From: Roseovarius nubinhibens ISM
GTDB taxonomy: Bacteria; Pseudomonadota; Alphaproteobacteria; Rhodobacterales; Rhodobacteraceae
Direction: 5' to 3'
DNA: 64,000 nucleotides
Assembly (NCBI RefSeq): GCF_000152625.1
Contig: NZ_CH724156.1
Location: 2,196,687 to 2,260,686 of the forward strand
The position numbers and the translations under genes were made by a program. Positions 1-64,000 of this stretch are shown one piece after another. The notes beneath the pieces are model-generated. The model worked only from the letters and a program-made list of their open reading frames with translations. It searched no databases and was not told the DNA's origin. Numbering within the stretch: position 1 is the stretch's first letter; every line of letters begins with the position of its first letter.

Positions 1-1
1 C

Positions 2-94
2 TGCCATCTGGCGCGGGGCGAGAGCCTGCCCATCTCCTGCGGCGCGGCCCGGCGCTATGTGCAGCGATGGTTGCAAGAGGCGCAAACCCGCTAA
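2..94 (+). CDS. C-terminal end of an unidentified protein (cut by window start)
   Basis: An open frame runs from the window edge to TAA at 92-94 and encodes the last 30 residues of a protein, ending in RRYVQRWLQEAQTR. It lies upstream of rlmN on the same strand with the usual codon bias of the region. The tail is an amphipathic, arginine-rich helix with two cysteines. That is too little to name a family, and I do not recognise it. Confidence 0.5.
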   Translation, partial: CHLARGESLPISCGAARRYVQRWLQEAQTR

Positions 95-184
95 ACGCGG
101 CGCTTGACGGCGCTGCCACGGGTTTTCTTTCACCGCGATCTGCTATAGGTGGGGCAATCCTTTGTCTCAGCCCGAGGTATCGCC

Positions 185-1372
185 ATGTCCACGGACGCGC
201 CCATCACCCAGGATGTCATGACCATTCCGCGCAAGCTGCCGGAGGGGCCGGTCAACCTTGTGGGCCTCACCCGCGACAAGATGCGCGATGTGCTCATCGC
301 CCATGGCACCCCGGAAAAACAGGCCAAGATGCGGGTCTCGCAAATCTGGCAATGGATCTACCAATGGGGCGTGCGCGATTTCGACGCGATGACCAACCTC
401 GCCAAGGCCTACCGCGCCGAGCTGGCCGAGAAGTTTGTCATCGAGATCCCCGAGGTCGTGTCGAAACAGGTGAGCTCGGACGGCACCCGCAAATATCTGG
501 TGCGAATCGCCGGCGGTCACGAGGTCGAGGTGGTCTATATCCCCGAGGAAGATCGCGGCACGCTTTGCGTGAGCTCGCAGGTCGGCTGTACCCTCACCTG
601 TTCCTTCTGCCACACCGGCACCCAGAAACTGGTGCGCAACCTGACCGCAGGCGAAATCATCGGTCAGGTGATGATGGCGCGCGATGACCTTGGCGAATGG
701 CCCGAACAGGGCGCGCCCAAGGATGAAACCCGCCTACTGTCGAACATCGTGCTGATGGGCATGGGCGAGCCGCTCTATAATTTCGACAATGTGCGCGACG
801 CGATGAAGATCGCCATGGACGCCGAGGGTATTCAGCTCTCGCGCCGCCGCATCACCCTCTCGACCTCTGGCGTCGTGCCGGAGATTGCCCGCACCGCGCA
901 GGAAATCGGCTGTCAGCTGGCGATCTCCTTCCACGCCACCACCGACGAGACCCGCAACAAGCTGGTGCCGATCAACAAGCGCTGGAATATCGAGGAATTG
1001 CTGCAGGCCCTGGCGAGCTATCCCAAGGTCTCGAACTCGGAACGGATCACCTTTGAATATGTGATGCTCGACGGGGTCAACGACACCGATGACGATGCCC
1101 GCCGCCTTATCCAGATGATCAAGGATCACGCCATTCCGGCCAAGATCAACCTGATCCCCTTCAACGAATGGCCCGGCGCGCCCTACAAACGCTCGTCCAA
1201 CAACCGCATCCGCGCCTTTGCCGATATCATCTACAAGGCGGGCTATGCCTCGCCGATCCGCACCCCGCGCGGCGAAGATATCATGGCGGCCTGCGGTCAG
1301 CTCAAATCCGCCACCGAACGCGCCCGCAAATCGCGCCGCGAGATCGAGGCCGAAACGCGCGGCGCGCCCTAA
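185..1372 (+). CDS. rlmN: Dual-specificity 23S rRNA/tRNA adenine-C2 methyltransferase RlmN
   Basis: RlmN is a radical-SAM enzyme that methylates C2 of A2503 in 23S rRNA and of A37 in some tRNAs, in the cytoplasm. The 395-aa product has the radical-SAM triad C135-x3-C139-x2-C142 (CTLTCSFC) for the 4Fe-4S cluster. It also has the C-terminal catalytic cysteine in a MAACGQL context near residue 370, used in the methyl-transfer intermediate. I start at ATG 185 (MSTDAPITQ) because family members begin with this stretch. An in-frame upstream ATG at 149 would add 12 residues unlike the family. The gene stands alone between a partial gene and a small conserved gene. Confidence 0.95.
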
Positions 1373-1422
1373 GCGCCCCGCGCTTTCCTTACATGGCTGT
1401 CTCGGCCCCGGGTCAGGGGCGC

Positions 1423-1451
1423 GTGGCCCTTTGCCATTAAGGCAGAGGGGC
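1423..1451 (+). terminator. Imperfect hairpin after rlmN
   Basis: GGCCCTTTGCC, loop ATTAA and GGCAGAGGGGCC form a stem with one bulge about 50 nt after the rlmN stop. No clear T-tract follows, so a terminator role is only plausible. Confidence 0.35.
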
Positions 1452-1551
1452 CGCGAAATGATCCCTTTGCCGCCACAATCCGACTGAAATCTTGCCACGC
1501 ACCGGGGATAATCCGGTGTCATTCAATGGGATTAAACAAGGGCAAGAAACA

Positions 1552-1752
1552 ATGCTGACCCAGAACAACGAGCAGTCGAAAGTCATGGAAATCGTGATGC
1601 GCGAGCGTCGCATGGCGATCTCGGATCGTGAATGGCACCACCGCCTGCGCGGCTATGGCTATGCCATCCGCGACACCGATGAGGGCCGCATTGTCGCGTC
1701 GCTTCTCAAGGGGCAGGACATCTGCGGGCTCCCGGCACATCTGCTGCACTGA
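1552..1752 (+). CDS. Small conserved hypothetical protein (66 aa)
   Basis: A 66-aa basic, soluble product with no signal peptide or membrane segment. Its core reads REWHHRLRGYGYAIRDT followed by ICGLPAHLL. Similar short proteins of this length and pattern are, to my knowledge, common in Rhodobacterales and have no assigned function. I chose ATG 1552 over an upstream in-frame ATG at 1492 because the conserved part begins just after it and an AGGG sits about a dozen bases upstream. The protein could be a small nucleic-acid-binding or regulatory factor, but nothing in the sequence proves this. Confidence 0.7.
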   Translation: MLTQNNEQSKVMEIVMRERRMAISDREWHHRLRGYGYAIRDTDEGRIVASLLKGQDICGLPAHLLH

Positions 1753-1791
1753 ATGGCCGCAGCCTTGCGCCGGGACCGGGGCGTTTAGCCC

Positions 1792-2616
1792 CTAGCAGGT
1801 CTCGTCATTATACCAACCGTCGATGATGCCGACGGCCTCGTCCGCCGTCTCGACAAAGCGGAACAGCTCGAGATCCTCGGCCGAAATCGTGCCCGCCTCC
1901 GACAGCGCCTCCCAGTTGATGATGGAGCGCCAAAACTTCTCGCCAAAGAGCAGGAAGGGCACCGGTGTCATCCGCGCCGTCTGAATGAGGGTGAGCGCCT
2001 CGAACAGTTCGTCCAGCGTGCCAAAGCCGCCGGGAAACACACAGATCGCCTTGGCCCGCATCAGGAAATGCATCTTGCGGATGGCGAAATAGTGAAAGTT
2101 GAAACACAGGCCCGGCGTCACATATTCGTTCGGCGCCTGTTCAAAGGGCAACACGATGTTGAGCCCGATGGAATTGCCGCCCGCATCGGCCGCCCCACGG
2201 TTGCCGGCCTCCATCACACCCGGACCGCCCCCCGTCGCCACGACGAATTCCTGACCATAGCTCTGCATGGATTTTTCCGTCATCATCCGGGCGAATTTGC
2301 GCGCCTCGTCATAGTAATGCGACAGCTCGGCCAGCGTCTTGGTACGGGCGGTTTCCTTGTGCTCGGGATCGGGAATGCGCGCCCCACCAAACAGCACCAC
2401 GGTGCTCTTGATGCCGCGCTCGTTCTGGATCATCTCGGGCTTGAGCAGCTCCAGCTGAAGCCGCACCGGGCGCAGCTCGTCCCGGCACATGAAATCGGGA
2501 TCGTTGAAGGCCAGCCGATAGGCTGGGGCGCGGGTTTGCGGCGTGTCGGGCACCTGTTCGGCGGTGCTCCGGTCGGAATGGGCATCGCGAAACTGGCTGT
2601 TGCGCTCGTCTTTCAT
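1792..2616 (-). CDS. LOG-family (TIGR00730) Rossmann-fold phosphoribohydrolase
   Basis: The 274-aa protein carries both signatures of the LOG / 'lysine decarboxylase-like' family: GGGPGVMEA at residues 129-137 and PGGFGTLDE at 195-203. Characterised members cleave cytokinin riboside 5'-monophosphate or related nucleoside monophosphates to the free base and ribose 5-phosphate; the bacterial substrate is often unknown. A hydrophilic N-terminal extension of about 60 residues precedes the Rossmann core, as in the longer bacterial subfamily. The gene is divergent from the threonine dehydratase-like gene; the 81-bp gap contains a perfect 10-bp palindrome ACCTATAGGT at 2651-2660. The annotation as a lysine decarboxylase, common in databases, should not be used. 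Confidence 0.88.
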   Translation of the reverse strand: MKDERNSQFRDAHSDRSTAEQVPDTPQTRAPAYRLAFNDPDFMCRDELRPVRLQLELLKPEMIQNERGIKSTVVLFGGARIPDPEHKETARTKTLAELSHYYDEARKFARMMTEKSMQSYGQEFVVATGGGPGVMEAGNRGAADAGGNSIGLNIVLPFEQAPNEYVTPGLCFNFHYFAIRKMHFLMRAKAICVFPGGFGTLDELFEALTLIQTARMTPVPFLLFGEKFWRSIINWEALSEAGTISAEDLELFRFVETADEAVGIIDGWYNDETC

Positions 2617-2697
2617 CTACTCGCATCCTTCACTAGGAGTTTGGGTCCAGACCTATAGGTTTCCCGAGGACTTGGGAAGATAAAGCGAGGCAAAGAC

Positions 2698-3618
2698 ATG
2701 GATTGGAAAACGGATATCGCGGCGGCCCTGACCCGGATCGCCCCCCATGTGCGGCGCACCCCGGTGATCGAGGTGACGGGGCTCTGGGACGGCGGCCCCA
2801 TCGCGCTCAAGCTCGAACAGATGCAGCACACCGGCAGCTTCAAGGCGCGCGGCGCGATCAACACGCTCCTGTCGCAGGATGTGCCACAGGCCGGGCTCGT
2901 CGCGGCCTCGGGCGGCAATCACGGCGCGGCGGTGGCTTGGGCCGCCTCGCGTCTCGGCCATCGCGCGGCGATCTTCGTTCCCGAAATGGCCGGCCCCGCC
3001 AAGATCGGGCTGATCGAGCGGCTCGGCGCCGATCTCCATGTGGTGCCCGGCGCCTATGCCAATGCGCTCGACGCGGCCCGCGCCCATGAGGCCGAGACCG
3101 GCGCGATGCAGATCCACGCCTATGACGCGCCCGCCACCGTGATGGGGCAGGGCACGCTCATGGCGGAATGGGAGGATCAGGGGCTCGATGCCGATACCGT
3201 GCTCATCGCGGTCGGCGGCGGCGGTCTCATCGGCGGCGCGATGGCCTGGCTCGACGGGCGGCGCAACATCGTGGCGGTGGAACCCGAAACCTCCTGCGCG
3301 CTCAATGCCGCACTGGCGGCGGGCGCGCCCTGCGATGTCGAGGTCTCTGGCGTGGCGGCCAATGCGCTTGGCGCGCGGCGCATCGGCGACATCTGTTTCG
3401 ACCTGGCGCAGTCGACCGGTGTCAGCTCGGTACTGGTCAGCGACGCCGCCATCACCGAGGCCCAGGTGCTGCTCTGGCGCGAGCTGCGGCAATGGGTCGA
3501 ACCGGCCGGGGCCACGGCGCTGGCGGCGCTTCTGTCGGGCGCCTACCGGCCCGCGCCCGGCGAACGTGTCGCGGTGCTCGTCTGCGGCGGCAATCCCGCG
3601 CCCGATCCCGCCGGTTAG
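2698..3618 (+). CDS. Threonine/serine dehydratase-like PLP enzyme
   Basis: A fold-type II PLP enzyme of 306 aa. The PLP lysine lies in GSFKARGA (K49), the substrate loop in SGGNHGA (71-76), and the phosphate-binding glycine loop in VGGGGLIGG near residue 172. The length fits catabolic threonine dehydratase or serine racemase-like enzymes and lacks the C-terminal ACT regulatory domain of biosynthetic IlvA. The likely reaction is deamination of L-threonine or L-serine to a 2-oxo acid. It precedes the cystathionine lyase-like gene by 55 nt on the same strand, so the two may be co-transcribed in amino-acid catabolism. The exact substrate cannot be told from sequence. Confidence 0.88.
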   Translation: MDWKTDIAAALTRIAPHVRRTPVIEVTGLWDGGPIALKLEQMQHTGSFKARGAINTLLSQDVPQAGLVAASGGNHGAAVAWAASRLGHRAAIFVPEMAGPAKIGLIERLGADLHVVPGAYANALDAARAHEAETGAMQIHAYDAPATVMGQGTLMAEWEDQGLDADTVLIAVGGGGLIGGAMAWLDGRRNIVAVEPETSCALNAALAAGAPCDVEVSGVAANALGARRIGDICFDLAQSTGVSSVLVSDAAITEAQVLLWRELRQWVEPAGATALAALLSGAYRPAPGERVAVLVCGGNPAPDPAG

Positions 3619-3673
3619 GGCTTGCGCATGGCGGCGGCAGGCGTACCTTGTCGCCAACCTCAGGAGACCCCCC

Positions 3674-4834
3674 ATGTCCGACCGTCGCAACCGTCCGCTC
3701 TCGCCCTCGACCAAGCTCGCCCAGGCCCTGCGCTATCTCGACCGCGAGACCGGCGCCATCGTGCCGCCGATCCAGCCCAGCGCCACCTATGCCCGCGACG
3801 AAGACTATGCTGTGCGGCGCAGCTACATGTACCGCCGCGATGGCAATCCGACCACCGAACAGGCCGAGGCGATCATCGCCGATCTCGAAGGGGCGGTGGA
3901 TTGCATGCTGTTTTCCTCCGGCATGTCGGCCTGCATGTCGGTGATCGACACGCTCAAACCCGGCGATCACGTGGTGGTGCCCGAGGTCATGTATCACGGC
4001 GTGCTGCAGCAGTTTCAGCGCTACGCCAAACTGCACCGCCTCGAGGTGAGCTATTACCGTCCCGGCGATCTCGACGCGCTGCGCGATGCCTGCCGCAAGG
4101 GCAAGACCCGGCTGGTCTGGGTCGAAAGCCCCAACAACCCCGATTGGGACGTGACCGACATCGCCGCCGCGGCCGAACTGGCGCATGCCGCCGGGGCCAA
4201 GCTTCTGACCGATTGCACCGGCACGCCGCCCTGCGCCACGCGGGCGCTCGAACTCGGCGCGGATTTCTCGTTCCACTCGGCCACGAAATATCTCAACGGC
4301 CATTCCGACGTGACCGCTGGGGCGCTCTCGGTGCGCAACATGGACGCCTGGTGGGAAGAGATCGAAGGCCACCGCAAGCTGCAAGGCACGGTGCTGCAGA
4401 GCTTTGACGCCTTCCTGCTCATCCGCGGCATGCGCACGCTCACCCTGCGCTATGAACGCGCGACGCTCAACGCGCTGCGCATCGCCACCCATTTCGAAGG
4501 CCACCCGCAGGTGCGCAAAGTGCTCTACCCCGGGCTCGAAAGCCACCCGGACCACGACATCGCCAAACGTCAGACCCATGGCATGTACGGCGGCATGATG
4601 TCGATCATCGTCAAGGGCGACGAACAGGCGGCCATTGATGTCGCCCGATTCTGTCAGCTCTTCTACCCCGCCACCTCGCTCGGCGGGGTCGAGAGCCTGA
4701 TCGAACATCGCAAGACCGTCTCGGGCGAGGGATTCAAGGTGCATCCCGCACTCCTGCGGCTGTCGATCGGGATCGAGGACGCCGATGATCTCATCGCCGA
4801 TCTCGAACAGGCGCTCGACCGCGCTCTGGGCTGA
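3674..4834 (+). CDS. metC: Cystathionine beta-lyase / Cys-Met metabolism PLP enzyme
   Basis: A 386-aa fold-type I transsulfuration enzyme. The PLP lysine is K205 in SFHSATKYLNGHSDV and a PLP phosphate-binding segment (SSGMSA) lies at 81-86. The closest role is cystathionine beta-lyase (cystathionine to homocysteine, pyruvate and ammonia), although gamma-lyase-type members are hard to separate by eye. I start at ATG 3674 because CAGGAGA at 3661-3667 is an ideal ribosome-binding site; the open frame extends far upstream only as an overlap with the previous gene. Its position directly upstream of the sulfonate genes is suggestive, but the AT-rich spacer after it holds an inverted repeat, so it is probably a separate unit. 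Confidence 0.85.
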   Translation: MSDRRNRPLSPSTKLAQALRYLDRETGAIVPPIQPSATYARDEDYAVRRSYMYRRDGNPTTEQAEAIIADLEGAVDCMLFSSGMSACMSVIDTLKPGDHVVVPEVMYHGVLQQFQRYAKLHRLEVSYYRPGDLDALRDACRKGKTRLVWVESPNNPDWDVTDIAAAAELAHAAGAKLLTDCTGTPPCATRALELGADFSFHSATKYLNGHSDVTAGALSVRNMDAWWEEIEGHRKLQGTVLQSFDAFLLIRGMRTLTLRYERATLNALRIATHFEGHPQVRKVLYPGLESHPDHDIAKRQTHGMYGGMMSIIVKGDEQAAIDVARFCQLFYPATSLGGVESLIEHRKTVSGEGFKVHPALLRLSIGIEDADDLIADLEQALDRALG

Positions 4835-4845
4835 TTTGGACGTTT

Positions 4846-4900
4846 CCAGTGTAAAAAATAAAATTATTGAGACGAAAAATCTCATTTATATTTTCACTGG
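4846..4900. repeat. Nested inverted repeats in the xsc leader
   Basis: CCAGTG (4846-4851) and CACTGG (4895-4900) enclose an inner stem TGAGA (4868-4872) / TCTCA (4880-4884). The segment is strikingly AT-rich compared with its surroundings. It may serve as terminator of the upstream gene, as part of the xsc promoter, or both. Confidence 0.55.
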
Positions 4901-4929
4901 CTCTATGCCATTCTTGAATCTGGCCCTAT
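4897..4929 (+). promoter_or_regulatory. Candidate MocR/TauR-type direct repeats upstream of xsc
   Basis: CTGGCTCTAT (4897-4906) and CTGGCCCTAT (4920-4929) are near-identical direct repeats with starts 23 bp apart. They resemble the CTGGACTTAA-type box described for TauR in Rhodobacter and the CTGGACTTAT found before the TauR-like gene at 22720. They lie 85-117 bp upstream of the xsc start. Binding is inferred only. Confidence 0.45.
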
Positions 4930-5013
4930 GGGCTGGGCGGGCTTGTCAGTAGGTTCGGCGCAGAATTTACAGGCGCGATGCTGTTTCGCGCCAGTCAGCC
5001 TGAGGACAAACCC

Positions 5014-6789
5014 ATGAAAATGACGACTGAAGAAGCCTTTGTGAAAACGCTGCAGATGCATGGCATCCAGCATGCGTTCGGGATCATCGGCTCGGCCATG
5101 ATGCCGATCTCCGACATTTTCGGCAAAGCCGGGATCACCTTCTGGGACTGCGCCCACGAAGGGTCCGGCGGCATGATGGCCGACGGCTACACCCGCGCCA
5201 CCGGCAAGATGTCGATGATGATCGCCCAGAACGGCCCCGGCATCACCAACTTCGTGACCGCCGTCAAAACCGCCTATTGGAACCACACGCCGCTGCTGCT
5301 GGTGACGCCGCAGGCCGCCAACAAGACCATGGGTCAGGGTGGCTTCCAGGAAGTCGAACAGATGGCCGCGTTCAAGGACATGGTCTGCTATCAGGAAGAG
5401 GTCCGCGACCCCACGCGCATGGCCGAAGTCCTGAACCGCGTGATCCTCAACGCCAAGCGTTACAGCGCCCCGGCACAGATCAACGTGCCGCGCGACTACT
5501 TCACCCAGGTGATCGACATCGAACTGCCGAAGATCGTCGACTTTGAACGTCCCTCGGGCGGCGAAGAGGCCCTCGACGAGGCGGCAAAACTGCTGTCGGA
5601 AGCGAAATTCCCGGTCATCCTCAACGGTGCCGGCGTGATCCTCGCAGGCGCCATCCCCGCCACCGCTGAACTGGCCGAGCGTCTCGACGCCCCGGTCTGC
5701 TGTGGCTATCAGCACAACGACGCCTTCCCCGGCTCGCACCCGCTGCACGCCGGTCCTCTCGGCTATAACGGCTCCAAGGCCGGTATGGAGCTGATCAGCA
5801 AGGCCGACGTCGTGCTGGCGCTGGGCACCCGTCTCAACCCGTTCTCGACCCTGCCGGGCTACGGCATCGACTACTGGCCCAAAGACGCGAAGATCATTCA
5901 GGTCGACGTCAAGCCCGAGCGCATCGGCCTGACCAAGCCGGTCGCCGTCGGCATCGTCGGCGACGCCAAGAAAGTCGCGAAAACCATCCTCGCCAAACTG
6001 TCGGACACCGCCGGTGACGCAGACCGCGAAGAGCGCAAGGCCACCATCGCCAAGACCAAATCGGCCTGGGCGCAAGAGCTGAGCTCGATGGACCACGAGC
6101 AGGACGATCCCGGCACCACCTGGAACGAACGTGCTCGCGGCGCGAAACCCGACTGGATGAGCCCCCGCATGGCCTGGCGTGCCATTCAGGCCGCGCTGCC
6201 GAAAGAGGCGATCATCTCCTCCGACATCGGCAACAACTGCGCCATCGGCAACGCCTACCCCTCCTTCGAGGAAGGCCGCAAATACCTGGCGCCGGGTCTC
6301 TTTGGCCCCTGTGGCTATGGTCTGCCCGCCGTTGTCGGCGCCAAGATCGGCTGCCCCGACACGCCGGTTGTGGGCTTCTCCGGTGACGGTGCCTTCGGCA
6401 TCGCGGTGAACGAACTGACCGCCATCGGCCGCGGTGAATGGCCCGCCGTGACCCATGTGGTCTTCCGCAACTACCAATGGGGTGCGGAAAAGCGGAACTC
6501 GACCCTGTGGTTCGATGACAACTTCGTCGGCACCGAGCTCGACGAACAGGTCTCCTACGCTGGCATCGCCAAGGCCTGTGGCCTGAAAGGCGTCGTCGCC
6601 CGCACCATGGACGAGCTCACCGATGCGCTGGATCAGGCGATCAAGGACCAGAAGGCCGGCACCACCACGCTGATCGAGGCCATGATCAACCAGGAGCTGG
6701 GCGAGCCCTTCCGCCGCGACGCGATGAAGAAACCCGTCGCCGTGGCCGGCATCGACCCCGCCGACATGCGCGAACAGCAGGTCGACTAA
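5014..6789 (+). CDS. xsc: Sulfoacetaldehyde acetyltransferase
   Basis: Xsc is a thiamine-diphosphate enzyme that converts sulfoacetaldehyde plus phosphate to acetyl phosphate and sulfite; it is the carbon-sulfur bond-cleaving step of taurine and other C2-sulfonate catabolism. The 591-aa length and the opening MKMTTEEAFVK, followed by HAFGIIGSAMMPISDIF, are typical of Xsc rather than acetolactate synthase. The ThDP-binding GDGAFG is near residue 457, followed by FRNYQWGAEKRN. Start ATG 5014 is preceded by TGAGGA; an upstream in-frame ATG at 4978 adds residues not seen in the family. Pta follows after 22 nt, matching the usual xsc-pta pairing. Confidence 0.95.
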   Translation: MKMTTEEAFVKTLQMHGIQHAFGIIGSAMMPISDIFGKAGITFWDCAHEGSGGMMADGYTRATGKMSMMIAQNGPGITNFVTAVKTAYWNHTPLLLVTPQAANKTMGQGGFQEVEQMAAFKDMVCYQEEVRDPTRMAEVLNRVILNAKRYSAPAQINVPRDYFTQVIDIELPKIVDFERPSGGEEALDEAAKLLSEAKFPVILNGAGVILAGAIPATAELAERLDAPVCCGYQHNDAFPGSHPLHAGPLGYNGSKAGMELISKADVVLALGTRLNPFSTLPGYGIDYWPKDAKIIQVDVKPERIGLTKPVAVGIVGDAKKVAKTILAKLSDTAGDADREERKATIAKTKSAWAQELSSMDHEQDDPGTTWNERARGAKPDWMSPRMAWRAIQAALPKEAIISSDIGNNCAIGNAYPSFEEGRKYLAPGLFGPCGYGLPAVVGAKIGCPDTPVVGFSGDGAFGIAVNELTAIGRGEWPAVTHVVFRNYQWGAEKRNSTLWFDDNFVGTELDEQVSYAGIAKACGLKGVVARTMDELTDALDQAIKDQKAGTTTLIEAMINQELGEPFRRDAMKKPVAVAGIDPADMREQQVD

Positions 6790-6811
6790 GTCAAAGGGAG
6801 GAGGGCGGCGC

Positions 6812-7819
6812 ATGCCACAGTCACCGATCCGGTTGCTTCTGGCGGCGCCGCCAGCCAATCGCGCGACCATCGCGCTGAGCGAGGGCGAAGACCCCCGCAT
6901 CGTCGAAGGGGCGCTGGCGGCTCAGGCCGCCGGGGCCGCCGACATCATCCTTGTGGGTCAGGGCGACGCGGTCCGCGCCGAACTGACCCGACAGGGCGCA
7001 GAGGAGGGGCCCGGCATCGCCGTGCATGACCCCGAAACCTCTGATCTTACAGATAGTTTTGCCAAATCCTTTCACGCGCTGCGCCAGCATAAGGGCGTCG
7101 ACGAGGCCGCAGCCGCCCGCGCCGTTCGTGCGCCGCTGACCTATGCCGCGATGCTGGTCCGCGAAGGCCATGCCACCGGCACCGTGGGCGGCGCCGTCGC
7201 CACCACCTCGGATGTGGTGCGCACCGCGCTGCAGGTGATCGGCAAGGCCCCCGACGCCGCCATGGTGTCGAGCTTTTTCCTCATGTACCCGCCCGAGGGC
7301 ACCGAGACCGGCCGCACCATGCTCTATTCCGACTGCGGTCTGGTGATCGACCCCGCCGCCGACGAGCTGGCCGAGATCGCCGCCATGTCGGCCCGCTCTT
7401 GCCGCGCCCTGATGCGCGAAGAGCCCAAGATCGCCATGCTGTCCTTTTCCACCATGGGCAGCGCCAAACATGACCGGGTGACCAAGGTCACCGATGCGCT
7501 GGCCACGCTGCGCGCGCGCCACCCCGATCTCGAGGCCGATGGCGAGCTGCAGTTCGACGCGGCCTTCGTGCCCTCGGTGGGCACGGCCAAAGCCCCCGGC
7601 AGCGCCGTCGCCGGTCAGGCCAATGTCATGATCTTCCCCAATCTCGACGCGGGCAACATCGGCTACAAGCTGACCCAGCGGCTCGGCGGATATGCGGCCA
7701 TCGGCCCGATCCTGCAGGGGCTGGCCCATCCCGCCAACGACCTGTCGCGCGGCTGCGTGGCCGAGGACGTGACCCAGATGATCGCCGTCACCGTGCTGCA
7801 ATCCATGGCGGCCGGCTGA
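6812..7819 (+). CDS. pta: Phosphate acetyltransferase
   Basis: A 335-aa single-domain phosphotransacetylase, the short form found with xsc rather than the long E. coli type with an N-terminal regulatory domain. It converts acetyl phosphate, the product of Xsc, and CoA to acetyl-CoA. Family features include an N-terminal substrate segment (LSEGEDPRIVEGA), the central glycine-rich GTVGGAVATTSDV, and the C-terminal NIGYKLTQRLGGYAAIGPILQG block. AAAGGGAGGAGGG provides a strong ribosome-binding site before ATG 6812. The 22-nt gap after xsc implies co-transcription. The pathway link is firm from context. Confidence 0.93.
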   Translation: MPQSPIRLLLAAPPANRATIALSEGEDPRIVEGALAAQAAGAADIILVGQGDAVRAELTRQGAEEGPGIAVHDPETSDLTDSFAKSFHALRQHKGVDEAAAARAVRAPLTYAAMLVREGHATGTVGGAVATTSDVVRTALQVIGKAPDAAMVSSFFLMYPPEGTETGRTMLYSDCGLVIDPAADELAEIAAMSARSCRALMREEPKIAMLSFSTMGSAKHDRVTKVTDALATLRARHPDLEADGELQFDAAFVPSVGTAKAPGSAVAGQANVMIFPNLDAGNIGYKLTQRLGGYAAIGPILQGLAHPANDLSRGCVAEDVTQMIAVTVLQSMAAG

Positions 7820-7841
7820 CGGGAAAAGATACGGAATTTCG

Positions 7842-7871
7842 GGGTTTCGCAGACGATCATTCGTCAAACCC
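7842..7871 (+). other. Bulged hairpin between pta and soeA
   Basis: GGGTTT / AAACCC encloses GACGA-TCAT-TCGTC, with CGCA unpaired on the left arm. It lies 22 nt after pta and 78 nt before soeA. It could attenuate transcription or stabilise the upstream mRNA, giving different levels of Xsc-Pta and Soe. There is no T-tract. Confidence 0.4.
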
Positions 7872-7948
7872 GGCAAGAATTGGAAAAATGGTTCGCGAGG
7901 GCGGGATCTCTGCCCTAACGTGACCCGGCAACAGACAGGGAATTTCGG

Positions 7949-10774
7949 ATGACCCATCACCAGCCGCGGATCGACACCTCTCCCAAGGTCTCGGACGAGA
8001 TACGCAAGACCACCTGCTACATGTGCGCCTGCCGCTGCGGCATCAACGTGCATATGCGCGAGGGCAAGGTCGCCTATATCGAGGGCAACCGCGATCACCC
8101 GGTGAACCAGGGCGTGCTCTGCGCCAAGGGCAGCGCCGGGATCATGCAGCACAACGCCCCCTCGCGGCTCCGCGCGCCGCTGAAACGGGTCGGCCCGCGC
8201 GGCTCGGGCGAGTTCGAGGAAATCAGCTGGGACGAGGCGCTCAAGATCGCGACCGACTGGCTCGCGCCGCTGCGCGAAAAAGACCCGTCCAAGCTTGCCT
8301 TCTTCACCGGCCGCGACCAGAGCCAATCTTTCACCAGCTTCTTCGCCCAGAATTTCGGCACGCCGAACTATGCCGCCCATGGCGGGTTCTGCTCGGTCAA
8401 CATGGCGGCGGCGGGCATCTACACGATGGGCGGGGCCTTCTGGGAATTCGGTCAGCCCGACTGGGATCATACCAAGCTCTTCATGCTCTTCGGCGTCGCC
8501 GAAGATCACGACAGCAACCCGATCAAGATGGGCCTCGGCAAGATCAAGGCGCGCGGTGCGCGGGTCATCGGCGTCAACCCGATCCGCTCGGGCTATAACG
8601 CCATCGCCGACGATTGGGTCGGCATCACGCCGGGCACCGATGGTCTCTTCATCCTGTCGCTGATCCACGAACTCTTGCGCGCCGGCAAGATCGACCTCGA
8701 CTATCTCGCCCGCTTCACCAACGCGCCGGTGCTGATCAACGGCGCGGAAGGCCCCGAGAAGGGCCTCTTCCTGCGCGACGAGGATGGCAAGCCGCTGGTC
8801 ATCGACCGCAAGACCGGCAAGCCCGCCGCCTTTGACCAAATGGGCGTGCGCCCCGATCTCGGCGCCAGCTATGAAAAGGACGGTGTCACCCATATCACCG
8901 TCATGCAGATGCTGGCCGAACGCTATATGGACCCGCAATATAGCCCCGAGGCCGTCGCCGAAACCTGCGGCATCACCGCCGCCAAGATCCGCACCATCGC
9001 CGCCGAAATCGCCCGCGTCGCCTTTGACGAGGCCTTCGAGCTCGACCATGAATGGACGGATTTCCGTGGCGAGACCCACAAGACGATGACCGGCCGCCCG
9101 GTGAGCTTTCACGCCATGCGCGGCATCTCGGCCCATTCCAACGGCTTCCAGACCTGCCGCTCGCTGCACCTGCTGCAGATCCTCCTCGGCACGGTCGAAG
9201 TGCCCGGCGGCTTCCGCTTCAAACCACCCTATCCGAAACCGGTGCGCGCCCACCCCGCGCCCCATTGCGGCGTGACCCCGGGCAAGCCGCTCGACGGGCC
9301 GCATCTAGGCTATGTCCAGGGCCCCGACGATCTCTGCCTCAAAGAGGACGGAAGCCCGGCCCGCATCGACAAGGCCTACACCTGGGAAAACCCGATGTCG
9401 GCCCATGGGCTCATGCATATGGTGATCTCCAACGCCCATGCGGGCGATCCCTACAAGATCGACACGCTCTTCATGTACATGGCCAACATGTCGTGGAACT
9501 CGTCGATGAATGTGGGCGGCGTGCAAAAGATGCTCACCGACAAGGACGAGAGCGGCGACTATGTCATCCCGCGCATCATCTATTCCGATGCCTATAGCAG
9601 CGAAATGGTCGCCTATGCCGACCTGATCCTGCCCGACACCACCTATCTCGAGCGCCACGATTGCATCAGCCTGCTCGACCGGCCGATCTGCGAGGCCGAC
9701 GCGGCGGCGGATGCGATCCGCTGGCCCGTGGTCGAACCCGACCGCGACGTGCGCGGCTTTCAATCGGCGCTCTGCGATCTCGGCGCGCGGCTCGGCCTGC
9801 CGGGCTTTGTCAATGAGGACGGTACCCAGAAATACGCCGATTACGCCGATTACATCACCAACCATCAGCGCAAGCCGGGCATCGGCCCGCTCGCCGGTTG
9901 GCGCGGCGAGGATGGCGAGAGCCACGGTCGCGGCGCCCCCAATTCCGACCAGATCGACCGCTATATCGAAAACGGCGGCTTCTTCGTGAACCACATCCCC
10001 GAGGGCGCGAATTACTACAAACCGTGGAACGCCGCCTATCAGGACTGGGCGGTCGGCATGGGCCTCTATGACAGCCCGCAGCCCTATCTCTTTGAGCTCT
10101 ACGTCGAGACGATGCAGAAATTCCGCCTCGCCGCCGATGGTCATGGCGAGCGTCAGCCGCCCGAACATCTGCGCGACCGCATCCGCCGCACGCTCGACCC
10201 GATGCCGGTCTGGTACGCGCCCTTCGAGGATGACGTCGTCGACACCGAGGAATTCCCGGTGCACGCCCTGACCCAGCGGCCGATGGCCATGTATCACAGC
10301 TGGGGCAGCCAGAACGCCTGGCTGCGCCAGATCCACGGCCACAACCCGCTCTATGTGCCGACCAAGATCTGGCAGGCCAACGGCTTTGCCGAGGGCGATT
10401 GGGCCGAGGTCACCTCGGCCCATGGCAAGATCACCGTGCCGGTGGCCCATATGGCGGCGCTTAATGAAAACACCGTCTGGACCTGGAACGCCATCGGCAA
10501 GCGCAAGGGCGCCTGGGCGCTCGACAAGGACGCGCCGGAGGCCACCAAGGGCTTCTTGCTCAACCATCTGATCCACGAATTGCTGCCGCCCAAGGGCGAC
10601 GGGCTGCGCTGGGCCAATTCCGACCCGGTCACCGGTCAGGCCGCCTGGTTCGATCTGCGCGTGAAAATCACCCGCGCCGATCCGCCCCCGGCCGAAAGCC
10701 AACCGAGCCAGCCGCCGATCAAATCGCCGGTGGGGCAGGGCCCGGACGAGCTGCGCTGGGAGGTGGGCAAATGA
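7949..10774 (+). CDS. soeA: Sulfite dehydrogenase (quinone) molybdopterin subunit SoeA
   Basis: A 941-aa complex iron-sulfur molybdoenzyme subunit. The N-terminal 4Fe-4S motif is C23-x2-C26-x3-C30-x27-C58, followed by the bis-molybdopterin-guanine-dinucleotide domains and the C-terminal dinucleotide-binding lobe (LTQRPMAMYHSWGSQNAWLRQIHGHNPLY region). There is no twin-arginine signal, consistent with the cytoplasm-facing SoeABC enzyme that oxidises sulfite to sulfate and passes electrons to the quinone pool. The family alone could also be a polysulfide or tetrathionate reductase-like subunit. Position directly after xsc-pta, whose reaction releases sulfite, makes SoeA the best call. SoeB and SoeC follow in order. 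Confidence 0.9.
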   Translation: MTHHQPRIDTSPKVSDEIRKTTCYMCACRCGINVHMREGKVAYIEGNRDHPVNQGVLCAKGSAGIMQHNAPSRLRAPLKRVGPRGSGEFEEISWDEALKIATDWLAPLREKDPSKLAFFTGRDQSQSFTSFFAQNFGTPNYAAHGGFCSVNMAAAGIYTMGGAFWEFGQPDWDHTKLFMLFGVAEDHDSNPIKMGLGKIKARGARVIGVNPIRSGYNAIADDWVGITPGTDGLFILSLIHELLRAGKIDLDYLARFTNAPVLINGAEGPEKGLFLRDEDGKPLVIDRKTGKPAAFDQMGVRPDLGASYEKDGVTHITVMQMLAERYMDPQYSPEAVAETCGITAAKIRTIAAEIARVAFDEAFELDHEWTDFRGETHKTMTGRPVSFHAMRGISAHSNGFQTCRSLHLLQILLGTVEVPGGFRFKPPYPKPVRAHPAPHCGVTPGKPLDGPHLGYVQGPDDLCLKEDGSPARIDKAYTWENPMSAHGLMHMVISNAHAGDPYKIDTLFMYMANMSWNSSMNVGGVQKMLTDKDESGDYVIPRIIYSDAYSSEMVAYADLILPDTTYLERHDCISLLDRPICEADAAADAIRWPVVEPDRDVRGFQSALCDLGARLGLPGFVNEDGTQKYADYADYITNHQRKPGIGPLAGWRGEDGESHGRGAPNSDQIDRYIENGGFFVNHIPEGANYYKPWNAAYQDWAVGMGLYDSPQPYLFELYVETMQKFRLAADGHGERQPPEHLRDRIRRTLDPMPVWYAPFEDDVVDTEEFPVHALTQRPMAMYHSWGSQNAWLRQIHGHNPLYVPTKIWQANGFAEGDWAEVTSAHGKITVPVAHMAALNENTVWTWNAIGKRKGAWALDKDAPEATKGFLLNHLIHELLPPKGDGLRWANSDPVTGQAAWFDLRVKITRADPPPAESQPSQPPIKSPVGQGPDELRWEVGK

Positions 10775-10837
10775 TCACAGCCCAGCTCTCTCGCGCCCCC
10801 TTGTCCCCTGCAACCTCTCTCATGGAGGCCTGACCCG

Positions 10838-11632
10838 ATGACCACGCTCCCCAGCAAAACCGAAAAGAAGCTCGGCCTCGTGATCGATCTCGACACCTGC
10901 GTCGGCTGCCATGCCTGCGTCGTGTCCTGCAAGGGCTGGAACACCCAGAACTACGGCGCGCCGCTCTCGGATCAGGAGCCCTATGGCGCGGATCCCTCGG
11001 GCACCTTCCTCAACCGCGTCCACAGCTACGAGGTCCAGCCTCTGGCCGACAGCGCCAAGGTCCAGCCCGCCGCCCAGCTCATCCATTTCCCGAAATCCTG
11101 CCTCCATTGCGAAGACGCGCCCTGCGTCACCGTCTGCCCCACCGGGGCGAGCTACAAGCGCACCGAGGACGGTATCGTTTTGGTCAATGAAAGCGACTGT
11201 ATCGGCTGCGGCCTCTGCGCCTGGGCCTGCCCCTATGGCGCGCGCGAGCTTGATCAGGCCGAAGGGGTGATGAAGAAATGCACCCTCTGCGTCGACCGCA
11301 TCTATAACGACAACCTGCCCGAGGTGGACCGCGTCCCCGCCTGCGTGCGCACCTGTCCCGCCGGGGCCCGCCATTTCGGCGATCTCGGCGATCCCGACAG
11401 CGATGTGAGCCGCCTCGTCGCCGACCGTGGCGGCATGGATCTGATGCCCGAACAGGGCACCAAACCCGTCAACAAATACCTGCCGCCGCGCCCCAAGGAC
11501 CAGATGGACCGCAGCGCCGAGGCGACCCAGGGCGAGGGCGACATCGACGTGCTCGCCCCCTTCCTCGCCCCCGTCGCCGAAGAGCCCAAGGGCTTTCTCG
11601 GCTGGCTTGACCGTACACTGGAGAAGATCTGA
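10838..11632 (+). CDS. soeB: Sulfite dehydrogenase iron-sulfur subunit SoeB
   Basis: A 264-aa DmsB/NrfC-type electron-transfer subunit with four ferredoxin-type cysteine clusters: C21-x2-C24-x2-C27-x3-C31, then CLHCEDAPCVTVCP, CIGCGLCAWACP and a split CTLC / CVRTC pair. These hold four 4Fe-4S centres that carry electrons from the SoeA molybdenum site to the membrane subunit. GGAGG lies upstream of ATG 10838. Its TGA stop at 11630-11632 overlaps the first base of the soeC start (TGATG), a sign of translational coupling. No signal peptide is present. Confidence 0.92.
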   Translation: MTTLPSKTEKKLGLVIDLDTCVGCHACVVSCKGWNTQNYGAPLSDQEPYGADPSGTFLNRVHSYEVQPLADSAKVQPAAQLIHFPKSCLHCEDAPCVTVCPTGASYKRTEDGIVLVNESDCIGCGLCAWACPYGARELDQAEGVMKKCTLCVDRIYNDNLPEVDRVPACVRTCPAGARHFGDLGDPDSDVSRLVADRGGMDLMPEQGTKPVNKYLPPRPKDQMDRSAEATQGEGDIDVLAPFLAPVAEEPKGFLGWLDRTLEKI

Positions 11633-12510
11633 TGCATCCGGCCCCTTCCGTCATCGTATTCACCACCCTGTCGGGCCTGGGTTTCGGCCTGCTGTTCTGG
11701 CTCGGTCTCGGCCTGCCTGCCGTCACCGGTTGGACCGCCTTTGCCTTCTTCGCCATCGCCTATCTTCTGGCGGTGGGCGGGCTCATGGCCTCGACCTTTC
11801 ACCTTGGCCGCCCCGAACGCGCGCTCAAGGCCTTCACCCAATGGCGCAGCTCCTGGCTTTCCCGTGAAGGCTGGGCCTCGGTCGCGACATTGCTGGTCAT
11901 GGCGCTGTTTGGCGCAGGGCTGGTCTTTGCCGATGCCTCTTGGCAGCCGCTCGGCCTGCTCGGCGCGGCTCTGGCGCTCGCCACGGTTTTCGCCACCTCG
12001 ATGATCTACGCCCAGCTGCGCACCGTGCCGCGCTGGAAAACCCCGCTGACCCCGGCGCTCTACCTGTCGATCTCGCTGGCCGGCGGCGCGCTGCTGGCGG
12101 GGCAGGTGGCCATGGCGCTGGTGCTCTTGCCGGTCGCGGCGGTGATGCAGGTGCTGTGGTGGGCGCGCGGCGACCGGGCGCTCTCCGAGAGCGGCACCAA
12201 TCTCGCCACAGCCACCGGGCTTGGCTCAATCGGCGCGGTCCGCGCGTTCGAGCCGCCGCACACCGGCACCAATTATCTCCTGCGGGAATTCGTCCATGAG
12301 GTGGGCCGCAAACATGCCCAGAAACTGCGCATCCTGTCGCTCGTCCTCGGCTATGCGCTGCCCGTCGTGCTGCTGCTGTTGCCCTTCACCCATGTCTTCG
12401 CCCTCGTCGCGGTGCTGAGCCATCTGGCAGGCGTCGCCGCCTCGCGCTGGCTTTTCTTCGCCGAGGCCGAACATGTGGTCGGGCTCTACTACGGCAAACG
12501 CGCCGCCTGA
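11632..12510 (+). CDS. soeC: Sulfite dehydrogenase membrane anchor SoeC (DmsC family)
   Basis: A 292-aa integral membrane protein with about eight hydrophobic helices, of the DmsC anchor family. It would hold SoeAB at the inner face of the cytoplasmic membrane and pass electrons to quinone. A conserved cytoplasmic loop (STFHLGRPERALKAFTQWRSSW) matches DmsC-type anchors. It starts inside the soeB stop codon (TGATG). The 3' end overlaps the convergent GNAT gene by 22 bp, so this operon ends here; no intrinsic terminator is visible. Confidence 0.88.
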   Translation: MHPAPSVIVFTTLSGLGFGLLFWLGLGLPAVTGWTAFAFFAIAYLLAVGGLMASTFHLGRPERALKAFTQWRSSWLSREGWASVATLLVMALFGAGLVFADASWQPLGLLGAALALATVFATSMIYAQLRTVPRWKTPLTPALYLSISLAGGALLAGQVAMALVLLPVAAVMQVLWWARGDRALSESGTNLATATGLGSIGAVRAFEPPHTGTNYLLREFVHEVGRKHAQKLRILSLVLGYALPVVLLLLPFTHVFALVAVLSHLAGVAASRWLFFAEAEHVVGLYYGKRAA

Positions 12511-13025
12511 TCTGCCGCCCGGTCCTCGGGCGTCAGCCACAAGTGATAATCCACCTGCACGAGGCATTGCCCAAAGACCTCGGCAGGTGGATGCACCACC
12601 CCCTGAAACCCCCGCGCATGATAGAGACGACAGGCCGCGCCATGCCGGGTGAAGGTCGACACGCAAATCTGCGCATAGCCATGGCCCCGCGCCGCACTGA
12701 TCGCCTGGTCGAGCATCCGCCGCCCGACACCGCGCCCGCGCCACGCCTCATCGAGATAAAAGAGCCTGATCCGCGCGCTCTCGTCGCTCTCACGACAGAG
12801 AAAGAGCGTACCGACCGGCTGCCCCGCCGCTTCGGCGATGAGAAAGGCCACACGGCCCCCCGTCCGCTGCGCCTCGATCCGCGCCAGACTGGCATCGAGC
12901 GCCGCGTCGAACCCCGCGTCAAACCCCTCGACCTCGCGGTACTGGCGCAGGTTCACGCGCCGCACCCATGCCCTGTCCGCAGGCGCATAGGGGCGAAAGC
13001 CTATGTCGATGATATCCCCAAGCAT
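12489..13025 (-). CDS. GNAT-family N-acetyltransferase
   Basis: A 178-aa single-domain acetyltransferase. The acetyl-CoA pyrophosphate-binding motif A is RGRGVGRRML, preceded by the beta-4 strand RIRLFYLDEAW; a C-terminal LYHARGFQ matches the conserved motif B region. The substrate is unknown. The first possible start is a TTG at 13050-13052; ATG 13025 gives a protein that begins just before the fold (MLGDIIDIGFRPY), so I prefer it, although neither has a clear ribosome-binding site. Its end overlaps soeC on the opposite strand by 22 bp. Confidence 0.82.
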   Translation of the reverse strand: MLGDIIDIGFRPYAPADRAWVRRVNLRQYREVEGFDAGFDAALDASLARIEAQRTGGRVAFLIAEAAGQPVGTLFLCRESDESARIRLFYLDEAWRGRGVGRRMLDQAISAARGHGYAQICVSTFTRHGAACRLYHARGFQGVVHPPAEVFGQCLVQVDYHLWLTPEDRAADQAARLP

Positions 13026-13096
13026 TCGGCCATTGTGGCAGCCGCTCCCCAACCGGGCAAGCCTATCAATGGGTTAGAGCGCGCGCCCCCATCGGC

Positions 13097-14488
13097 CTAG
13101 TCCGGGCAGACGACCTCGTAACCGGCGGCGGTCCAGGCTTTCCAACTGCCCGGCACGTTGCGCAGAGTGTCGAACCCATGCGCCGCCAGAAGGCTCGACG
13201 CGATGCTGGCCCGAAAGCCGCTGGCGCAATAGGTGGCATAGGTCTGCGACCTGTCGAGATCCGCCATCGCCTCGCGCAGCTTGCCCAGAAACGCATGCTC
13301 CGCGCCGGGGATGTGGCCACCCTGCCATTCCTCACCCTTGCGCACATCGAGCGGCGTCACGCTATCCCCGGCGGCCTTGAGGTCATGCACCGTGATCTGC
13401 GGGATCTGCCGCATCTCGCGACCCTCCTCGCGCCACGCGCCCATGCCCCCGGCAAGATAGCCGCCGAACTTGGTGAACCCCACGCGCCACAAGAGGGTGA
13501 GCACCTCATCCACATCGCCATCCGTCTCGGTCACCAGATAGATCGGCTCTTCGGGATCGAGCAGCCAACCGGCCCAGACCGACATCTCTGGCTGCCCCGC
13601 GATATTGAGCGCCCCGGCGATATGGCCACTGCCAAAGCCGAGCATATCGCGGGTATCGAGCAATTGCCCCCCGCCCATCGCTTCGGCGAATGTCTCCGGC
13701 ACCAGCGCCGGAATGCGCGGCAGATTGCCCAGCACCTCGGGGCCCGTCGCGTTCACCTTCTTGAGCCTTGGATAATGCGTGGGCACCGGCGGCGCGTCCT
13801 GCTCCATCGTCTCGCGAAACGCCTCGAACTCGGTGATCTGCGCATAGGGGTTATGCGCCCGCTCATAGCCCACCGTGGTCGACATCCGGTCGCCAATATC
13901 CGGCCCACAGGCCGAGCCCGCCGCATGGCAGGGATAGATGATCACCCCATCATCGAGCGCCATGTAGATCTCTTGCACCGTATCAAACAGCTGCCGGGTG
14001 AGCTCTTCCGTCTGCTCCTCCCCCAGAAGATCAGGCCGCCCCACGGAATCGACAAAGAAACTGTCGCCCGACAGCACGCCCCAAGGCTCCTCCGTGTCAC
14101 CCTCGTAGAGAAAGAACGACACATGCTCGGGCGTATGCCCCGGCGTGTGCCGCGTCTCGATCCGCAGATCGCCAAAACGGAACGCATCGCCATCGCGCAG
14201 GGCCGTATGGTCGAACGCATATTCCGCCCCGCCCTCGACACTGACGCAAAGCGCAGGCGCCCCGCCCAGCCGCGCCACCAGCTCGCGCGCGCCGCTCATG
14301 AAATCGGCATGAATATGGGTCTCGAACACATGGGTGATCGACAGCCCGTATTTGCGCGCCGTCTCGAGGTAAATCTCGACATCGGGGGTGGGGTCGACCA
14401 CGGCGGCGGTGCCCGTGGCATCATCGCCAAGGAGGTAGGAACATTCCGCCACCCCATCGGCCAGTATCTGTTCGAACCGAACGGTCAT
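13097..14488 (-). CDS. MBL-fold metallohydrolase fused to two rhodanese domains
   Basis: A 463-aa protein: an N-terminal metallo-beta-lactamase domain of the ETHE1/persulfide-dioxygenase type (THIHADF, ligands H58, H60 and D62; GHTPEH further on), then two rhodanese-like domains. The second has an active-site cysteine loop YCASGFRAS; in the first the equivalent position reads VTETDGDVDE and has no cysteine. Related proteins oxidise glutathione persulfide to sulfite and exchange sulfane sulfur. Start ATG 14488 follows AAGGAGACGC; the frame upstream of it is spurious. Its position beside soeABC hints at sulfite-producing sulfur oxidation feeding the same dehydrogenase, which is inference. Confidence 0.85.
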   Translation of the reverse strand: MTVRFEQILADGVAECSYLLGDDATGTAAVVDPTPDVEIYLETARKYGLSITHVFETHIHADFMSGARELVARLGGAPALCVSVEGGAEYAFDHTALRDGDAFRFGDLRIETRHTPGHTPEHVSFFLYEGDTEEPWGVLSGDSFFVDSVGRPDLLGEEQTEELTRQLFDTVQEIYMALDDGVIIYPCHAAGSACGPDIGDRMSTTVGYERAHNPYAQITEFEAFRETMEQDAPPVPTHYPRLKKVNATGPEVLGNLPRIPALVPETFAEAMGGGQLLDTRDMLGFGSGHIAGALNIAGQPEMSVWAGWLLDPEEPIYLVTETDGDVDEVLTLLWRVGFTKFGGYLAGGMGAWREEGREMRQIPQITVHDLKAAGDSVTPLDVRKGEEWQGGHIPGAEHAFLGKLREAMADLDRSQTYATYCASGFRASIASSLLAAHGFDTLRNVPGSWKAWTAAGYEVVCPD

Positions 14489-14567
14489 CTGCGTCTCCTT
14501 CTCTCTTGCGAGAAGAAACCAGAGGCCCCGCCGCTTTGTTCCGAGGCACGCCAACCACCCGCGCCAT

Positions 14568-14599
14568 AAAAAAACGGCCCCGCCAATCAGGCGGGGCCG
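14568..14599 (-). terminator. Rho-independent terminator of rpsA
   Basis: A perfect 10-bp GC stem (CGGCCCCGCC, loop AATCA, GGCGGGGCCG) lies 26 nt after the rpsA stop. On the minus strand it is followed by seven Ts (A-run at 14568-14574). Confidence 0.9.
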
Positions 14600-14624
14600 C
14601 TCCAATCTTGCCAAGGAGAGACGT

Positions 14625-16307
14625 TTACTCGTCGCCGCCCTTCAGGGCTGCGCCAAGGATATCGCCCAGCGAGGCGCCCGAGTCGGACGAACCATACTGT
14701 TCCACGGCTTCTTTCTCTTCCGCGATTTCACGCGCTTTGATCGACAGGCCGAGGCGACGGGTCTTGCTGTCCACGTTGGTCACGCGCACATCGACCTTGT
14801 TGCCAACCGAGAAACGCTCGGGGCGCTGTTCGGCACGGTCACGGCTGAGGTCCGAACGGCGGATGAAGGATTTCATGCCTTCATATTCCACCTCGATACC
14901 GCCATCTTCGATCGCGGTGACTTCAACGGTGATGATCGAGCCGCGCTTCACGCCGCCAACGGCTTCGGCGAACTTGTCACCGCCAACCGCTTTGATCGAG
15001 AGCGAGATACGCTCTTTCTCGACGTCGACTTCCGACACGACCGCGTGGACCATGTCGCCCTTGCGGTAGTTCTGGATGGCGTCTTCGCCACGCTCGTCCC
15101 AGCTGAGGTCGGAGAGGTGAACCATGCCGTCGATGTCGCCGTCGAGACCGACGAAGAGACCGAATTCGGTGATGTTCTTGACTTCGCCTTCGACTTCGGT
15201 GCCCTCGGGATGGGTCTCTGCAAAGACTTCCCACGGGTTGCGCTGGGTCTGCTTGAGGCCAAGGCTGACACGACGCTTGGCGGCGTCGATTTCCAGAACC
15301 ATGACTTCAACCTCTTGCGAGGTGGAGACGATCTTGCCGGGGTGCACGTTCTTCTTGGTCCAGGACATTTCCGAGACGTGAACGAGACCTTCGACACCGG
15401 GCTCGAGCTCAACAAACGCACCGTAATCGGTGATGTTGGTGACGCGGCCAGTGTGGACCGAGCTGAGCGGGTACTTGGCGCCAACCAGATCCCACGGATC
15501 GTCCTGCAGCTGCTTCATGCCGAGGCTGATACGGTGGGTTTCCTTGTTGATCTTGATGACCTGAACCTTGACGGTTTCGCCGATCGCCAGGATCTCGCTC
15601 GGGTGGTTCACGCGACGCCATGCCATGTCGGTGACATGGAGCAGACCGTCAACACCGCCGAGGTCAACGAAGGCACCGTATTCGGTGATGTTCTTGACCA
15701 CACCATCGACGGCCTGACCTTCGGTGAGGTTGCCGATGACTTCGGCGCGCTGTTCGGCACGCGATTCTTCGAGGATCGCACGGCGCGACACAACGATGTT
15801 GCCACGACGACGGTCCATTTTCAGGATCTGGAAGGGCTGCTTCAGACCCATGAGCGGGCCGGCGTCGCGCACGGGGCGGACGTCAACCTGGCTGCCGGGC
15901 AGGAAGGCCACGGCGCCGCCGAGATCCACGGTAAAGCCGCCTTTGACACGACCAAAGATCGCACCATCAACGCGGAGCTCGTCCGCATAGGCTTTTTCCA
16001 GACGATCCCAGGCTTCTTCGCGGCGGGCCATCTCACGGCTGATGACAGCTTCGCCACGGGCGTTTTCGGCCGCGCGGAGAAAGACTTCAACCTCGTCGCC
16101 AACGGCGATTTCGGGCGTCTCACCGGGATTTGCGAATTCTTTAAGATCAACGCGGCCTTCCATTTTGTAGCCGACGTCGATGATGGCTTGGCCCGCTTCG
16201 ACTGCGATGACCTTGCCTTTGACAACAGACCCTTCTTCGGGTGTGTCCATTTCGAAGCTTTCGTTCAGGAGGGCTTCGAATTCCTCCATCGATGTGTTTT
16301 GAGCCAT
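14625..16307 (-). CDS. rpsA: 30S ribosomal protein S1
   Basis: A 560-aa protein of six S1 (OB-fold) repeats, the standard length for alphaproteobacterial S1. It binds the 30S subunit and helps mRNA docking. Repeats three to six show the classical G-x-V-x-x-(I/F)-x-(D/E)-(Y/F)-G-(A/L)-F-V pattern, for example NITEYGAFVDLGGVDGLLHV and NITDYGAFVELEPGVEGLVHV. Codon use is strongly biased, as expected for a highly expressed gene. A strong terminator follows. In related genomes cmk normally lies directly upstream; here a KAP NTPase gene separates them. Confidence 0.97.
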   Translation of the reverse strand: MAQNTSMEEFEALLNESFEMDTPEEGSVVKGKVIAVEAGQAIIDVGYKMEGRVDLKEFANPGETPEIAVGDEVEVFLRAAENARGEAVISREMARREEAWDRLEKAYADELRVDGAIFGRVKGGFTVDLGGAVAFLPGSQVDVRPVRDAGPLMGLKQPFQILKMDRRRGNIVVSRRAILEESRAEQRAEVIGNLTEGQAVDGVVKNITEYGAFVDLGGVDGLLHVTDMAWRRVNHPSEILAIGETVKVQVIKINKETHRISLGMKQLQDDPWDLVGAKYPLSSVHTGRVTNITDYGAFVELEPGVEGLVHVSEMSWTKKNVHPGKIVSTSQEVEVMVLEIDAAKRRVSLGLKQTQRNPWEVFAETHPEGTEVEGEVKNITEFGLFVGLDGDIDGMVHLSDLSWDERGEDAIQNYRKGDMVHAVVSEVDVEKERISLSIKAVGGDKFAEAVGGVKRGSIITVEVTAIEDGGIEVEYEGMKSFIRRSDLSRDRAEQRPERFSVGNKVDVRVTNVDSKTRRLGLSIKAREIAEEKEAVEQYGSSDSGASLGDILGAALKGGDE

Positions 16308-16553
16308 GTGGTCTCAGGTTCCTTTACAAGCGTTTTTTCGGGCCGAGCGGTTGTCTCCGCCGGTCTTGAGGGTTTCGTTGGTCAGACGGTCCGGACACTG
16401 CCGATGCGCAGGCCGAGGCCGGGGCGCAAAAGGCAAAACAAAGAGGGCCGGAATGTCCGACCCTGCTCGATCTCAGTGTTGTCCAGCGTTACCCGCCTTA
16501 TCGACAGGGGCGGCTAATAGTCCATTTCCGCCTTGATGGCAAGGCGCGTTTGG

Positions 16554-17909
16554 CTATTTCGCCTCCGTGGCGATCAACGCGTGAGTGGCTTTCAGTACCT
16601 TTTCGTGGCGTGGGATGTAGATGGGACCCAAACCGCTAATGACCTGCGCCAATGGAAGCCATGTTGGCCCCCGCGGAGGGGAGGGCATTTGGTAAATGTC
16701 TGGATCGAGATTTTGCAAGTCCAGGCAATCCTCTCGGATGAAATTATCGCGCTTACTTTGCTCGTGGTGAGAGGAATAATTGTCAATTTCCTTAAGTTCC
16801 TCTGCCTTTTCGGTAGTTAACCTAGAGCGGGGAAGTAGATCACTGCTTACCTCGCCGAGAACGTCCCGAAACGCGAGGAAAACCAACAAAGGCCGATCCA
16901 AAGGCAACCTTGGATAGCACCGTAACGCCAGCTCGACACGGTCCAGGACGCGTTTCACCTGACGAAAGGTCAGGTTTGACTGACTGACGATCTCACCGGC
17001 CAGCTCCGCCGCCGCCCCTGCCGAAAACGCGCGCTTGTTCCCCAAAGGTGTTCCCACATCCAACTGTTCAAGCGCCAGCGCCTTTGTCGCTGCTTTGCGA
17101 GCTTCGGGCGTAGCCGTCAGGGCCAGACGCAGATCAACAAACTTGTCGAGATACCGTTCGCCAGCCGCCGATTGCCCGAACCTGTGCGCGGCGAGGTTTT
17201 CCAAATACTCCGCGTTGACGAAGAGGCAAAAGACGAAGTTGGAATGCCCGAACACCATCTTGAGGGCTTCCAGCATCGCGATGGCATATTCCGGGTGACA
17301 GCGGTCCAGCTCATCTATGAGGACGACGACCCGATCATGTGGCTTGCCCTCGGTCAGGGCCTTGCGCAGCACCTCGAGCTGTTGTGGCAGCTCGGTTTTC
17401 CGCACCTTTTCGGTGGCCAGTTGTGTGCTGATCAATTGGCCCGCAAGCTTCGACATGCCGTCGCCAGCTTCTTTCACAAGCTCTTCGAGAATGCTCGCCC
17501 CTTCGACCTGATCAAGGGCGGTTTTTTCAAACTCCTTGAGCAATGCAGCGGCACCACTTCGTAGCGCGAACTCCACCGCACCCCGCGAGGCTATGCGTCC
17601 GTATTTCGCGACCACTGCAATCGCTTTTTCTAGGTTGGGCTTCTCCTTGGTGTTCAATCTCTCGGCCAAGGCCCCCATGAAGGTGATCACCGGATCGCCC
17701 GAATGGTCCGACAGTTGCGCATCCAGCTCGATAACCACTTCGTCATTGGCTTCCAGCTGCTTGGCCCATGCCTTTCGGAAGAAGGTCTTGCCATGGCCGA
17801 ACCCGGCTTCGATCGAGATCACCTTGCCTGCGTCAATCGTGGAAATGAGGTTGGTGAAGGACGCACCGGTTTCTTCGAAATTCAAAAGGTCATCTTGCCA
17901 GAATGACAT
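16554..17909 (-). CDS. KAP-family P-loop NTPase
   Basis: A 451-aa soluble KAP-type NTPase. Walker A is GFGHGKT (residues 36-42) and Walker B is VVVLIDELDRC near residue 205, with the typical following HPEYAIAMLEALK. Unlike many KAP proteins no membrane segment is evident between them. The KAP family includes F-plasmid PifA, which blocks phage T7, and animal Kidins220; bacterial members are often accessory and some are defence-linked. The gene sits between cmk and rpsA, and its base composition looks lower in GC than its neighbours, especially the 3' part, suggesting acquisition by transfer. A four-unit 11-bp array lies 75 bp upstream. GAGGAGA precedes ATG 17909. Confidence 0.88.
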   Translation of the reverse strand: MSFWQDDLLNFEETGASFTNLISTIDAGKVISIEAGFGHGKTFFRKAWAKQLEANDEVVIELDAQLSDHSGDPVITFMGALAERLNTKEKPNLEKAIAVVAKYGRIASRGAVEFALRSGAAALLKEFEKTALDQVEGASILEELVKEAGDGMSKLAGQLISTQLATEKVRKTELPQQLEVLRKALTEGKPHDRVVVLIDELDRCHPEYAIAMLEALKMVFGHSNFVFCLFVNAEYLENLAAHRFGQSAAGERYLDKFVDLRLALTATPEARKAATKALALEQLDVGTPLGNKRAFSAGAAAELAGEIVSQSNLTFRQVKRVLDRVELALRCYPRLPLDRPLLVFLAFRDVLGEVSSDLLPRSRLTTEKAEELKEIDNYSSHHEQSKRDNFIREDCLDLQNLDPDIYQMPSPPRGPTWLPLAQVISGLGPIYIPRHEKVLKATHALIATEAK

Positions 17910-17983
17910 GGCTGAAATCTCCTCAGATAAAATATCTGGGACGAGTTGAAAGCGAGAAGGGGAGAGGGATCAACCTCAATTTT

Positions 17984-18027
17984 CCGCACTGTCGCTTTGC
18001 TGTCGTGTAACCGACGCAATACCGACG
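17984..18027 (-). repeat. Four-unit 11-bp array, copy A
   Basis: Read on the minus strand, four adjoining 11-mers: CGTCGGTATTG, CGTCGGTTACA, CGACAGCAAAG, CGACAGTGCGG. The array begins 23 nt after the cmk stop and ends 75 nt before the KAP start. Same architecture as copies at 28327, 33581 and 55779. Confidence 0.8.
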
Positions 18028-18050
18028 TGCCATTTTCGGACCACTACGGC

Positions 18051-18680
18051 TCAGCCCTTGGCGGCGATCCGGCGCTCGGTTTCGGCGATGGCGGCGGCCA
18101 CGGCCTCGTCGATGCTCATCCGTGACGTGTCGAGCTCGACCGCATCCGCCGCGGGTTTGAGCGGCGCCGTGGCCCGGGCGCTGTCGCGCGCATCGCGGCT
18201 TCTGAGGTCGGCGGCCACCTCGTCGAGCGTGACCTCATGCCCCTTGTTTACAAGCTCATTATGCCGTCGCTGCGCCCGGATTTCATCCGAGGCGGTGACA
18301 TAGAGTTTCACATCCGCATCGGGGCAGATCACCGTTCCGATGTCGCGCCCGTCGAGCACCGCGCCGCCCGACCGGCGGGCAAAGGCGCGCTGAAAATCGA
18401 CCAGCGCCGCGCGCACTTCAGGCAGCGCCGCCACCCGGCTCGCCGCCTGCGCCACATCCGGGGTCCGCAGCAGATCATCCTGCTCCAAATCCTTTGCTTT
18501 CAAGGTCTTGGCCGCCTCAACCGGGTCCGTCCCGTCCAGCGTCCGAAGCCCCGTCGCCCGGTACAGCAGCCCGGTATCGAGATGGGTAAAGCCGAAATGC
18601 GCCGCCAGGGCACGGGCAACAGTGCCTTTTCCGGCGGCGGCGGGGCCATCAATGGCAACGGTGAAAGCGCGGTTTGTCAT
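18051..18680 (-). CDS. cmk: Cytidylate kinase
   Basis: A 209-aa (d)CMP kinase that phosphorylates CMP and dCMP with ATP. The P-loop is GPAAAGKGT (residues 12-20), followed by the substrate-binding [24 protein letters not shown] is the conserved CMP-binding block, and RxRDxRDxxR appears as [11 protein letters not shown] in the lid. It starts at ATG 18680. The normal rpsA neighbour is displaced by the KAP gene; the upstream gene is an unrelated short protein rather than aroA, so the common aroA-cmk-rpsA order is broken on both sides. Confidence 0.95.
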
Positions 18681-18730
18681 GCGCCTTGGGTAAAGCAGAG
18701 CGCCCGCTGGCTCAAGCGGGAATGCCCGGC

Positions 18731-19147
18731 TCAGCCCTGCAGTTTGACGCCCCGTCCGGCGATCATGCCAAGCTCGGTACAGGCGCGCAGCACCATGTGA
18801 TAGCTCTGCCGGATCAACGGCTTGGACGGCACTTCGGTGTCCGGCCAGGGCAGGAATATCGTCCGGTCAATCGTGCCAATATGTTGAATTTCATGCAGCA
18901 TTTCGGCCGCATCCTCGAGCCGGTCCAGCCGCAACAGCACGAGGTTGCCGCGCATCCAGGGCAGGGTGGGGATCGACAGAATCCGCTCGAACACCGCATC
19001 GGCGGAGGGGCAGACCCCTGCGACGACAAGCTGCGGCCCGGCGCTGGCCCCGGTAAGCCGGTGACCGATCACGAGGTTCGTCGATGTGATGGTAAGCGGG
19101 TCTATCTGCCCGACTGGTTGCCGCAATCCGTGGGATTGATCATGCAT
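18731..19147 (-). CDS. Short protein resembling a degenerate AstE/AspA-type deacylase
   Basis: A 138-aa soluble protein. The stretch [19 protein letters not shown], then [19 protein letters not shown], resembles in layout the start of succinylglutamate desuccinylase/aspartoacylase proteins (GP-x-LVV-x-GG-x-HGDE, then a RG-x-LV strand). The zinc ligands H and E of the HGDE motif are absent (VCPSAD), and the protein is less than half the usual length. I infer either a relic or a repurposed small domain; the family assignment itself is tentative. It lies 50 nt upstream of cmk on the same strand and may be co-transcribed with it. Confidence 0.6.
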
Positions 19148-19236
19148 CGTCCCGGTCCTTTCTTCGCAAAGAAGGCTAGGGTCCGAGGGCGGCGCACCGC
19201 CCCCGGGAATATGTCTCAGCCTGTGTCAGGCCTGGC

Positions 19237-20058
19237 TTAGAAGCCGTAGACCAGCGACACGCCGAACGAGTTGTCGGTGTCTTCGAGGCCGGGCAGCGGA
19301 TCGCTGTCCCACTCGGTGCGGTACGAGAAACGCGCCGACAGCTTGTTCGAGACCTTGACGTTCAGGCCCGCGTCGTTGGTCACGAAAGTATCGTTGTCCG
19401 AGAACAGGACGTCGGTATCCATCGAGAACGACATGGTGTCGGTCAGCGAGTAGAAGTAACGCGAGGACACGATGCCCGCGACTTCGGTGGTGTCGTTGCC
19501 GAGCTGATCCTCGACGTAACGCACGCCGGGACCGGCTTGCAGACGCCAGCTGGCCTGCGGGGTGTTGATCACGCGGACACCGGGACCGAAGCCAAGGAAG
19601 GCGTCGACTTTGTTGGTGTCGAACTTGTCGTAACGGGCCGAGGCCAGACCGAACAGATACACGTCTTTCGAGATGTAACGGTTCACGTCATAGGTACCGT
19701 AGTATTCTTCCTCGTCACGGGTGCCGTTGGTTTCCGAGAACTCGGCCGCGAAACCAAAGGTGTGGTTCCAGGGACCGCTGCCATAACGGAGACGGCCAGC
19801 GATATCGAGGTCCGCGGTGTCGGTGTTGCCCGAGGTGGTCGAGAAACCAGCGGCAACGCTACCGGACCAACCTTGTGCATATTGGTTGTCGTAACGGTCG
19901 CGACGGTCCGCCTGGGTCAGCTCGTCATTCACATCTTCTTGAATGTCGTCGATGCGATCATCGAGGCTGTCAACGCCAGTCAGCGCACCCTGTGCATGCA
20001 GCGGTGCTGCCATCATCAGAGCCAGAGCGGAAACGGCAAGTGCATTGCGTTTTTGCAT
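19237..20058 (-). CDS. DUF481 outer-membrane beta-barrel protein
   Basis: A 273-aa exported protein. A signal peptide covers residues 1-23 (MQKRNALAVSALALMMAAPLHAQ). A short acidic helix (DSLDDRIDDIQEDVNDEL) follows, then a run of alternating beta strands ending in a C-terminal phenylalanine (VSLVYGF), as expected for an outer-membrane barrel. The GWSGSVAAGFSTTSGNTDT segment is the DUF481 (YdiY-like) hallmark. Function is unknown; it may be a salt- or pH-responsive porin-like protein. It is a single gene with its own upstream region. Confidence 0.85.
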   Translation of the reverse strand: MQKRNALAVSALALMMAAPLHAQGALTGVDSLDDRIDDIQEDVNDELTQADRRDRYDNQYAQGWSGSVAAGFSTTSGNTDTADLDIAGRLRYGSGPWNHTFGFAAEFSETNGTRDEEEYYGTYDVNRYISKDVYLFGLASARYDKFDTNKVDAFLGFGPGVRVINTPQASWRLQAGPGVRYVEDQLGNDTTEVAGIVSSRYFYSLTDTMSFSMDTDVLFSDNDTFVTNDAGLNVKVSNKLSARFSYRTEWDSDPLPGLEDTDNSFGVSLVYGF

Positions 20059-20199
20059 GGGGTAATCCTTTCACAATCGTACAGGCTCGACCCGAAAGGC
20101 CGAGAGCATTTCTGCTGGAATGCGAGATAGGCGGGGGGCATGGATGAGAGAAATTGAATCCACTCACCGATGTCCCGAGTTTTTCTCATCACAAGACAA

Positions 20200-21126
20200 C
20201 TATCCAGCGTTTCCAAGGGTTTCGCTGTTTCGACTAGGCGAGATCATGCGCAAATCCTGCAAAACTTCCCCCTCCATCTGGGAGAGTTGTGACTGAACTG
20301 CAACAAGTGAGGCGAGCGCCCGACCGTGAATGTCCTCGTCAATGTCGTCCCGCCAGACCGACCAGATGGGAAATGGGAATCGGGGGGCGTCCGGCACGAG
20401 GTGCAGGCTGCCATCGTCGAGATAGGGCTTGATATAGCGCGCCGGCAGATAGGCCGCCTTGCCGCGCCCGCGCACATACTCCGCCGACATCGCGCCAAGC
20501 GACAGGCTCAGCCCCGGCTGCCCAAGCTCCGGCAGCTCGAGCCGATGCGCCTGCACGAACTCCGGCCCCCAGTCGACAAAGACGTAATCCTCGCCAAGCT
20601 CGCCCATCTCCGCCGGTCGCGCCGAGGCCAGCACAAGCGTCTCATCGGCGAGCTTATGGGCCGACAACCCGGCCCGCAGCTGCGGCGTATAGGTGAGAGC
20701 GACCTGAATCTGCCCCTCGGTGAGATAGCGGATCAACCGGTCCGGCATGCCAAGCTCGGCGCGGATGTTGAGCGCCGGCATCGTCTCTTGCAACGCATCG
20801 AGCCAGCGAAACCCGAGCCGCGGCCAGAGCGAATAATGCGCCCCGATGGTCAGCGATTTGGTATAGCCATCGGGCAGGCCGACATGCTGCCGCGCCTCCT
20901 CCCATATCTTGATGAGCGATAGCGCGTAGCGTTCGAACTCGCGCCCCGCCTGTGTCATCTCCGCCCCGGATTTCGACCGGGTGAACAGAGGTTTGCCAAG
21001 AGAATCCTCCAGCCGCTGTATCCGCAGGCTGACCGCCGATTGCGTCACAAAGAGACGCTCGCTCGCATTGATGAAGGATCCGGTGGACGCGACCTCGAGA
21101 AAGGTCCGCAAAAGCAGATTGTCCAT
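20200..21126 (-). CDS. LysR-family transcriptional regulator
   Basis: A 308-aa LysR-type regulator. The N-terminal winged helix-turn-helix (LLRTFLEVASTGSFINASERLFVTQSAVSLRIQRLE) occupies residues 5-62, followed by a periplasmic-binding-protein-like effector domain. The effector is not predictable. A perfect 8-bp inverted repeat TCTTACCC / GGGTAAGA lies just upstream (21130-21165) and is a candidate autoregulatory site. The gene upstream, the MocR regulator, is also on the minus strand but 100 nt away. Confidence 0.88.
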   Translation of the reverse strand: MDNLLLRTFLEVASTGSFINASERLFVTQSAVSLRIQRLEDSLGKPLFTRSKSGAEMTQAGREFERYALSLIKIWEEARQHVGLPDGYTKSLTIGAHYSLWPRLGFRWLDALQETMPALNIRAELGMPDRLIRYLTEGQIQVALTYTPQLRAGLSAHKLADETLVLASARPAEMGELGEDYVFVDWGPEFVQAHRLELPELGQPGLSLSLGAMSAEYVRGRGKAAYLPARYIKPYLDDGSLHLVPDAPRFPFPIWSVWRDDIDEDIHGRALASLVAVQSQLSQMEGEVLQDLRMISPSRNSETLGNAG

Positions 21127-21129
21127 GTG

Positions 21130-21165
21130 TCTTACCCATAATAATTACTCATCACTCGGGTAAGA
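21130..21165. promoter_or_regulatory. Inverted repeat at the LysR promoter
   Basis: TCTTACCC (21130-21137) and GGGTAAGA (21158-21165) form a perfect dyad with a 20-bp AT-rich centre, four bases upstream of the LysR start. It is a probable operator for autoregulation or for an unknown repressor. Confidence 0.5.
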
Positions 21166-21226
21166 TTTATTCTTGGAAGCGCCGGTTGTTAGGGGAAAAC
21201 GCGGCTCCGCACCTCACCGCCGCGCC

Positions 21227-22705
21227 TTAAGTGGCGCCGGGGCTTGCCGCCTGCCGCAACTGCCGGGCCAGGATGGCGATGCCATCGCGGATGCGCTCCG
21301 ACGGGATCGAGGAATAGGCGAGCCGGTAATAGTTGCTCGGCGGGTCGGGGCGGTGAAAGAACGGCTTGCCCGGCTCGATGAGCACCCCTTGCTGGCGCAG
21401 GCTCGCGTCGAGCTCGGCGGTATCGACCCCTTCGGGCGCCCGCATCCAGATCGACGAGCCGCCGAAAATCCCCGTTCCCTCGATGTCGAGCCCATGCTGC
21501 GTCAGCGCCTCGACCATATGCGACCGACGCCGCGCATAGACCTGACCGGTGCGCCGGATGAGCGCATCGTAATGGCCCAGCGACAGGAAATAGGCCGCCG
21601 TGCGCTGCATATGTCCCGGCGGGTGGCGCAGCACCGAGGTCCGCAGCGCCCGCGCCTCGCGAATAAAGGGACGCGGCCCGACCATATAGCCAAGCCGCAG
21701 ACCCGGAAAAATGGATTTGGAGAAACTGCCCACATAGATCACCCGCCCATCCTGATCGAGCGATTTGAGCGCCGGCGACGGCGCCCGCAAAAAGGACATC
21801 TCGAACTCGTAATCATCCTCAACGATGAGCGCATCCATGTCCCGCGCCTTGGCCAAAAGGGCATTGCGCCGCTCGAGCGGCATGGTCGCATTGGTCGGTG
21901 ACTGGTGGCTCGGCGTGGTGAAAATCACATCCGCCCGGTCCGGCAGCGCCTCTGGCGGAAGCCCGTCACTGTCCACCGGCACCGCCGTCAGGTGACAGCG
22001 CGACTGCATGAGAATATCGCGCAGCGCGTGGAAACACGGGTCTTCGATCACCGCCGTGCGGCGCTGGGTCAACAGCACCTGCGCCGTGAGCCAGAGCGCG
22101 TTCTGCGCCCCCATGGTCACGAGGATCTCATCCGGCTCCGCCAGAATGCCGCGCCGGGGCAGGGTGTGGCGCAGGATGAACTCGACCAGCTTGGGATCGT
22201 CCTGATCATAGTAATCCGAGGTCAGCGCCCGGAAATCCTTTTGCCCTAGCGCGCGCAGCGCGCAATGCCGCCAATTGGCATGGTCAAAGAGCTTGGGGTC
22301 GGTCTGCCCATAGATGAACGGATAGGGGAAGGCGGCCCAGTTCTGCGGCTTTTCCGGCGTCGCCCCACCGGTATAGCGCCGGCCCAGCGCCCGCGACCAG
22401 TCGATCCCGTCCTGCCGCGCCTGCCGCAGCGGGAAATCCGGCGGCTCGGGCGCGTTGTCAGAGACGAAAAACCCCGATCGGTCCCGTGAAGTCAGGTAAT
22501 CATTGGCCTGCAATTCCGTATAGGCCAGCGTCACGGTGATCCGGCTCACCCCGAGATGCGCCGCCAGCTTGCGCGACGAGGGCAGCTTTTCGCCCTTGTT
22601 GAACCGGCCCGATAGAATGCCTTCGGCGATCATCTGCTGAATGCGCGCCTGAAGCGTCCCTTCGCCATCGGGGGAGAGAAAGAATGTCTCGACCGGTATT
22701 GCCAT
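21227..22705 (-). CDS. tauR: MocR-family regulator, TauR-like
   Basis: A 492-aa fusion of a GntR winged helix (residues about 15-85; KLPSSRKLAAHLGVSRITVTLAY) with an aminotransferase-I-like domain. The PLP lysine lies in VGSFSKSIFPGLRLGY, near residue 329. MocR proteins sense amines or amino acids through PLP. TauR, which controls taurine genes in Rhodobacter, is of this type and binds CTGGAC(C/T)TAA repeats. CTGGACTTAT and CTGGACTCTG lie in its own upstream region. The TauR assignment is inferred from these boxes and the nearby xsc module; it could regulate GABA or another amine. Confidence 0.65.
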   Translation of the reverse strand: MAIPVETFFLSPDGEGTLQARIQQMIAEGILSGRFNKGEKLPSSRKLAAHLGVSRITVTLAYTELQANDYLTSRDRSGFFVSDNAPEPPDFPLRQARQDGIDWSRALGRRYTGGATPEKPQNWAAFPYPFIYGQTDPKLFDHANWRHCALRALGQKDFRALTSDYYDQDDPKLVEFILRHTLPRRGILAEPDEILVTMGAQNALWLTAQVLLTQRRTAVIEDPCFHALRDILMQSRCHLTAVPVDSDGLPPEALPDRADVIFTTPSHQSPTNATMPLERRNALLAKARDMDALIVEDDYEFEMSFLRAPSPALKSLDQDGRVIYVGSFSKSIFPGLRLGYMVGPRPFIREARALRTSVLRHPPGHMQRTAAYFLSLGHYDALIRRTGQVYARRRSHMVEALTQHGLDIEGTGIFGGSSIWMRAPEGVDTAELDASLRQQGVLIEPGKPFFHRPDPPSNYYRLAYSSIPSERIRDGIAILARQLRQAASPGAT

Positions 22706-22719
22706 AGATGCCGTTTAAA

Positions 22720-22781
22720 CTGGACTTATAGAGATGGCAATCTGGCTGTGTCGTGTGAAGCACGCATTTGGCTGGACTCTG
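22720..22781 (+). promoter_or_regulatory. CTGGAC boxes in the tauR-like/Hint divergent region
   Basis: CTGGACTTAT at 22720-22729 and CTGGACTCTG at 22772-22781 match the known TauR box CTGGAC(C/T)TAA at 9 and 7 of 10 positions. A weaker CTGGCTGTGT starts at 22742, 22 bp after the first. They lie 15-76 bp upstream of the MocR start, which fits autoregulation. Confidence 0.6.
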
Positions 22782-22892
22782 GAGAATGGAGAGCCAAACT
22801 TTGAAAAAGTTGTTCACGGAGTTAAACATAATCATCTCCCGGGAAATATGTGTGGGAGAAGTGTAAACAAATTGTACGAGTAGGGCTTTATT

Positions 22893-24416
22893 ATGGCTTT
22901 TGGTGAGGCAGGCACCCTTGTTGCCAATTCCCCGACGGCAAACACGCCGATCACGGTTACACTGACCGACCCACTGACCAATCCGGTTTTCGCTTTTACG
23001 GCCACCCAGAATGGCTCCGATCCCTTTGTTCTGCGCGTTATCGACGAAACGCTCGATGCCGATGGCAATACCACGGCCTTCACCTTCATCATCGAAGAAT
23101 GGGAATATAGCAACGGCGGGCACGAGACCAACGAGACGATCAACTGGCTCGCCATTGAGGAAGGGGTGCATACCTTGCCTGACGGACGGATCGTTGAGGC
23201 GGGGACGACGTCAGCCAACCACACCGACAGTGCGGTATCGCTCACGGGCGGGTTCACAGCGCCGCCGGTGGTGCTGACCTCGGTCATGTCCAACAATGAC
23301 ACGACAACGGTCGACAGCGATCCCCACGCCATCACCGCAAGCGGCTTCAACCTCCGGCTGCAAGAAGAAGAAGGGCAGAACGGCAGCCATTTGCAGGAGA
23401 GTGTCGGCTGGATCGCCATTCAGCCGGGCGGCTCTGCCTCCAGCGGCACGGCCAATTCCTTTACCGGTGTGGACGAAATCCCCGATACCTTGCCATTGGG
23501 CGATACATTTACCAATCCCGTCGTGCTGGGCGAAACCCAAACGTTGAATGGCCTGGATCCCGCGAGTGTGGTCATGTCAAACCCGACCAACTCCAATGTC
23601 CAGATGCATATTCAGGAGGAACAATCGGCGAATGCGGAAACCGACCACCTGAACGAAACCGTCGGCGTGGTGGCCTTTGAGAATGGGAAGATCCATTGCC
23701 TCGTGGCGGGCTGTTCGGTCAGCACACCGACAGGGGCGCGGCAGGTCGAAACGCTCCGCGAGGGGGATGAGGTCTCGCTGTGGCACGGCGGTCAAGCGAT
23801 CTTGCGCAAGGTGCTGCACCGCAGGCTGAGTGCGGAGGCTCTGGCGCAAGACGCAAAGCTGGTGCCCGTGAAGATTGAGACCGGCGCGCTGGGGCAGGGG
23901 CTCCCGGAACGCGATCTTCTGGTCTCGCCCCAGCATCGCATGATGATCTCGTCACCCGTGGTTCAACGCATGTTCGACACCGACGAAATTCTCCTCCCGG
24001 CCCATCGGTTGGTCGGTCTGCCGGGGATCTCCTCGCTGGCGGAAGGCGTGGCCGAGATGCCGGAGATAACCTATTATCATCTGGTCCTGGACCGGCATGA
24101 GATCATCCTCGCCGAAGGTGCCCCGACCGAGAGCTTTTACCCCGGACCGCAAGCGCTCAGCTCTCTGAGCCGCGACCAGCGCGAAGAGTTCATCGCGCTC
24201 TTCCCCTGTCTCGCCCAAGGTATCCTGCCCTATCCTCCGGCCCGCCCGGTGCCCGAAGCGCGCCGCCAAAAGGCCCTCATCCGGCGTCTGGCCAAGAACC
24301 GCCAGTCGGCACTGGCGGCTCTCTCTCCTCGTCTTCGTCACCGGCAGGCCAAACCATGGCCCGCGCTTTTCGTCCCAAAGCCGGGTCAGCGGATAATATT
24401 GAACTCCGGCCCATAG
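22893..24416 (+). CDS. Hint-domain protein with three N-terminal repeats
   Basis: A 507-aa protein. Residues 1 to about 265 hold three diverged copies of a beta-rich module, each ending in a shared pattern: HETNETINWLAIEEG, HLQESVGWIAIQPG and HLNETVGVVAFENG. A Hint (hedgehog/intein-type) domain follows: the cysteine of HCLVAGCSVSTPTGARQVETL begins it, and LLVSPQHRMMI is the conserved histidine block. Hint domains can self-cleave at that cysteine. A basic C-terminal tail follows. No Sec signal is seen. AGGG precedes ATG 22893. Its last 31 bp overlap the creatinase gene on the other strand. Confidence 0.8.
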   Translation: MAFGEAGTLVANSPTANTPITVTLTDPLTNPVFAFTATQNGSDPFVLRVIDETLDADGNTTAFTFIIEEWEYSNGGHETNETINWLAIEEGVHTLPDGRIVEAGTTSANHTDSAVSLTGGFTAPPVVLTSVMSNNDTTTVDSDPHAITASGFNLRLQEEEGQNGSHLQESVGWIAIQPGGSASSGTANSFTGVDEIPDTLPLGDTFTNPVVLGETQTLNGLDPASVVMSNPTNSNVQMHIQEEQSANAETDHLNETVGVVAFENGKIHCLVAGCSVSTPTGARQVETLREGDEVSLWHGGQAILRKVLHRRLSAEALAQDAKLVPVKIETGALGQGLPERDLLVSPQHRMMISSPVVQRMFDTDEILLPAHRLVGLPGISSLAEGVAEMPEITYYHLVLDRHEIILAEGAPTESFYPGPQALSSLSRDQREEFIALFPCLAQGILPYPPARPVPEARRQKALIRRLAKNRQSALAALSPRLRHRQAKPWPALFVPKPGQRIILNSGP

Positions 24417-25594
24417 GGGTAGCCGGTGATATTCTCGTTGCCGTCCTCGGTGATCACCAGAATATCATGCTCGCGGTAGCCGCCCGCCCCGGGCTGATCC
24501 GCCCCAAGGGTGAGCATCGGCTCCATCGAGATCACCATCCCCGGCTCGAGCACCGTGTCGATATCCTCGCGCAGCTCGAGCCCCGCCTCGCGCCCGTAAT
24601 AGTGCGACAGCACGCCAAAGCTGTGACCATAGCCAAAGGTCCGGTATTGCAGCAGATCACGCTCCTCGAAAAACGCGTTGATCTGATGCGTCACCTCGGC
24701 ACAGCTCACCCCGGGTTTGAGCAGCGACATGCCATATTCATGCGCCGCCACATTGGCCTCCCAGATCTTGCGCGAGGCGTCATCGACCTCGCCCACGAAC
24801 ATCGTCCGCTCGAGCGCCACATAATAGCCCGACACCATCGGAAAGGCATTGAGGCTGAGGATATCCTCCTGTTCGAGAACCCGCCCCGTCACCGGGTTAT
24901 GCGCGCCATCGGTGTTGATCCCCGACTGAAACCAGACCCAGCTGTCGCGATATTCCGCATCGGGAAAGACCTTGGCAATCTCGCGCTCCATCGCATCTCG
25001 CCCGGCGATGGCCACCTCGATCTCGCTTGTGCCCACGCGCACCGCATCCTTGATCGCATAGCCGCCGACATCGGCGATGGCCGTGCATTTGCGGATGAGC
25101 GCGATCTCGGCCGGTGATTTCTGCATCCGCTGCCGCATCGTGCGCTCCGCCACATCGAGCGTCGCCGCAGGCCGCAGAAAATCCTCGAGCTTGTCGCGCT
25201 GCACCAGCGTCAGGTGATCGCCCTCATAGCCGACGACCGCGCCTTCGCCCGCCACCGACCGCACCGCGCGCCAGTAATTGTCGCGCTGCCAATCGGTATA
25301 GGTGATGTTGTCGCAAAACGACCGCCGCCACGGCTGGCCCGCGTCGATCCCGGCCGAAATCGTCACACAGTCGCTCTCGGTCACGACGAGCCCATAGGGC
25401 CGCCCGAAGGCGCAATAGAGAAACCCGGAATAATAGGCGATATTGTGCATCGAGGTGAGCACGACCGCGCCGATGCCCGCCTCCTCCATGATGGCGCGCA
25501 GCCCCTTGATACGCGCTTCATATTCTTCCACGGCAAAGGGCAGGGGTGCCTTTTGCCCGTTGTGGAACCGGTACATTTCAGGACGTGCAGTCAT
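24386..25594 (-). CDS. Creatinase (creatine amidinohydrolase)
   Basis: A 402-aa pita-bread-fold enzyme that hydrolyses creatine to sarcosine and urea. The length equals that of Pseudomonas creatinase (about 403 aa), and long stretches agree with it, including SFGVLSHYYGREAGLELRED and the substrate residues in GINTDGAHNP (catalytic His), ALERTMF and SMEPM. The metal ligands of methionine aminopeptidases are not expected in this branch. CTTAGGAGGGTC lies just before ATG 25594, so the longer open frame is not used. No sarcosine oxidase or creatininase is nearby. Confidence 0.9.
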   Translation of the reverse strand: MTARPEMYRFHNGQKAPLPFAVEEYEARIKGLRAIMEEAGIGAVVLTSMHNIAYYSGFLYCAFGRPYGLVVTESDCVTISAGIDAGQPWRRSFCDNITYTDWQRDNYWRAVRSVAGEGAVVGYEGDHLTLVQRDKLEDFLRPAATLDVAERTMRQRMQKSPAEIALIRKCTAIADVGGYAIKDAVRVGTSEIEVAIAGRDAMEREIAKVFPDAEYRDSWVWFQSGINTDGAHNPVTGRVLEQEDILSLNAFPMVSGYYVALERTMFVGEVDDASRKIWEANVAAHEYGMSLLKPGVSCAEVTHQINAFFEERDLLQYRTFGYGHSFGVLSHYYGREAGLELREDIDTVLEPGMVISMEPMLTLGADQPGAGGYREHDILVITEDGNENITGYPYGPEFNIIR

Positions 25595-25757
25595 AGTGAC
25601 CCTCCTAAGACAGAAGGTCCCGGCGTTCAGGACTGATTGGGATAAGGCCTTGCGGAGCGACGCCATCGCCCCATGCCCGGATGCTATGTTGCCCATCGCG
25701 CGGATTCTGGCAAGATGGTTTGCGACAGGGGGCAAAAATTTCCATGACCATCATTCC

Positions 25758-26744
25758 ATGACCATCCGACCGGGACCGCGCAACGCCATCACCGATGTCG
25801 CCGGGCTGCGCGTCGGACAGGCACAGGACGACCGGATCAAGACCGGGGTGAGCGTACTTTTGGGCGATCGGCCCTTCACCGCCGGGGTGCATGTCATGGG
25901 CGGTGCACCCGGCACCCGCGAAACCGATCTGCTCGCCCCCGACAAGCTCGTCGAAGAGGTCGATGCGCTGGTGCTCTCCGGCGGCTCGGCCTTCGGGCTC
26001 GACGCGGCCTCGGGCGTGGCCGACGGGCTGCGCGCCATGGGGCGGGGCTTTGCCGTCGGCGATCAGCGGGTGCCGATTGTCCCCGGCGCGATCCTCTTTG
26101 ACCTGCTCAATGGCGGCGACAAAAATTGGACCGACAACCCCTATAAGGCGTTGGGGCAGGCGGCGCTCGCGGCGGCCTCGCAGGACGTGGCGCTGGGCAG
26201 CCATGGCGCAGGCACCGGGGCCACCACCGCCAATCTCAAGGGCGGGCTCGGCACCGCCTCGCTTGTCCTGCCCTCGGGCCATACGGTCGGCGCGCTGGTC
26301 GCGGTCAACGCGCTGGGCTCTGTGGTGATGGGCGAAGGGCCGGAATTCTGGGCCGCGCCGTGGGAACTCGACGCAGAATTTGGCGGGTGCGGCGCGGGCA
26401 CGCCGGACCTCTGGCCCGCCACCAAGCTCGGCCAGCATGAAAGCACCACCATCGCCATCGTCGCCACCGACGCGGCCCTGACCCAGGCCCAGGCGACCCG
26501 CATGGCCATCGCCGCCCATGACGGCTTTGCCCGCGCCATCGTGCCCGCGCATACGCCGATGGACGGCGATCTGGTCTTTGCCGCCGCGACCGGGGCGCGG
26601 CCCGTTGCGGGCGCGGCCGATCTTCTCGCGCTGGGCCATGCCGGGGCGATCACCATGGCCCGCGCCATCGCCCGCGCCATCCATGCCGCCACCGCCGCCC
26701 CCGGCGACACCCTGCCCACATGGCAGGCACGTTTCGGCAAATAG
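25758..26744 (+). CDS. P1-family (S58) peptidase, DmpA/NylC-like
   Basis: A 328-aa Ntn-type self-processing hydrolase. The block HESTTIAIVATDAALT matches the autocleavage site of NylC/DmpA-type enzymes, where cleavage before a Thr or Ser frees the nucleophile; here it would be S229-T230. VEEVDALVLSGGSAFGLDAASGV is another family signature. Likely substrates are beta-amino or D-amino peptides or cyclic amides. Start ATG 25758 is the in-frame ATG where family similarity begins; the frame upstream is antisense to creatinase. The gene is divergent from creatinase with a 163-bp gap. Confidence 0.85.
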   Translation: MTIRPGPRNAITDVAGLRVGQAQDDRIKTGVSVLLGDRPFTAGVHVMGGAPGTRETDLLAPDKLVEEVDALVLSGGSAFGLDAASGVADGLRAMGRGFAVGDQRVPIVPGAILFDLLNGGDKNWTDNPYKALGQAALAAASQDVALGSHGAGTGATTANLKGGLGTASLVLPSGHTVGALVAVNALGSVVMGEGPEFWAAPWELDAEFGGCGAGTPDLWPATKLGQHESTTIAIVATDAALTQAQATRMAIAAHDGFARAIVPAHTPMDGDLVFAAATGARPVAGAADLLALGHAGAITMARAIARAIHAATAAPGDTLPTWQARFGK

Positions 26745-26858
26745 CCACCCGCGCCGCATTTGCCCCGCCGAGCGCCGCATTCTTGCAAGGGTCTTGCACT
26801 GGACAAGCCGCCTGCAACCTGATTTGGCTGTGCGGGAAGATTTTTACGGGAGAAAATG

Positions 26859-28331
26859 ATGACTGACACGAACCTGAAATCGCTTCTGAAGGACCCCTCG
26901 CTTCTGGCTGAGAAATCCTATGTGAACGGCGAATGGATTGACGGCGAAGGCGGCACGTTCGACGTGACCAACCCGGCCCGTGGCGATGTCATCGCGCAAG
27001 TCACCGACCTGAGCCGCGCGCAAGTCTCCAAAGCCATCGACGCCGCTGTCACCGCCCAGAAAGACTGGGCGAGCTGGACCGGCAAGGAACGCGCCGCCGT
27101 GCTGCGCAAATGGTTCGACCTGATGATGGAAAACGCCGACGATCTGGCCACCATCCTCACCGCCGAACAGGGCAAGCCGCTGGCCGAGGCCAAGGGCGAG
27201 ATCGCCTATGGCGCCTCCTTCTTCGAGTTTTTCGGCGAAGAGGCCAAACGCATCTACGGCGAAACCATCCCCGGCCATCAGCGCGACAAGCGGATCACCG
27301 TGATCAAACAGCCGATCGGCGTCGCCGCCTCGATCACGCCCTGGAACTTCCCCAACGCGATGATCACCCGCAAGGCCGCCCCGGCGCTCGCCGCGGGCTG
27401 TGCCTTTGTCGGCCGCCCGGCGGCGGAAACCCCGCTCTCGGCCACCGCCATGGCAGTGCTGGCCGAACGGGCCGGCGTGCCCGCGGGCGTGTTCAACATC
27501 GTGACCTCCTCGCGCTCGAGCGAGATCGGCAAGGAATTTTGCGAAAACCCCGGCATTCGCAAACTGACCTTCACCGGCTCCACCGAAGTGGGCCGCATCC
27601 TGCTCCGTCAGGCTGCCGATCAGGTGATGAAATGCTCGATGGAACTGGGCGGCAACGCGCCCTTCATCGTGTTTGACGATGCCGATCTCGACGCCGCGGT
27701 CGAAGGCGCGATCATGTGCAAATTCCGCAACAACGGCCAGACCTGCGTCTGCGCCAACCGGATCTATGTGCAGTCCGGTGTCTATGACGCCTTCTCCAAG
27801 AAACTCGCCGAGGCGGTCAGCAAGCTCAAGATCGGCGACGGTCTCGACGACGGCACGCAGCTCGGCCCGCTGATCAACTCGGACGCCATCACCAAGGTTC
27901 AGGAACATGTGGCCGACGCCAAGTCGAAAGGCGCCGAGGTCATCCTCGGCGGCGGCGAGCCGATGGAGGGCGAAGGCTACTTCCTGCCGCCGACCATCAT
28001 CACCGGCGCGACCCAGGACATGGCTGTCGCCACCGACGAGACCTTTGGCCCGCTGGCGCCGCTGTTCAAATTCGACGATGTGGACGATGTGATCGCCATG
28101 GCCAATGACACGATCTTCGGTCTGGCGAGCTATTTCTACGCCAAGGATCTGAGCCGCGTCTACAAAGTGGCCGAGGCGCTCGAATATGGCATCGTTGGCG
28201 TCAACACCGGCATCATCTCGACCGAGGTCGCGCCCTTTGGCGGGGTCAAGCAATCGGGCCTTGGCCGCGAAGGCAGCCATCACGGCATCGAGGATTATCT
28301 CGAGATGAAATATATTTGCATGTCGGTGTGA
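26859..28331 (+). CDS. gabD: Succinate-semialdehyde dehydrogenase
   Basis: A 490-aa aldehyde dehydrogenase of the GabD type, oxidising succinate semialdehyde to succinate in GABA breakdown. The catalytic cysteine lies in NNGQTCVCANR, the general-base glutamate in MELGGNAP, and the coenzyme loop in TFTGSTEVGRIL. The normally conserved lysine of the K-P-(A/S) coenzyme site is arginine here (VGRPAAETPLSA). GGGAG at 26848 is better spaced for ATG 26859 than for ATG 26856. No GABA transaminase is adjacent. A single CTGGAC occurs at 26799, upstream. Confidence 0.88.
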   Translation: MTDTNLKSLLKDPSLLAEKSYVNGEWIDGEGGTFDVTNPARGDVIAQVTDLSRAQVSKAIDAAVTAQKDWASWTGKERAAVLRKWFDLMMENADDLATILTAEQGKPLAEAKGEIAYGASFFEFFGEEAKRIYGETIPGHQRDKRITVIKQPIGVAASITPWNFPNAMITRKAAPALAAGCAFVGRPAAETPLSATAMAVLAERAGVPAGVFNIVTSSRSSEIGKEFCENPGIRKLTFTGSTEVGRILLRQAADQVMKCSMELGGNAPFIVFDDADLDAAVEGAIMCKFRNNGQTCVCANRIYVQSGVYDAFSKKLAEAVSKLKIGDGLDDGTQLGPLINSDAITKVQEHVADAKSKGAEVILGGGEPMEGEGYFLPPTIITGATQDMAVATDETFGPLAPLFKFDDVDDVIAMANDTIFGLASYFYAKDLSRVYKVAEALEYGIVGVNTGIISTEVAPFGGVKQSGLGREGSHHGIEDYLEMKYICMSV

Positions 28332-28370
28332 CCGACGCGCTGCCGTCGTAATACCGACGCGATACCGACC
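28327..28370 (-). repeat. Four-unit 11-bp array, copy B
   Basis: Read on the minus strand: GGTCGGTATCG, CGTCGGTATTA, CGACGGCAGCG, CGTCGGTCACA. The array starts within the gabD stop codon and precedes the gabD hairpin terminator by 6 nt. Confidence 0.8.
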
Positions 28371-28375
28371 CTCCG

Positions 28376-28401
28376 CACGCCCGGCTTTTTGGCCGGGCGT
28401 G
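28376..28401 (+). terminator. Hairpin terminator after gabD
   Basis: A perfect 10-bp stem CACGCCCGGC / GCCGGGCGTG with loop TTTTTG lies 45 nt after the gabD stop. The downstream T-tract is weak. Confidence 0.65.
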
Positions 28402-28547
28402 TCGCGTTTCGGCGGTCTCTCGCGCGCGGTCACAGACCCGTATCATTTGATGGCTAGACCTTACCCCGCGTCAGCGCCATGGTGGCGCCGAAGTCCGGGG
28501 CAGGGCCCTGTTGCGTGCCACCCCCGTAGCCAGTGAGGAGACCCATC

Positions 28548-30101
28548 ATGACACATCTGTTCCAAACCCCGTCCCGCCGCAGCGTGCTGGCCGGCGGTGC
28601 CGCCCTCGGCCTCGCCACGATGACTGGCCTGCCCGGTCTCGCCCAGACCCCGAAACGCGGCGGCTCGATCCGTATCGCGATGGCCGAAGGCTCGAGCCAG
28701 GACACGCTAAACCCTTGGACTTACACCGATATCTATATGCTCTCGGTGGGGCTCGCGACCCATTCCACCCTGACCGAGATCGCCGCCGACGGCAGCCTCG
28801 TGGGCGATGCCGCGCTGAGCTGGGAAGGCTCCAACGGCGCCAAAACCTGGACCTTCAAACTGCGCCCCGAAGTGAGTTTTTCCGATGGCCGCAAACTCAC
28901 CGCCGATGATGTCATCGCCTCGATCAAATACCACGCCGGCGAAGACAGCGGATCGAGCATGCGCTCCACCGCCGAAACCATCGCCGACTACCGCAAGGAC
29001 GGCGACGACACGGTGATCTTCGAACTGATCGGCCCCAACGCCGATTTCCCGTATCTCATGGCCGATTACCACTTCCTCATGCTCCCCCTCGAGGACGGCC
29101 AAGTGAACTGGCGCGACTATATCGGCACCGGCGGCTATGTGCTCACCGACCACGATCCCGGCGTCCGCACCCTGCTCACCCGCCGCGACGATTACTGGAA
29201 GTCTGACCGCGCCTGGTTCGATGAGATCGAGATCCTCTATGTCGGCGACGTTTCGGCCCGCACCAACGCGCTCCAAACTGGCGAGATGGACATCATCAGC
29301 CGCGTCGATCTCAAGACGATCAACCTGCTGGAAAGAATGCCGAATATCAACGTGGTCGAGGCCACGGGCTTCCTGCATTACACCTTCCCGATGAACACCA
29401 CCGCAGCACCTTTCGACAACAAGGACCTGCGGCTCGCGCTGAAATACGGCATCAACCGCGAGGCCATGGTGCAGACCATCCTCAACGGGCGCGGCGCCAT
29501 CGGCAATGATCACCCGATCGCCCCCAAGATGCCCTATCACGACGGCTCCATCGAACAGCGCGCCTATGACCCCGACAAGGCCAAGTTCCACCTGAAAAAG
29601 GCGGGCTACGACAGCATCGACATCTCCTGTTCGGCGGCCGACGCGGCCTTTTCCGGCGCGGTCGATGCCACGGTGCTCTACAAGGAACATCTCGCCCCTG
29701 CCGGCATCAACCTGACTGTCGACCGCCGCCCGAGCGATGGCTATTGGTCGGATGTCTGGATGAAGAAACCCTTCCTCGCCTCCTATTGGGGCGGCCGCCC
29801 GACCTGCGACTGGATGTTCAGCACCGGCTACGCGGCCGACGCCAAATGGAACGACACATTCTGGCAAAATGACCGGTTCAACGAGCTGCTGATCAAGGCC
29901 CGGGGCGAGCTCGACGAGGCTCTGCGCGCCGAGATGTATGGCGAAATGCAGCGCCTCGTGCGCGACGATGGCGGCGCGCTGGTCTGGGGGTTTGGCAACT
30001 ATATCTTCGCCACCACCAACAAGATCGCCCATGGTCCCGAGGTCGCCTCGAACTGGGAGCTCGACGGCGGCCGCTGGGCCGAACGCTGGTGGGTTGCCTG
30101 A
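28548..30101 (+). CDS. ABC transporter substrate-binding protein, peptide/opine type
   Basis: A 517-aa extracytoplasmic solute-binding protein of family 5 (peptide, opine, nickel). A twin-arginine signal (SRRSVLAGGAALGLATMTGL, cleavage near AQT) covers the first 32 residues or so, so it is exported folded. The body contains DGRKLTADDVIASIKY, typical of the family (DG-x-x-(L/F)TA-x-DV). GTGAGGAGACC lies before ATG 28548. No permease or ATPase genes are adjacent; the flanking genes are gabD and a permease of another class, so it is an orphan component. The ligand is unknown. Confidence 0.87.
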   Translation: MTHLFQTPSRRSVLAGGAALGLATMTGLPGLAQTPKRGGSIRIAMAEGSSQDTLNPWTYTDIYMLSVGLATHSTLTEIAADGSLVGDAALSWEGSNGAKTWTFKLRPEVSFSDGRKLTADDVIASIKYHAGEDSGSSMRSTAETIADYRKDGDDTVIFELIGPNADFPYLMADYHFLMLPLEDGQVNWRDYIGTGGYVLTDHDPGVRTLLTRRDDYWKSDRAWFDEIEILYVGDVSARTNALQTGEMDIISRVDLKTINLLERMPNINVVEATGFLHYTFPMNTTAAPFDNKDLRLALKYGINREAMVQTILNGRGAIGNDHPIAPKMPYHDGSIEQRAYDPDKAKFHLKKAGYDSIDISCSAADAAFSGAVDATVLYKEHLAPAGINLTVDRRPSDGYWSDVWMKKPFLASYWGGRPTCDWMFSTGYAADAKWNDTFWQNDRFNELLIKARGELDEALRAEMYGEMQRLVRDDGGALVWGFGNYIFATTNKIAHGPEVASNWELDGGRWAERWWVA

Positions 30102-30122
30102 TCGCTCAGGCCTCTTTCTGGT

Positions 30123-30165
30123 CAAAAATACCCCGGCCGGACCTCTCCACGAGGGACCGGCCGGG
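30123..30165 (-). terminator. Terminator of the SLC13 permease gene
   Basis: CCCGGCCGG (30132-30140) pairs perfectly with CCGGCCGGG (30157-30165). On the minus strand the stem is followed by GGTATTTTTG. It lies 12 nt beyond the permease stop. Confidence 0.75.
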
Positions 30166-30176
30166 CCAAGGTCGCG

Positions 30177-31949
30177 CTAGAGCGGCCACACCACGAGGAT
30201 CGCCGGGATCGACACTGCGATGACGATCACTTCAAGCGGCAGCCCCATCCGCCAGTAATCGCCAAAACGATAGCCGCCGGGGCCGAGGATGAGCGTGTTG
30301 TTCTTATGCCCGATGGGCGTGAGAAAGGCCGAGGAGGCCGCAATCGCCACCGCCATCAGGAACGGGTCGGGCGACACGTCGAGCGCCTGCGCCATCTGGA
30401 TGCCCACAGGGGCCGCGACAATCGTCGTCGCCGTGTTGTTGAGCACATCCGACAGGCTCATCGTCACCACCATCAGCACCGTCAGAATGGCCCAGGCCGG
30501 CAGCCCCGCGGTGAGACTGATCAGCCCGCCAGAAATGAGCTCGGTCCCTCCCGAGGTCTCGAGCGCCGCGCCGAGCGGGATCATCGAGCCGAGCAGCACC
30601 ACCACCGGCCATTCGATATGATCATAGAGCTCCTTGATCGGCACGATCCCGGTGAGCACATAGGCCACCACCACGAGGCCCAGCGCGATGGGCAGGTAGA
30701 TGAGGCCAAAGCTCGCAGCCGCCACCGCCCCGGCAAAGAGCCCGATGGCGAGCCAGGTCTTGCTGTTTTGGGTCACGGCAAGCCCGCGATCGGCCAGCGG
30801 CAGCGCCCCCAGCCAATTGGCCACATCGCCGCCGCGATCCTTGGGCACAAGAATAAGAAGGATATCGCCCGCCTCGATCGGCGTGCGCCGCATATGCGAG
30901 GTGATCTTGCGCCCCTGACGGGAAATCCCCATCAAAACAGAGCGTTGCCGCCAATGGAGGCCAAGGCTGAGGGCGCTCTTGCCGATGATATGGGCGTTTT
31001 GCGGCACCACCAGTTCCACCACGTCGAGCCCTTCGCCCGCCGCCTGCAGCATCTCTTCGCGGTCCGCGTCGGAAAAGGCGAGGTTGAGCGCGGTGCGAAA
31101 CTCGTCCAGCGCCTCTGGCACCGCCTCGAGCACCAGCGTATCGCCCGCCCGCAACACCGCGTTGCGGGCCCGCCCATAGAGCCGCTTGCCCTCGCGCACG
31201 ATGCCCAGAAGCGCCACATCGGATTTATGCGCCGTCTCATCCAGCTCGCCAAGCCGCTGCCCGATGAGCTTGCTGTCCTCCGGCACGGTCAGCTCGGCCA
31301 CATATTGCGCGATGTCCGAGGCGTCGAGCGTGGCGTCGTCCCGCGAGGGGATCAGCCGCCAGCCGATCAGCGCCACAAAGGCCAGACCGGCCAGCGCCGC
31401 CACCGCGCCCACCGGGGCGAAATCGAACATGGCAAAGGGCGCGCCGAGGCTTTCTTCGCGAATGGCCGCGATGATGATATTGGGCGGCGTCCCGATGAGC
31501 GTCACCATGCCGCCAAGGATCGTGGCAAAGCTCAGCGGCATGAGCGACAGCCCCGGTGAGCGCCCGGCCTTGCGCGCTGTCTGCACATCGACCGGCATCA
31601 AGAGCGCAAGCGCTGCGACGTTGTTCATAAAGGCCGACAGCACCCCGCCAACCCCGCCCATCAGCGCGATATGGGCGCCCAAGCTGCGCGAGCTGTCGAC
31701 AAGCGTCCGGGTGATGAGAAACACCGCCCCCGACCGCATCAGACCGGCCGAGACCACCAGCACCAGCGCCACGATGATGGTCGCCGGATGGCCAAAGCCC
31801 GCGAAGACGCCATCGACCGGCACCACCCCGAGCACCACCCCCGCCATAAGCGCGGTGAAAGCCACGAGATCATAACGCCAGCGCCCCCAGAGCAAGAGCG
31901 CGAAAACGGCGGCGAAAAGCGAGAAGAGAATGATCTGGTCAGCGGTCAT
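30177..31949 (-). CDS. SLC13/DASS-family permease with RCK_C domains
   Basis: A 590-aa membrane protein: about five N-terminal helices, a cytoplasmic insert of two RCK_C (TrkA-C) domains at roughly residues 205-370, then six or so further helices. The motif ending in NNTATTIVAAPVGIQ, and NNVAALALLMPV in the first half, are the paired re-entrant signatures of the DASS fold. RCK_C-containing members are often sulfate or anion transporters, sometimes annotated as sulfur-deprivation response regulators. Given the sulfite and sulfate chemistry 20 kb away, sulfate is a reasonable but unproven substrate. ATG 31949 follows AAGGAC. Confidence 0.85.
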   Translation of the reverse strand: MTADQIILFSLFAAVFALLLWGRWRYDLVAFTALMAGVVLGVVPVDGVFAGFGHPATIIVALVLVVSAGLMRSGAVFLITRTLVDSSRSLGAHIALMGGVGGVLSAFMNNVAALALLMPVDVQTARKAGRSPGLSLMPLSFATILGGMVTLIGTPPNIIIAAIREESLGAPFAMFDFAPVGAVAALAGLAFVALIGWRLIPSRDDATLDASDIAQYVAELTVPEDSKLIGQRLGELDETAHKSDVALLGIVREGKRLYGRARNAVLRAGDTLVLEAVPEALDEFRTALNLAFSDADREEMLQAAGEGLDVVELVVPQNAHIIGKSALSLGLHWRQRSVLMGISRQGRKITSHMRRTPIEAGDILLILVPKDRGGDVANWLGALPLADRGLAVTQNSKTWLAIGLFAGAVAAASFGLIYLPIALGLVVVAYVLTGIVPIKELYDHIEWPVVVLLGSMIPLGAALETSGGTELISGGLISLTAGLPAWAILTVLMVVTMSLSDVLNNTATTIVAAPVGIQMAQALDVSPDPFLMAVAIAASSAFLTPIGHKNNTLILGPGGYRFGDYWRMGLPLEVIVIAVSIPAILVVWPL

Positions 31950-32073
31950 GATCGAGTCCTTGAGGGCTCTGCCGAGCCAAGCGGAAAGCGCGTGAAAACG
32001 CAACCGGCTTGCGGCCCTTGGCCCGGGTGATCTATATGGGGCGAAATTGCATCAATGTCACCGGAGTCTTCTC

Positions 32074-32814
32074 ATGGCAGGCCATTCCAAATGGGCCAAC
32101 ATCCAGCACCGCAAGGGGCGTCAGGATGCGGCCCGGTCCAAACTGTTCTCGAAGCTGGCCAAGGAGATCACCGTGGCCGCCAAGATGGGCGACCCGGACC
32201 CCGAGAAAAACCCGCGGCTGCGGCTCGCGGTGAAAGAGGCCAAGTCGAGCTCGGTTCCCAAGGATGTCATTGAACGCGCTATCAAAAAAGCGATTGGTGG
32301 CGAGGCCGAGGATTACGAGGAAATCCGCTATGAGGGCTATGGGCCCAATGGCGTGGCGGTGATCGTCGAAGCGATGACCGACAACCGCAATCGCACCGCG
32401 AGCAATGTCCGCTCGACCTTCTCCAAGAACGGCGGTAACCTTGGCGAGACCGGTAGCGTCGGCTTCATGTTCGAGCGCAAGGGCGAGATCAGCTATGCCG
32501 CCGAGATCGGCGATGCCGACACGGTGATGATGGCCGCGATCGAGGCCGGTGCCGAGGATGTCGAAAGTTCGGAAGACGGCCATATCATCTGGTGCGCGGA
32601 TACCGACCTCAACGAGGTGGCGGGCGCGCTCGAAGGTGAGCTGGGCGAAAGTGACTCGACCAAGCTGGTGTGGAAACCCACCACCACGACCGAGATGGAT
32701 CTCGACGGGATGCAGAAGCTGATGAAGCTCATCGAGGCGCTTGAAGATGACGATGACGTGCAGCGCGTCACCGCCAATTTCGAAGCCTCCGACGAGGTGA
32801 TGGAGCAACTCTGA
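32074..32814 (+). CDS. yebC: YebC/PmpR-family protein
   Basis: A 246-aa protein of the YebC/TACO1 family, with the invariant start [19 protein letters not shown] and the central [14 protein letters not shown]-type block (here [19 protein letters not shown]). Family members act as transcription regulators or, in recent work, help ribosomes through stalling sequences. Start ATG 32074 is fixed by the conserved N-terminus. A Pho-box-like four-unit array begins 4 nt after its stop. Confidence 0.95.
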
Positions 32815-32818
32815 ACGG

Positions 32819-32862
32819 CGTCGCCGTTCCGTCATCACCCCGTCACATGCCTGTCATTTGAT
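32819..32862 (+). promoter_or_regulatory. Pho-box-like four-unit 11-bp array, copy E
   Basis: Units CGTCGCCGTTC, CGTCATCACCC, CGTCACATGCC, TGTCATTTGAT. In the other phase this reads CCGTCAT-N4-CCGTCAC-N4-CTGTCAT, close to the PhoB consensus of CTGTCAT half-sites on an 11-bp period. It lies 83 bp upstream of the HNH gene. Confidence 0.6.
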
Positions 32863-32944
32863 CCCGGTATCCGGTGGGTGCATCTGGTGTCTTGCCAGAT
32901 CGCAAACACCGGATATAGTTACCCTATACATGGGGATCAGGATC

Positions 32945-33541
32945 ATGACCGTGATGGAGCGCAGCGATTTCAGAACCGAGTTTGTCCGAAGTCCGGGCGC
33001 GCTCCGGGATCATCCGGCGCTGGTGCTGAATGCCGATTACCGACCGCTGAGCTACTATCCCTTGTCGCTCTGGTCCTGGCAGGAGGCGATCAAGGCGGCC
33101 TGGCTCGACAGGGTGGATATCGTCGCCGAATATGACCATTGGGTCCGGTCCCCGAGCACCGAGATCAGGATCCCGTCGGTCATCGTTCTCAAGGATTATG
33201 TACAACCTCAAAAGCGCGTGGCCTTCACGCGCTTTAATCTTTTTTTACGGGACGAATTCCGCTGTCAGTACTGTGGCACCAAGGGCGATCTGACCTTCGA
33301 TCACGTGGTGCCGCGGGCGGCGGGGGGGATCACCAGCTGGGAAAATGTGGTCGCCGCCTGTTCGCCCTGCAACCTGCGCAAAGGGTCGAAAAGCCTGCGC
33401 CGGGCGGGCATGTCGCTGCGCAAGCCGCCGCGGGCGCCGGCCTCGGATGAGCTGCGCAACACGGGCCGGAAATTCCCGCCGAACCACCTGCATGAGAGCT
33501 GGCTCGACTTCCTTTATTGGGATGCAGAGCTCGAGGCGTGA
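32945..33541 (+). CDS. HNH endonuclease
   Basis: A 198-aa HNH nuclease. The zinc-finger HNH core runs CQYCGTKGDLTFDHVVPR, then GGITSWENVVAAC and CSPCNLRKG; it has paired CxxC motifs and the catalytic histidine in FDHVVP. This stand-alone protein is widely conserved in alphaproteobacteria as a chromosomal gene rather than a homing or restriction enzyme, and its role is not settled. I start at ATG 32945, preceded by CAGGA; ATG 32930 or 32951 are alternatives. A four-unit 11-bp array follows 39 nt after the stop. Confidence 0.85.
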   Translation: MTVMERSDFRTEFVRSPGALRDHPALVLNADYRPLSYYPLSLWSWQEAIKAAWLDRVDIVAEYDHWVRSPSTEIRIPSVIVLKDYVQPQKRVAFTRFNLFLRDEFRCQYCGTKGDLTFDHVVPRAAGGITSWENVVAACSPCNLRKGSKSLRRAGMSLRKPPRAPASDELRNTGRKFPPNHLHESWLDFLYWDAELEA

Positions 33542-33580
33542 TTCGGGGTGTTAACCCGTTGAAATTGTAAGAAAACGAAC

Positions 33581-33624
33581 ATTCGGTAACGCGTCGGCAT
33601 CACGTCGGTATCGCGACAGTATGG
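33581..33624 (+). repeat. Four-unit 11-bp array, copy C
   Basis: ATTCGGTAACG, CGTCGGCATCA, CGTCGGTATCG, CGACAGTATGG, without gaps, 39 nt after the HNH stop. Same order as copies A and D: three TCGGTA-type units and a final CGACAGT unit. Confidence 0.8.
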
Positions 33625-33710
33625 ATGTTGGGAAATGGCCCGATTGGCCAAGGTAAACGCCCCGTACGCAACGGTTTTTTAACATCTCGACCGTACGGTG
33701 GGGTCAGAGT

Positions 33711-33839
33711 TCAGTCATGCAAGGAGACACCACAACCCCGCCATTTGGCGCAGAAGCTTTCGACCCGGTGACGCAGCACCCCCTCCGGGTTCAGAATGAA
33801 AAAACTGCGGCAGCTGAACTTGCGCGCGCGCACCGCCAT
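33711..33839 (-). CDS. Possible 42-aa protein (uncertain)
   Basis: A minus-strand frame starting at ATG 33839 encodes a small basic protein (MAVRARKFSCRSFFILNPEG, then a three-cysteine tail). The frame stays open upstream to a TGA about 50 nt away, without another start. No ribosome-binding site is obvious. A 20-codon plus-strand frame (ATG 33797, MKKLRQLNLRARTAIAPGGS) overlaps it. One of the two may be real, or neither. Confidence 0.2.
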   Translation of the reverse strand: MAVRARKFSCRSFFILNPEGVLRHRVESFCAKWRGCGVSLHD

Positions 33840-33989
33840 CGCGCCGGGAGGCAGCTGACCGAGCCAGAAATCGACCTCGGATTGGGATCAGAGGGCGACC
33901 GTAGCGGAGTGACCACCGGGGCGGCGTGTGGTTTGGTAGATTATTACGATGCGGTCGTTTGACCGAGGGGCCTTTGGGGCTCCTGCGCG

Positions 33990-34100
33990 GATGAGCGGTT
34001 CAAGATGCTCGGCTCATGATGCGCGATTCAAGATGCTTGGCTTAGGGTCCCCGATGCGCGGTTAAAGACCCTCGGTGCGCGGCCTAAGGCCCCCGGCTCA
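33990..34100 (+). repeat. Degenerate tandem repeat, four units
   Basis: Units start at 33990, 34018, 34053 and 34077 and follow GATGCGCGGTTCAAGATGCT with increasing divergence; the last units are shorter (24 bp). The final unit runs into the hairpin at 34089. Confidence 0.6.
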
Positions 34101-34112
34101 AGCGGGGGCTTT
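34089..34112 (+). terminator. Hairpin with short T-run before the Hsp70-like gene
   Basis: GCCCCCG (34089-34095) pairs with CGGGGGC (34103-34109), followed by TTT. It could end a plus-strand transcript made from the gene-free stretch. Confidence 0.5.
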
Positions 34113-34125
34113 GGACCGGTGGCCG

Positions 34126-34173
34126 TTGGTTGACCTTTGCCTTGGTTGACCTTTGCGCTGTGCTTGCCTAGAC
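34126..34173 (+). promoter_or_regulatory. 15-bp direct repeat and possible promoter of the Hsp70-like gene
   Basis: TTGGTTGACCTTTGC occurs at 34126-34140 and again at 34142-34156. The second copy supplies a TTGACC -35-like box with a 17-nt gap to TAGACG, a weak -10, about 35 bp before the start codon. Confidence 0.45.
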
Positions 34174-34207
34174 GCGGCCTTTCGCGTGGTGCAGTGGAGG
34201 GCGGCAG

Positions 34208-35707
34208 ATGGGGCAGGCGGCAGAAGGATCGACAGGCGTGACGGCGACTGCGCCGGTCGCAGCGACGGCGTCCGGCACAGCAATTGGCGCGGCGTCGGCG
34301 GCGGGTGCGGCGAAAGTGGTAGGCGCAGCGACGGCGGCAGACGCAACGACGGCGGCAGGCGAAGCGAAGGTGGCAGACGCAGTGACGGTGAGCGCGACGA
34401 CGGTGGCAGGCGCTGCGACGACGGCGAGCGCCGCGACGTCAGAGAGTGCGGCGACGGCGACGGGCGCGGCGGGGCCGGTGCTTGGGGTCGATTTCGGCAC
34501 GTCCAACTCGGCGGCGGGCTATCTGGTCGAGGGCCAGCCGCGGTTGATCGAGATGGCGCCGGGGGAGGTGACCTTGCCGAGCACGTTCTTTTTCGACTTT
34601 GAGAGCCGCGAGACGCTCTTGGGCGAGCCTGCCAATCAGGCGTTGCTCAATGGGGATGAGGGGCGGTTCATGCGGGCGCTCAAACGGGTGCTTGGCACGC
34701 CGCTCATGCATGAGAAGCGCCAGCTTCTGAACCGGCAGGTGACATTTGTCGAGATCATCGGAGGCTTTCTGGCCGAGATCAAAGCGCGGGCCGAGCGGGA
34801 GACGGGGCTGCGGTTCGACGCGGTGCTGTCGGGGCGGCCGGTGGTGTTTCACGGGGTGGATGACCCGCGCGAGGCGCAGGCCGAGGCGGATCTGCGTGCC
34901 TGTTACGAGGCGGCGGGGTTTGCCCAGGTGCAGTTCATGGCCGAGCCGGAGGCGGCGGCGATTGCCAGCGGCGCGCTGGAGCGGGCGGGCGAGACCGGGC
35001 TTATCGTCGATATCGGCGGCGGCACTTCGGATTTCTCGGTGTTCCGCACCGGGGAAACTGGCGTCGAGATTCTGGCCAATCACGGGGTGCGGATCGGCGG
35101 CACGGATTTCGACCGCAGCCTGAGCATCGACCATGTGATGCCGCTCTTGGGGCGGGGCAGCCAGCTGCGCAAAGTGCTGGGCGACGAGACCACGCCGATG
35201 CCGCAGCAGATCTTCAACGATCTGGCGACATGGGAGAAAATCCCGTTTCTCTATACGCCGTCGAACCGGCGGGCCGTGCAGGACATGCAGCGGCTGGCCT
35301 GCGCGCCGGACCGGCTGGCGCGGCTCTTGGCGGTGCTCGAGGATGAGCTGGGCCATGATCTGGCCTTTGCGGTGGAGCGCGGCAAGATCGCGGCCAATGC
35401 AGGGGCGGGCGACGCGCGGATCGATCTCGGCATTCTCGAGCGCGGGCTCGATGCCGGGCTGCCACCCGAGGCGCTGGCGCAGAGCCTCGCGCCGCATGGC
35501 CAGGCGCTGCACCGTGGGGTGACGGAAACACTGGCGCTGGCCGGGCGGCGCGCGGATGAGATCGAGCGGGTGATCTATGTCGGCGGCTCGAGCCTGATGA
35601 ATGTGGTGCCACAGGTGATGCGGGCGCTGATGCCCGGGGCCGACCATGTCTATCGCGACGTGTTCACCGCCGTCACCGATGGGCTGGCCATCGCGGCGGG
35701 GCGGTAA
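34208..35707 (+). CDS. Hsp70-family (YegD-like) protein with Ala/Thr-rich extension
   Basis: A 499-aa protein. Residues 91-499 form an Hsp70/actin-type ATPase: phosphate-1 loop LGVDFGTSNSAAG, phosphate-2 loop IVDIGGGTSDFSVF, and adenosine motif VIYVGGSSLMNVVP. There is no peptide-binding domain, as in E. coli YegD. Residues 1-90 are a low-complexity Ala/Thr/Val/Gly tract coded by repeated GGCAGRCGCAGCGACG-like DNA. GGAGGG six bases before ATG 34208 supports translation of this tract; a GTG at 34479 would otherwise start at the conserved fold. The client is unknown. Confidence 0.82.
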   Translation: MGQAAEGSTGVTATAPVAATASGTAIGAASAAGAAKVVGAATAADATTAAGEAKVADAVTVSATTVAGAATTASAATSESAATATGAAGPVLGVDFGTSNSAAGYLVEGQPRLIEMAPGEVTLPSTFFFDFESRETLLGEPANQALLNGDEGRFMRALKRVLGTPLMHEKRQLLNRQVTFVEIIGGFLAEIKARAERETGLRFDAVLSGRPVVFHGVDDPREAQAEADLRACYEAAGFAQVQFMAEPEAAAIASGALERAGETGLIVDIGGGTSDFSVFRTGETGVEILANHGVRIGGTDFDRSLSIDHVMPLLGRGSQLRKVLGDETTPMPQQIFNDLATWEKIPFLYTPSNRRAVQDMQRLACAPDRLARLLAVLEDELGHDLAFAVERGKIAANAGAGDARIDLGILERGLDAGLPPEALAQSLAPHGQALHRGVTETLALAGRRADEIERVIYVGGSSLMNVVPQVMRALMPGADHVYRDVFTAVTDGLAIAAGR

Positions 35708-35727
35708 GTCACGAATGATAGGCCATG

Positions 35728-35759
35728 AAAAAGGCGCCGCTGCCGGGGGCAGGGCGCCT
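35728..35759 (-). terminator. Terminator of the M23-bactofilin operon
   Basis: AGGCGCC / GGCGCCT plus inner CTGCC / GGCAG form a 12-bp stem with one bulged G. Five Ts follow on the minus strand. It lies 59 nt after the bactofilin stop. Confidence 0.7.
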
Positions 35760-35783
35760 GATGTCTTGAGCGCGGCAAGCGGG

Positions 35784-35806
35784 CCGCGGGGTGCTGCGCC
35801 CCGCGG
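35784..35806. other. GC hairpin between convergent genes
   Basis: CCGCGGGG / CCCCGCGG with a 7-nt loop, between the ends of the Hsp70-like and bactofilin genes. No T-run on either side. Confidence 0.4.
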
Positions 35807-35818
35807 GGCGAGCCTCGG

Positions 35819-36349
35819 TCAGTGACCGGCGGGTGTCGCGGGGGCGGCGGCGGCGGCCGGAGCCTGACCCGACTTGGGCTTGCCGTTGAGCGGGTCGTCC
35901 TGACGCTGCACGGAGCCTTCGAAATGGGCGCCCGATTCGATCGCGATGGTCTTGTGGATGATGTCGCCTTCGACCCGTGCGGTCGAGGTCAGGCGGACCT
36001 TGAGGCCGCGCACGCGGCCGACGATACGGCCGTTGATCACCACGTCATCGGCGATCACTTCGCCCTTGATGGTGGCGCCTTCGCCGATGGTCAGCAGATG
36101 GGCGCGAATGTCGCCTTCCACGGTGCCTTCGACCTGAATGTCGCCGGTGGTCTTGAGGTTGCCCGAGACGTGCAGATCGGAGGACAGCACCGATGCGGGC
36201 GGTTTCGCCTTGGGCGCGGAAGCCTTGAATTCGCTCGGCGCGGCCTGCGGTGCGGCGGGTTTCGCCATGTCGGGGCCCTTGTCGGTCTTGGGCGCCGAAG
36301 AATCGGCAGGTTTCGGGCTCGGGTCGTTGATTTTGCTCTTAGAAAACAT
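35819..36349 (-). CDS. Bactofilin
   Basis: A 176-aa polymer-forming cytoskeletal protein. A proline/alanine/lysine-rich N-terminal tail (about 50 residues) precedes the DUF583 beta-helix core (LHVSGNLKTTGDIQVEGTVEGDIRA, GEGATIKGEVIADDVVINGRIVG), and an Ala/Pro-rich tail follows. Bactofilins assemble into filaments at the membrane and position cell-wall enzymes. Its start overlaps the end of the M23 peptidase gene by 11 bp, a pairing seen in many alphaproteobacteria, which indicates joint action in cell-wall shaping. Confidence 0.93.
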   Translation of the reverse strand: MFSKSKINDPSPKPADSSAPKTDKGPDMAKPAAPQAAPSEFKASAPKAKPPASVLSSDLHVSGNLKTTGDIQVEGTVEGDIRAHLLTIGEGATIKGEVIADDVVINGRIVGRVRGLKVRLTSTARVEGDIIHKTIAIESGAHFEGSVQRQDDPLNGKPKSGQAPAAAAAPATPAGH

Positions 36350-37655
36350 CTCGTGCAGCCTTGATGTAGATCATGGGGTTGATGGGCTTGCCGCCAACGC
36401 GGACTTCGTAGTGTAGGTGGGTCCCGGTCGAACGTCCAGTGTTACCCATAGCAGCAATCTTCTGCCCGCGCGATACCCTTTGCCCCATGGTCACAAAGAG
36501 CTTGGAGTTGTGGGCATAGCGGGTTTCGATGCCGAAATCATGTTGGATTTTAACCAGTCGTCCATAGCCCGATTGCCAGCCGGCATGGGTCACGACCCCG
36601 TCGGCGGTAGAGTGGATCGGCGTGCCATGGGCGGCGGCGAAATCGGTGCCGTTGTGCATCCGGCCCCAGCGCATCCCGAAGCCCGAGGTGAAGCGGAACG
36701 AGCCTTTGACGGGGACGTCGAAGGGCGCGCGCTGGGCGGCGAGGCGGTAGAGGTTGAGCCGGTCGAGCTGATTGAGGATCGCATTGGCGCGGTCGGCGTC
36801 GGGCGAGGGCGCGCCGCCGCTGGTGGAGAGCGACAGGGGCGTCAGCGGGCCGCCCTGGCCGGAATAGCCTTTGCGCACCGTGTTGAGCAGCGAGTCGGTG
36901 TTGAGACCGGCCTTGCGGAACATCTTGTCGAGCGGTTCGACGGAGATGGTCATCGCGTCCTCAAGCCGGCTGAAGATCTGGTCGTTCTGGTCCTGCAGCA
37001 GGCGCATTTCATAGGCCATATCCTCGGCCATCTGGAGCGCGTCCTTGGCGTCGGCGATCACCTGGTCACGCTCGGCGGCGGTGTCGGCGAGGGCGGCGGC
37101 CACGAAATCGAGCGCCTGCGTCTGGTCGCCGTCCGTGCTGGCAAGCTGGGTCGGGTTCTGGCCATCGGCGGCCTCGGTGAGCTGGGCCACCTGATCGCGG
37201 GCGCTGTCGCGTTCCTTCATGGTGCGGCGCAGCGTCGCCTGGATCACGTCGATGCCTTTTTCCATCTCGCGGCGGCGGGTTTCCGAGGTCAACAATTCGG
37301 ATTGCATGATCGAGACCTGGGCCAGCACGGCGTTGAACCGTTCCTGCGCCTCGCGGGCCTCTTTGGCGCGCATGTCGCGTTCGGAGGAGAGCGTGTTGAG
37401 CCGTTCTTCGTAGATCCGCTGATCGCGTTTCGCCTGTTCGCGGAAATTGCCCGAGCCGATGCTGTCCATCAGCAGGATCGCGGTGGCGATGATCGTCCAG
37501 GAGATGACCAGCGACGCCCCCGAGAAGGCGAGAAGCTGGGACCCCGGTTTCAGCCGGATGAACCGCGTGTCGGTGTCCGAGCGCAGAAAGATCCTGCGTT
37601 CGGGGAAATACCTCTCGAGGAGGGTGTGAAGCCGGATTGCCAAACGTGTCCGCAA
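36339..37655 (-). CDS. M23-family metallopeptidase (LytM domain)
   Basis: A 438-aa inner-membrane-anchored peptidoglycan endopeptidase. A basic N-terminus leads to one membrane helix (residues about 43-63), then a long coiled coil (70-165 and around 190-240), and a C-terminal M23 domain from about 320. Zinc ligands are visible in MHNGTDFA and in THLHYEV; RYAHNS and GNTGRSTG are the usual flanking blocks. All ligands are present, so it should be active. It is the first gene of the pair with bactofilin. Confidence 0.92.
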   Translation of the reverse strand: MRTRLAIRLHTLLERYFPERRIFLRSDTDTRFIRLKPGSQLLAFSGASLVISWTIIATAILLMDSIGSGNFREQAKRDQRIYEERLNTLSSERDMRAKEAREAQERFNAVLAQVSIMQSELLTSETRRREMEKGIDVIQATLRRTMKERDSARDQVAQLTEAADGQNPTQLASTDGDQTQALDFVAAALADTAAERDQVIADAKDALQMAEDMAYEMRLLQDQNDQIFSRLEDAMTISVEPLDKMFRKAGLNTDSLLNTVRKGYSGQGGPLTPLSLSTSGGAPSPDADRANAILNQLDRLNLYRLAAQRAPFDVPVKGSFRFTSGFGMRWGRMHNGTDFAAAHGTPIHSTADGVVTHAGWQSGYGRLVKIQHDFGIETRYAHNSKLFVTMGQRVSRGQKIAAMGNTGRSTGTHLHYEVRVGGKPINPMIYIKAARDVF

Positions 37656-37829
37656 AAACTCGTCCTTATCTTGTCCTTCCCATGCGCGCCTGTTTCTCGG
37701 GGTGACGGGCTGCGCCGGGATTGCTTAGCCGCTCGGGTAGCCTCTGGGCAAGAAATTTGCCAGCCTTGGGCCCCTGAGCCTGGGCCAAACACCGCCTAAT
37801 GGCGAAATATTGCCGATGAGCAACGGTTT

Positions 37830-37866
37830 GCCGCCTGCTTTGCATGTGACGGGCGAAGCAGGCGGC
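37830..37866. other. Long hairpin downstream of bcp
   Basis: GCCGCCTGCTT and AAGCAGGCGGC are a perfect 11-bp stem around a 15-nt loop, 47 nt after the bcp stop. No T-tract on either strand, so perhaps an mRNA-stabilising 3' structure. Confidence 0.5.
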
Positions 37867-37912
37867 GGCGGCCCTTTGGCGGTGTTGGCGCGGGGCTGCG
37901 CCGTCGCGCGGC

Positions 37913-38386
37913 TCAGAGAACCCGTGCGGCGTCGAGCACCTCTTGGGCGTGACCGGCGACCTTGACCTTGGGCCAGACGCGGGCCACCCGGCCATTGCCA
38001 TCGAGCAGGAATGTGCTGCGCACGATGCCCATGAAAGTTTTCCCATACATCTTTTTTTCCTGCCAGACGCCGTAGCGTTCGCAAGTGTCACCGGCCTCGT
38101 CCGACAGGAGCGGCAGGCGCAGCTCTTTCTTGGCGACAAAGCGGTCATGGCTGGCCACGCTGTCCTTGGAGATGCCGAAGACCCGCACCCCGGCGGCGGC
38201 AAAGGCGTCGGCCAGCGCCGAGAACTCGGTCGCCTCGGTGGTGCAACCGGGGGTCATGTCGCGGGGGTAGAAGAAGAGCACGACTGGGCTTGGCCGCTGG
38301 TCGCTCAGCCGAATTTCATCGCCACCGTCGCGGGGTAGTGTAAAATCCGGGGCGATGTCGCCGATCACGAGACTGTTTTCGGGCAT
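37913..38386 (-). CDS. bcp: Peroxiredoxin, Bcp/PrxQ type
   Basis: A 157-aa thiol peroxidase that reduces hydrogen and alkyl peroxides. The peroxidatic cysteine is C48 in PRDMTPGCTTEATEF. The resolving cysteine found five residues later in E. coli Bcp (C-x4-C) is replaced by threonine; the only other cysteine is C102. It may therefore act as a 1-Cys enzyme or use an atypical partner. AAGGAGGATC precedes ATG 38386. It is divergent from the AsmA-like gene, with an 81-bp shared promoter region. Confidence 0.92.
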   Translation of the reverse strand: MPENSLVIGDIAPDFTLPRDGGDEIRLSDQRPSPVVLFFYPRDMTPGCTTEATEFSALADAFAAAGVRVFGISKDSVASHDRFVAKKELRLPLLSDEAGDTCERYGVWQEKKMYGKTFMGIVRSTFLLDGNGRVARVWPKVKVAGHAQEVLDAARVL

Positions 38387-38467
38387 GTTTGATCCTCCTT
38401 GTTGCGGGGCCACTTGTCCGATTGTGACTTTCAAATTAGGGCGCATGGGGCAAGACTGAAAGCACCG

Positions 38468-41400
38468 ATGACAGATCAGGACACCGCCACGCCAGAGCCC
38501 AAGGACCGGCCGCCCCGCCAAAGGCGTCGCCGCAGGATCGGGCTGTGGTCGATGATCAGCGTCGCGGTGCTGATGCTGGCGGCGGCGGGGGTGATGCTGT
38601 CGCTGATGGGCACGCCGGTCACGGTGCCGGATTGGCTGCGCGTCAAGGTGGTCGAGCGGCTCAACCGCGATGCCGGGCCGGTGCGCATCGATCTCGGCCG
38701 GGCGGTGGTGATGGTCGAAGAGGGCTGGACCCCGCGGCTGCGGCTGCATGATGTGCGGTTCAGCCATCGCGACAGCGGCGCGCCGATTGCGGCGGTGTCG
38801 CGGGTGAGCGGCGTGCTGGCGATGGAGCCGTTGCTGCGCGGCGAGCTGCGTCCCAAGCGGGTGCGGCTTGGCGGCGCGCATCTGTCGCTGCGCCGCGACG
38901 AGGACGGGGCGATTGACCTCGCGCTTGGCGGCGCGCGGGCGGTGGCGATTGCCGAGGTGGTGGCCTCGATCGACATGGCGTTGCAGACCCCGGCGCTCAG
39001 CCAGTTGACGGATGTCAGCGCCGACAATGTCACGCTGCGCTATGAGGATGCGCGGGCGGGGCGGGCGTGGAATGTCGATGGCGGGCGGATCGGGCTCAGC
39101 CGCGAGGGCGATGCGCTGCGGCTGCGCGGCGATTTCTCGCTCTTGGGGGCGCGGGATTACGCGACCAATCTCGAGCTCGGCTTTTCCAGCCGCATTGGCG
39201 AGAGCGCCGCGCAGCTGTCCATTCTGGTGGAGGATATGCCCGCCGATGAGATTGCCGGGCAATCGCCCGCGCTGGCGTGGCTCGGGGCGCTGGAGGCGCC
39301 GATTTCCGGGGCGCTGCGGGTGGCGGTGGACAAGGTCGGCGGGCTTGGCCCGCTCGATGCGAGCCTGCATATCGGGCAGGGCGTTCTCAAACCCAATGAC
39401 GCGGTCAAGCCGGTGGGGTTTTCCTCGGCGCGGGCCTATTTCACCTATACGCCGCAGAGCCAGACCATCCGGTTTACCGAGCTCAGCCTCGACAGCAAAT
39501 GGGGGCGGTTGCGGGCCGAGGGGCAGGCGCTCTTGGTGGGCGCCGAGAGCGGCTGGCCCACCGAGCTGCAATCGCAGATCCGGCTGCGCGATATCGTGGT
39601 CAACCCGGCGGGCTATTACCCCGAGCCGATCGCGCTCGATGGGGTGAATGCGACGATGCGGCTCAAGCTCGATCCGTTCGAGCTGTCGCTGGGCGAGCTG
39701 GTGCTGCGCGATCTCGGGCAGCGGCTGGTGATGCGCGGCACGCTGAGCGCGGTCGAGGCGGGTTGGGACGTGGTGCTCGATGGCGAGATGGACGGGCTCA
39801 GCCATGAGCGGCTGTTGCAGCTCTGGCCCGAGGCGGTCAAGGAAAACACCCGCCGCTGGGTCGCCGAGAATGTGAGCGCCGGTGAGCTGAGCGATATTCA
39901 GCTGGCGGTGCGGCTGCATCCGGATGCGCCGCCGGGGGTCCATCTCAACTTTGCCTATAGCGGGTTGCAGACGCAATTCGTGAAGGGGATGCCGCCCATC
40001 GAGGAGGCGTCGGGCATGGCGTCGCTTTATGGTGACCGCTTTGCCATTGCCGCCGATGCCGGGTTTGTCACGGCGGCGCAGGGCGGCAAGATCGACATTG
40101 CGGGCACCAGTTTCATCGTGCCGGATGTGACCATCGAACGCGGCCCGGCGCTGGCCAAGCTCAAGCTCGACAGTTCGATCACGGCGGCGCTGTCGCTGCT
40201 CGATTCCGAGCCTTTGCATCTTTTGCAGAAGGCCGAGCAGTCGGTTGATCTGGCCGAAGGGCGGGCGCAGCTCGAGGGGCAGCTCGATTTCCTGTTGAAG
40301 AAGAAGCTCGCGCCCGAGGATATCGTCTATGCGATGCGCGGGCATCTGCATGATGTCCATAGCGATACGCTCGTCGAGGGGCGGGAGTTGCGGGCCGAGA
40401 CGCTCGATCTGGCGGCCGATCCCGATGGGATCGCGGTGAGCGGGCAGGCGCGGCTCGGTCAGGTGGCGGTCAATGGCACATGGCGCAGCGCCTTTGGCGA
40501 GGAGGCGGGCGGCAGAAGTCAGGTCAGCGGCAAGATCACCCTGTCGCAGGATTTCGTCGAAGAGTTCGGCATTGATCTGCCTGCGGGCAGTGTCAGCGGC
40601 CAGTCGCAGGCCGATCTCAGCCTGAGCCTCAACAAGAATAAGGGCGGCAGTTTCTCGATTGCGTCAAACCTGCAGGGGCTTGGGCTGCGGCTCGATCAGC
40701 TGAGCTGGGTCAAGCCGGCGGGGACCGGCGGCAGCCTGCGGATCGAGGGCCAGCTTGGCACGCCGCCGCGGATCGACGTGATCGCGCTCGAGGCGGCGGG
40801 GCTGTCGGCGCGGGGCAAGATCAGCCTGCGCCCGGATGGCCAGTTGCAGCGGGCGGATTTCGCGCAGGTGCGGCTTGGCAATTGGCTCAACGCGCCGGTG
40901 TCGCTGGTGGGGCGTGGCGCGGGGGCGACGCCGGAGGTGCAGGTGACCGGCGGCACGGTCGATCTGCGGCAGACCTCGCTCAGCTCCGGGCCGGGCAGTG
41001 CCAGCCGCAAGGGCGCGCCGGTGACGCTGCGGCTCGACCGGTTGACGATTTCGGAAGGCATCGCGCTGGCGCCGTTCAACGCCAATCTCAACACCTCGGG
41101 CGGCACCAGCGGGCAGTTTTCGGGCCGCGTCAATGGTGGCGCGCAGGTGAGCGGGACGATCATTCCGGAGAAGGGGCGCAGCGCCTTTCGCATCGTGTCG
41201 AACAATGCGGGCGGGGTTCTTGGCTCGGCGGGGTTGCTGAAACAGGCGCGGGGCGGGTCGATGGAGCTTATCCTGCGGCCGGCGCCGCAGGCGGGAACCT
41301 ATAATGGGCGGCTCGATGCGTCGAATGTCTGGCTTACCGATGCGCCGGCGATGGCGGCGCTGTTGAGCTCGCTCAGCGTGGTCGGGCTGGTGGAGCAGAT

Positions 41401-41812
41401 GTCCGGCAATGGCATCCATTTCGGCGAGGTGGCCGCCGATTTCAGCCTCAGCCCCGATCTGCTCACCCTCTACAAGAGCCGGGCGGTGGGCGCGTCCATG
41501 GGGATCACCATGGATGGCTATTACCATATGAACAATTCGCAGATGGACATGCAGGGGGTGATCTCGCCGCTCTATCTGGTGAACGGGATCGGCGGCATTC
41601 TGACCCGCAAGGGCGAGGGGCTTATCGGGTTCAACTACAAGCTCAAGGGGTCGGCCGCGCAGCCCAATGTGCGGATTTTGCCGCTCACCATCTTCACACC
41701 CGGCATGTTTCGCAACATATTCCGCCGCGCGCCGCCCGGGGTCGAACGGGCCGCGGACCGCGAAGAGCGCAAGGCGAAAAATCCCGATCTCAGCTCGAAC
41801 CGCGACCGCTAG
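38468..41812 (+). CDS. AsmA/YhdP-like inner-membrane protein
   Basis: A 1114-aa protein. A basic cytoplasmic N-terminus ([15 protein letters not shown]) leads to one membrane helix at about residues 25-45; the rest is periplasmic and beta-rich with the layout of YhdP/TamB-type bridge proteins. YhdP-type proteins move phospholipid between the membranes. The C-terminal part ([20 protein letters not shown]) matches the AsmA-like C-terminal region. ATG 38468 is the first good start after the promoter region. QueA follows 46 nt downstream and is likely co-transcribed. Confidence 0.82.
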
Positions 41813-41858
41813 GGTCGGGCGGATTTCGGGCGATACAAATGCAAGACAAGGCAAGAGC

Positions 41859-42905
41859 ATGAAACTCAGCGATTTCGATTTCGATCTGCCCGAGGAGCTT
41901 ATCGCGACGCGGCCGGTGCGGCCGCGACCGGCGGCGCGGCTTCTGGTGGCGGAGGGCGCGGCGATCCGGGATGCGCATGTGCGCGATCTCGGGCAATGGC
42001 TGCGGCCGGGCGACCGGTTGGTGCTCAACGATACCAAGGTGATCCCGGCGCGGCTCAGCGGGCTGCGGCATCGCGAGGGCTCGGAGGCGGGGGCGCGGAT
42101 CGAGGTGACGCTGTTGGAGCCGGACGGGCAGGGGCAATGGGGGGCGCTCATCAAGCCGCTCAAGAAGCTGCGCGAGGGCGAGGTGGTCGCGTTCGCCGCC
42201 GGTCTCAGCGCGACGCTCGTCGCCAAATCCGAGGGGCAGGGGCTGTTGCGGTTCAACCTCGAGGGCGACGATTTCGACGCGGCGCTGGCCGAGGCGGGGG
42301 CGATGCCGCTGCCGCCCTATATTGCCGCGAAACGGCCTGCGGATGCGCAGGATCACGAGGATTACCAGACGGTCTTTGCCCGCAACAAGGGGGCGGTGGC
42401 CGCGCCGACGGCGTCGCTGCATTTCGACGAGGCGCTGCTCGCGGCGCTGCGCGGGCAGGGGGTCGAGATGACCCATGTCACGCTGCATGTGGGGGCGGGA
42501 ACGTTTCTGCCGGTCAAGGTCGAGGATGTGACCACCCATAAGATGCATGCCGAATGGGGCGAGGTGAGCGAAAAGGCCGCCGCCGAGATCGCCGCCACCC
42601 GGGCCGCGGGCGGGCGGATCATCCCGGTCGGCACCACCGCGCTGCGGCTCATCGAGACGGCGTCGCGGGAAACGGGCGAGATCGCGCCGTGGCAGGGCGA
42701 GACGGATATTTTCATCTACCCCGGCTTCACCTTTCGCGCGACCGATGCGCTGATGACCAACTTTCACCTGCCGAAATCAACGCTGATGATGCTCGTCTCG
42801 GCGCTCATGGGCAAGGACCGGATGGCGCGGGTCTATGAGCACGCAATCGCCGAAAAATACCGGTTTTTTTCCTATGGGGATGCTTCGCTCTTGATACCGG
42901 AGTGA
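41859..42905 (+). CDS. queA: S-adenosylmethionine:tRNA ribosyltransferase-isomerase
   Basis: A 348-aa enzyme that transfers and isomerises ribose from SAM onto 7-aminomethyl-7-deazaguanine in tRNA, giving epoxyqueuosine. The N-terminus [19 protein letters not shown] is typical. Family blocks include [39 protein letters not shown] and [16 protein letters not shown]. The length is standard. The open frame upstream of ATG 41859 overlaps the preceding gene and is not used. No other queuosine gene is nearby. Confidence 0.95.
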
Positions 42906-43007
42906 ATCGCTGCGACGGGCGGCGTATCAAGGGGCTGTTGAGTCGTTTCCGTCGGCGCGGTTAGGCTGGGGCAGGTTCATAGTGACCAAAACCGAGAAGG
43001 CGAGCGA

Positions 43008-44312
43008 ATGATTGACGTGCTGAGAAGCGCCTGGGCGCTGTTGCTGGGAATGATGCTGTTGCAGGTTGGCAATGGCATGCAGGGCACGTTGCTGGGTATT
43101 CGCGGCGACATCGAGGGATTCTCCACCATGGAGATGTCTCTGGTCATGTCCGGCTATTTCGTGGGCTTCCTTTTCGGGTCGCGCATGGCGCCTGAAATGA
43201 TCCGCCGTGTCGGCCATGTGCGGGTCTTTGCGGCGCTCGGCTCGCTCATCTCGGCGGTGATGGTCATGTATCCGGTGCTGCCCGATCCGATTGCCTGGGG
43301 CATCGGGCGGATCATCATCGGCTTTTGTTTCTCGGGGGTCTATGTGACCGCCGAAAGCTGGCTCAACAATGCGGCCAACAATGAGAACCGGGGCAAGGCG
43401 CTGTCGCTCTACATGATCATGCAGATGGTCGGCATCGTGAGCGCGCAGGGTCTGTTGGTGCTGGGCGAGCCGAGCGGGTTCATCCTCTTCATCATCCCCT
43501 CGGTGCTCGTCTCCATCGCCTTTGCGCCGATTCTTCTGTCGGTGAGCCCGACGCCCGCCTTTGACACCACAAAACCGCTCAGCCTGCGGCAGATCATGAA
43601 AATCTCGCCGCTGGGCTGTGTCGGCATGTTCCTGTTGGGCGGGGTCTTCTCGGCCCAGTTCGGCATGGCGCCGGTCTATGGCGCCGAAGCGGGGCTCAGC
43701 GTGGCGCAGATCTCGATCTTTGTGTCGTGCTTTTTCGTCTCGGCGATGCTGGTGCAATATCCGGTGGGCTGGCTGTCGGACCGGATGGACCGGCGCATGG
43801 TGATCCTTGTCGGCGCGCTCATCATCGGGATCGGCGCAACGATCGGCATGTTCCTTGGCAGCATTTTCGTGATGCTCTGTGTCGCGGCGCTGCTGATTGG
43901 CGGGCTGTCGAACCCTCTCTATTCGCTGCTCATCGCCTATACGAATGACTTTCTCGAACATGACGACATGGCCGCCGCGGCCGGTGGGATGGTGTTCATC
44001 AACGGGCTTGGCGCGGTGGCGGGGCCGGTGATCACCGGCTGGATCATGGGCTATTTCGGGGCCTGGGGGTTCTTCATGTTCATCGCGGTGCTCGGCTATG
44101 CCATCGCGATTTACGCCGCCTATCGGATGACGCAGCGGGCGCTGCCCAGCTCGCATGAGACCGACAGCTATGCGGTGGTCTATCCCTCGGCCTCGCCGAT
44201 GGCGGTCGAAATGGCGCAGGAATGGGCCATCGACGAAGCGCTGGCGGAAGAGGAAGAAGAGGCCGCGGCGCGGGCCGAAGCCATGGTGCAGGCGGCGCGC
44301 GAGAAAAACTGA
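43008..44312 (+). CDS. MFS transporter
   Basis: A 434-aa major-facilitator protein with 12 hydrophobic helices; the loop after helix 2 reads GSRMAPEMIRRVGHVRVFA, and the loop between helices 8 and 9 SDRMDRRMV is the second-half copy of the MFS motif. It resembles the YcaD-type subgroup of Rhodobacterales. The C-terminal tail (residues about 395-434) is cytoplasmic and acidic then alanine-rich. The substrate is unknown. A clear terminator follows. Confidence 0.87.
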   Translation: MIDVLRSAWALLLGMMLLQVGNGMQGTLLGIRGDIEGFSTMEMSLVMSGYFVGFLFGSRMAPEMIRRVGHVRVFAALGSLISAVMVMYPVLPDPIAWGIGRIIIGFCFSGVYVTAESWLNNAANNENRGKALSLYMIMQMVGIVSAQGLLVLGEPSGFILFIIPSVLVSIAFAPILLSVSPTPAFDTTKPLSLRQIMKISPLGCVGMFLLGGVFSAQFGMAPVYGAEAGLSVAQISIFVSCFFVSAMLVQYPVGWLSDRMDRRMVILVGALIIGIGATIGMFLGSIFVMLCVAALLIGGLSNPLYSLLIAYTNDFLEHDDMAAAAGGMVFINGLGAVAGPVITGWIMGYFGAWGFFMFIAVLGYAIAIYAAYRMTQRALPSSHETDSYAVVYPSASPMAVEMAQEWAIDEALAEEEEEAAARAEAMVQAAREKN

Positions 44313-44346
44313 TCAAGTTTCGCGGAGTTCCGTGATTTTCAAGGCC

Positions 44347-44383
44347 GGGCCTGCCATGCGGAGACGTATGGCGGGCCCGTTTG
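44347..44383 (+). terminator. Terminator of the MFS gene
   Basis: GGGCCTGCCAT pairs with ATGGCGGGCCC (one G-T pair) around a 10-nt loop, followed by GTTTGCGTTTT. It starts 35 nt after the stop. Confidence 0.75.
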
Positions 44384-44561
44384 CGTTTTGCGCCAATGGG
44401 GCAAGGGGAAGGGGCTGCGACACTATCGGAAAGTGGTTGCGGTAACGCGAGCGCAAACGTGAGCGTTTTGACGCAAATGTAGGAAAGTTTGACTATTATT
44501 CCCCCTTTAATCCGGGCAGAATTTTACAAATCTGTTGCATGGATGAAAAAGGAGCAGATCC

Positions 44562-45146
44562 ATGACATCGCCCGAAGACGTGCTGAAGTTCTGGTTGGAT
44601 GACGTCGGCCCCGAAGGCTGGTACGCGGTCTCAGACGAGCTGGATCAGGAGATCCGGGATCGGTTCGGTGCCGCATGGGAGGCGGCGCGGGATGGGGCCT
44701 ATGGGCTCTGGCTCACCTATCCCAGCGGCACGTTGGCCTATCTGATCCTGATGGATCAGTTTCCGCGCAACATGTTCCGCGGCACGGGCGAGGCCTTTGC
44801 CACCGACCGTGAGGCGCTGGCGGCGGCCAAGGCGGCGATCGGGCGCAAATGGGATCTGCGCATCGACGAACCGGCGCGGCAGTTCTTTTACCTGCCCTTG
44901 ATGCATTCCGAGAATCTCTGCGATCAGGAACGCTGTATCCGGATGATCTGTGAGCGGCTCGACGAGACCGGGGCGGGCAACCTTCTGCATGCGCGGGCGC
45001 ATCGCGAGGTGATCCGCAAATTCGGCCGCTTCCCCTATCGCAATGATGCGCTCGACCGGGCCACGACCCTGCCGGAACAGGCCTATCTCAAGGCCGGGGC
45101 CTATGGCGAAACGGTGCGCCAATTGCAAAGCGCCGACGCGGCCTAA
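44562..45146 (+). CDS. DUF924-family protein
   Basis: A 194-aa soluble all-alpha protein of the DUF924 family. Hallmarks are VLKFWLDD at the start, LAYLILMDQFPRNMFRGTG, FFYLPLMHSENL and the C-terminal HREVIRKFGRFPYRN. The fold is TPR-like; no enzymatic role is established. AAAGGAGCAG lies just before ATG 44562. It stands alone between the MFS terminator and lpdA. The upstream 180 bp are AT-rich and probably hold its promoter. Confidence 0.9.
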   Translation: MTSPEDVLKFWLDDVGPEGWYAVSDELDQEIRDRFGAAWEAARDGAYGLWLTYPSGTLAYLILMDQFPRNMFRGTGEAFATDREALAAAKAAIGRKWDLRIDEPARQFFYLPLMHSENLCDQERCIRMICERLDETGAGNLLHARAHREVIRKFGRFPYRNDALDRATTLPEQAYLKAGAYGETVRQLQSADAA

Positions 45147-45248
45147 GGGGCGCGGGCGCGGCGAAAGCCAACTAAAAGACGGGTATCCATGGACCGGGGG
45201 CGGCGTTATGCTGCCCCTGTGGGCTGTCGCGTTGCGGTGTCTCGCAAG

Positions 45249-45268
45249 ATAGTTTAATATCAAACTAT
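45249..45268. promoter_or_regulatory. Palindrome upstream of lpdA
   Basis: ATAGTTT-AATATC-AAACTAT is a perfect 7-bp inverted repeat 21 bp before the lpdA start, just upstream of its GGCAGGAGG ribosome-binding site. The form is like MarR-type operators. It probably overlaps the promoter or transcription start. Confidence 0.55.
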
Positions 45269-45288
45269 ATCTCAGGCAGGAGGGCCGT

Positions 45289-46683
<1,395 letters not shown>

Positions 46684-46714
46684 GCTGGCGATAGTCGGAC
46701 AGGACCAATCGGGG

Positions 46715-46747
46715 GAGCGTGACCTTTCGGGGACACGCTCTTCTTGT
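46715..46747 (+). terminator. Terminator of lpdA
   Basis: GAGCGTG (46715-46721) pairs with CACGCTC (46734-46740), followed by TTCTTGT. It lies 31 nt after the stop. Confidence 0.6.
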
Positions 46748-46972
46748 TTCAGGCTGTGTCACCAGCTCTCTTGTCTTGTCTGATGGCGCCGGTCTAGGCA
46801 GGTCGGGACAGAGATGGAGAGTTGATGTCCCGCGTTTGATTTCGGCAGGCTGACTGCCGAAGACTGCAAGACGTACCGCGAACTCCCGTGCCATGGGCGC
46901 GACGGAGGCGCATGATCTGTGGAAATCCATTCTTATAGAGCCCCGTAGGGGCAAACGAAGGAGGCTCTGACA

Positions 46973-47401
46973 GTGATCAGGCCTTTCAAGGCGGCCGATC
47001 GTGAGATCGTGCTGAACATTTGGCGTGACAGTTCGGCTGTGGCGCATCCCTTTCTCGGCCAGGACATCATGGAAAAGGCCGAAACGATGATCCGGGACAC
47101 ATTGCTTGATCTCGCCGAGATCTGGGTGATCGAAGCCGACGGCAGACCTGCCGGCTTTGTCGCGCTGTTGGGCAATGAGGTCGGCGGGTTGTTCCTGCAT
47201 CCTGATGCCATGGGGCGCGGTTTGGGCCGGGCGTTGATGGATCACGCCGTATCGCTCAAGGGGGCTGTGACCCTGGAGGTGTTTCGCGACAATCACATCG
47301 GGCGCAAGTTCTACGCTCGATATGGTTTCAAAGCGCGAGGGGAGAGCCTCGATGCGTTCTCTGGCCATCAGGTGATCCGTTTGGATTACACGCCAGGTTG
47401 A
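46973..47401 (+). CDS. GNAT-family N-acetyltransferase
   Basis: A 142-aa acetyltransferase. The acetyl-CoA motif is MGRGLGRALM, preceded by GGLFLHPDA and followed by LEVFRDNHIGRKFYARYGF, the standard motif B. It resembles the PhnO/YjaB-like short members. The start codon is GTG 46973, supported by GAAGGAGG eight bases upstream. The substrate is unknown. A perfect 12-bp hairpin follows it. Confidence 0.85.
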   Translation: MIRPFKAADREIVLNIWRDSSAVAHPFLGQDIMEKAETMIRDTLLDLAEIWVIEADGRPAGFVALLGNEVGGLFLHPDAMGRGLGRALMDHAVSLKGAVTLEVFRDNHIGRKFYARYGFKARGESLDAFSGHQVIRLDYTPG

Positions 47402-47420
47402 TCAGCGATCCATTGCAAAA

Positions 47421-47448
47421 GGTTGTTCCCGGTGCGCCGGGAACAACC
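47421..47448. terminator. Perfect 12-bp hairpin after the GNAT gene
   Basis: GGTTGTTCCCGG, loop TGCG, CCGGGAACAACC. It lies 19 nt after the stop. The T-run lies on the minus-strand side only (CAAAA at 47416-47420), so plus-strand termination would not be canonical. Confidence 0.5.
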
Positions 47449-47516
47449 AGCATCCGTGCAGCCTTTCCCTCGGCCCTGCAATCTGGAAAGATGCGCCAAA
47501 ACAAGGGAGGGCAGGG

Positions 47517-48074
47517 ATGCCGAGCATTAACCGCGTCGTGATGCAGCGGACCTCGCGCAAGTGGCTCGAAGAGCTGCCTTTGCACGACATGGATGCGGCG
47601 GAAATCTCGGGCAAGACCGGGCGGCGGTTTGAATTTCGCAGCTACAAGCGGTTTCGGTTCCCCCGGTATGACATCTGCGATCAGCCCTTTTTCAGTTCGG
47701 AAGGCGAGGTGCGGACATTCGACATCATCCTCGCCAATCAGGTCTGGGAGCATCTCGACCGGCCCTATGCGGCGACGCGCCATGTGCGCGAGATGCTGCG
47801 GCCCGGCGGCTATTTCTGGCTCGCCGTGCCGTTCTTCATCCCCTTTCACGAGGCGCCGATTGATTGCAGCCGGTGGAGCGCGCGGGGGCTGCGCAACCTG
47901 CTCATCGAGGTGGGGTTTCACCCCGACAAGATCCGCGCCGAGCAATGGGGCAACCGGCAGGCGGCGCTGCGCAATTTCGAGACGCCCTGGCCGCCCGGCT
48001 ATGATGCCGAGACGGATGATCTCGAAAACGATCCCGAGTTCCCGATCTGCGCCTGGGCGCTGGCGCAAAAGTGA
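47517..48074 (+). CDS. Class I SAM-dependent methyltransferase-like protein
   Basis: A 185-aa protein of the methyltransferase type-11/12 fold. DIILANQVWEHLDRPYAATR and EMLRPGGYFWLAVPF are the usual motif III and IV regions. The N-terminal glycine-rich SAM loop is weak (HDMDAAEISGKTGR), so activity or substrate cannot be claimed. ATG 47517 follows a GGGAGGGCAGGG tract. It sits between a GNAT gene and uvrA on the same strand. Confidence 0.75.
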   Translation: MPSINRVVMQRTSRKWLEELPLHDMDAAEISGKTGRRFEFRSYKRFRFPRYDICDQPFFSSEGEVRTFDIILANQVWEHLDRPYAATRHVREMLRPGGYFWLAVPFFIPFHEAPIDCSRWSARGLRNLLIEVGFHPDKIRAEQWGNRQAALRNFETPWPPGYDAETDDLENDPEFPICAWALAQK

Positions 48075-48141
48075 CGCGCGCGCGGGCGAGGTGCCAAAGC
48101 GAGATGCGTCCTGCTGACAAAAAGTGACGGTAATCCACGGC

Positions 48142-48156
48142 GTTCACAGTTTGTTC
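48142..48156 (+). promoter_or_regulatory. SOS box (LexA site) of uvrA
   Basis: GTTC-ACAGTTT-GTTC matches exactly the alphaproteobacterial LexA motif GTTC-N7-GTTC. It lies 66 bp upstream of the uvrA start, so damage-induced expression is expected. Confidence 0.85.
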
Positions 48157-48221
48157 AGCCTTGGGGGTTGGCGTTGTCGTGTCGCGGCTCTATCTAGGGC
48201 GGGTGTATTCCGGGGGTGATG

Positions 48222-51080
48222 ATGGCCGAGCAGACACATATCGAGGTGCGCGGGGCGCGCGAACATAACCTCAAGAATATCGATGTGAACATTCCGCGCA
48301 ACGAGCTGGTGGTGATCACCGGGCTGTCGGGCTCGGGGAAATCGAGCCTCGCCTTCGACACGATCTATGCCGAGGGGCAGCGCCGCTATGTCGAGAGCCT
48401 CAGCGCCTATGCGCGGCAATTCCTCGACATGATGCAAAAGCCCGATGTGGATCACATCAGCGGCCTCAGCCCGGCGATTTCCATCGAGCAAAAGACCACC
48501 TCGAAAAACCCGCGCTCGACCGTTGGTACGGTGACCGAGATCTATGACTATATGCGGCTGCTCTTTGCCCGCGCGGGCACGCCCTATAGCCCCGCCACCG
48601 GCAAGCCCATCGAGGCGCAACAGGTGCAGGATATGGTCGACCGGGTGATGTCGCTGGAGGAGGGCACGCGGGCCTTTTTGCTGGCCCCGATCGTGCGCGA
48701 CCGCAAGGGCGAGTATCGCAAGGAATTTCTCGAACTGCGCAAGCAGGGGTTTCAGCGGGTCAAGGTCAATGGCGCGTTTCACGAGCTTGATGAGCCGCCG
48801 ACGCTCGACAAGAAATTCCGTCATGACATTGATGTGGTGGTGGACCGGATCGTGGTGCGCGAGGGGATGGAGACGCGGCTCGCCGACAGTTTCCGCACCG
48901 CTCTTGACCTCGCGGACGGGATTGCCGTGCTCGAGACCGCGCCCAAGGTGGGCGAGCCGGAGCGCATCACCTTCAGCGAGAATTTCGCCTGTCCGGTGAG
49001 CGGCTTTACCATTCCCGAGATCGAGCCGCGGCTGTTTTCGTTTAACGCGCCCTTTGGCGCCTGTCCCGAGTGTGACGGGCTTGGCATGGAGCTGTTCTTC
49101 GACGAGCGGCTGGTGGTGCCGGATCAGAACCTCAAGGTCTATGACGGGGCGCTGGCACCGTGGCGCAAGGGCAAATCGCCCTATTTCCTGCAGACCATCG
49201 AGGCCATCGCCAAACATTACGAGTTCGACCCGCAGACCAAGTGGAAAGACCTGCCCGCCCATGTGAAACAGGTGTTTCTCTATGGGTCGGGCGATGAGGA
49301 AATCCCCTTTCGCTATGACGAGGGCGGCCGGGTCTATCAGGTCACCCGCAGCTTTGAGGGGGTCATTCCCAACATGGAGCGGCGCTATCGCGAGACCGAC
49401 AGCAACTGGGTCCGCGAAGAGTTCGAACGCTATCAGAACAACCGCCCCTGCGGCACCTGCGACGGCTATCGCCTTCGCGAAGAGGCGCTGGCGGTCAAGA
49501 TCGCCGGGCTGCATGTGGGGCAGGTGGTCAACATGTCGATCCGCGAGGCGTTCGAGTGGTGCGAGACCGTGCCCGAGAGCCTCAGCGCCCAGAAGAACGA
49601 GATCGCGCGCGCCATTCTCAAGGAGATCCGCGAGCGGCTCGGCTTTCTCAACAACGTCGGCCTCGAATATCTGACGCTGTCGCGCAATGCCGGCACGCTG
49701 TCGGGCGGCGAGAGCCAGCGCATCCGTCTGGCGAGCCAGATCGGCTCGGGTCTGACCGGGGTGCTCTATGTGCTCGACGAGCCGAGCATCGGGCTGCATC
49801 AGCGCGACAACGGGCGGCTTCTCACCACGCTCAAGAACCTGCGCGATCAGGGCAATACGGTGATCGTGGTGGAACATGACGAAGAGGCGATCCGCGAGGC
49901 GGATTACGTTTTCGACATCGGTCCCGGTGCGGGCGTGCATGGCGGCCAGGTGGTCAGCCATGGCAAGCCCGAGGTGGTGGCGGCGGATGAAAATTCGGTC
50001 ACCGGGCAATATCTGTCGGGCCAGCGCGAGATTGCCGTGCCCGGCGAGCGTCGTCCCGGCAATGGCAAGGCGATCAAGGTGGTGAACGCCACCGGCAACA
50101 ACCTGCAAGGGGTGACGGCGGAGTTCCCGCTTGGCCGGTTTGTCTGTGTCACCGGCGTGTCGGGGGGCGGCAAATCCACCCTCACCATCGAGACCCTGTT
50201 CAAGACCGCGTCGATGCGGCTCAACGGAGCGCGGCAGACGCCGGCACCTTGCGAGACGATCAAGGGGCTCGAACATCTCGACAAGGTGATCGACATCGAC
50301 CAGCGGCCCATCGGGCGCACGCCCCGGTCGAACCCGGCCACCTATACCGGGGCCTTCACGCCGATCCGCGACTGGTTTGCCGGGCTGCCCGAGGCCAAGG
50401 CGCGCGGCTACAAGCCGGGGCGGTTTTCCTTCAACGTGAAGGGCGGCCGCTGTGAGGCCTGTCAGGGCGACGGGGTCATCAAGATCGAGATGCATTTCCT
50501 GCCCGATGTTTATGTCACCTGCGAGACCTGCAACGGCGCGCGCTATAACCGCGAGACGCTTGAGATCCGGTTCAAGGGCAAGTCGATTGCCGATGTTCTC
50601 GACATGACGGTCGAGGATGCGCAGGAGTTCTTTAAGGCGGTGCCGTCGATCCGTGAGAAGATGGATGCGCTGATGCGCGTGGGGCTTGGCTATATCAAGG
50701 TCGGGCAGCAGGCGACGACCCTTTCGGGGGGCGAGGCGCAGCGGGTCAAGCTGTCGAAAGAGCTGGCCCGGCGGTCGACGGGGCGGACGCTCTATATCCT
50801 CGATGAGCCGACCACGGGGCTGCATTTCGAGGATGTGCGCAAGCTCTTGGAAGTGCTGCATGAATTGGTCGAGCAGGGCAATACGGTGGTGGTGATCGAG
50901 CACAATCTCGATGTGATCAAGACCGCCGATTGGCTGTTGGATATTGGCCCCGAGGGCGGCGATGGCGGTGGCGAGATCGTCGCGACCGGCACGCCCGAGG
51001 ATGTGGCCGACGCGCCGCGCAGCCACACCGGGCGCTATCTCAAGGAGATCCTCGCCGGGCGCAAGATCGCGGCGGAATAG
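48222..51080 (+). CDS. uvrA: Excinuclease ABC subunit A
   Basis: A 952-aa DNA-damage recognition ATPase of nucleotide excision repair. It carries two ABC ATPase units: Walker [10 protein letters not shown] near the N-terminus and GVSGGGKST in the middle, with signature motifs [12 protein letters not shown] and [11 protein letters not shown]. Zinc-finger cysteines are visible in [16 protein letters not shown] and CEACQGDG. Three possible starts lie together (GTG 48216, ATG 48219, ATG 48222); ATG 48222 is best spaced from the GGGGG at 48212-48216. A LexA box lies upstream and a perfect terminator downstream. Confidence 0.97.
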
Positions 51081-51105
51081 GGCGCGGGCCATCAGGCGGA
51101 CAGCA

Positions 51106-51132
51106 AAAGGGGCGGCACCGGGCCGCCCCTTT
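51106..51132. terminator. Bidirectional terminator
   Basis: AAAGGGGCGGC, loop ACCGG, GCCGCCCCTTT: an 11-bp perfect stem with A and T flanks, between the convergent ends of uvrA and the coiled-coil gene. Confidence 0.85.
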
Positions 51133-51154
51133 CATGTTGTGGGATCGCGGTGGA

Positions 51155-52492
51155 TTACAGCGCGGCGCGGGCGATGCGCAGGAGTTGCAGCATCTCATAG
51201 GCGCTGTCTTCGACCATCAGCACCTCGCCATTGACCACGGCGTAATTATAGCCATCGGCCAGTTCCGGCAGCGCGTAGGTCTGCACCAGTTCGGCCTGGG
51301 TCAGGGCGGCGGCGGGCGAGACATAGGTCGTGTCCTTGAGCTCGACCGTATGGGCCAGCTCGTTCACCTCGATCAACGCCAGATAGTCGGCATCGGTCAG
51401 GAGCACCGGCAGACCGTCGATCAGCGCGTATTTCTGACCTTCGGGGGCCGGGTCGAGATCGTAGATCGTGGCGATCCGATCCGAGCTTAGCAGCAGGTCG
51501 ATCTCGGCATCGGTGGCGACGGCGACATCGCCGGTGCTGGCACTGGCATCGCTGTCGACCGCGACAAAGGCGGTGCGGCGCTCTTCGAGCAGATCTTCGA
51601 GCCGGTCGCTGTCATAGCTCACCCATTCCTCATAGGTGACGCCCTGTTTGGCGAGCCCCGGCGGCACGCAGGCCGGTGTCTTGTTCATCAGGCCCGGCGG
51701 GCAGTTGCGATAGGTGATGATCTCGGCCACATCGGCGTTTTCGATGGTCACCGGCTCGGTCATGAGTTGCAGCGACGTGCGTTCGATCACCTCGACCATG
51801 TTGCGATCCTGCGGCGCCTTGGCATCCATCAGGGCCTGCACGAGTTTCTCGCGCTCTTCGGCCGAACGTTCGATATCGGCCTTGAACATCGCCATATGGC
51901 GTTCGCGGGCCGCGTCATCGGTCTCTTTCAGAGCTTTTTCGAGATCTTTCTCGAGCTCTTTTTCGACCTTCTTCAGGTCTTTATCGAGAGATTTCTCAGC
52001 CTTTTCAGCGGCTTTGGCCTCTTGCTCGGCACGTTTTTCGGCGTGTTTCGCAGCCTTTTCAGTGGCTTTCTCGACCTTGTCGTCGAGCTTTTCGGCGCGT
52101 TTTTCCGCCTTGTCGGCGGATTTCTCTGCGGCTTTCTCGGCGCGGTCCTCGGCCTTGTCGAGCTCTTTCTCGGCCTTATCCAGCGACTTGTCTGCCTGTT
52201 TCTCGGCGCGGTCGGCGGCCTTGTCGGCGCGTTTCTCAGCCTTGTCTGCGGCCTTGTCTGAGGCTTTCTCGGCCTGCTTTTCAGCTTTCTCAGCGGCCTT
52301 TTCGGCGTCCTTGGCGGCCTTTTCGGCGGCTTTTTCGACCTCTTTGATCTCGTCCTTGACGCGGATCACCTGGGCGCTGTCAAACCCGGTGGTCAGGGCC
52401 TCGACGGAGGTGGCTGTGGGGCTGCCTGTGGCCAGCGCGCCGGTGGCCGCACCTGCGGCGATGAGGGTGATGGCTGTTAGGGGATGTTTCAT
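51155..52492 (-). CDS. Secreted Lys/Ala/Glu-rich coiled-coil protein with PPGLA motif
   Basis: A 445-aa exported protein. A signal-like N-terminus (MKHPLTAITLIAAGAATGAL) is followed at residues about 50-200 by an almost uninterrupted array of AEKAxxKAxKxAEK units, a long charged coiled coil. A NCPPGLMNKTPACVPPGLAKQG element follows, then two similar C-terminal units (LDPAPEGQKYALIDGLPVLL and LPELADGYNYAVVNGEVLMV), as in RcnB/DUF1236-type periplasmic proteins. GGAGAGGAGATC precedes ATG 52492. The function is unknown; a periplasmic spacer or wall-binding protein is plausible. Confidence 0.78.
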   Translation of the reverse strand: MKHPLTAITLIAAGAATGALATGSPTATSVEALTTGFDSAQVIRVKDEIKEVEKAAEKAAKDAEKAAEKAEKQAEKASDKAADKAEKRADKAADRAEKQADKSLDKAEKELDKAEDRAEKAAEKSADKAEKRAEKLDDKVEKATEKAAKHAEKRAEQEAKAAEKAEKSLDKDLKKVEKELEKDLEKALKETDDAARERHMAMFKADIERSAEEREKLVQALMDAKAPQDRNMVEVIERTSLQLMTEPVTIENADVAEIITYRNCPPGLMNKTPACVPPGLAKQGVTYEEWVSYDSDRLEDLLEERRTAFVAVDSDASASTGDVAVATDAEIDLLLSSDRIATIYDLDPAPEGQKYALIDGLPVLLTDADYLALIEVNELAHTVELKDTTYVSPAAALTQAELVQTYALPELADGYNYAVVNGEVLMVEDSAYEMLQLLRIARAAL

Positions 52493-52550
52493 GGGATCTC
52501 CTCTCCTTTGGCTTTCACCCCGAATATCGGGATGGGGCTCGTGAGCCTCT

Positions 52551-52572
52551 GGGGGGTCCAACGTGACCCCCC
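52551..52572. other. 8-bp GC hairpin
   Basis: GGGGGGTC, loop CAACGT, GACCCCCC, between the mmsB stop and the start of the coiled-coil gene. It may limit read-through from the valine operon. No T-tract. Confidence 0.4.
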
Positions 52573-52608
52573 GTGCCGATGTTCCAAGAGAAAAGATCGG
52601 GTCGGCAA

Positions 52609-53481
52609 TCAGCCGCGTTTGCGCGCCTCGAACCGGGGCAGCATGGCCGAGAAATCGCGCCCCAAACCGTCTTCGCCTTCGACGAATTGGGCATAGAGAT
52701 CGCGTGCCGCCTGACCCATGGGCGTGTCGGCATCGGCCTCTTCGGCGGCTTGTTGGGCGAGGCGGAGATCCTTGAGCATCAGCTCGGCGGCGAAACCGGG
52801 TTTATAGCCATTGTCGGCGGGGCTTTGCGGGCCGACGCCGGGGGCCGGGCAATAGGCGTTGATCGACCAGCTATAGCCCGAGGAGGTCGAGACCACGTCG
52901 AACATTGCCTGCCGGTCGAGGCCGAGCTTGTCGGCCAGCGCGAAGGCCTCGCAGGTGGCGATCATGGTGACGCCGAGGATCATGTTGTTGCAGATCTTGG
53001 CAGCCTGGCCATTGCCCGAGGGGCCGCAATGCACGGCCTTTTGGCCCATGATGTCAAAGAGCGGTTTGGCCGTGGCAAAGCCCGCGTCATCGCCGCCGAC
53101 CATGAAGGTCAGCGTGCCGCCCGAAGCGCCGCCGATGCCACCCGAAACGGGCGCGTCGAGCGCCGAGAGACCGGCCTTTTGCGCGTCTTCGGCCACGGCG
53201 CGGGCGCTGGCCACATCGACGGTGGAACAGTCGAGAAACACCGCGCCCTTGGACATGGCGGGGATGATTTCGGCGGCGACTTTGCGCAGGATGTCGCCAT
53301 TGGGCAGCATGGTGATCACCACCTCGGCCCCGGTCGCGGCCTCGGCCCCGCTGGCGGCGAGGGTGACGCCCTCGATCGCGACATTGGCCATGTCAAAGCC
53401 GGTCACCTCATGGCCTGCCTTGGCCAGGTTGGCGGCCATCGGCCCGCCCATATTGCCCAAACCGATAAATCCGATCTTCAT
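52609..53481 (-). CDS. mmsB: 3-hydroxyisobutyrate dehydrogenase
   Basis: A 290-aa NAD-dependent beta-hydroxyacid dehydrogenase that oxidises 3-hydroxyisobutyrate to methylmalonate semialdehyde in valine breakdown. The Rossmann motif is GFIGLGNMGGPMA (residues 4-16), the substrate loop DAPVSGGIGGASGGTLTF, and the catalytic lysine lies in GNGQAAKICNNM. Its start overlaps the preceding hydrolase gene by 4 bp (ATGA), so the two are translationally coupled. The product feeds MmsA, encoded at 59.8 kb. Confidence 0.95.
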   Translation of the reverse strand: MKIGFIGLGNMGGPMAANLAKAGHEVTGFDMANVAIEGVTLAASGAEAATGAEVVITMLPNGDILRKVAAEIIPAMSKGAVFLDCSTVDVASARAVAEDAQKAGLSALDAPVSGGIGGASGGTLTFMVGGDDAGFATAKPLFDIMGQKAVHCGPSGNGQAAKICNNMILGVTMIATCEAFALADKLGLDRQAMFDVVSTSSGYSWSINAYCPAPGVGPQSPADNGYKPGFAAELMLKDLRLAQQAAEEADADTPMGQAARDLYAQFVEGEDGLGRDFSAMLPRFEARKRG

Positions 53482-54530
53482 GACATGTCACCTTTCGTGT
53501 CAAATGTGAGCTTGTCCGCACCGAGCGGCAAAAGCATCTGTGTGGCGGCCATCTGGGGCGGCGCGTCTAGGGAATGCTGCCAGTTGGGGCTGCGGTCCTT
53601 GTCGATCACGGCGGCGCGGATGCCTTCGAGAAAATCGCTCTTGTCCTGCGCGCGATGGGTAAAGCGGTATTCCAGCTCGAGCGCGCGGCGGATGTCGGCG
53701 GCGGGGCCACGCAGCCGGTGGATCATTTCCACCGTGGCGGCCATCGAGAGCGGCGAGTTGCGGGCCAGCGACCTGAGCGTGTCGGCGGCGAAATCGCCGA
53801 GATCAGCCCGCAGGGCGTTGAGAATGTCGAGCAGCGTCTCGCCCGAGAAAAACCCATCAATCGCAGGCTGTTGCGCGGCAAGCGGTGCGTCGGGGGCGGG
53901 CAGGGCGGCGGCCAGTAGCGGCGCGGTGTCGCCGCATTGGCAAAGCGCGTCGATGAGCGCGGGCCAATTGGCTTCGGGGATGTAGTGATCGGCAAAACCC
54001 GCAAAAAGCGCGTCGCCCGGTCCCATGCGGGCCCCGGTGCAGCCGAGATATTCGCCAAGCCGCCCCGGCGCGCGGGCCAGCAGCAGCGAGCCGCCCACGT
54101 CGGGGACGAGGCCGATGCCGCATTCGGGCATGGAAATGCGCGAGCTGTCGCCCACCACGCGATGCGAGCCGTGGCAGGAAATGCCGACGCCGCCGCCCAT
54201 GGTGAACCCTTGCATGAAGGCGACGTAAGGCTTTGGATATTCAGCGATTTTCGCGTTGAGACGGTATTCGTCGCGCCAGAAATTCTGGCCATAGGCGACG
54301 TCGCCGGCGCGGCCACGGCTGTAGAGTTCCTGGATGTCGCCGCCGGCGCAGAAGGCCTTGTCGCCCTCGGCGTCGATGATCACCAGCGCGACGTTGTCGT
54401 CGTCAGTCCAGGCGTCGAGCGCGTCCTCGATGGCGAGGCACATCTCGTAGCTCAGCGCGTTGAGCGCCTTGGGCCGGGTCAGGGTGATGCGCCCGGCGCG
54501 GCCTTCGATGCGGATGGAGAGATCGCTCAT
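53478..54530 (-). CDS. 3-hydroxyisobutyryl-CoA hydrolase
   Basis: A 350-aa crotonase-fold enzyme. The length and the C-terminal portion (beyond 260 residues) separate it from simple enoyl-CoA hydratases and match 3-hydroxyisobutyryl-CoA hydrolase. Visible blocks are FCAGGDIQELY, MGGGVGISCHGSHRVV (oxyanion hole), MPECGIGLVPDVGG (acidic catalytic residue) and EYRFTHRAQDKSDFLEGIRA. It frees 3-hydroxyisobutyrate from CoA. It overlaps its neighbours by 4 bp on both sides, in a three-gene operon. Confidence 0.92.
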   Translation of the reverse strand: MSDLSIRIEGRAGRITLTRPKALNALSYEMCLAIEDALDAWTDDDNVALVIIDAEGDKAFCAGGDIQELYSRGRAGDVAYGQNFWRDEYRLNAKIAEYPKPYVAFMQGFTMGGGVGISCHGSHRVVGDSSRISMPECGIGLVPDVGGSLLLARAPGRLGEYLGCTGARMGPGDALFAGFADHYIPEANWPALIDALCQCGDTAPLLAAALPAPDAPLAAQQPAIDGFFSGETLLDILNALRADLGDFAADTLRSLARNSPLSMAATVEMIHRLRGPAADIRRALELEYRFTHRAQDKSDFLEGIRAAVIDKDRSPNWQHSLDAPPQMAATQMLLPLGADKLTFDTKGDMS

Positions 54531-55669
54531 CGTTCGGCCAGAAGGTTGCGGGCGACGATCAAGCGCATGATTTCATTGGTGCCTTCGAGGATTTCATGGA
54601 CCCGCAGATCGCGCACCAGCTTCTCGATCCCGTAGTCGGCGAGATAGCCATAGCCGCCATGCAATTGCAGGCATTGGTTGACGATATGCGAGCCGGTTTC
54701 GGTCACGAATTTCTTGGCCATGGCGCAGAATTTCGTGGCGTCGGGGGCACCGGTGTCGAGCTTCCACGCGGCGTGGCGGAGGAAGGTGCGGGCGGCTTGC
54801 AATTCGATCTCGAGATCGGCGAGGCGGAATTGCAGGGCCTGGAATTGGTCGATGGATTTGCCGAAGGCGCGGCGTTCGGACATGTATTGCAGCGTCAGGT
54901 TCATCGCGGTCTGTGCGGCCCCCAGAGAACAGGCCGAGATGTTCAGGCGGCCGCCGTCAAGCCCTTGCATCGCATAGGAAAATCCGCGCCCCTCTTCGCC
55001 CACGAGATTGCCTGCGGGGACGGTGCAATCGTCGAACTGGACCTGCGCCGTGGGCTGGCTGCGCCAGCCCATCTTGTCCTCGAGAGCGCCGAAGGAGAGG
55101 CCGGGGGTGCCGTCTTCGACGAGCAGCGTGGAGATGCCTTTCGGGCTGTCATCGCCGGTGCGGCACATGACGACATAGGCGTCGGAATAGCCGCCGCCGG
55201 AGATGAAGGCCTTGGTGCCGTTGAGCCGGTAGCCTTGATCGGTCTTTTCGGCGCGGGTTTTGAGGGCGGCGGCGTCGGAGCCGGAGCCGGGTTCGGTCAG
55301 GCAGTAGGAGAGCACTTTCTCCATCGCCAGCACCTCGGGCATGACCCGCGATTTGAGGGCGTCGCTGCCGAAGGTGTCGATCATCTTGGCGCACATGTTG
55401 TGGATCGAGAGAAACGCGGCGACAGAGGGGCAAGCCATTGACAAAGCTTCGAAAACCAGCGTCGCATCGAGGCGCGACAGGCCCGAGCCGCCGCTGTCTT
55501 CGCTGACATAGAGACCGCCGAAACCGAGCTCGCCGATCTGCGGCCAGAGCTCTTTGGGGATGGTGCCTTGGGCCTCCCAGTCGCGGGCGTGGGGCGCGAT
55601 ATTGTCCTGCGCAAACGCCTGCGCCATATCGAAGATGGCGGTCTGTTCTTCTGTCAGTGCGAAATCCAT
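54527..55669 (-). CDS. Isobutyryl-CoA dehydrogenase (acyl-CoA dehydrogenase)
   Basis: A 380-aa FAD-dependent acyl-CoA dehydrogenase, first gene of the valine operon. LTEPGSGSDAAALKTRAEK is the conserved substrate and flavin region; the C-terminal QLHGGYGYLADYGIEKLVRDLRVHEILEGTNEIMR carries the catalytic glutamate region (near EGTNEIMR). Context with the hydrolase and mmsB makes isobutyryl-CoA to methacrylyl-CoA the likely reaction. The enoyl-CoA hydratase step is not in this operon. GGGAGGGG lies before ATG 55669. A four-unit 11-bp array lies 110 bp upstream. Confidence 0.9.
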   Translation of the reverse strand: MDFALTEEQTAIFDMAQAFAQDNIAPHARDWEAQGTIPKELWPQIGELGFGGLYVSEDSGGSGLSRLDATLVFEALSMACPSVAAFLSIHNMCAKMIDTFGSDALKSRVMPEVLAMEKVLSYCLTEPGSGSDAAALKTRAEKTDQGYRLNGTKAFISGGGYSDAYVVMCRTGDDSPKGISTLLVEDGTPGLSFGALEDKMGWRSQPTAQVQFDDCTVPAGNLVGEEGRGFSYAMQGLDGGRLNISACSLGAAQTAMNLTLQYMSERRAFGKSIDQFQALQFRLADLEIELQAARTFLRHAAWKLDTGAPDATKFCAMAKKFVTETGSHIVNQCLQLHGGYGYLADYGIEKLVRDLRVHEILEGTNEIMRLIVARNLLAER

Positions 55670-55778
55670 GGCAGCCCCTCCCAAGGCGGTGCGATTTGAA
55701 TTGAACGCGTGTTTAATTACAAAAATTTGCAGAACTATTGCAAGCGCCCTCGGCGGCGGTGGGGTGGTGAAAACGTCA

Positions 55779-55822
55779 CATCGGTATCACGTCGGTAAAA
55801 CGACGGTAACACGACAGTGCAG
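55779..55822 (+). repeat. Four-unit 11-bp array, copy D
   Basis: CATCGGTATCA, CGTCGGTAAAA, CGACGGTAACA, CGACAGTGCAG, without gaps. It lies between the YbdK-type ligase stop (94 nt) and the acyl-CoA dehydrogenase start (110 nt), in a 247-bp gap. Confidence 0.8.
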
Positions 55823-55916
55823 GAATCAAGGGGTCAGCGCGGCCTAAGGGCAGGCCAAAGGCCGGGCCAAGGACGGGCCAGAGACGGCCCGAAATCCCCG
55901 GTGAAAGATCTTCGCG

Positions 55917-57050
55917 TCAGAGGTCTTCGTGAAACTCGTTGATGAGATGCTGCACCACGGCGTTGAGCGCCATGTCGTGATCGCCGGTCCGCTCATGGGC
56001 CTCGGCATAGGCGGCGCGTTGGCGACCCGAGCTGCCGCCCGAGGCGGCCATGTCACGGGCGACGGCCACTTCGCGCAGCGAGTTGAAATGTCCCGCGTCG
56101 GCGGCGATGAGTTCGAGGATCTCGTCGACGAGGATCGGGAAATCGACGATCTCGCCCCGGCCAAAATCAATGAGCCCGCGTTCGGGGCCATAGCGCTGTG
56201 CCCGCCAGCGGTTTTCCGACAGCAGGAACGTGTCATAGATGCGCCAGCGCTGATTATGGGTGGCGAGCCGCCAGAGCATCCGGCTCAGCGCCTGAGTGAG
56301 GGCGGCGAGGGTGAGCGCATGTTCCATCCGGGGCTGTACGTCGCAGATGCGCGATTCGAGCGTCGGGAATTTCGACGAGGGGCGCAGATCCCACCAGATT
56401 TTCGAACTGTCCTCGATCACCCCGAGATCGACGAGGGTCGAGACCGAGCGTTCAAATTCCGAAAAGCTCTCCATCCTTGGCGGCAGGCCGGTGCGCGGCA
56501 GGTTGTCGAAGACCGAGAGCCGATAGCAGGCGAGCCCGGTGTCCTGACCCTGCCAGAAGGGCGAAGAACAGCTCAGCGCCAGAAGATGCGGCAGGAAATA
56601 GCTCAGCTGGTTCATCAGGTCGGTGCGCCGGTCGGGATCGTTGATGCCGACATGGACATGCATGCCGCAGATCAGCATGCGCCGCACCACCGCCGCCAGA
56701 TCGGTCTTGAGCGTGTTGTAGCGGTCGCGGTCGGTGTTCTTTTGATCGCGCCAGTCCGAGAACGGATGGCAGGAGGCGGCGATCGGCGCAAGATTGTGCT
56801 TGGCCGCCTGCCGGGCGACGCAGGCGCGCAGGTGGCGCAGATCCTCGCGGGCCTCGGCCACGGTGGCGCAGACCTTGGTGCCGATTTCGATCTGGCAATT
56901 CATGAATTCCGGGCTGACCTGCTCCTGCAGCTCGACCTGACAGGCCTCGAAGAGCTCTGGCGGGCCTTCGGCCAGGGCAAAGCTATCGAGATCGACGAGA
57001 AGATACTCTTCTTCGATGCCGATGGTGAAATCGGGTTCAGCTATGGCCAT
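55917..57050 (-). CDS. YbdK-type carboxylate-amine ligase (GCS2 family)
   Basis: A 377-aa protein of the glutamate-cysteine ligase 2 family. The N-terminal [12 protein letters not shown] carries the metal-binding glutamates; CGMHVHVGI and [10 protein letters not shown] are other family signatures. E. coli YbdK has weak gamma-glutamylcysteine synthetase activity; the physiological product of bacterial homologues is uncertain. ATG 57050 is preceded by GAGGTG. It is separate from the valine operon by 247 bp. Confidence 0.88.
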
Positions 57051-57118
57051 TACACACCTCACACGTCAGTTTTCTTAAGAAATAGCGTGATGGCGGCTTT
57101 GCCAAGAAAATTCGTACC

Positions 57119-57484
57119 TCAGCCGCGATGGCGGATCACCACCACGCCAAAAAGGGCCATGGCGGCCAAGGTGATGAACGAGCCGAGAATGGCCAGCCCG
57201 TGATGGCCGCCGGCGATCGTATAGGCGGTGCCTGCCACCATGGTCACCACCCCGATCAGCGAGAGCCAGTAATGCGCCCGGCAGTAGAAGCCCAAGGCGC
57301 TCTCGGGGACGCAATGGTAGAAAAGGCCGAAGATCAGGAAGAGCACCCCGCCCACCAGATTGAGATGGGCGTGAGAGGGCATCTGGCTATGGTCGCCGAC
57401 CATGCCCATCTGAATGCCCCAGAGCATGCCGAAGAGCAAAAATCCGATTCCGGTGAGTAGAAAACGCAATGCGATACGCGACAT
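57119..57484 (-). CDS. Small four-helix membrane protein, heme-copper-oxidase-like
   Basis: A 121-aa protein with four hydrophobic helices. The segment MPSHAHLNLVGGVLFLIFGLFYH carries histidines set as in subunit I of heme-copper oxidases and NorB-like proteins, of which this family looks like a truncated relative. HxH positions could bind heme or metal, but this is inferred. Start ATG 57484 (MSRIALRFLLTG) is preferred over the longer frame because the added residues are polar and unlike a membrane N-terminus. It is 68 bp upstream of the YbdK-type gene on the same strand. Confidence 0.72.
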   Translation of the reverse strand: MSRIALRFLLTGIGFLLFGMLWGIQMGMVGDHSQMPSHAHLNLVGGVLFLIFGLFYHCVPESALGFYCRAHYWLSLIGVVTMVAGTAYTIAGGHHGLAILGSFITLAAMALFGVVVIRHRG

Positions 57485-57622
57485 GGCCTGTCCCCCCAAA
57501 GACGCGAACATTCGAGATGCCCCGACCGGGGGCGGTTGCGACACATCACAATCACCACTTGCCAAGGCGCAGCCTAGCAGGTTTTGGCCCAAAAAGGGAG
57601 AAATTTGTGCGTTTGGGGCGGG

Positions 57623-58114
57623 TTAGCCGAGTTTCTCGCGCAGCGCCGCATTGACCGGGGGGGTCACGAATTTGCGCACATCGCCGCCGAGCCGGGCGAT
57701 TTCCTTGACCAGTTTCGAGGCGATGGCCTGATGGCCCGCGTCGGCCATGAGAAACACCGTTTCGACACTGTCATCGAGGGCGCGGTTCATGCCGACCATC
57801 TGGAACTCATACTCGAAATCGGCCACCGCGCGCAGGCCGCGCACGATGACCTGGGCGCCGACATCCTTGGCGCAGTCGATGAGCAGGTTCTCGAACGGGT
57901 GCACGATGATTTCGGCGCCGGTCTGTTCGCTCAGCTTGGCGCATTCGCGTTCGATCATGTCGACCCGTTCCTCGAGGGTGAAGAGCGGCCCCTTGTCGCG
58001 GTTGATGGCCACGCCGATCACCAGCCGGTCGACCATGACCGCCGCGCGGCGGATGATGTCGATATGGCCCAGAGTGATCGGGTCGAAGGTTCCGGGATAT
58101 AAACCGATGCGCAT
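57623..58114 (-). CDS. coaD: Phosphopantetheine adenylyltransferase
   Basis: A 163-aa enzyme of coenzyme A synthesis that joins ATP and 4'-phosphopantetheine to give dephospho-CoA. The nucleotidyltransferase motif is YPGTFDPITLGHIDII, with T/HxxH residues T9 and H17 region; VIVRGLRAVADFEYEFQM is the conserved substrate block. The length is standard. ATG 58114 begins at the conserved MRIGLYPG; the longer upstream frame is not used. Confidence 0.95.
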   Translation of the reverse strand: MRIGLYPGTFDPITLGHIDIIRRAAVMVDRLVIGVAINRDKGPLFTLEERVDMIERECAKLSEQTGAEIIVHPFENLLIDCAKDVGAQVIVRGLRAVADFEYEFQMVGMNRALDDSVETVFLMADAGHQAIASKLVKEIARLGGDVRKFVTPPVNAALREKLG

Positions 58115-58259
58115 GGGCGGGCTCCGTCGTTCAAACGCGGCTACGCAACACGGTTGCGCGTGGATTTGCAAGGGGTTGCGTGGTTCTACGCAAGATCGAG
58201 AAGGGGGCCGGGTGTCGGGCCGCAGGTCGGGCGGGGCGTGATAGGGGCATGACGCGGGG

Positions 58260-58694
58260 CTAGTGCCCCATGATCATCCCTTGCAGCGCGTCCTTTTCCA
58301 TGGCGAGTTCCGACAGGCGCGACGAGACCACATCGCCGATGGTGACGATGCCGACCAGCTCGCCATCTTCGACCACGGGCATGTGGCGGAAGCGGCCTTC
58401 GGTCATCCGGGTCAGCACCTGATCGGAGGTGTCGCCGCGGGCGCAGCAGACCGGGTTGCGGGTCATCATGTCGTCGATCCGGTCGCTCAGGCAGGTTGCC
58501 CCGCGCACCGCCAGCGAGCGCACGATGTCGCGCTCGGACAGGATGCCCTGGATCTGTTTGCCATCTTCGGAGACCACCAGGCCGCCGATGCGGCGTTCGG
58601 CGAGGATACGCGCGGCGTCCGAGACCAACGTGCCGGGTTTGATGGTGATGACCTTGTCATCGCCCTTGGCCTTGAGGATCTGTTGCACGAGCAT
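58260..58694 (-). CDS. Two-CBS-domain protein
   Basis: A 144-aa protein made of two CBS domains (residues about 10-65 and 75-135), without an attached enzyme or membrane part. IQGILSERDIVRSLA and LVGIVTIGDVVSSRL are the typical ends of the two copies. Such stand-alone pairs bind adenine nucleotides or NAD and act as sensors. AAAGGAGTTT precedes ATG 58694. It lies between coaD and a LysR gene, all on the minus strand. Confidence 0.9.
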   Translation of the reverse strand: MLVQQILKAKGDDKVITIKPGTLVSDAARILAERRIGGLVVSEDGKQIQGILSERDIVRSLAVRGATCLSDRIDDMMTRNPVCCARGDTSDQVLTRMTEGRFRHMPVVEDGELVGIVTIGDVVSSRLSELAMEKDALQGMIMGH

Positions 58695-58754
58695 CGCGGA
58701 AACTCCTTTTGTGACAGGCGTGTAAACCAGCGTCCCGCAAAAGGGGCCGACCTG

Positions 58755-59660
58755 TCAAGTCAGCGCTTCGAGCCGGGCCACTTCGCGGCGCATCCCGTCG
58801 GAGAGCGCGGCGGCAAAGCGGTTGAGCCGATCGGTGCGCAGATTGTCGCGGTGACGGATGAGATAGAAGCTCCGCGTCAGGCTCACCTCCTCGGTCAGGA
58901 TCTTGGTCAGACCCTCGGTGAAGGGGATGGCGAAATCATGCATGATGCCGAGGCCCGCGCCCTGCCGGATCCAGTTGATTTGCACCGAGACCGAGTTGCT
59001 GGCGAGCTGGACCGTGTCGAGGCCGGTGGCGCTCAGGTAATCGAGCTCGCGGTCGAAGATCATGTCCTGGATATAGCCGATGACGCGGTGGTGTCGCAGG
59101 TCGCTCAGCCGGGTGATCGGCGGGTGCCGGTCGAGATAGCTCTGGGCGGCGGCGAGGTGCAGTTTATAGTCGCTGATCTTTTCCACATGGAGCCGCCCGG
59201 CGGTCGGCGCGCTGACCCCGATGGCCATGTCCGCCTCGCGTTTCGACAGGTTCACGATGCGCGGCAGGGCGACGATCTGGACCTCGAGATCGGGGTGTTT
59301 CTCGACAATGGCGGCGCAGACCTGGGGCAGCAGGAAATTGGCCGAACCATCGGGCGCGCCGAGGCGGATCTGGCCGCTCAGCGGGCCTTCTTGGCCGGCG
59401 ACATCCTCGAAGGCGCGCATCATCTCATCCTCGGCGCGGGCGGCGTGGGACAGAAGGCGCTGGCCCTCGAGGGTGAGCGCATAGCCTTGCGGCGACTTGG
59501 CGAAGAGCGGCGCGCCGAGGTCGAGCTCGAGCCGCGCGATGCGGCGGCCGACGGTGGCGGGATCCATCTTGAGCACCCGGCCCGCGCCCGAGAGCGACTC
59601 GGCCCGGGCCACGGCGAGAAAGACGCGCAGATCGTCCCAATTGGGGGCTGTGTCGGACAT
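58755..59660 (-). CDS. LysR-family regulator divergent from mmsA
   Basis: A 301-aa LysR-type regulator. The helix-turn-helix covers residues about 8-65 (LRVFLAVARAESLSGAGRVLKMDPATVGRRIARLE), of the subgroup with DPATVGRRI-type recognition helices, and an effector domain follows. Start ATG 59660 (MSDTAPNW) is chosen; the earlier TTG 59693 lies inside the putative operator. It is divergent from mmsA with a 117-bp shared region that contains a LysR-type dyad, so it likely controls mmsA and perhaps valine catabolism. Confidence 0.88.
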   Translation of the reverse strand: MSDTAPNWDDLRVFLAVARAESLSGAGRVLKMDPATVGRRIARLELDLGAPLFAKSPQGYALTLEGQRLLSHAARAEDEMMRAFEDVAGQEGPLSGQIRLGAPDGSANFLLPQVCAAIVEKHPDLEVQIVALPRIVNLSKREADMAIGVSAPTAGRLHVEKISDYKLHLAAAQSYLDRHPPITRLSDLRHHRVIGYIQDMIFDRELDYLSATGLDTVQLASNSVSVQINWIRQGAGLGIMHDFAIPFTEGLTKILTEEVSLTRSFYLIRHRDNLRTDRLNRFAAALSDGMRREVARLEALT

Positions 59661-59685
59661 GGGCGGGCTCCGGTCTGGGGGTGGG

Positions 59686-59746
59686 TTTTGCAAAAATGCA
59701 AAACGGCTTTTGATATATTGCCTCTTTTCCCGTCAAAAATGCAACG
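59686..59746 (+). promoter_or_regulatory. LysR-type operator in the mmsA promoter region
   Basis: TTTTGCA (59686-59692) and TGCAAAA (59697-59703) form a perfect dyad with a T-N11-A core. CAAAAATGCAA recurs at 59691 and 59734, 43 bp apart (four helical turns). Together these suit a recognition site and an activation site. Confidence 0.65.
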
Positions 59747-59777
59747 CTATCTTGGCGCCGAAATCAGGAGGATTCCC

Positions 59778-61277
59778 ATGCAAGAGCTTCACCACTTCAT
59801 CGACGGCGCCCTTGTCAAAGGCAAGTCGGGCCGTTTTGACGACGTCTTCAACCCCGCCACCGGCGAGGTCCAGTACAAATGCCCGATGGCCAGCGTCGAC
59901 GAGACCACCGATGCGATCGAGCGGGCCGCCAAGGCGCAGCCCGCCTGGGGCGCGACCAACCCGCAGAAACGGGCCCGCGTGATGATGAAGATGGTCGCGC
60001 TGATGAACCGCGACATGGACAAGCTCGCCGAGGCGCTGAGCCGGGAGCATGGCAAGACCATCCCCGACGCCAAGGGCGACCTGCAGCGCGGTCTCGAAGT
60101 GATCGAATATTGCGTCGGCGCGCCGCAGATGCTCAAGGGTGAGTTCACCGACAGCGCAGGCCCCGGCATCGACATGTATTCGATGCGCCAGCCGCTCGGC
60201 GTTGTGGCCTCGATCATGCCCTTCAACTTCCCCGCCATGATGCCGCTGTGGCATGTCGGCCCGGCGCTGGCTTGCGGCAATGCCGTGGTGCTCAAGCCCT
60301 CCGAGCGTGACCCCTCTGTGCCGCTCATGCTGGCCGAGCTCTTTGTCGAAGCGGGCCTGCCCGCCGGATGTTTCCAGGTCGTCAACGGCGACAAGGAAGC
60401 GGTCGACACGCTGCTCGACAGCGAGATCATTCAGGGCGTGTCCTTTGTCGGCTCGACCCCGATCGCGCAATATATCTACAGCCGCGCCACCGCGAATGGC
60501 AAACGCGCCCAGTGCTTTGGCGGTGCCAAGAACCACATGATCGTGATGCCCGATGCCGATATGGATCAAGCCGCGGACGCGCTGGTCGGGGCCGGGTTTG
60601 GCGCGGCGGGCGAACGCTGCATGGCGATTTCGGTGGCTGTGCCGGTGGGCGAGGAAACCGCTGACCGTCTCATCGAAAAGCTGGTGCCGCGCATCGAAAA
60701 GCTCAAGGTTGCGCCCTATACCGCAGGCGACGATGTCGACCTCGGCCCGGTGGTGACCGCCGCTGCCAAGGAGCGCATCCTCGGCCTCATCAACTCGGGC
60801 GTCGAGCAAGGGGCCGAGCTGGTCGTCGACAACCGCGATTTCAAACTGCAGGGCTATGAAGACGGGTTCTTTGTCGGGCCGCATCTCTTTGACCGGGTGA
60901 CCCCGGACATGGATATCTACAAGCAGGAAATCTTTGGCCCGGTCCTGTCGACCGTGCGCGCAGAGACCTATGAGGAGGCGCTCAAGCTGGCCATGGATCA
61001 TGAATATGGCAATGGCACCGCGATCTTTACCCGCGATGGTGACACGGCGCGCGATTTCGCCAGCCGCGTCAACATCGGCATGGTCGGCATCAACGTGCCG
61101 ATCCCGGTGCCGCTCGCCTATCACACCTTTGGCGGCTGGAAGAAATCCATGTTCGGTGACCTGAACCAGCACGGTCCGGACAGCTTCAAGTTCTACACCC
61201 GCACCAAGACCGTCACCTCGCGCTGGCCCTCGGGCATCAAGGAAGGCGGCGAGTTCAACTTCAAGGCGATGGACTGA
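59778..61277 (+). CDS. mmsA: Methylmalonate-semialdehyde dehydrogenase (CoA-acylating)
   Basis: A 499-aa aldehyde dehydrogenase that oxidises methylmalonate semialdehyde with CoA and NAD to propionyl-CoA and CO2, the end of valine catabolism. The catalytic cysteine lies in AGERCMAIS. Typical of MmsA rather than other aldehyde dehydrogenases are FNFPAMMPLWHVGPALACGN, QCFGGAKNHMIVMPDAD and the absence of the usual general-base glutamate in that block. AGGAGGATTCC precedes ATG 59778. Its substrate comes from MmsB at 52.6 kb. A strong terminator follows. Confidence 0.95.
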   Translation: MQELHHFIDGALVKGKSGRFDDVFNPATGEVQYKCPMASVDETTDAIERAAKAQPAWGATNPQKRARVMMKMVALMNRDMDKLAEALSREHGKTIPDAKGDLQRGLEVIEYCVGAPQMLKGEFTDSAGPGIDMYSMRQPLGVVASIMPFNFPAMMPLWHVGPALACGNAVVLKPSERDPSVPLMLAELFVEAGLPAGCFQVVNGDKEAVDTLLDSEIIQGVSFVGSTPIAQYIYSRATANGKRAQCFGGAKNHMIVMPDADMDQAADALVGAGFGAAGERCMAISVAVPVGEETADRLIEKLVPRIEKLKVAPYTAGDDVDLGPVVTAAAKERILGLINSGVEQGAELVVDNRDFKLQGYEDGFFVGPHLFDRVTPDMDIYKQEIFGPVLSTVRAETYEEALKLAMDHEYGNGTAIFTRDGDTARDFASRVNIGMVGINVPIPVPLAYHTFGGWKKSMFGDLNQHGPDSFKFYTRTKTVTSRWPSGIKEGGEFNFKAMD

Positions 61278-61321
61278 TCTACGGGTCGATCCAGCGGCCC
61301 TGATGAGGGCCTGACATCACG

Positions 61322-61348
61322 CGGCCCCGCCATTTGGCGGGGCCGTTT
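61322..61348 (+). terminator. Rho-independent terminator of mmsA
   Basis: CGGCCCCGCC, loop ATTT, GGCGGGGCCG, then TTT. The stem is identical to that of the rpsA terminator at 14575-14599. It lies 44 nt after the stop. Confidence 0.85.
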
Positions 61349-61440
61349 GCGTTTGGGCGGGGCGGGCATCTCGGCATTCGTAAAGAAAATATTAACCAAG
61401 CTCCGGCAGATCGGGAGGGGTCGAAACAGGAGATTTGAGA

Positions 61441-62784
61441 ATGCGTGTTTGCAGCATGTCCGGGCGATTTGGAGCATGGAATTTGAAAACGAGGCTCACG
61501 GCGGGGGCCTTGGTGTTGGCGCTGTGGCCGCTGGGCGGCGGGGCGCAGGAGGCGCTGCCGCTCTCGGAACTGCGGCGCGAGATCGCGGAGATTGACGCAA
61601 GCGTGGCTGAGGCCGAGGCGCAGAAGGCCAAATATGGCGCGGGGCTGATCAGCACGCTGATGGAGGCGCGGATCGAGACGCTCAAGCTCACCCGAGCGGT
61701 TCTCGAAAACCGGGTGGCGGGCGAGGCGGGCGGCGCGCAGAGGGTGATCGAGCTGCCGGTGACGCAGCCCGATCCAGAGCTCGCCGACAAGATCCTCGCC
61801 GAGATCCTTGCGCAGCAAAAGATCGTCGCGGCGGCGGAGAAGGAGGCACAGGGTGCCAGCGGGCTTATCGGCGCGGTGGCGCAGAGCCGGGTAGAGACCG
61901 AGAAGCTGTCATTGGCGAACCTGCGGGGCAATTGGCTCGCCGCGACTTACGGCATCCTTCTGCCGATCACACCGCCGGTGGCGGGTGAAAGCAGCGCGCA
62001 ACCCGCGCCTGCCAAGACGGCAACGGCCCAAAGCGCCGCCGCCACGCCTGAGGGGACTGAGGCAGGGCCGGACTGGGCCGATGCGGCCCATCCCGAGATT
62101 GATTACAGCAAGGCGATCTTCTCTCAGCTGCATCGCGAGAAATTCACCATTCACGGCTGGTGGGGGCTCTCGCAGGATCGCGCCGCCATCGACGACAGCC
62201 CCAAGATCTTTGGCATCAACGTGTCGGAATATAAGGAGGGGCTGCAGCTCTCGACGCCCAAGCTCTATGTCTCCTGCAAGGAGGGCGAGACCAGCGTCGT
62301 CTTTGATGCCGATGATTATATTCTCAGCGATTACAATGTGAACACGGTGCCGGTGACCTATCGCATCGATGGGCAGGACGCGGTGCAGGACCGGTGGTCC
62401 AAGCTCACCAGTTCCAAGGGCGGCGGTCTCTTTGGGGCCCAGGGGCAGCGGATGATCCGGCAACTCTATGACGCCGAAAAGCTCTTTGTCCGGCTGACCG
62501 AGAAGAACGGCAAGACCCATGACGCGACCTTTCAGCTGGCGGGCGGTCAGGCGGTGTTCGATGCGGCGGCGGCGGCTTGCGGGTTCTCGACGCTCGACCT
62601 GACGGCGGCGGATTACCGGGCGATTCAGACCATGCTCAATTCCGCGGGCTATGAGGCGGGCACGCCGGACGGGGTCTGGGGCGCGGGATCGGCACAGGCG
62701 ATGCGGGCGTGGCAGGCGGAGAATGGCCTTGCGACCACGGGGGCACCGGACCGGGCGAGCCTTGCGGCGATGGGGATGAACTAG
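61441..62784 (+). CDS. Exported peptidoglycan-binding domain protein
   Basis: A 447-aa protein. A signal peptide ends near GGGAQE (about residue 37). Residues 40-165 are an Ala/Glu-rich helical region, followed by an Ala/Pro-rich linker and a beta-rich middle domain of unknown type. The C-terminal 62 residues form a PG_binding_1 domain (LNSAGYEAGTPDGVWGAGSAQAMRAWQAENG). It probably acts at the cell wall; no catalytic domain is recognisable. ATG 61441 is preceded by AGGAG; ATG 61456 is a close alternative. Confidence 0.8.
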   Translation: MRVCSMSGRFGAWNLKTRLTAGALVLALWPLGGGAQEALPLSELRREIAEIDASVAEAEAQKAKYGAGLISTLMEARIETLKLTRAVLENRVAGEAGGAQRVIELPVTQPDPELADKILAEILAQQKIVAAAEKEAQGASGLIGAVAQSRVETEKLSLANLRGNWLAATYGILLPITPPVAGESSAQPAPAKTATAQSAAATPEGTEAGPDWADAAHPEIDYSKAIFSQLHREKFTIHGWWGLSQDRAAIDDSPKIFGINVSEYKEGLQLSTPKLYVSCKEGETSVVFDADDYILSDYNVNTVPVTYRIDGQDAVQDRWSKLTSSKGGGLFGAQGQRMIRQLYDAEKLFVRLTEKNGKTHDATFQLAGGQAVFDAAAAACGFSTLDLTAADYRAIQTMLNSAGYEAGTPDGVWGAGSAQAMRAWQAENGLATTGAPDRASLAAMGMN

Positions 62785-62802
62785 GGGGCGGCGATCCGTG
62801 GC

Positions 62803-62946
62803 CTAGCGCCAGAAGGCCAGCCATTCGATCGCGGCGCTCAGCTTGCGCAGGAGGAAAAGCGTGCCATCGCCGTGCTGATAGGTGAAATCGAGCACCAGGC
62901 CGATCACGATCAGCAGGGCGAGAAAAAAGGCAATGCGGTTCGTCAT
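62803..62946 (-). CDS. 47-aa single-span membrane protein downstream of gap
   Basis: A small protein, MTNRIAFFLALLIVIGLVLD then a short polar loop and LFLLRKLSAAIEWLAFWR. One strong membrane helix is followed by an amphipathic basic helix. I recall small proteins of this form after gap in other Rhodobacterales, although I cannot search. It lies beyond the gap terminator, so it needs its own promoter or read-through. There is no obvious ribosome-binding site. Confidence 0.6.
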   Translation of the reverse strand: MTNRIAFFLALLIVIGLVLDFTYQHGDGTLFLLRKLSAAIEWLAFWR

Positions 62947-62956
62947 GCGGGTGGCC

Positions 62957-62998
62957 CGAAAAGAAAACGTCCCGCCGGGTATGCCTGACGGGACGTTT
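62957..62998 (-). terminator. Rho-independent terminator of gap
   Basis: CGGGACGTTT (62989-62998) pairs perfectly with AAACGTCCCG (62965-62974). On the minus strand TTTTCTTTTC follows. It lies 23 nt after the gap stop. Confidence 0.8.
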
Positions 62999-63020
62999 CG
63001 GTGCAAGGAGGCGGGTGGGC

Positions 63021-64000
63021 TTAGCCCAGCTTGCCCATCGCGACGGCCACATCGGCCATGCGGCAGGAGAAGCCCCATTCATTGTCGTACCAGCTCAGCA
63101 CGCGCACGAGGCGGCCGCCGATGACCTTGGTCTGGGCCGGGGCGAAGATCGAGCTTTCTTCGGTGTGGTTGAAATCGATCGAGACCTTGGGTTCGGGATC
63201 ATAGCCGAGCACGCCCTTCATCGGGCCTTCGGCGGCGGCGCGCATGGCGGCGTTGACCTCATCCTCGGTCACGTCTGTCTTGGCGACGAAGGTCAGGTCG
63301 ACGGCCGAGACATTGGGGGTCGGCACGCGGATGGCCGAGCCGTCGAGCTTGCCCTTGAGGGCGGGCAGCACCTCGCCCAGCGCCTTGGCGGCACCGGTGG
63401 AGGTCGGGATCATCGACATGGCGGCGGCGCGGGCGCGGTAGAGATCCTTGTGGCGACGGTCGAGCGTCGGCTGATCGCCGGTATAGGCGTGGATCGTGGT
63501 CATGATGCCGCTCTCGATGCCGAAGGAATCGTCGAGCACCTTGGCCACCGGCGCGAGGCAGTTGGTGGTGCAGGAGCCGTTCGAGATCATCGTGTCCGAG
63601 GCTTGCAGCTCGTTGTCATTGACGCCGAAGACGATGGTGCGGTCGACATTCTTGCCGGGCGCCGAGAGGAGCACTTTCTTGGCGCCGCGCTCGAGATGTT
63701 TCTTGGCCTTTTCACCGTCGTTGAATTTGCCGGTGCATTCCAGAACCACGTCGCAGCCGGACCAGTCGAGCTCGTCCATGTCATAGGTCGAGAACATCTG
63801 CATCGGGCCGCGACCCAGATCCATCGTGCCATCGCCGAGGGTGATCTCGTTGGCGAAACGGCCATGCACGCTGTCATATTTGAGCAGGTGGGCGGCGGTT
63901 TCGAGCGGGCCGGTGGCGTTGACCTTGACGACCTTGATGTCGTCACGGGTCGATTGCGCGATATGGGCGAGCGTGCAGCGGCCGATGCGGCCGAACCCGT
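63021..64000 (-). CDS. gap: Glyceraldehyde-3-phosphate dehydrogenase (5' end outside window)
   Basis: Type I phosphorylating GAPDH, interconverting glyceraldehyde 3-phosphate and 1,3-bisphosphoglycerate. 325 residues are in the window; only the first few (before GFGRIGRCTLAHIA, the NAD-binding Rossmann motif) are lost past position 64000. The catalytic cysteine lies in SNGSCTTNCLAPV, the catalytic histidine is in TIHAYTGDQ, and SWYDNEWGFSCRMADV is the C-terminal signature. An internal ATG at 63869 is not the true start because the conserved fold continues upstream. Confidence 0.96.
   Translation of the reverse strand, partial: GFGRIGRCTLAHIAQSTRDDIKVVKVNATGPLETAAHLLKYDSVHGRFANEITLGDGTMDLGRGPMQMFSTYDMDELDWSGCDVVLECTGKFNDGEKAKKHLERGAKKVLLSAPGKNVDRTIVFGVNDNELQASDTMISNGSCTTNCLAPVAKVLDDSFGIESGIMTTIHAYTGDQPTLDRRHKDLYRARAAAMSMIPTSTGAAKALGEVLPALKGKLDGSAIRVPTPNVSAVDLTFVAKTDVTEDEVNAAMRAAAEGPMKGVLGYDPEPKVSIDFNHTEESSIFAPAQTKVIGGRLVRVLSWYDNEWGFSCRMADVAVAMGKLG

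Follow-up and report, generated by a model that had tools for sequence, protein, structure and literature searches.

REP sequences are short intergenic repeats that are enriched at the 3′ ends of genes, and the sites of SlmA (SBS) and Noc, as well as matS, are short palindromes without polarity that are dispersed as protein sites for chromosome-wide work. The DNA uptake sequences of Neisseriaceae are short and occur in species dialects, at a far higher density than the element described here and without leading-strand polarity. With regard to form, the nearest described sequences are the TAACTGA direct repeats of Beggiatoaceae and Cyanobacteria, intergenic heptamer sets with a patchy distribution; in the accessible portion of the source, they comprise two to six copies of a 7-bp repeat and, in the genome chiefly examined, are for the most part placed ahead of start codons, while eight sets sampled from Microcystis, each lying between stop codons, have one chromosome orientation (PMC4679880). 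The arrays reported here differ from them, as far as that portion describes them, in unit length, placement and replication polarity. With regard to behaviour, the closest systems in the accessible portions of two reports are KOPS and AIMS (PMC2680272, PMC5993296), and the strand bias of AIMS is given there as strongest near ter (PMC5993296); the portion available of PMC7901474 mentions KOPS in general only. KOPS and SRS, the orienting sequences of FtsK and SpoIIIE, and AIMS are octamers, and like the present arrays they are polar, biased to the leading strand and switch orientation near the terminus, whereas the arrays are approximately 62 bp long, are built of four 11-bp units, are mostly intergenic and number approximately 150.

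Here, we have analysed a window of 64,000 nucleotides from the chromosome of Roseovarius nubinhibens ISM (G000). The four arrays pointed out in it by the initial annotation, each a gap-free run of four 11-mers, are confirmed (Table 1), as is the genome-wide family to which they belong, and the interpretation given to them is partly supported. When the window was scanned with a three-unit pattern allowing up to three mismatches, nine matches were obtained, every one at copies A to D, compared with a mean of 0.11 in shuffled sequence. As originally described, CGACAGT is present in unit 4 of copies A, C and D and absent from copy B, and a check of gene positions places each copy at or past a stop codon. 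Copy A follows the cytidylate kinase gene and does lie upstream of the KAP NTPase ORF, with 75 bp to the ORF start at 17909; nothing special about the KAP gene was found. Copy D lies 95 bp beyond the stop codon of GCS2 and antisense to it. The sign of the GC skew changes between a citrate-transporter gene and the HNH endonuclease gene, at what is probably an inversion breakpoint, the presumed inversion having taken the orientation of the arrays along. Long imperfect tandem repeats with periods of 18-66 occur at 34296-34471, near an HSP70-like gene, and at 51922-52337, within the minus-strand ORF 51155-52561.

Table 1. Arrays and skew switch in the 64-kb window, with matches to the 67-column model described in the text.
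Feature	Window position	Strand	Units	Model E	Genome position of match	Context
Copy A	17980-18040	-	17984-18027, plus flanks	1.2e-14	G000:C2:2214666-2214726	24 bp separate units from end of cytidylate kinase ORF (18051-18680, -)
Copy B	28327-28375	-		7.4e-9 (model positions 11-55; weakest of four)	G000:C2:2225017-2225061	Antisense to aldehyde dehydrogenase gene (26856-28331, +), overlapping its stop codon
Copy C	33570-33631	+	33581-33624	6.8e-15	G000:C2:2230256-2230317	Past HNH endonuclease gene; first array beyond GC-skew switch
Copy D	55768-55827	+	55779-55822	5.5e-16	G000:C2:2252454-2252513	Between GCS2 gene (55917-57062, -) and acyl-CoA dehydrogenase gene (54527-55684, -)
GC-skew switch	32000-33500					Mostly negative over 1-32 kb (A and B on -), positive over 33-64 kb (C and D on +)

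The repeat units do not make up the whole element. It consists of an A-tract, four CGGT-type units and a T-tract, approximately 62 bp in all, and in one orientation its form in this genome is approximately GAAAATGGCAC - GTCGGTAACAC - GTCGGTATTRC - GWCGGTAAAGC - GACAGTGCGG - ATTTT. The odd unit is unit 4, and the conserved flanks, of the GAAAATGGC type on the left and the GCGGATTTT type on the right, belong to the element. Of the fixed 44-bp form initially proposed, the usual presence of four units holds in this genome, while the length does not, and relatives also have arrays of three or five units. The 11-bp period is compatible with repeated contacts along one DNA face, as had been suggested. 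Across the whole genome (3,676,244 bp in 4 contigs), the same three-unit pattern with up to three mismatches had 317 matches (154 forward and 163 reverse, approximately two per array), against eight (1 + 7) for a reversed-pattern control, so that the copies are clearly more numerous than expected by chance and the description of a polar, mostly intergenic, near-fixed element in many copies is borne out. A 67-column sequence-only model trained on 22 arrays then yielded at least 150 matches, all at E ≤ 0.0011, with scores of the 150 listed forming a smooth gradient from 68 to 20 bits. Two of these matches represent one array near 3,182,2xx, and merging the six pairs of neighbours less than 500 bp apart, this double count among them, leaves 144 sites. 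All 150 listed matches are spread over the chromosome contig and none is on the other three contigs (approximately 0.1 Mb), which does not resemble plasmid iterons, as no clustering near a replication initiator gene or origin was seen. We found no described element of this form in the open-access literature, in agreement with the initial annotation, although its absence in print is unproven; a text search of that literature for the exact sequence returned unrelated matches only.

The arrays follow the strand composition of the DNA around them. In approximately 3 kb fetched around each of the 150 listed arrays, with the array itself masked, 146 arrays were on the G-rich strand, the four exceptions being plus-strand arrays at 120,366, 168,959, 248,621 and 375,212. 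Close pairs in opposite orientation occur at G000:C2 167664/168959 and 371753/375212, and the plus member of each is one of the skew exceptions. The polarity is no effect of coding, since it holds for 43 of 44 arrays with coding strongly against the array and for 32 of 33 with coding along it (Spearman 0.02, p 0.77). Along the contig, the strand of the arrays is non-random (0/2000 permutations). It is the leading strand that is rich in G, and the position of parS is consistent with this here: parS occurs in three perfect copies inside 2.2 kb (G000:C2:1380409-1382602; 1.380-1.383 Mb), which mark the origin region, and the array strand flips from minus to plus between 1,373,732 and 1,393,647, an interval that brackets them. 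Skew and arrays flip a second time near 3.2 Mb, which was taken as ter.

Agreement with the present replichores is lower, with only 112 of the 150 listed arrays concordant when ter is placed at the best fit. The discordant arrays follow the local skew and include a block at 1.53-1.77 Mb that was read as an inverted segment because the local skew matches the arrays there, which suggests that wrong-way arrays in inverted segments are tolerated. Concordance climbs from 15/29 in the fifth of the arms nearest ori to 29/31 in the fifth nearest ter. Successive fifths from ori to ter contain 29, 24, 35, 31 and 31 arrays, that is, neither a clear rise in density toward ter nor a depletion at ter was found in this genome. 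A leading-strand bias that switches at ori and ter and a strand bias that grows toward the terminus are thus common to the arrays and to KOPS and AIMS. The octamer motif and the rising abundance toward the terminus are lacking, and the arrays, unlike KOPS and AIMS, are absent from many congeners; we have kept them outside these systems because they have no octamer and no clear density rise and because congeners live without them. The arrays resemble the sites of SlmA, Noc and matS in being dispersed, but those in the present genome differ in their polarity and in lacking depletion at ter.

Spacing and gene context have their own regularities. With a mean spacing of 24.8 kb (approximately one site per 25 kb), the sites of this genome are more evenly distributed than randomly placed ones (CV 0.62 versus 0.99 ± 0.08, 0/5000), and the longest gap is 78 kb. 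A purpose-made hexamer gene caller assigned a context type to 132 of the 150 listed arrays, of which 51 are in convergent gaps, 35 in '--', 28 in '++' and 18 in divergent ones; 16 others lie inside a called ORF, possibly owing to overreach of the caller, and two have one side missing. Compared with the gaps of the window, where 4 of 32 gaps longer than 60 bp are convergent, these counts indicate that the arrays favour the 3′ ends of genes and are scarce in divergent gaps. The direction in which either neighbouring gene runs has no bearing on how the arrays are oriented.

Sequence variation among the 150 listed arrays is concentrated between the cores. In the CGGT cores, 12 of 16 positions are occupied by a single base in 92-100% of arrays, although this conservation is partly built in, as the model by which the arrays were detected gives weight to the cores. 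The linkers have three variable positions per unit, at which the commonest base reaches 41-77%, with some dependence between adjacent bases. Pairwise identity averages 62%. Identity above 80% is found in 0.8% of pairs versus 0.014% in shuffled columns, and only two real pairs exceed 90%, both of them local (95% at 12 kb and 91% at 0.6 kb), which points to some subfamily structure and no recent burst.

The distribution among relatives is patchy. By using the own-species model at E ≤ 0.01, matches were detected in at least 39 of 295 genomes of the family (best approximately 17 candidates per genome) and in 23 of 40 genomes of the genus, the present one being included in both counts; four of these 23 have one weak match each, and the congeners have between 0 and 92 matches. 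This model found no match in 17 of the 40, which suggests that the function is dispensable. A cross-species model built from 34 arrays was applied to nine array-less congeners. It detected nothing in seven of them (G297, G303, G307, G314, G316, G321 and G322), and the other two, G295 and G329, had a single weak match apiece. In the class, at least 6 of 385 genomes match when the best 12 candidates per genome are considered, four of them within the family and two, weakly, outside it. Relatives retain the unit GTCGGTATTRC and vary in the number of units (three to five), the identity of the odd unit and the flanks.

The strand rule extends to relatives. In G269, which belongs to another genus, 29 of the best 30 of 73 matches are on the G-rich strand, and in the congener G325 the figure is 24 of the best 30 of 34. 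With replichores set by parS, 46 of 73 arrays are concordant in G269 and 24 of 34 in G325; a two-breakpoint strand contrast in G269 was not significant (285/2000). Over-even spacing was not significant in G269 (CV 0.87, p 0.15), and the arrays of G325 are clumped (CV 1.33). Unlike the present genome, G325 has a 796-kb array-free gap (G325:C1 1.38-2.18 Mb, P 0.008) near the point opposite parS, a feature that recalls the ter depletion of nucleoid-occlusion sites.

When the genes flanking 150 own, 30 G325 and 30 G269 loci were compared, 13 array pairs had a common gene within 600 bp, three of them matching on both flanks. Sorted by hand, five pairs have a common junction and the same orientation, five have a common junction with the array flipped relative to the gene, and in three the arrays lie on opposite sides of the common gene. 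In the flipped pairs, 9 of 10 arrays are on the strand that is G-rich in the genome to which they belong; the sole discordant array, at 60,460 in G325, is paired with that at 2,277,347 in G269, both flanks of this pair match and the gap is scarcely larger than the array. Hence, orientation appears to follow replication history rather than genes. Among genomes with few arrays, no common candidate partner gene was found beside the arrays when translated starts at 18 loci were read by eye, and two pairs of these genomes have a neighbour gene in common. G198 and G253, from two genera and with one and three arrays, respectively, each have one array at the same type of junction, the genes of which are presumably branched-chain amino acid transporter genes.

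A second element was found at a shared junction. Downstream of one gene, which we take to be of the gltD type, 28 genomes including the present one were compared: G000, G310 and G302 have the 11-bp array, whereas G297, G301, G307 and G321 have three or four GTAC units, spaced at 9, 9 and 13 bp or at 9 and 22 bp, and the remaining genomes have a partial GTAC element or none. The pattern GTAC-N5-GTAC-N18-GTAC is present in 12 of the 40 genomes of the genus. It has 80 matches in G301 (control 1), 78 in G327 (1), 75 in G323 (1), 30 in G297 (3), 23 in G321 (1), 21 in G308 (0), 18 in G307 (0) and 15 in G329 (2), one to three in each of the other four, and none in the present genome (control 1). G301, G323, G327 and G308 carry both GTAC elements and 44-77 of the 11-bp arrays. 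The GTAC element is on the G-rich strand at 25 of 30 loci across the 12 congeners, some of which have matches at the control level only, and at 21 of 23 sampled in G301 (20 hand-picked from the 80 matches and three common to the 30-locus set). On contig C1 of G301, its spacing is also over-even (CV 0.64, 64 sites, 0/5000). Hence, two unrelated sequences obey one strand rule; junctions common to both show a modest excess at most. In 400 kb of the array-less G329, no GTAC pairs of the element type were found between genes. A generic scan that recovers 135/150 own, 30/30 G325 and 30/30 G269 arrays found five intergenic period-11 matches in the same 400 kb without a common consensus, one of them in a masked run, and a period-12 excess that resembled coding repeats.

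We suggest, with a probability of roughly 40%, that the array is a protein-bound marker of chromosomal polarity that works like KOPS and AIMS without being a member of either. A putative sequence-specific DNA-binding protein would contact the four CGGT-type units from one face, over approximately 44 bp between the A/T tracts. Together, the arrays would mark the direction of replication from places that are mostly gene-free and promoter-poor, almost always on the leading, G-rich strand. Their likeliest use would be to provide direction or coverage for machinery acting in the organisation, movement or protection of the chromosome, for which a translocase, an SMC-type loader or a nucleoid-occlusion-type factor are candidates. 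Each copy may be kept because it is read by the protein, and the way in which it points with respect to replication would matter. Considering that relatives have array dialects or a different element, the GTAC one, of like polarity, reader and site appear to evolve rapidly as a pair.

The main rival, which we regard as unlikely, holds that the arrays are old mobile elements (MITE- or REP-like) that were inserted via the single-stranded lagging-strand template, insertions in genes and promoters having been purged by selection. Insertion of this kind would account for the polarity, the preference for 3′ intergenic positions, the patchiness, the species variants and the presence of several families per genome, and it agrees with the subfamily structure and the smooth gradient of scores in the present genome. 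Two families within one genus are also well explained, and for two unrelated families of the same polarity an insertion bias fits as well as function does. Against it, no near-identical burst is visible and the cores are held while the linkers vary; over-even spacing without long gaps in the present genome is unexpected; and in G325 the scores drop from 43 bits to 36, 36 and 25 with no long tail. A search for transposases of the Y1_Tnp type (PF01797; RAYT and IS200/IS605 transposases) had no match in the present genome or in 12 of 13 congeners with at least 19 arrays, G332 being the sole carrier among these; in the genus as a whole, 9 of 40 genomes carry it, and in 8 of the 9 no more than one array match is found. 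REP/RAYT and IS200/IS605 are thereby ruled out for the present genome. The arrays do resemble REP/BIME systems in being short intergenic repeats with approximately 100 copies and 3′-end enrichment, but they are made of direct-repeat units, do not keep a hairpin across species and have strong leading-strand polarity.

It is improbable that the arrays are DNA-transfer sequences held by molecular drive, that is, that DNA carrying them is more often taken up, packaged or recombined, in the manner of uptake sequences. Gene transfer agents are a known trait of this bacterial group, and the species dialects, a trait shared with the dispersed uptake sequences of Neisseriaceae, the intergenic position, the even spacing in the present genome and the lack of a visible host need would all suit such a role. 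However, strict strand polarity would be left unexplained, and uptake sequences are unlike four-unit arrays of approximately 62 bp at one per 25 kb. A check of phage sequences yielded one IMG/VR contig matched exactly by a three-unit pattern, which the own-species form would escape, and a plasmid check gave no BLAST match to a G325-type array, with a low-complexity filter that may hide repeats.

More doubtful still is a role as operators, in which a winged-helix response regulator or similar protein would govern the adjacent genes, as the initial annotation implied. The arrays do have the form of tandem 11-bp units made of a heptamer and a 4-bp linker, which resembles the tandem sites of the OmpR/PhoB type. 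Nevertheless, their orientation ignores the flanking genes, '++' and '--' contexts being represented by 28 and 35 arrays, and divergent gaps are the rarest typed class (18/132) and convergent ones the commonest (51/132), so that the location and orientation tied to promoters in OmpR/PhoB-type operators are not seen; nor did inspection by eye of genomes with few arrays reveal a recurrent gene family next to them, the two neighbour-sharing pairs excepted. An element acting in RNA (a terminator, a 3′-end processing signal or a structured RNA) is very improbable: the arrays often lie directly past stop codons, the typed consensus of this genome, with outer inverted repeats, folds at -26.5 kcal/mol and 30 sampled arrays of the 150 beat their shuffles (mean z -1.13 on either strand, z < -2 in 7 and 8 of 30, versus 0.0 and 1/30 for upstream controls), but their orientation is unrelated to the direction of transcription, the gene-context counts ruling out any reading tied to it, the moderate folding is not maintained in cross-species arrays (mean z -0.77 and +0.35), unit 3 has T in 49%, A in 42% and G in 9% at its pairing base, so that the inner stem is not preserved, and no Rfam family exceeded the gathering threshold in 20 array loci except for a nearby tRNA. 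The REP/RAYT, operator and RNA readings all fit worse than a polarity marker.

In a broader form, the polarity marker may belong to an undescribed chromosome-marking system in Roseovarius and its relatives, which we put forward tentatively. In such a system, putatively protein-read arrays on the leading strand, long and placed between genes about every 25 kb, would be drawn from interchangeable families, namely the CGGT array and the GTAC element, and would re-orient upon DNA inversion because their orientation relative to replication is what matters. The known leading-strand markers, KOPS and AIMS, are octamers; if this proposal is true, a rare, long, mostly intergenic and near-perfectly polar marker would represent a new way of writing chromosome direction. 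As each site stands alone and can be removed or inverted, what chromosomal polarity is worth would become open to direct test. Even if the arrays are mobile, their strand rule would reveal an unrecognised replication-coupled element.
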